Assembly (NCBI GenBank): GCA_024278555.1
Contig: JAJRSX010000021.1
Coordinates: 1 to 16,529, forward strand
Source of the DNA: a bacterium
Lineage (GTDB): Bacteria; CG2-30-53-67; CG2-30-70-394
Direction: 5' to 3'
DNA: 16,529 nucleotides
The notes beneath the pieces are model-generated. The model saw nothing but the letters and a program-made list of their open reading frames with translations. It did no database searches and was not told the DNA's origin. Within the stretch, counting starts at the first letter, position 1. Each line of letters opens with the position of its first letter. This document shows, one piece after another, positions 1 to 16,529 of this stretch. The translations under genes were made by a program, and so were the position numbers.

Positions 1-112
1 AAGAGCTTCGGTTCCTGCGCAGCAGTGTGCTCGTCGAAGAGCGGTGTGCGGGATGAGAGATCGTTTTCCCATGGGCTACGGAGTTGCCGGGGTGGACGTG
101 GTCTTGATTGCC

Positions 113-157
113 CCCCTCCGCGCTCATTTTCGCTGACCCTCGAAGAGCGCGGAGGGG
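113..157. repeat. Perfect 13-bp inverted repeat, 19-nt loop
   Basis: Arms at 113-125 (CCCCTCCGCGCTC) and 145-157 are exact reverse complements around a 19-nt loop. No T-run follows either arm, so a classical intrinsic terminator is not shown. It may end a gene lying to the left of the window, or be a small repeat. No gene is supported between 1 and 589; the open frames there have no recognisable protein character. Confidence 0.6.
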
Positions 158-234
158 TGGAGGGCCGGGGGGCAGGCGTCGCCGGTGCGGCAACGCAGTG
201 GGGAGATGGCCCGGACGGCCGATCCATAGATTGA

Positions 235-269
235 GCCGCAAATAGGGCGCGAATGGACGCGAATAGTGG
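235..269 (+). repeat. Short-period intergenic repeat (GCGAATGGAC type)
   Basis: Three degenerate copies of a 10-nt unit close to GCGAATGGAC (gccgcaaata, gggcgcgaat, ggacgcgaat). It has the same style as the other short-period tracts in this window but a different unit, and no head motif stands before it. Confidence 0.5.
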
Positions 270-316
270 GTACCAACAATCTGACGTCACCGGTGGGGAC
301 AACCGGCGCGATAACG

Positions 317-365
317 GCCTGGAAGGCGATTTTTTAGCCACGGAATCCACGGAAGCGCACGGAAG
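317..365 (+). repeat. Head-plus-tract intergenic repeat, copy 1
   Basis: The head GCCTGGAAGGC at 317-327 is followed by a 10-nt spacer and then a degenerate tract of CCACGGAAT-like units at 338-365. The arrangement matches copies at 467-426 (minus), 2467-2520, 4536-4493 (minus) and 8120-8170. The tract unit is almost identical to that at 8140-8170. Not coding. Confidence 0.7.
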
Positions 366-425
366 TAGGGGGCTCCCGTTGGGTTGAGCGAGAGAGCCGC
401 TGCTCGAAACACGGCCAGCCCCTCC

Positions 426-477
426 CTTTGCGTCTTTGCGTCTTGGCGCCTTTGCGTTGAGCAGTTGCCTTCCATGC
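426..477 (-). repeat. Head-plus-tract intergenic repeat, copy 2
   Basis: On the minus strand the head GCATGGAAGGC (477-467, one base off the common form) is followed by the nine bases AACTGCTCA and a tract of ACGCAAAGGC-like units running to 426. Spacer and tract start closely resemble the headless tract at 4415-4391 (minus). The tract lies about 110 nt before the start of the ABC-class ATPase gene. Confidence 0.65.
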
Positions 478-540
478 CGCACCCCACCCCTCGTCCCGTC
501 CACCGGCGACGCCCGATCGCCGATCCCCTCCCCTTCGCGG

Positions 541-568
541 CCTCCGTGGCCTTCGTGGTTTTCCCCCC
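541..568 (-). repeat. Short-period repeat, CCACGAAGG type, headless
   Basis: Read on the minus strand it starts with G-rich sequence and AAAACCACGAAGG, then CCACGGAGG. The start AAAACCACG is shared with 2301-2330 (plus) and 4443-4421 (minus). It ends 21 nt before the ATPase start codon, so it lies in that gene's 5' untranslated or promoter region. I see no clear -10/-35 pair nearby. Confidence 0.55.
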
Positions 569-589
569 AAGCCGCTATCCTCCGCCGCC

Positions 590-2284
590 ATGGAGCGGCT
601 CCGGCGATGGCTCGACGAGGTGGAGGGACGGCCGTACGGCGCCTACAAGCGGCTCGCCGGCCGCTACCGGATGGCCGGCTTCACCCTCGCCATCGACCAC
701 GTCCAGAGTGACCCCTTTGCGGCGCCGTCGCGGGTGGCCCTGGAGCTCCCCATGGCCACGGCGCGGCTGGACGAGGGGTGGTGGCGAACGCCGGTCCGCC
801 GCCTCGCCCTGGAGGACTACCTCGCCCGCCGGGTGGCCGCGGTGATCGCCCGGGTGGTACGGGGCCACCGCGGCTCGGGCAGGAGCGGCGAGGTGGCGAT
901 CCTCCCCTGCGGCCAGGAGGTCCTGCAGCGCAACAGCGTCATTGTCACCCCCGAGGGGGTGGAGGCGCGGATCACCGTCGGCCTCCCGGCGGCGGGCCGC
1001 CGCTGCCTTGGGCGCGAGGCGGCGGCCATCCTCCTCGATGAGCTCCCGGTGGTCGCCGGTGAGGCGCTCACCGCCGCCGCCCTGGAGCGGGCGGCGGTGG
1101 AGCGCCACCTCGACACAGTGGAGGACCACCAAGCACTCCAGGCGTGGCTACAGGCAGCGCGGCTCGTCGCCTTCGTTGCCGACGACTCCCTCCTGCCGCG
1201 CGCCTCGGGGATCGACGACCACCCCCTCGGCTCGGGTGCCCTCCCCTTCCGCGCCCCCGACACCCTCGCCCGCGAGGTAGAGCTGCCCCACGCCGGCCGG
1301 GTGCGCGGCCTGGCGATCCCCGCCGGGGTCACCCTCATCGTCGGCGGCGGCTTCCACGGCAAATCGACGCTGTTGAAGGCGCTCGAGCGCGGCGTCTACC
1401 CCCACGGCCCGGGCGACGGTCGCGAGCAGGTCGCCACCGACCCCACCGCCGTGAAGGTGCGCGCCGAGGACGGCCGGGCCGTCTCGGCGGTCGACATCCG
1501 CCCCTTCATCGACCGCCTGCCCCTCGGCCGCGACTGCGCCCGCTTCACCACCGACAACGGCTCCGGCTCCACCTCCCAGGCGGCCTCCATCGTCGAGGCC
1601 CTGGCAATGGGCTGTGGCTGCCTGCTCATCGACGAGGACACCTCGGCCACCAACTTCATGATCCGCGATGGTCGCATGCAGCGGCTGGTGGCGCGCGCGC
1701 AGGAACCGATCACCCCCCTACTCCACCGGGTGCGCGAGCTCTACGAAACCTACGGCATCTCCACCGTGGTGGTGATGGGCGGCTCTGGGGACTACTTCGA
1801 GGTGGCGGACACGGTGATCCAGATTGAGGCGTACCGCCCCGCCGACGTCACCGAGACGGCCCACGCCCTGGCAGGCCACGCCGTGGCGGATGCGGTGGCC
1901 GACCTGCCGCCCCTGACCCGCGAGGCGAGCCGCCGCCCCGACCCCGCCACCCTCTCCCCGGCCGCCGGCCGCAAACCGGTCAAGATCGCCGCCCGCGGCC
2001 GTGACCGCCTCCTCTACGGCACCCACGAGGTCGACCTATCGCGGGTCGAGCAGCTCGTCGAGACCGCCCAGGTCCGCTGCATCGGCCACCTCATCCACTA
2101 CTACGCCACCCACCACGGCGACGCCCCCACCCTCACCGACGGCCTCGCCGCCCTCTTCGCCGACATCGAGGCTCACGGCCTCGACCCCCTCACCCCCTAC
2201 CGCGAAGGCACCCTAGCCCTCCCCCGCCCCCACGAGGTCGCCGCCTGCCTCAACCGAATGCGCGGAGTGACCTGGATCGCATGA
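590..2284 (+). CDS. Predicted ATPase of the ABC class (COG3044-like), function unknown
   Basis: 564-residue cytoplasmic protein, near the usual length I recall for this family. The N-terminal half (about 1-240) holds the family-specific region. The nucleotide-binding core has a P-loop GGGFHGKST at residues 252-260, a serine-rich signature-like NGSGSTSQA at 323-331, and a Walker B LLIDED at 345-350 followed by TSATNF. The later VVVMGGSGDYF may correspond to the switch region. No membrane segments or signal peptide are visible, so it is not a transporter subunit in itself; such lone ABC ATPases are thought to act on nucleic acids or ribosomes, but the role of this family is not established. The start at 590 (ATGGAGCGG) is the first ATG in frame with good coding bias; no strong ribosome-binding site precedes it. 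It stands alone, flanked on both sides by intergenic repeats. Confidence 0.85.
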   Translation: MERLRRWLDEVEGRPYGAYKRLAGRYRMAGFTLAIDHVQSDPFAAPSRVALELPMATARLDEGWWRTPVRRLALEDYLARRVAAVIARVVRGHRGSGRSGEVAILPCGQEVLQRNSVIVTPEGVEARITVGLPAAGRRCLGREAAAILLDELPVVAGEALTAAALERAAVERHLDTVEDHQALQAWLQAARLVAFVADDSLLPRASGIDDHPLGSGALPFRAPDTLAREVELPHAGRVRGLAIPAGVTLIVGGGFHGKSTLLKALERGVYPHGPGDGREQVATDPTAVKVRAEDGRAVSAVDIRPFIDRLPLGRDCARFTTDNGSGSTSQAASIVEALAMGCGCLLIDEDTSATNFMIRDGRMQRLVARAQEPITPLLHRVRELYETYGISTVVVMGGSGDYFEVADTVIQIEAYRPADVTETAHALAGHAVADAVADLPPLTREASRRPDPATLSPAAGRKPVKIAARGRDRLLYGTHEVDLSRVEQLVETAQVRCIGHLIHYYATHHGDAPTLTDGLAALFADIEAHGLDPLTPYREGTLALPRPHEVAACLNRMRGVTWIA

Positions 2285-2300
2285 ACGCGCCCCGGCAGGG

Positions 2301-2330
2301 GAAAACCACGGAAATCACGAAGGGGGAGGA
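2301..2330 (+). repeat. Short-period repeat, AAAACCACGGA type, headless
   Basis: Starts GGGGAAAACCACGGA and continues with ATCACGAAGG. It begins 17 nt after the stop codon of the ATPase gene and mirrors the minus-strand tract at 568-541 before that gene, so the gene is bracketed by inverted copies. The open frame 2281-2697 across this field is judged non-coding. Confidence 0.55.
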
Positions 2331-2386
2331 GCCGGTAGGCCGGTGTCAACGCGGCGTGAAGGGGGTGGGTGCGCGGGTCTGTTTTT

Positions 2387-2416
2387 CAACGCAGAGGCGC
2401 AGAGACGCAGAGGGGA
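2387..2416 (+). repeat. Short-period repeat, ACGCAGAGG type, headless
   Basis: Units ACGCAGAGGCGC, AGAGACGCAG and AGGGG run in 10-nt phase after the bases TTTTTCA. The final TCA before the tract is shared with the copies headed at 2467 and 4536 (minus) and with the spacer of copy 2, but no 11-nt head is present here. Confidence 0.55.
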
Positions 2417-2466
2417 AACTGGCCACTGGTTGGGCGTCACCGGCAGGACGCCACAGCGCCGTGCGG

Positions 2467-2520
2467 GCCTGGAAGGCTAAGGATCACCGCAAAGGCGCAA
2501 AGGGCGCAAAGGGCGAAGAG
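2467..2520 (+). repeat. Head-plus-tract intergenic repeat, copy 3
   Basis: The head GCCTGGAAGGC at 2467-2477, identical to copy 1, is followed by nine bases (TAAGGATCA) and a tract of CCGCAAAGGCG and CAAAGGG-type units from 2487 to 2520. This is the most regular tract in the window, with a unit of about 9-10 nt. Confidence 0.7.
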
Positions 2521-2553
2521 AATCGCATCGAAAAATATGGATTCCGTTTTCTT

Positions 2554-2582
2554 ACCATGAAGAGCATGAAGAACATGAAGAC
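2554..2582 (+). repeat. Short-period repeat, ACCATGAAGAGC type
   Basis: Three copies of a 9-nt ATGAAGAGC/AAC unit after ACC. The first 18 nt (ACCATGAAGAGCATGAAG) are identical to those at 15117-15134, over 12 kb away. It would read MKSMKNMK if translated, but there is no ribosome-binding site and no protein-like continuation. Confidence 0.6.
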
Positions 2583-2674
2583 CTCACAGCCCGTCCTCAT
2601 GTCCGTCACGGTGAAAAACCATGCTCTCGTCACGGAGAGAAAAACAGCAACGCATCTGACGGGGATCTTTCGAA

Positions 2675-2821
2675 GTAGCCTCGGGGCCAGTCTTTGACTT
2701 TGCACTTCGTCTTAGATCGAAGTGCAAAGTCAAGAACTGACCCAGATACTTCTGTCTTTGCTGTCAAAGATGGACGCTAAAGCCATGCAGTATAAGGTAA
2801 GGACCTGAGCCAAGAGGCTAC
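2675..2821. mobile_element. 147-bp MITE/REP-pair-like element with terminal inverted repeats
   Basis: The ends are GTAGCCTC (2675-2682) and its exact complement GAGGCTAC (2814-2821). Similarity continues inward for about 20 nt (CGGGGCCAGTC against TTGGCTCAGGTC). Inside, 2694-2709 and 2718-2733 form a perfect 16-bp hairpin with an 8-nt loop. The motif AAGRMCTGACCC occurs at the inner right arm (2728-2743) and, degraded, at 2799-2813 and 2683-2692 (inverted). No transposase is encoded, so it is non-autonomous. Such GACCTGACCC-like ends resemble, from memory, repeats mobilised by REP-associated Y1 transposases. The right end lies one base from the stop codon of the MazF-like pseudogene. Confidence 0.6.
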
Positions 2822-2822
2822 G

Positions 2823-3167
2823 TTACAGTGCTAACGCCAGACGCACTCCATGCTCTACCTCCGTAAGTTGTTTTGCGGACAGCTGGCCAACCTTTTCCTT
2901 GAAAAGCGACTTATCCACGGTAAGGATCTGTGACGCGTTGATTACCGAATCTTTCGGCAATTAGCCTTGACGAAGGCTCAAAGCAACATTTCCAGGCACC
3001 AAAGCGAGCCGTGTATTCGTGGTGATTGCTGCGACGATAATCGTGCCGATGCGGCTTTGGTTAAACGCGTCGGATTGAAGAATGAGCACCGGCCATCGAT
3101 AACCCGGATCCGAACCTCTGGGCATTCCCAGCGACGCCCACCAGATCTCGCCACGTTTCACTGCCAC
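2823..3167 (-). pseudogene. MazF/PemK-type toxin with in-frame stop
   Basis: The first 68 residues (MAVKRGEIWWASLGMPRGSD onward) match the MazF/PemK endoribonuclease fold, whose members cut mRNA. At codon 69 there is a TAA (2963-2961). The same frame then continues with LPKDSVINASQILTVDKS and a regular C-terminal part ending ...LALAL at a second TAA (2825-2823). Together they give the normal family length of about 114 residues, so a single nonsense change, with no frameshift, has inactivated the gene. Residue 25, just before PVLI, is W where I expect R in many relatives (TGG for CGG), a possible second lesion at an active-site position. The start overlaps the antitoxin stop by 10 bases. The 68-residue fragment alone is unlikely to be an active toxin. 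Confidence 0.8.
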
Positions 3168-3400
3168 TCGTCCTGCGGCAGCGATGCCAACTGAAGTTTC
3201 TCTAACACGGGATCCAAGTGCCCATGGCTCTCCTCGCCGTACACCGCGTTGAGCGTTTCGGTTACTCCTGCTTCCCAGTGCTCTCGGAGGAACTCTTGAA
3301 CCGCACGCTGGAAGAGCTCACTTCGACACACACCGGGCCGTTTTGCCATCTTCTCTGCGGTGTCGAAAAGCGGGTCTGAAATAGAGATGGCTGTTTTCAT
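3158..3400 (-). CDS. Ribbon-helix-helix antitoxin of MazF/PemK-type module
   Basis: 80-residue protein. The N-terminal part MKTAISISDPLFDTAEKMAK, followed by a helix with SELFQRAVQEFL, is the pattern of a CopG/MetJ-like ribbon-helix-helix DNA-binding domain, and the acidic C-terminal half (about 45-80) would be the toxin-binding tail. It would neutralise the toxin and, as a dimer, repress its own promoter. It overlaps the toxin gene by 10 bases, the usual translational coupling of TA pairs. Because the toxin is interrupted, the antitoxin now has no active partner here; it could still act as a repressor or neutralise a related toxin elsewhere. The start ATG at 3400-3398 has no clear Shine-Dalgarno sequence and lies only 7 nt after the predicted -10, so a leaderless transcript is possible. 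Base composition is clearly lower in GC than in the housekeeping genes. Confidence 0.8.
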   Translation of the reverse strand: MKTAISISDPLFDTAEKMAKRPGVCRSELFQRAVQEFLREHWEAGVTETLNAVYGEESHGHLDPVLEKLQLASLPQDEWQ

Positions 3401-3407
3401 TTCGGTC

Positions 3408-3435
3408 AGTACAACTCCGGCAATACCCTTGTCAA
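3408..3435 (-). promoter_or_regulatory. Predicted sigma70-type promoter of the antitoxin gene
   Basis: On the minus strand TTGACA (3435-3430) is followed after 16 nt by TGTACT (3413-3408), four of six matches to TATAAT. The ATG starts 7 nt further on. It lies between the attC-like site and the antitoxin gene, so this pair carries its own promoter. Confidence 0.55.
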
Positions 3436-3467
3436 ACCGCTTGCGGCTCCTACGTGCCCACTTGAGT

Positions 3468-3597
3468 ACTTAACGTCCAATCTCAGGCGACCGGCCCAAC
3501 GGTGATGTTGAAAGAAGCGGCAAGCGATGGGTTGCCGCGAAGGTTGGAGGTGGAGGAGCACACCTTTGGCCGGGTCGCCTGCAGCGCCTCGTTAGCC
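3468..3597 (-). other. attC-like integron recombination site
   Basis: A 130-nt imperfect inverted repeat lies between two TA modules. The outer 7-mers are ACTTAAC (3468-3474, an exact RYYYAAC) and GTTAGCC (3591-3597, GTTRRRY with one mismatch). Both ends show TAACG on their own strand, then 8 unpaired nt, then an exact CAGGCGACC (3484-3492) and its complement GGTCGCCTG (3573-3581). Pairing continues to about 21 bp with 18 matches. A terminal perfect 7-bp hairpin (GCGGCAA 3517-3523, TTGCCGC 3532-3538) sits at the tip. Length, R and L boxes, spacer and terminal stem all fit the long VCR-like class of attC. On the minus strand the better box, GTTAAGT, would be the crossover box R', with the antitoxin promoter directly after it. 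No integrase gene is in the window. Confidence 0.6.
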
Positions 3598-3635
3598 TCA
3601 AATTCATCGCAAGCGACCATCGCTATGTGTAAGAC

Positions 3636-3684
3636 TATAAGGTAAAGAACTGACCCCGAGGCCCGCACTGACCCCGAGGCCCGC
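3636..3684 (+). repeat. REP-like motif with an 18-nt tandem duplication
   Basis: TATAAGGTAAAGAACTGACC at 3636-3655 continues into CCGAGGC. It matches TATAAGGTAAGGACCTGAGC at 2791-2810 (then CAAGAGGC), the right end of the 147-bp element. The 18 bases 3649-3666 are repeated exactly at 3667-3684. It seems to be a solo end of the same repeat family, with a small tandem duplication. Confidence 0.6.
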
Positions 3685-3690
3685 ACACGA

Positions 3691-3750
3691 TTGCGAATCG
3701 GCCGCCCGTAAGATATGATGTGTACGAAATGAAAAAGGAGTACACATCAT
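3691..3750 (+). promoter_or_regulatory. vapBC promoter and autoregulatory operator
   Basis: TTGCGA (3691-3696), 17 nt, TATGAT (3714-3719) form a good sigma70 promoter. A perfect 11-bp inverted repeat, ATGATGTGTAC at 3715-3725 and its complement at 3740-3750, overlaps the -10 at one end and the first two bases of the start codon at the other. The 14-nt interval holds the ribosome-binding site AAGGAG, which runs into the first base of the right arm. The layout fits repression by a VapB-containing complex; as RNA the same hairpin could also hide the start codon. Confidence 0.7.
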
Positions 3751-3943
3751 GCGTACCAATATCGTGATTGACGACAAGCTCATGGAAGATACGCTTCGTG
3801 CCACCGGCTTGAAGACCAAGCGCGAGGCTGTGGAGCTTGGGTTGCGCACCCTGCTTCGACTACGCAAGCAAGAAGAGATCCGGCGCTTGCGCGGCAAACT
3901 GGCCTGGGAAGGCGACCTTGATGCAATGAGGAGCGACAAGTGA
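3749..3943 (+). CDS. vapB: VapB-family antitoxin
   Basis: 64 residues. MRTNIVIDDKLMEDTLRATG with KTKREAVELGLRTLLRLRKQ is the ribbon-helix-helix domain of the short VapB antitoxins that begin MRTNIxID. The last 20 residues (RRLRGKLAWEGDLDAMRSDK) are the toxin-binding tail, with the W-G-D pattern usual for this group. It should bind the VapC below and, with it, repress the operator that spans its own start. The start is set by AAGGAG at 3735-3740, 8 nt before the ATG. Its stop TGA overlaps the GTG start of vapC (GTGA), so the two are translationally coupled. Composition is less GC-rich than the surrounding chromosome, which fits horizontal acquisition. Confidence 0.88.
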   Translation: MRTNIVIDDKLMEDTLRATGLKTKREAVELGLRTLLRLRKQEEIRRLRGKLAWEGDLDAMRSDK

Positions 3944-4332
3944 TCCTGGTCGATTCCAGCGTTTGGATCGACTACTTCCGAGGGAACCCGACGCCCCAGA
4001 GCGACCGGCTTGACGACCTTCTGGGAGTGGAGCTGCTGGCCATAGGCGACTTGATACTCACTGAGGTTCTCCAAGGATTCGCTAACGACAAAGACTTCAA
4101 TCACGCCAAGAAGTTGCTGACTTCTTTGGTGGCGACCGACCTTGGTGGCCAGGACATCGCCATAAAGGCTGCCAAGAATTTTCGTGCGCTGCGGGCACTC
4201 GGTATCACGGTGCGCAAGACGATCGACACCGTGATTGCGACACGATGCATCGAAAGTGGCCTTATCCTGCTTCACGCCGACCGGGATTTTGAACCATTCG
4301 TGACCCACCTTGGTCTACGCTCGGTGTTTTAG
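3940..4332 (+). CDS. vapC: VapC-family PIN-domain ribonuclease toxin
   Basis: 130 residues, full length for VapC. The PIN-domain acidic residues are all present: D5 (MILVDSSVW), E42 (LTEVLQGF), D96 (TIDTVIA) and D114/D116 (HADRDF). These bind Mg2+/Mn2+ for single-strand RNA cleavage; known VapC proteins cut initiator tRNA or the sarcin-ricin loop, but the target here cannot be read from sequence. It starts with GTG inside the GTGA overlap with vapB. The module looks intact, in contrast to the interrupted MazF-type pair next to it. No attC-like structure is seen after its stop; intergenic repeats begin within about 60 nt. Confidence 0.9.
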   Translation: MILVDSSVWIDYFRGNPTPQSDRLDDLLGVELLAIGDLILTEVLQGFANDKDFNHAKKLLTSLVATDLGGQDIAIKAAKNFRALRALGITVRKTIDTVIATRCIESGLILLHADRDFEPFVTHLGLRSVF

Positions 4333-4390
4333 GGAAACCTAACTCTGAATTCACCGGTTGGTATAGTTCTGCAAACAAAGCGCCCTGGCA

Positions 4391-4443
4391 CCTTCGCGCC
4401 TTTGCGTTGAGGCAGTTCTTCCGTTCCTTCGTGGTTTTGTCTC
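4391..4443 (-). repeat. Two fused short-period repeat tracts, headless
   Basis: Read on the minus strand, AAAACCACGAAGG (to 4421) runs into AACTGCCTCAACGC and AAAGGCGCGAAGG (to 4391). The second part matches the spacer and tract of copy 2 at 466-426, while the first part matches the class at 568-541. Two classes therefore appear joined, as if one had inserted in or recombined with the other. Confidence 0.55.
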
Positions 4444-4492
4444 GCAGGTCACACGCCGCCGGCGACACCCCTCCCCCCGGCTTTCCCCCCTG

Positions 4493-4536
4493 CTCTGTGC
4501 CCTCCGTGTCTCTGTGGTGACCCCCGCCTTCCAGGC
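4493..4536 (-). repeat. Head-plus-tract intergenic repeat, copy 4
   Basis: On the minus strand the head GCCTGGAAGGC (4536-4526) is followed by 8 nt ending in TCA and a tract CCACAGAGACACGGAGGG to 4493. The head is identical to copies 1 and 3 although the tract unit differs (CACAGAGA type). It lies about 100 nt before the trpB start. Confidence 0.65.
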
Positions 4537-4640
4537 CGAGCCGCCCTCCGAGCCACCGCCGATGACCTTGAGCCCCGCGGCGGCGACGTGCGACGCTTGC
4601 GGCCCGTTTGCGCCTTCACACTCCCCAAATGAAACCTGCC

Positions 4641-5990
4641 ATGAAGACAAAGAAGATCCTCCTCGATGAGTCGGACATCCCGAAGCAGTGGTACAACGTG
4701 GTCGCCGACATGCCCAACCCGCCGGCGCCGCCGCTGGGGCCGGACGGCAAGCCGATCGGCCCGGACGCCCTCACCGCCATCTTTCCCAACGCCCTGATCG
4801 AGCAGGAGGTGTCGGCGGAGCGGTGGATCGAGATCCCCGAGGAGGTGCGACGCATCTACGGCATGTGGCGGCCCTCGCCCCTGTACCGCGCCCGCGGCCT
4901 GGAGGCGGCGCTCGGGACACCGGCGCGGATCTACTACAAGTACGAGGGGGTGAGCCCGGCCGGCTCCCACAAGCCGAACACCTCGGTCCCGCAGGCGTAC
5001 TACAACCGGGAAGAGGGGATCCGCCGTATCTCCACCGAGACCGGCGCCGGCCAGTGGGGATGCGCCATGGCGCTCGCCGGCCAACTCTTCGGTATCGACG
5101 TGCGGGTCTACATGGTGAAGGTGAGCTACCAGCAAAAGCCGTTCCGCCGCTCGATGATCGAGACGTGGGGGGCGGAGGTCCTCGCCTCGCCCACCGATCA
5201 AACCAACTCCGGCCGCAAGATCCTCGCCGAGGACCCCGACTGCACCGGCTCCCTCGGCCTGGCGATCTCCGAGGCGGTGGAGGAGGCGGCGTCGCGTGAC
5301 GACACCAACTACGCCCTCGGCTCGGTCCTCAACCATGTGCTCCTGCACCAGACGGTGATCGGTCTGGAGGCGAAGGCGCAGTTCGAGAAGGTGGGCGACT
5401 ACCCGGACGCGATCTTCGCGGCGTGCGGCGGCGGCTCCAACTTCGGCGGCGTCGCCTTCCCCTTCTTCGCCGACAAGGCGGCGGGCAAGGAGGTGCGGCT
5501 GGTGGCGGTGGAGCCGTCCTCGTGCCCGACCCTCACCCGCGGCCACTACGCCTACGATTTCGGCGATACCGCCGGCCTGACGCCGCTCCTGCAGATGTAC
5601 ACCCTCGGCCACGACTTCATCCCCCCGGGGATCCATGCCGGCGGGCTGCGCTACCACGGCGACTCGGCGCTGGTGTCGCAGCTCGTCCATGAGGGGCTGG
5701 TGGAGGCGGTGGCGGTACCGCAGCTCGGGACCTTCGAGGCGGGGGTCACCTTCGCCCGCAGCGAGGGGATCATCCCGGCGCCCGAGTCGAGCCACGCGAT
5801 CCGCGCCACCATCGACGCGGCGCTCGAGTGCAAGCGGACCGGCGAGGCGAAGACCCTCTTTTTCAACCTCTCCGGCCACGGCCACTTCGACATGGCCGCC
5901 TACGACGACTACTTCGCCGGCAAGCTCCACGACTACGCCTACCCGCAAGAGGAGATCGACGCGGCCCTGGCGCGCCTGCCGAAGGTCTAG
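4641..5990 (+). CDS. trpB: Tryptophan synthase beta chain, TrpB2 type
   Basis: 449-residue PLP enzyme that joins indole and serine to make tryptophan. Visible sites are GSHKPN with the PLP-binding K111, TETGAGQWG (132-140) with the likely catalytic E133, the phosphate-binding CGGGSN (262-267), and SGHGHFD (411-417) near the pyridine nitrogen. HKPN rather than HKIN, the extended N-terminus with IPKQWYN, and SGHGHFD mark the TrpB2 branch (COG1350), which often acts without a TrpA partner. No trpA or other trp gene is present. The start is uncertain: ATG 4641 gives the usual MKTKK-LLDE N-terminus; ATG 4629 and TTG 4608 are in frame but none has a good ribosome-binding site. It converges on prfB. 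Confidence 0.9.
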
Positions 5991-6013
5991 GCGCCGGGCG
6001 CTGTGCACGCGGG

Positions 6014-6098
6014 GTAGGAGCGAGCTCCCGCTCGCGATCCGCGGCCAGCGGCCGCGGCAGGCCCTTCGGGCCTGATCGCCGGCGGGAGCCGGCTCCTA
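6014..6098. repeat. REP-like palindromic pair (GTAGGAGC type), cruciform-prone
   Basis: Two 25-nt arms, 6015-6039 and 6074-6098, are inverted copies with 21 of 25 matches. Each is also a small hairpin, and the four differences keep each hairpin paired (GAGC/GCTC against CCGG/CCGG). Between them are a perfect 8-bp stem (6039-6046 with 6050-6057) and a 7-bp stem with a 3-nt loop (6058-6064 with 6068-6074). The left copy begins with GTAG, as in the GTAG-headed REPs known from Stenotrophomonas and Pseudomonas. It lies between the convergent genes trpB and prfB and may stop transcription from both. Confidence 0.7.
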
Positions 6099-6202
6099 TC
6101 TGGGAGAGGATCAGCACCTAAGGATGCGGCCCAAACATGGTGGCATCCACCCGCCAGTCCTTCCCCCTCACCCCCTCCTGCATGGCGCGCCCGTCTCCCC
6201 GT

Positions 6203-7301
6203 CTACCGGGGCTGCAGGAGGTAGGCCTTGATGAAGCCGTCGATATCGCCGTCGAGCACCGCCTCCACATTGCTGGTCTCGTGGCGGGTGCGAAGGTCCT
6301 TCACCATCTGGTAGGGGGCGAGGACGTAGGAGCGGATCTGGTTCCCCCAGGAGATATCCTTCTTCTCCGCGTTGGTCGCGTCACGCGCCTCCTCCTGGGC
6401 GCGGCGCTCCAGCTCGTACAGCTTCGCCTGCAGCATCTTCATGGCGGTGGCCCGGTTCTTGTGCTGGCTGCGCTCGTTCTGGCAGGCGACCACGGTGTTC
6501 GTCGGGATATGGGTGATGCGAATTGCCGAGTCGGTCTTGTTGACGTGCTGGCCACCGGCGCCGGAGGAGCGGTAGGTGTCGATGCGCAGATCCTTCTCCT
6601 CCACCTCGACGACGATCTGGTCGTCGAGCTCAGGGGAGACGAAGACCGAGGAGAAGGAGGTGTGGCGCCGCTTGGCGGAATCGAAGGGTGAGATGCGCAC
6701 CAGCCGGTGGACCCCGGTCTCCCCGCGTAGGGAGCCGAAAGCGTACTCCCCCTCGATGAGCAGGGTCGCCGACTTGATCCCCGCCTCGTCGCCGGGGAGG
6801 TAGTCGAGGAGCCGGTGGCGGAAGCCGCGCCGCTCGGCCCAGTGGGTGTACATGCGCAGGAGCATCTGCGCCCAGTCCTGCGACTCGGTGCCGCCGGCGC
6901 CCGGGTTGATCTCGACGATCGCGTTGTTGGCGTCGGTCTCACCGGAGAGGATGGTGGCGATCTCCAGCTCCGCCAGCTCCCCTTCGAGGCGGTCGAGCTC
7001 GGTCTCGATCTCGGCCTGGTGGCCCGCCTCCTCCGGCTCGGCCTCGGCAAACTCGAAGAGGACGTCGAGGTCGTCGAAGGCGGCCGTGTACCGCTCCCAC
7101 CCCGACACGACCCGGGCGAGGTGGGCGCGCTCCTTCTGCACTGCCTGGGCGCGGCTCAGGTCGTCCCAGAATCCGGGCGCCTCGGCGAGGCGGTCGAGCT
7201 CGGCGATCCGCGCCTGCTTTCCCTCCGGGTCAAAGAAACCCCCGAAGATCGAGTAGCCGACGGCGGAGGGTGTCACGCTTCTGGGCCAGCTCAATAAGCA
7301 T
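6203..7301 (-). CDS. prfB: Peptide chain release factor 2, programmed +1 frameshift
   Basis: RF2 ends translation at UGA and UAA. The gene starts at ATG 7301-7299 with GGAG eight nt upstream (7313-7310). The zero frame codes 23 residues (MLIELAQKRDTLRRRLLDLR plus GFL) and stops at TGA 7232-7230. A +1 shift at CTT-TGA-C continues from GAC at 7231 (DPEGKQARIAEL) to the stop at 6203. The product is 365 residues, the same as E. coli RF2. The UGA-reading tripeptide SPF is at 204-206 and the peptidyl-hydrolysis motif GGQ at 249-251, both within one residue of E. coli. The N-terminal helical region (about 24-110) carries the class 1 release factor domain. A longer single-frame reading from 7327 has no family match before GFFDP and is not the real start. 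It is not next to lysS, the common neighbour elsewhere. Confidence 0.95.
7229..7244 (-). promoter_or_regulatory. prfB: prfB programmed frameshift signal
   Basis: On the minus strand CGGGGG, three nt, then CTTTGAC. The CGGGGG acts as an internal Shine-Dalgarno sequence for the elongating ribosome, CTT is the slippery codon, and UGA in poor C context is slow to terminate when RF2 is scarce. Low RF2 therefore favours the +1 shift and more RF2. The layout equals E. coli (AGGGGG, three nt, CTTTGAC) except for one base. Confidence 0.93.
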
Positions 7302-7340
7302 GCGGTTCGCTCCGGGGAACGGTTCACAAAAGAAGGCGCG

Positions 7341-7346
7341 ATTGTA
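7341..7346 (-). promoter_or_regulatory. Possible -10 box for prfB
   Basis: TACAAT on the minus strand, 39 nt before the prfB start codon, five of six matches to TATAAT. No good -35 is seen at 16-18 nt, so the assignment is tentative. Confidence 0.35.
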
Positions 7347-7458
7347 AAGGCGGCGCGGTGAGACGCCAGCGGCCCCTACCTGGTGACGCCCCCATTCACC
7401 CACGACGCTTCAAACTGAGGCGACCTCTACGCTGACACAGGGGGCACCCGCCCTCCCC

Positions 7459-7881
7459 TCACGCCGCGAGCCTCCGCTTGATCTCCGCGACCTCGGACTC
7501 CAAACGCTCCATCTTCTCCGCGAGGACCACATGCTCGTCCCGACGCACGATCACCTCGTAGAGATGGTTGAGGCGATCATTCGTCTTGTCGATCCGATTG
7601 ATGACGTCGGTGTGCATGCTGTCGATCCGGCCGTTGGTCTCGTCGATCCGACCACCGAGCTCTTCGCGCACAGCGTCGATTCGTCCGTTGGTCTCGTCGA
7701 TCCGGCCGTTGAGTAGATCGATCCGCCGGCTCTGGTCCACGAGGTGGAGGTTGACGTCGTCAAGCCGCTTCTCCACCCCGGAGAATCGCTCCTCCATGCG
7801 AGCCCCCGACTCTTTCAGAGCCGCCAGCTCCGGTAGGACCAGCTCTTTGATGGCATCCCTAACCGCGTCCATAAGGCTCAT
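7459..7881 (-). CDS. Small coiled-coil protein, unknown function
   Basis: 140 residues, nearly all predicted helix with heptad spacing. A central part carries repeated RID(E/A/K)TN-like units: GRIDETNGRIDAVREELG and then GRIDETNGRIDSMHTDV, followed by NRIDKTNDRLN. The N-terminal MSLMDAVRDAIKELVLPELA is a short amphipathic helix. There is no signal peptide or membrane segment, so it is likely cytoplasmic and oligomeric. The start at 7881 is chosen because AGGAGGAGGAGAGGGG lies just before it; the in-frame ATG at 7911 would place that site inside the gene. Proteins of this shape are common as unnamed ORFs, and similarity to any named family may only reflect the coiled coil. It stands alone between prfB and the argB region. 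Confidence 0.7.
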   Translation of the reverse strand: MSLMDAVRDAIKELVLPELAALKESGARMEERFSGVEKRLDDVNLHLVDQSRRIDLLNGRIDETNGRIDAVREELGGRIDETNGRIDSMHTDVINRIDKTNDRLNHLYEVIVRRDEHVVLAEKMERLESEVAEIKRRLAA

Positions 7882-8036
7882 CCCCTCTCCTCCTCCTTGA
7901 GTAGTGACCACCAGCCTCCTGCCGGTGCCTGTCAGTCAACCTATCGTCGGCCGACCTGGTGGTCAAGAAAGAGGGGGAGAAGGCTCACAGTGGCGGCATC
8001 GCCTTTAATAAGGTGAGAAACAGTGAGAGCCGGGGA

Positions 8037-8062
8037 GGTAGTAGACAGTGGGTAGTAGACAG
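8037..8062 (+). repeat. Short direct repeat GGTAGTAGACAG
   Basis: Two exact 12-nt copies (8037-8048, 8051-8062) two nt apart. The core GTAGACA is a two-base variant of the GCGGACA unit repeated 15 times at the right end of the window. The stretch 7882-8334 holds no supported gene, only this repeat, a head-plus-tract repeat and two hairpins. Confidence 0.45.
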
Positions 8063-8119
8063 GGGGGAGCTGGACTGGAGGGTGGTGTCGCTGGTGGTGA
8101 ACACCGGGGGACGGCGGGG

Positions 8120-8170
8120 GCCGGGAAGGCCATCACCAGCCACGGAATCCACGGAAGGGCGCGGAAAGGG
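8120..8170 (+). repeat. Head-plus-tract intergenic repeat, copy 5
   Basis: The head GCCGGGAAGGC (8120-8130, one base off) is followed by nine bases ending in CAG and a tract CCACGGAATCCACGGAAG at 8140-8157, then a degenerate GGCGCGGAAAGGG. The first 18 tract bases are identical to those of copy 1 at 338-355, 7.8 kb away. Confidence 0.7.
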
Positions 8171-8249
8171 CGCGCCAGGTGGGTCAGATTTGCCTCGCGC
8201 GCACAACTGTAGGGCGTGGCTGGTGCCGTAGGTTCGCGCCGACCCGCAG

Positions 8250-8292
8250 CCCGGGACCGGAGGCGTACTGGTCGTACGGTGAGGATCCCGGG
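8250..8292. repeat. Nested hairpin 3' of argB
   Basis: Outer arms CCCGGGA (8250-8256) and TCCCGGG (8286-8292) enclose CGTAC-TGGTC-GTACG (8264-8278). It lies about 45 nt beyond the argB stop on the argB strand. No T-run follows, so terminator function is only possible. Confidence 0.35.
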
Positions 8293-8320
8293 CGAGGACG
8301 CGGCGCGAAGATGCGGTGCC

Positions 8321-8334
8321 AGACGCGCCCGTCT
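8321..8334 (-). terminator. Small hairpin directly after argB stop
   Basis: AGACG and CGTCT pair around a 4-nt loop, ending at the base next to the argB stop codon. The stem is only 5 bp and there is no T-run, so it is a weak candidate terminator or an RNA 3'-end stabiliser. Confidence 0.3.
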
Positions 8335-9213
8335 CTAGACGATCTCGGTGCCGATGCCTTCGCTGGTGAAGATCTCCAGCAAAACCGCGTGCTCCACCCG
8401 GCCGTCGATGATGTGGGCCTTCTTCACCCCGCCGGCGAGCGCCCGCTCGCACGCCGCCACCTTGGGAAGGAAGCCCCCGTGCAGGGTGCCGTCGCCGCGC
8501 AGGCGGTCGAGGTCGGTACGGGCGATGTGGCGGATGAGGCTGCCCTCTTTGTCGAGGACACCGTTCACGTCGGTGAGGAGGACCAGCTTCTCCGCCGAGA
8601 GGGCCGCGGCCACCGCACCGGCCACGGAGTCGGCGTTGATGTTCAGGGCGGTGCCGTCTTCGGCCACCCCCACCGGGGCGATCACCGGGATGAAGCGGCC
8701 CCCCTCCAGAGACTCCAGCACCTCCGGGTTGACCCGGGCCACCTCACCCACCGCACCGAGGTCGATGATCTCGGTGGTCTTGGCAGACGGATCGTTCTTT
8801 TCGAAGCGGATCCGCTTGCCCTCGATGAGGCGTCCGTCCTTGCCGGTGAGCCCCACGGCGCGGCCGCCGTGGCGGTTGATCAGGGCGACGATCTGCTTGT
8901 TCACCAGGCCACCGAGGACCATCTCGACGATGTCCATGGTCTCGGCGTCGGTCACCCGGATGCCGTCGATAAAGCGCGGCTCCTTGCCGAGCCTGCGCAT
9001 GAGCTCGCCGATCTGCGGGCCGCCGCCGTGGACCACCACCGGCCGCATCCCGATGAGCTTCATCAGGCCGACGTTGCGCGCGAACCCCTCGGCGAGCTTC
9101 GGGTCGACCATCGCCGAACCGCCGTACTTGATGACCACGGTGCGGCCGGAGAAGGCGCGGATATAGGGGAACGCCTCCATGAGGACGGAGGCCTTTTCGA
9201 TGAGCGCTTGCAT
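8335..9213 (-). CDS. argB: Acetylglutamate kinase, probably arginine-sensitive type
   Basis: Phosphorylates N-acetylglutamate, the second step of arginine biosynthesis, in the cytoplasm. 292 residues from ATG 9213. The amino acid kinase fold is shown by [10 protein letters not shown] with K29, VHGGGPQI (61-68), the substrate-site NINAD (191-195) and K251. The N-terminal helix before the kinase core (about 1-22) and the C-terminal signature around H275 to GIGTEIV are the marks of hexameric enzymes inhibited by arginine, so feedback control is expected. A TTG at 9249 is in frame but adds 12 residues unlike the family; neither start has a clear ribosome-binding site. It follows vapC by 55 nt on the same strand, downstream of hslVU, and no separate promoter is evident. 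Confidence 0.95.
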
Positions 9214-9268
9214 GGGGGGCCCGGGGTGAGAGTTTGTGCGGCCGTACAAAGGAGACCGTCCGGCATGG

Positions 9269-9661
9269 TCACGTGGCGACAGCCTTCACATCCGTGCGCG
9301 TGAAGTCGTCCCCCTTGAAGAGGAGGGGCTCACCGGAGCTCTTGGCCAGGGCGTAGGCAAAGCAGTCTCCAAAATTGAGTCGAGCAGGATGCCGCCCCTT
9401 GCCGAAACGCCGAAATGCGCGCCGGGCGATTTCGACCTGCGCCTGGGTTACCGAAACCACCTCCACGCCGGCAACGTGAAGGAAGAGGTCGAGCTCACGC
9501 CCCCCGGGGTCACCGTACCGGCCCTCCACTACGAGCGATGCCTCCAGAAGGTTGGCCGCAGAGACAAGTCGTATCGGATCGTCCGCAATCACCCCCTCCA
9601 TGCGTGGCGCCTCCACCTCACCAAAGAGGATGGCGGCGATGGCGGAGGTATCGATGACCAT
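9269..9661 (-). CDS. vapC: VapC-family PIN-domain toxin (second module)
   Basis: 130 residues with a complete PIN set: D4 (MVIDTSA), E40 (NLLEAS), D99 ([11 protein letters not shown]) and D118/D119 (KGDDF). The [11 protein letters not shown] start and the [11 protein letters not shown] motif are typical of the VapC30-like group. It is predicted to be an Mg2+-dependent ribonuclease held by the antitoxin above. It starts at ATG 9661, 26 nt after the vapB stop, with only a weak GGA upstream. It is only distantly similar to the VapC at 3940-4332, so the two modules are not copies of each other. Composition is close to the host's, which suggests an older resident than the plus-strand TA island. 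Confidence 0.9.
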
Positions 9662-9687
9662 GGAGAGAATCCAGCCGCAACGAGTGT

Positions 9688-9942
9688 TTACGTTGGCACG
9701 CCGTGGTCGTCGTAGCCGATGATCTCGTCCGGGGTTCGATCGTCCAGCACCGGCAAAGTACCGCAGCGCTCCCGGATGGCGGCAAGCTCCTCACGCAGAT
9801 CGAGCCCTCGGACCCGCCCCTCCTCGCGCCGCAGCCGTTCGCGCAGGGCCTTCACCACCGCCTCGGTGAGGCTCTCGCCGGTACGCGCCGCCAGCTCTCG
9901 GGCGAGGCGGTCCGCCTCCGGGTGCTTGATGCTCAGGGCCAT
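9688..9942 (-). CDS. vapB: VapB-type antitoxin (second module)
   Basis: 84 residues. [20 protein letters not shown] with [17 protein letters not shown] is the N-terminal DNA-binding motif of the PSK-operon/Rv0623-like VapB group; the C-terminal part (about 50-84, with [15 protein letters not shown]) is the toxin-binding tail, and its ending DEIIGYD is common in this group. The start ATG 9942-9940 is preceded by GGGAG at 6 nt, and longer readings run into the promoter. It is expected to repress its own promoter at the inverted repeat upstream. It begins 91 nt after hslU stops, on the same strand. Confidence 0.88.
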
Positions 9943-9952
9943 GAAAATCTCC

Positions 9953-10002
9953 CTTTCTATCAATATATCTTGAATATAGAAAGACCCCCCCCCGGCGATC
10001 AA
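9953..10002 (-). promoter_or_regulatory. Promoter/operator of second vapBC with G9 tract
   Basis: On the minus strand TTGATC (10002-9997), 18 nt, TATATT (9978-9973). Perfect 8-bp arms CTTTCTAT (9953-9960) and ATAGAAAG (9976-9983) enclose AT-rich sequence, a likely VapB operator overlapping the -10. The spacer between -35 and -10 contains nine consecutive G (9993-9985), a tract prone to slippage that would change promoter spacing. Confidence 0.55.
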
Positions 10003-10033
10003 CCTACCGGTAGCCCGGACAACCTCTCGGTGG

Positions 10034-11398
10034 CTACAAGATGTACCGCGATAGGTCCTCGTCCTCGATTACCTCGGCAAGCTGCTCGCGGACGTAGCCG
10101 GCGTCGATGATCACCTCGCCGGCGCCGCGCTCCGGGGCGTCGAAGGAGAGGTCGGCCAGCAGCCGCTCCATCACCGTGTGCAGCCGCCGGGCGCCGATGT
10201 TCTCGGTGCGCTCGTTGGCCAACGCGGCGATGCGCGCCAGCTCGGCGACCGCCTCGTCGGTGAAGCGGATCTCGACCTGCTCGGTGGCGAGCATGGCCCG
10301 GTATTGGCGGGTGAGGGCGTTCTTCGGCTCGGTGAGGATGCGCACGAAGGCGCTCGCATCGAGTGACTCCAGCTCGACCCGGATGGGGAAGCGGCCCTGG
10401 AGCTCGGGGATCAGGTCGGCCGGCTTGGCCACGTGGAAGGCGCCGGCGGCGATGAAGAGGATGTGGTCGGTCTTCACCGGCCCGTACTTGGTGGTGACGG
10501 TGGAGCCCTCGACGATCGGCAGGATGTCGCGCTGCACCCCCTCACGGGAGACGTCCGGCCCCTGGCCGCCCCCCTTGCCCGCCACCTTGTCGAGCTCGTC
10601 GATGAAGACGATGCCGGTCTCCTGCACCCGCCGCAGGGCCTCCTCGCGCACCTGATCCTGGTCGACCATCTGCGCCGCCGCCTCCTCCTTGAGGAGGTGG
10701 CGCGCCTCGGCCACCTTCACCCGGCGCCGCTGGCTCTGCTTCGGGAACATGTTGCCGAACATCTCCTTGAGGTTGATCCCCATCTCCTCCATGCCGGCGG
10801 CACCGAGGACCTCGACGTTCGGACCCCCGGCCCGCTCCACGGTCACCTCGACCTCGCGGTCGTCGAAGAGGCCGTCGCGCAGGCGCGCCCGCAGCTTTTC
10901 GCGGGTACGCTTCCGGCTCTCCTCACTATCCTCCCCCGCCGCCTCGATCTCACCGCCGGCGGTGGTGGTGGGGTGAGCGGGAGGCAGGAGGAGGTCGAGG
11001 AGGCGCTCCTCCGCCGCCGCCTCGGCCTGCGCCGCCACCCGCTCGGTCGCCTCGGCGGTCACCATGTTCACCGCCAGCTCGGTGAGGTCGCGGATCATCG
11101 ACTCGACGTCGCGCCCCACATACCCCACCTCGGTGAACTTCGACGCCTCCACCTTGATAAAGGGGGCGTCGGTAAGCGCCGCGATGCGGCGGGAGATCTC
11201 CGTCTTGCCGACCCCGGTGGGGCCGATCATGAGGATGTTCTTGGGGATCACCTCGGCGCGCATCTCCTCGTCCAGCCGCTGCCGCCGCCACCGGTCGCGG
11301 ATGGCGAGGGCGACCGCGCGCTTCGCCTTGCCCTGACCGAGGATGTAGCGGTCGAGGGCCGCAACGACCTCGCGCGGGGTGAGCTCGTAGCCGCTCAC
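10034..11398 (-). CDS. hslU: HslU, ATPase/unfoldase of the HslVU protease
   Basis: 454 residues (E. coli 443). AAA+ ring ATPase that unfolds substrates and feeds them to HslV. Walker A GPTGVGKT at 59-66, pore loop GYVG at 92-95, Walker B IVFIDE at 263-268, sensor-2 region GARRLHT about 402-408, and the C-terminal DEDLSRYIL that docks into HslV pockets on ATP binding. The I domain (about 110-245) is intact and has a slightly longer acidic insert around 145-165 ([15 protein letters not shown]), explaining the extra length. It starts with GTG 11398-11396, overlapping the hslV stop (GTGA), so the two subunits are translationally coupled. Confidence 0.97.
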
Positions 11399-11934
11399 AG
11401 CCCGATCTCCTCGACCACGATGCGGTCATTGGTGTAGATGTCGATGGACCCGGCGATCAACAGGGCCTCGCGCGCCACCTCCGCCGCGGTCAGCTCGGTG
11501 TGGCGCAAAAGCGCCGTGGCGGCGGCCCGCGCCACGTCACCGCCGGAGCCGATCGCCAGCAACCCCTCCTCCGGCTCGATCACGTCGCCGGTGCCGGAGA
11601 CCAGCAGGCTCGCCTCGGCGTCGGTGACCAACAGCAGCGCCTCCAGACGGCGCAGGGCGCGGTCGGTGCGCCACGCCTTGGCGAGCTCGACGCAGGCGCG
11701 GGTGAGCTTGCCGTTGTGCTCCTCCAGCTTGGCCTCGAACCGCTCAAAGAGGGTGAAGGCGTCGGCGGTGGAGCCTGCGAAACCGGCGATCACCTGGTCC
11801 TTGTAGAGCCGCCGCACCTTGCGGGCGGAGCCCTTCATCACCGAGTTACCGAGGGTCACCTGGCCGTCGCCGGCCATCGCCACGGCGGCGTCGGTGCGAA
11901 CCATGAGGATGGTGGTGCCGTGAAACGATTCCAT
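11395..11934 (-). CDS. hslV: HslV, peptidase subunit of the HslVU protease
   Basis: 179 residues. N-terminal-nucleophile threonine peptidase related to proteasome beta subunits. The first six residues, MESFHG, form a short propeptide; cleavage would expose T7 of TTILMVR as the catalytic threonine. [11 protein letters not shown] and [10 protein letters not shown] carry the conserved Asp and Lys of the active site, and [11 protein letters not shown] the conserved Gly-rich stretch. Cytoplasmic dodecamer capped by HslU hexamers; degrades regulators and misfolded proteins, often heat-shock induced. ATG 11934 is chosen because the propeptide length fits the family; GAGG lies about 10 nt upstream. 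It is divergent from the MscS-like gene with a 112-nt gap, where I see no clear heat-shock promoter. Confidence 0.97.
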
Positions 11935-12046
11935 CGCGCGCGAGCCTCAGCGCCACCGGGCGCGAGGGCGCACAAGGTAGCGGCCGGCGGGCCGGTGGGA
12001 AAGGGGCGCCGTTGTCGCCGTCGTCGGCCGGTGGCCATACTCGGCC

Positions 12047-15000
12047 ATGCGACTTCTTCTCTGGTACGTCGTCTGGTGTGTGGCATCGGCCTCGGTTGTG
12101 GCGGCGGCGGCCGTGCCGAGCGACGGCCTGCTCGCCGAACGGCGGGCGGCCCTGGAGCAGAGCCTGGCCCGGCTCGACGGCGAGGAGGGGCGCATCGCCG
12201 CCCGCATCGCGGCGCGCGCCCGGCCGGTGAGCGAGCGGGAGGTGGAGCTGGCGCGGCTGGAGGCGGAGCTGGCGCAGGAGGGGGTGGGGGGAGACCTGGA
12301 GGAGGTGGCGATCGCCACCCTGAAGGCGCAGTGGGAGGTCCAACGCGACGGCATCGCCGCGGAGCTAAAGAGCAGAGAGGCGACCACGGGCACGGCGCCC
12401 AAAGGCGAGACCGTGGCAACCCTCGAGGCGCGCCTGGCCGCCCTCGACGCCCTCCTCGCCTCGGATGGGCCGGCCCGGGAGATCGTCGCCCTCCAGCGCC
12501 GCCTGGAGGGACGCCGCGCCGCCCTCGCCGCCCTGCGCGCCCGGCTCCTCGACGAGCGCCACCGTAGCGAGCAGCAGGCGGCGGCGCGGGCGCGGCTCGA
12601 TGCGGAGGCGAAGGGGGCGGCGCGACGGATCGCCGCCCTGGAGGCGGAGCAGCGGGAGGTGGAGGGCCGCCGTACCGGCCTGGAGGAGGAGATCCAGAAG
12701 GCCGAGACGGGCAGCAGAGAGGCGGCGCAGGTTGAGCTCCTGCGCGCCCAGGCCGACCTCGCCGCCCTGGAGGGGTACCGCCTCGCGGAGGCGATCGCCA
12801 CCGCCCGCGCCCACTACACGGCGGTACGCTTCTCCATCGACTTGGAGCAGCGCCGCGCCGCCACCGACCCGAGCGTGGCCACCCCCCGCGCCATCACCCG
12901 ACAGCTCGATGAGGAGCGGCGCCGGGCCGCCACCCTCGAGCACCAGATCGCCGACCTGACGCGACGCCGCGACCTCTACAAGCGGCGCAAGCAGGCCCTG
13001 GAGCGCCAGGCGGAGCTCCTTGCCGCCCTCAAAGAGGAGGGGGCGAACGCCGGACGGGTCTCGGTGGCGCAACGCCGGGCAACGGTGGACAAGACCCTCG
13101 CCCTGGTGGAGGAGCACGCCCGCCTCCTGACCGACAGCCGCGCGGCGGAGACGGCCTTTATCGACGACCTGGAGGAGGCCCTCAGCGGTCGGGAGGATGT
13201 GCGCCTCGGCTACCGCTCACCACGCGCCTGGTCCGTGACCGAGCTCCCAGCGACCGTCGCCGAGCTCGTGACCATGCTGCGCCACCTGGAGCCGGTATCT
13301 CCGACCACCTCGGGGCGGCTGGCTGCCGCCGTTGGGACGGCGCTCCTCGGCCTCCTCCTCGCCGGCGGCGCCCACCGGCTCCGCCTCCGCACCCGCCGGC
13401 CGCGGGCGCGCCTGCGCGAGCGCACGGTGGGCTACCGCGGGGTACGCTCGGTGGTGGCGTTGATCGGCCTGATCATCGGCCTCGCGCCACCGACCTTCGC
13501 CGCCGCCGGGTTCGGCGTGGCGCTCCGGCTCACCCTCCCCGGCCCCCCAGGGCTCGCCCTCCTCTACCTCGTGGGCGCGGCGTGGGCGTCGGCGGCGACG
13601 CGCATCTGCCTCCGCTACCTCCGCTGGGTCCTGCGCGGCGGCCGCATCTTCGCCATCACCGTGGGGCGCCGGCGCGGCTGGCGCTGGTTCGCTCGCCTCG
13701 GCGACCTGGTCTGGTTCTACATGGCGATCTGCTTCGGCCTCGTGGAGCTCGGTGCGCCACCCGCGTCGATCGCCCTGCTCAACGACGGCGCCGCCTTCAC
13801 CACCCTCGTCCTCCTGCCGCTCCTCTGGTGGCGACGGCCGCCGGTCTTCCGGACCTCCGGGTTGGCGTGCCTCTGCTTCAGCCTCCTCCTCCCGGCGGCC
13901 GCCATCCTCCTGCTCATCACCCTGGCCGGGTACCACAACCTGGCCCTGGCGATCACCGTTGGGGCGGCGATCACCCTCGGCCTGATCCTCGCCTGGGGGG
14001 TGGGTACGGTGGTCGCCGCCGACCTCTGGCGCCTCGCGATACCACCCGAGGGACGCCTCGCCCGCCTCGCGTCGCTGAAGGGAGAGGAGGCCGCAAACCT
14101 GGCGCGTACCCTCACCCGCGCCACCTCCCTCATCCTCGCCCTCTGCCTGGTCGTCTGGAAGGACCCGACCCAGGCGCTGTTTGCCAGCCCCCTATGGCGC
14201 CTCCTCGCCGGCGCCCTCCGCCATCCACTGCTGCACATCGGCGGGGTGGAGGTCACCACCCTGTCGCTGGTGCAGGGGGCGCTGATCTTCGCCGCCTTCA
14301 TCTTCGCCTCCCGCCTCCTGCGACGGCTGCTGCGCGACCGCGTCTACCCGCGCACCCGCATCGACGCCGGGGTGCGCAACGCGATCAACAACTTCATCAA
14401 CTACGGGCTGCTCACCCTCGGCGTCCTGGTGGCGCTGCAGGCGGTGGGGATCGAGCTCACCACCCTCACCGTCTTCGCCGGGGCGCTGGGTGTCGGTCTC
14501 GGCTTCGGCCTGCAGAACATCGCCAACAACTTCGTCTCCGGCCTGATTCTGCTGCTGGAGCGGCCGGTGAAGACCGGCGACTACATCGACCTCGGCACCA
14601 CCCGTGGGGTGGTGAAGCGGATCGGCGCCCGCTCCACCCAGATCCGCACCCGCGACAACATCGCCATCGTGGTGCCCAACTCGGAGCTCATCTCCCAGTC
14701 GGTGACCAACTGGTCCCTGGAGGACCCGAAGACGCGCATCCACGTGGGCGTCGGGGTCGCCTACGGCACCGACCCGCACCGGGTGGAGGCGCTGCTCCTC
14801 GGGGTCGCCAAGGCGCACCCCCAGGTCCTCACCGTGCCGCCGCCGCGCATCTGGTTCCAGGACTTCGGCGCCAGCTCCCTCGACTTCGTCCTCCTGTGCT
14901 GGGTGCGCAACCCCGCCACCACCGGCCTGCGTGGCCTCCGCTCGGAGCTGCGCTTTGCGATCACCGACGCGTTCACCAAGGCCGGCATCGAGATCCCCTT

Positions 15001-15088
15001 CCCGCAACGTGACCTGCACATCCGCTCATGGCAACCGCCGCCCGATCAAGCCCCCCTCGACGGCGGCACCGCGCCGGCCGCGGGCTGA
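12047..15088 (+). CDS. MscS-family mechanosensitive channel, large MscK/MscM-like
   Basis: 1013 residues. A signal peptide (about 1-22, MRLLLWYVVWCVASASVVAA) leads into a long periplasmic region (about 25-385) made of Glu/Arg/Ala-rich coiled coil. Then come roughly ten or eleven hydrophobic segments between 424 and 835. The last of these, AGALGVGLGFGLQNIANNFV near 808-830, is the pore-lining TM3 of MscS with its Gly/Ala packing pattern. The cytoplasmic beta and alpha-beta domains follow (about 840-990, ERPVKTGDYIDL, VPNSELISQSVTNW, FPQRDLHIR). The architecture is that of E. coli MscK or MscM: a tension-gated inner-membrane channel that releases solutes on hypo-osmotic shock. The Pro/Ala-rich tail after 995 is non-conserved. 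ATG 12047 has no strong ribosome-binding site but gives a clean signal peptide. K+ regulation, as in MscK, cannot be told from sequence. Confidence 0.9.
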   Translation: MRLLLWYVVWCVASASVVAAAAVPSDGLLAERRAALEQSLARLDGEEGRIAARIAARARPVSEREVELARLEAELAQEGVGGDLEEVAIATLKAQWEVQRDGIAAELKSREATTGTAPKGETVATLEARLAALDALLASDGPAREIVALQRRLEGRRAALAALRARLLDERHRSEQQAAARARLDAEAKGAARRIAALEAEQREVEGRRTGLEEEIQKAETGSREAAQVELLRAQADLAALEGYRLAEAIATARAHYTAVRFSIDLEQRRAATDPSVATPRAITRQLDEERRRAATLEHQIADLTRRRDLYKRRKQALERQAELLAALKEEGANAGRVSVAQRRATVDKTLALVEEHARLLTDSRAAETAFIDDLEEALSGREDVRLGYRSPRAWSVTELPATVAELVTMLRHLEPVSPTTSGRLAAAVGTALLGLLLAGGAHRLRLRTRRPRARLRERTVGYRGVRSVVALIGLIIGLAPPTFAAAGFGVALRLTLPGPPGLALLYLVGAAWASAATRICLRYLRWVLRGGRIFAITVGRRRGWRWFARLGDLVWFYMAICFGLVELGAPPASIALLNDGAAFTTLVLLPLLWWRRPPVFRTSGLACLCFSLLLPAAAILLLITLAGYHNLALAITVGAAITLGLILAWGVGTVVAADLWRLAIPPEGRLARLASLKGEEAANLARTLTRATSLILALCLVVWKDPTQALFASPLWRLLAGALRHPLLHIGGVEVTTLSLVQGALIFAAFIFASRLLRRLLRDRVYPRTRIDAGVRNAINNFINYGLLTLGVLVALQAVGIELTTLTVFAGALGVGLGFGLQNIANNFVSGLILLLERPVKTGDYIDLGTTRGVVKRIGARSTQIRTRDNIAIVVPNSELISQSVTNWSLEDPKTRIHVGVGVAYGTDPHRVEALLLGVAKAHPQVLTVPPPRIWFQDFGASSLDFVLLCWVRNPATTGLRGLRSELRFAITDAFTKAGIEIPFPQRDLHIRSWQPPPDQAPLDGGTAPAAG

Positions 15089-15114
15089 GGAGGGGAGATC
15101 CCTGACAGGGGTTT

Positions 15115-15144
15115 CACCATGAAGAGCATGAAGGCCATGAAGGG
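15115..15144 (+). repeat. Short-period repeat, ACCATGAAGAGC type, second copy
   Basis: Three copies of a 9-nt ATGAAGAGC/GCC unit, with the first 18 nt after CACC identical to the tract at 2554. It begins 26 nt after the stop of the MscS-like gene. No coding sense. Confidence 0.6.
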
Positions 15145-15200
15145 GAATGGGAGTGAGATGCCGCCGCGCTGCGCTTGGCACACCCTACGGAGGCTTCCGA

Positions 15201-15232
15201 CCTTTGCGTCTCTGCGTCTCTGCGCGAGATAG
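15201..15232 (-). repeat. Short-period repeat, ACGCAGAG type, headless
   Basis: On the minus strand CGCAGAGACGCAGAGACG then CAAAGG, a 9-nt period, close to the tract at 2387-2416. It lies about 90 nt before ygfZ. The 233-nt gap 15089-15321 holds only these two tracts and the ygfZ ribosome-binding site. Confidence 0.55.
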
Positions 15233-15321
15233 ACAGCCGATGTTGAAGGGGCCTCCCTGACGCTAGAGCGACACACGAGATCCGGGCTAGACTCGCCGCC
15301 TCCGTCTCCCAAGGAGCTCGC

Positions 15322-16413
15322 ATGGCCGTCACCTCCCTGATCGATCAGCATCGCGCCCTCGACGCCAAGTTCACCCAGATCGCCCCCGACCACGTGGTGG
15401 TCAACCACTACGGCGATCCGGTTGCAGAACACCGCGCGGTGGCCTCCGGCGCCGGCTTCATCGATCGGTACTACCGCTCAAAGCTGCGCATCGCGGGTGC
15501 CGACGCGATCTCCTTTCTCAACGGCCAGGTCACCAACGACCTCGCCCACCTGGAGGTGGGCCACGGGGTGTACGCGGCGGCCACCGACGCCAAGGGGCGG
15601 TGTCTCGGAGATCCGTACATCTACCGCTTCCCCGACTCCCTGATGGTCGACCTGGAGCCGAGCGCCACCGAGCAGACGGTGGCGTCGTGGCAACACCACA
15701 TCATCGCCGACGAGGTGACCATCACCGACCTCTCGGAGGAGATGAACACGGTGAGCGTGGTGGGGCCGCACGCCTTGGAGACCATCCGGTCGGTGGCGGA
15801 CGGCGAGGTCGACGAGCTTGGGCCCCTCACCTTCGCCGGCATCTCCATCGCCGGCCAACAGGTGGTGGTGGCGCGCAGCGACTTCGCCGGGATGGCGGCG
15901 TACGACCTCTTCCTCTGGACCCAGGCGCTGATCCCGGTATGGAACCGCCTCCTCTCCGCGCCCGAGAGGGTCCGGCCGACCCCCTTTGGTGACGCGGCGC
16001 TCTCCACCCTCATGGTAGAGGCGGGGGTGGTGCGTTACGGCCGCGACCTCACCGAGCGCAACCTGCCGCAGGAGGCGGGGATCGAGCAGCGGGCGGTGAG
16101 CTACAACAAGGGGTGCTACCTCGGCCAGGAGGTGATCTGCCGGATCCGCAGCCAGGGCCACGTGAATCGCACCCTCACCGGTCTGGTGGTGTCGGCGGAG
16201 GAGGAGGGCAGGCCTGCGGCCGGCGACAAGCTGATCCATGAGGGCAAGGAGGCGGGCTGGCTTACCCAGGTGGTCGACTCCCCGACCCTCGGCCGCCCCC
16301 TCGCCCTGGGCTATGTAAAGCGCGACCTGGCGCTGCCCGCCACCACCCTGCGGTCGCGCAACCGGAAGGGGAAGGAGTGGCACCTGGAGGTGGTGGCCCT
16401 GCCGGTGGGGTAG
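15322..16413 (+). CDS. ygfZ: YgfZ/GcvT-family folate-binding protein
   Basis: 363 residues. Related to the T protein of the glycine cleavage system but without that job; YgfZ binds tetrahydrofolate and helps maintain certain Fe-S enzymes such as MiaB. The family signature KGCYLGQE is at 263-270, with the essential cysteine at C265. The N-terminal half (RIAGADAISFLNGQVTNDLA around 55-75) is the folate-binding region and the end (about 285-363) is the C-terminal barrel. The start is set by AAGGAG five nt before ATG 15322. The length is somewhat above E. coli YgfZ (326), as in many other proteobacteria. It is monocistronic here, and a heptanucleotide repeat begins three nt after its stop. Confidence 0.92.
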   Translation: MAVTSLIDQHRALDAKFTQIAPDHVVVNHYGDPVAEHRAVASGAGFIDRYYRSKLRIAGADAISFLNGQVTNDLAHLEVGHGVYAAATDAKGRCLGDPYIYRFPDSLMVDLEPSATEQTVASWQHHIIADEVTITDLSEEMNTVSVVGPHALETIRSVADGEVDELGPLTFAGISIAGQQVVVARSDFAGMAAYDLFLWTQALIPVWNRLLSAPERVRPTPFGDAALSTLMVEAGVVRYGRDLTERNLPQEAGIEQRAVSYNKGCYLGQEVICRIRSQGHVNRTLTGLVVSAEEEGRPAAGDKLIHEGKEAGWLTQVVDSPTLGRPLALGYVKRDLALPATTLRSRNRKGKEWHLEVVALPVG

Positions 16414-16416
16414 ATC

Positions 16417-16521
16417 GCGGACAGCGGACAGCGGACAGCGGACAGCGGACAGCGGACAGCGGACAGCGGACAGCGGACAGCGGACAGCGGACAGCGGACA
16501 GCGGACAGCGGACAGCGGACA
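16417..16521 (+). repeat. Heptanucleotide tandem repeat, 15 perfect copies of GCGGACA
   Basis: 105 bases consist of exactly fifteen uninterrupted GCGGACA units with no mismatch, starting three nt after the ygfZ stop. It ends eight bases before the window edge in non-repeat sequence (CAGCGTCG). Open frames through it on the minus strand only reflect the repeat (AVRCPLS units). Confidence 0.97.
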
Positions 16522-16529
16522 CAGCGTCG

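Follow-up and report, generated by a model that had tools for sequence, protein, structure and literature searches.

This locus raises a simple question: is an imperfect inverted repeat of 130 nt, lying between two toxin-antitoxin (TA) modules in the chromosome of an uncultured bacterium, a genuine integron attC site, and if it is, how did a single such site come to be there? The window that we analysed, 16,529 bp long, is an entire contig of a draft genome of 3.06 Mb in 211 contigs. The initial annotation had called the element an orphan attC-like site and had offered two origins for it, the remains of a sedentary cassette array or an integron-independent insertion of a cassette. Our answer is that the element is an authentic attC and belongs to a lone orphan cassette (SALIN), stranded in the chromosome from a chromosomal integron system that has decayed; we consider this explanation highly likely.

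The architecture on which the proposal was built is present in the sequence in every part. The ends of the element are ACTTAAC (3468-3474), an exact match to RYYYAAC, and GTTAGCC (3591-3597), which departs from GTTRRRY at one position; the two R boxes pair as AAC/GTT. The termini are TAACG/CGTTA and the spacers are 8 nt on each side, the left one having the usual length of reference sites (56 of the 63 share one length). By sequence and repeat search, the inverted arms (3484-3504 and 3561-3581) pair at 18 of 21 positions and include an exact inner match of 9 bp, CAGGCGACC/GGTCGCCTG, plus its extension. A 7-bp hairpin (3517-3538) forms the tip.

A covariance search, which the initial annotation had suggested as a check, supports the attC identity. 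We built a covariance model (R1), distinct from that of IntegronFinder, from 63 aligned sites with R and L pairings. The sites came from the loci of integron integrase relatives on 80 genome contigs; attC sites adjacent to intI were gathered by script and chosen by script score, after which poor candidates were discarded by eye. The window site was excluded from training. The base pairs of R1 covary well beyond shuffled controls. With filters off, R1 matches the window site over the whole model at 30.4 bits (E 2.4e-5), and the runner-up in the window scores 12.5 bits. When 37 kb of this genome were searched in the same way, a second attC, on contig C73, scores 29.4 bits and the next match 18.4 bits. 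The latter is a weak attC-like match (L188:2090-2171, also on C73; E 0.02). Under the default speed filters the window site scores 24 bits with a genome-level E of 0.11, a lower score because its variable region is long. A second model (R2) was trained with the window and C73 sites included; its scores for both are circular and are not counted as evidence. A strict attC pattern had zero matches genome-wide, and an Rfam search returned no attC family; what it matched was a hairpin at 2680-2750, by chance.

The initial annotation had left the orientation open, and R1 settles on the minus strand: the match reads from 3597 to 3468, which makes the exact box, GTTAAGT, the R' box, and no plus-strand match at the site appears in the R1 results down to about 4.6 bits. 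We have little doubt that this is the canonical reading. The single-strand folds show the same asymmetry. The plus strand of the window, putatively the bottom strand that recombines, reaches -32.3 kcal/mol when folded (z -3.4), a value equalled by 0 of 200 shuffles, and its predicted fold pairs both the R and the L boxes. The opposite strand folds more weakly and leaves the R boxes unpaired. As for the extrahelical bases that an attC would be expected to have on the '' arm of its bottom strand, the predicted fold shows a single bulged G.

Could the element instead be a chance or repeat-derived palindrome, of REP or MITE-like origin, in an AT-richer island? The region from 2640 to 4400 has a GC content of 0.47-0.62 against about 0.69-0.71 on both flanks, REP-like repeats lie near both ends of the segment that holds mazEF and the attC, and the score under default filters is modest. 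Nevertheless, we regard this as very improbable. The boxes, the spacing and the strand asymmetry are all correct, and the covariance score stands far above all other tested sequence of the genome, the C73 attC excepted. Moreover, the initial annotation had allowed that the same 130 nt might turn out to be a genome-wide repeat unrelated to cassettes; the element is present once. It is the neighbouring REP-like repeats that are genome-wide, and they are unrelated to the attC: GTCAAGAACTGACCC-like sites number 50 in the genome against 4 for a reversed-pattern control. Repeats of the GTAAAGAACTGACCC type occupy some 50 places, those on either side of the segment (2680-2811 and 3634-3684) among them, and are clustered, often as inverted pairs. 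A separate tandem repeat, of the heptamer GGACAGC, occupies the end of the contig (16413-16529). That the element is a real integron attC is in our judgement close to certain.

Table 1. Features of the attC region of the window (coordinates are window positions)
Feature	Position	Strand	Basis or detail
REP-like inverted repeat and related unit, left bound of island	2680..2811	.	Same repeat family as 3634..3684
MazF/PemK toxin gene with in-frame stop	2823..3167	-	Pfam PemK_toxin, E 6.2e-13, profile positions 1-60 of 109
MazE-like antitoxin, 80 aa	3158..3400	-	Pfam RHH_1 (ribbon-helix-helix), E 0.032, weak, below cut-off
attC recombination site, 130 nt	3468..3597, read 3597->3468	-	R1 30.4 bits, E 2.4e-5, filters off; fold z -3.4
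attC, first half in minus reading	R'' 3597-3591	-	R'' GGCTAAC (one mismatch); L'' CAGGCGA-C-CCGGCC; then long variable terminal structure
attC, second half in minus reading	R' 3474-3468	-	L' GGCCGGTCGCCTG; R' GTTAAGT (exact box); predicted crossover G3474 / T3473
Inferred gene cassette, 869 bp, vapBC reversed relative to its attC	3474..4342	-	Inferred from attC orientation and start box
REP-like repeat unit with 18-bp tandem, outside attC	3634..3684	+	Genome-wide family
11-bp inverted repeat ATGATGTGTAC / GTACACATCAT, over promoter-like -10	3715..3750	+	Sequence
VapB antitoxin, 64 aa	3749..3943	+	Pfam PF09957, E 8e-16
VapC PIN-domain toxin, 130 aa	3940..4332	+	NCBIfam NF047959, E 1.4e-48; Pfam PIN, E 3.2e-9
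Probable cassette start, R'-type GTTAGGT 4343->4337, L'-like AACCGGTGAATTCAGA before box	4337..4359	-	14.1 bits, right-half weight matrix

The orientation of the attC determines where its cassette should be sought. Since a cassette lies upstream of its attC, the minus reading assigns it to the vapBC side and leaves vapBC in reverse orientation. The family assignments of VapB and VapC, made from their profile matches, are firm. Upstream of vapB, a promoter-like site (3691-3719; one found against 0.2 expected) is overlapped by the inverted repeat of Table 1, which is likely to be a VapB operator, that is, part of a promoter belonging to vapBC itself. At the far end, 4 nt past the vapC stop, the box GTTAGGT (4337-4343) is the best minus-strand match of a right-half weight matrix, with 0.08 equally good sites expected per window. 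The attC-side limit of the cassette is clear; the opposite box is good but has no C before its GTT, and that C is invariant in all 63 training sites. CCGGTGAATTCAGA also occurs in an attC at another locus (L108). We read 4337..4359 as a probable cassette start, which may be a target junction resembling attG or may come from the right half of an attC further upstream. A right-half match of 19.7 bits within the hslUV coding region was taken as chance. Copies of a further motif, cgcctttgcgttgagcag, lie near both edges of the region (444-475 and 4398-4425), and the second falls at the place expected for the left half that a preceding attC would have had. Altogether, we think it reasonably likely that vapBC is the cassette of the window attC.

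The other TA pair lies beyond the attC. The mazE-like gene has a paralogue on contig C206 that is 42% identical and adjoins a mazF. In the window, mazF is open for its first 68 aa, and the remainder follows in the same frame beyond a stop, as judged by comparison with the C206 paralogue. A frameshift was rejected, the interruption being an in-frame stop. Both mazEF genes run in the same direction as the attC reads. The initial annotation had singled out as unusual that the two TA pairs face away from each other. They do, with vapBC on the plus strand and mazEF on the minus strand, and the arrangement would be explained if vapBC is reversed within its cassette and mazEF follows the direction of the attC.

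How, then, did the site arrive? One possibility is that a former array stood here, of which two cassettes remain in the manner of a degraded CALIN: reversed vapBC with its attC, followed by a mazEF cassette that has lost its own attC. Indeed, mazEF starts just after the attC and in the same direction, like a next cassette; the two TA pairs are similarly low in GC; and the left junction is built like the right half of an attC that came before. On the other hand, that preceding attC has no left half, and the R1 scan of the 16.5-kb contig as a whole found no second attC, none after mazF either, where only REP-like repeats lie. The contig also has no intI, the intI matches of this genome lying on other contigs. 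We give such an array remnant somewhat less than an even chance.

The lone attC on the contig is in line with the other possibility, that IntI placed one cassette at an attG site, outside attI, beside a resident mazEF. IntI is known to insert cassettes in this way, as reported by Loot et al. 2024 (cited in PMC12901181 and PMC12444791), and the other attC sites of the genus lie on separate contigs. The resemblance of the upstream junction to the right half of an attC speaks against such an insertion, as does the congeneric genome G001, whose sequence upstream of trpB differs and shows no empty site. We hold attG insertion to be possible, and only tentatively so. Viral contigs, phages and plasmids yielded vapBC homologues with 65-73% DNA identity and no other relative of the cassette, and R1 found no attC at E ≤ 1 around two of these homologues. 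As no sequence searched carries the same cassette, both its mobility and its empty site are unseen. The two origins first put forward remain the right pair, and our analysis favours neither.

The wider genome does hold remains of an integron, as a search for intI and further attC sites, also suggested at the outset, bears out. A truncated intI on C121 encodes a 221-aa frame that matches TIGR02249 from position 136 on at 259.6 bits (cut-off 265). The product keeps the integron-specific region, the HxxR motif and the catalytic Tyr, and is without the N-terminal part and the first catalytic Arg. Contigs C121 (locus at 12639-13324) and C73 (L161) share an exact end overlap of 141 bp, and when joined they read truncated intI, attI-like GTTAGGC, a 145-aa ORF, the 29.4-bit attC and a 160-aa ORF. 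In this reading one attC-bearing cassette follows the intI. Neither ORF matches Pfam, and a REP-like unit follows closely after the second. Among the nearest intI relatives, the majority of those with attC sites carry them downstream of intI (inverted type). The window site has no functional intI beside attI and attC, so it is not a complete integron. With the integrase cut short in this way, the window attC probably stays inactive unless another source provides IntI in trans.

Four of the eight genomes of the phylum that were examined carry an intact integrase, and R1 (E ≤ 1, 150 candidates scored per genome) found at least four attC sites in G001, on four contigs, at least seven in G004, at least 11 in G005 and at least four in G006. 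In the searches of the present genome, 150 of 7,408 candidates (R1) or of 9,432 (R2) were scored, so further sites may be missed, as the C73 site at first was. Single attC sites in G001 (L189, L190 and L192) directly follow ORFs of the same orientation, on different contigs and in some cases near contig ends; by eye, the neighbours of the single sites in this genome resemble restriction or other defence genes.

The locus belongs with a known kind of element, the orphan cassette, and does not define a new one. Single attC sites without an integron integrase (SALINs) are scattered through Shewanella genomes (PMC9229058), and the IntegronFinder 2 paper grants that single-attC matches may be real (PMC9024848). 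Here too a single chromosomal attC lies beside a gene, with neither intI nor a further attC nearby on the 16.5-kb contig. The differences are a cassette that probably holds a reversed vapBC, an uncultured phylum as host and a truncated intI elsewhere in the genome. Sedentary integrons such as that of Vibrio cholerae carry TA cassettes with their own promoters (PMC11023631), and the window likewise has a type II TA pair with a probable promoter of its own adjoining an attC, but this pair lies outside an array and is reversed relative to its attC. In the inverted-type chromosomal integrons of Treponema, intI faces attI and is transcribed the same way as the cassettes run (PMC3607928). The intI remnant described here and its nearest relatives, with attC downstream of intI, are of similar build, with the difference that the present gene is truncated and has a single known attC next to it.

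Under the orphan-cassette explanation, a circular cassette with reversed vapBC would have been joined at 3474|3473 and 4343|4342, and the vapBC pair and its own promoter may have helped to retain it. A more specific version, in which IntI inserted vapBC as a reversed addiction cassette outside the integron (attC x attG) and truncation of the inverted-type integrase then stranded it, we consider unlikely.

If ordinary, the locus is a well-supported new SALIN. For an uncultured phylum, of which eight genomes were examined, it puts on record orphan cassettes and an inverted-type integron in decay. The junctions 3474|3473 and 4343|4342 provide a concrete locus at which two origins of orphan attC sites, array decay and attG insertion, can be set against each other, and the same locus bears on whether TA genes hold orphan cassettes in place.
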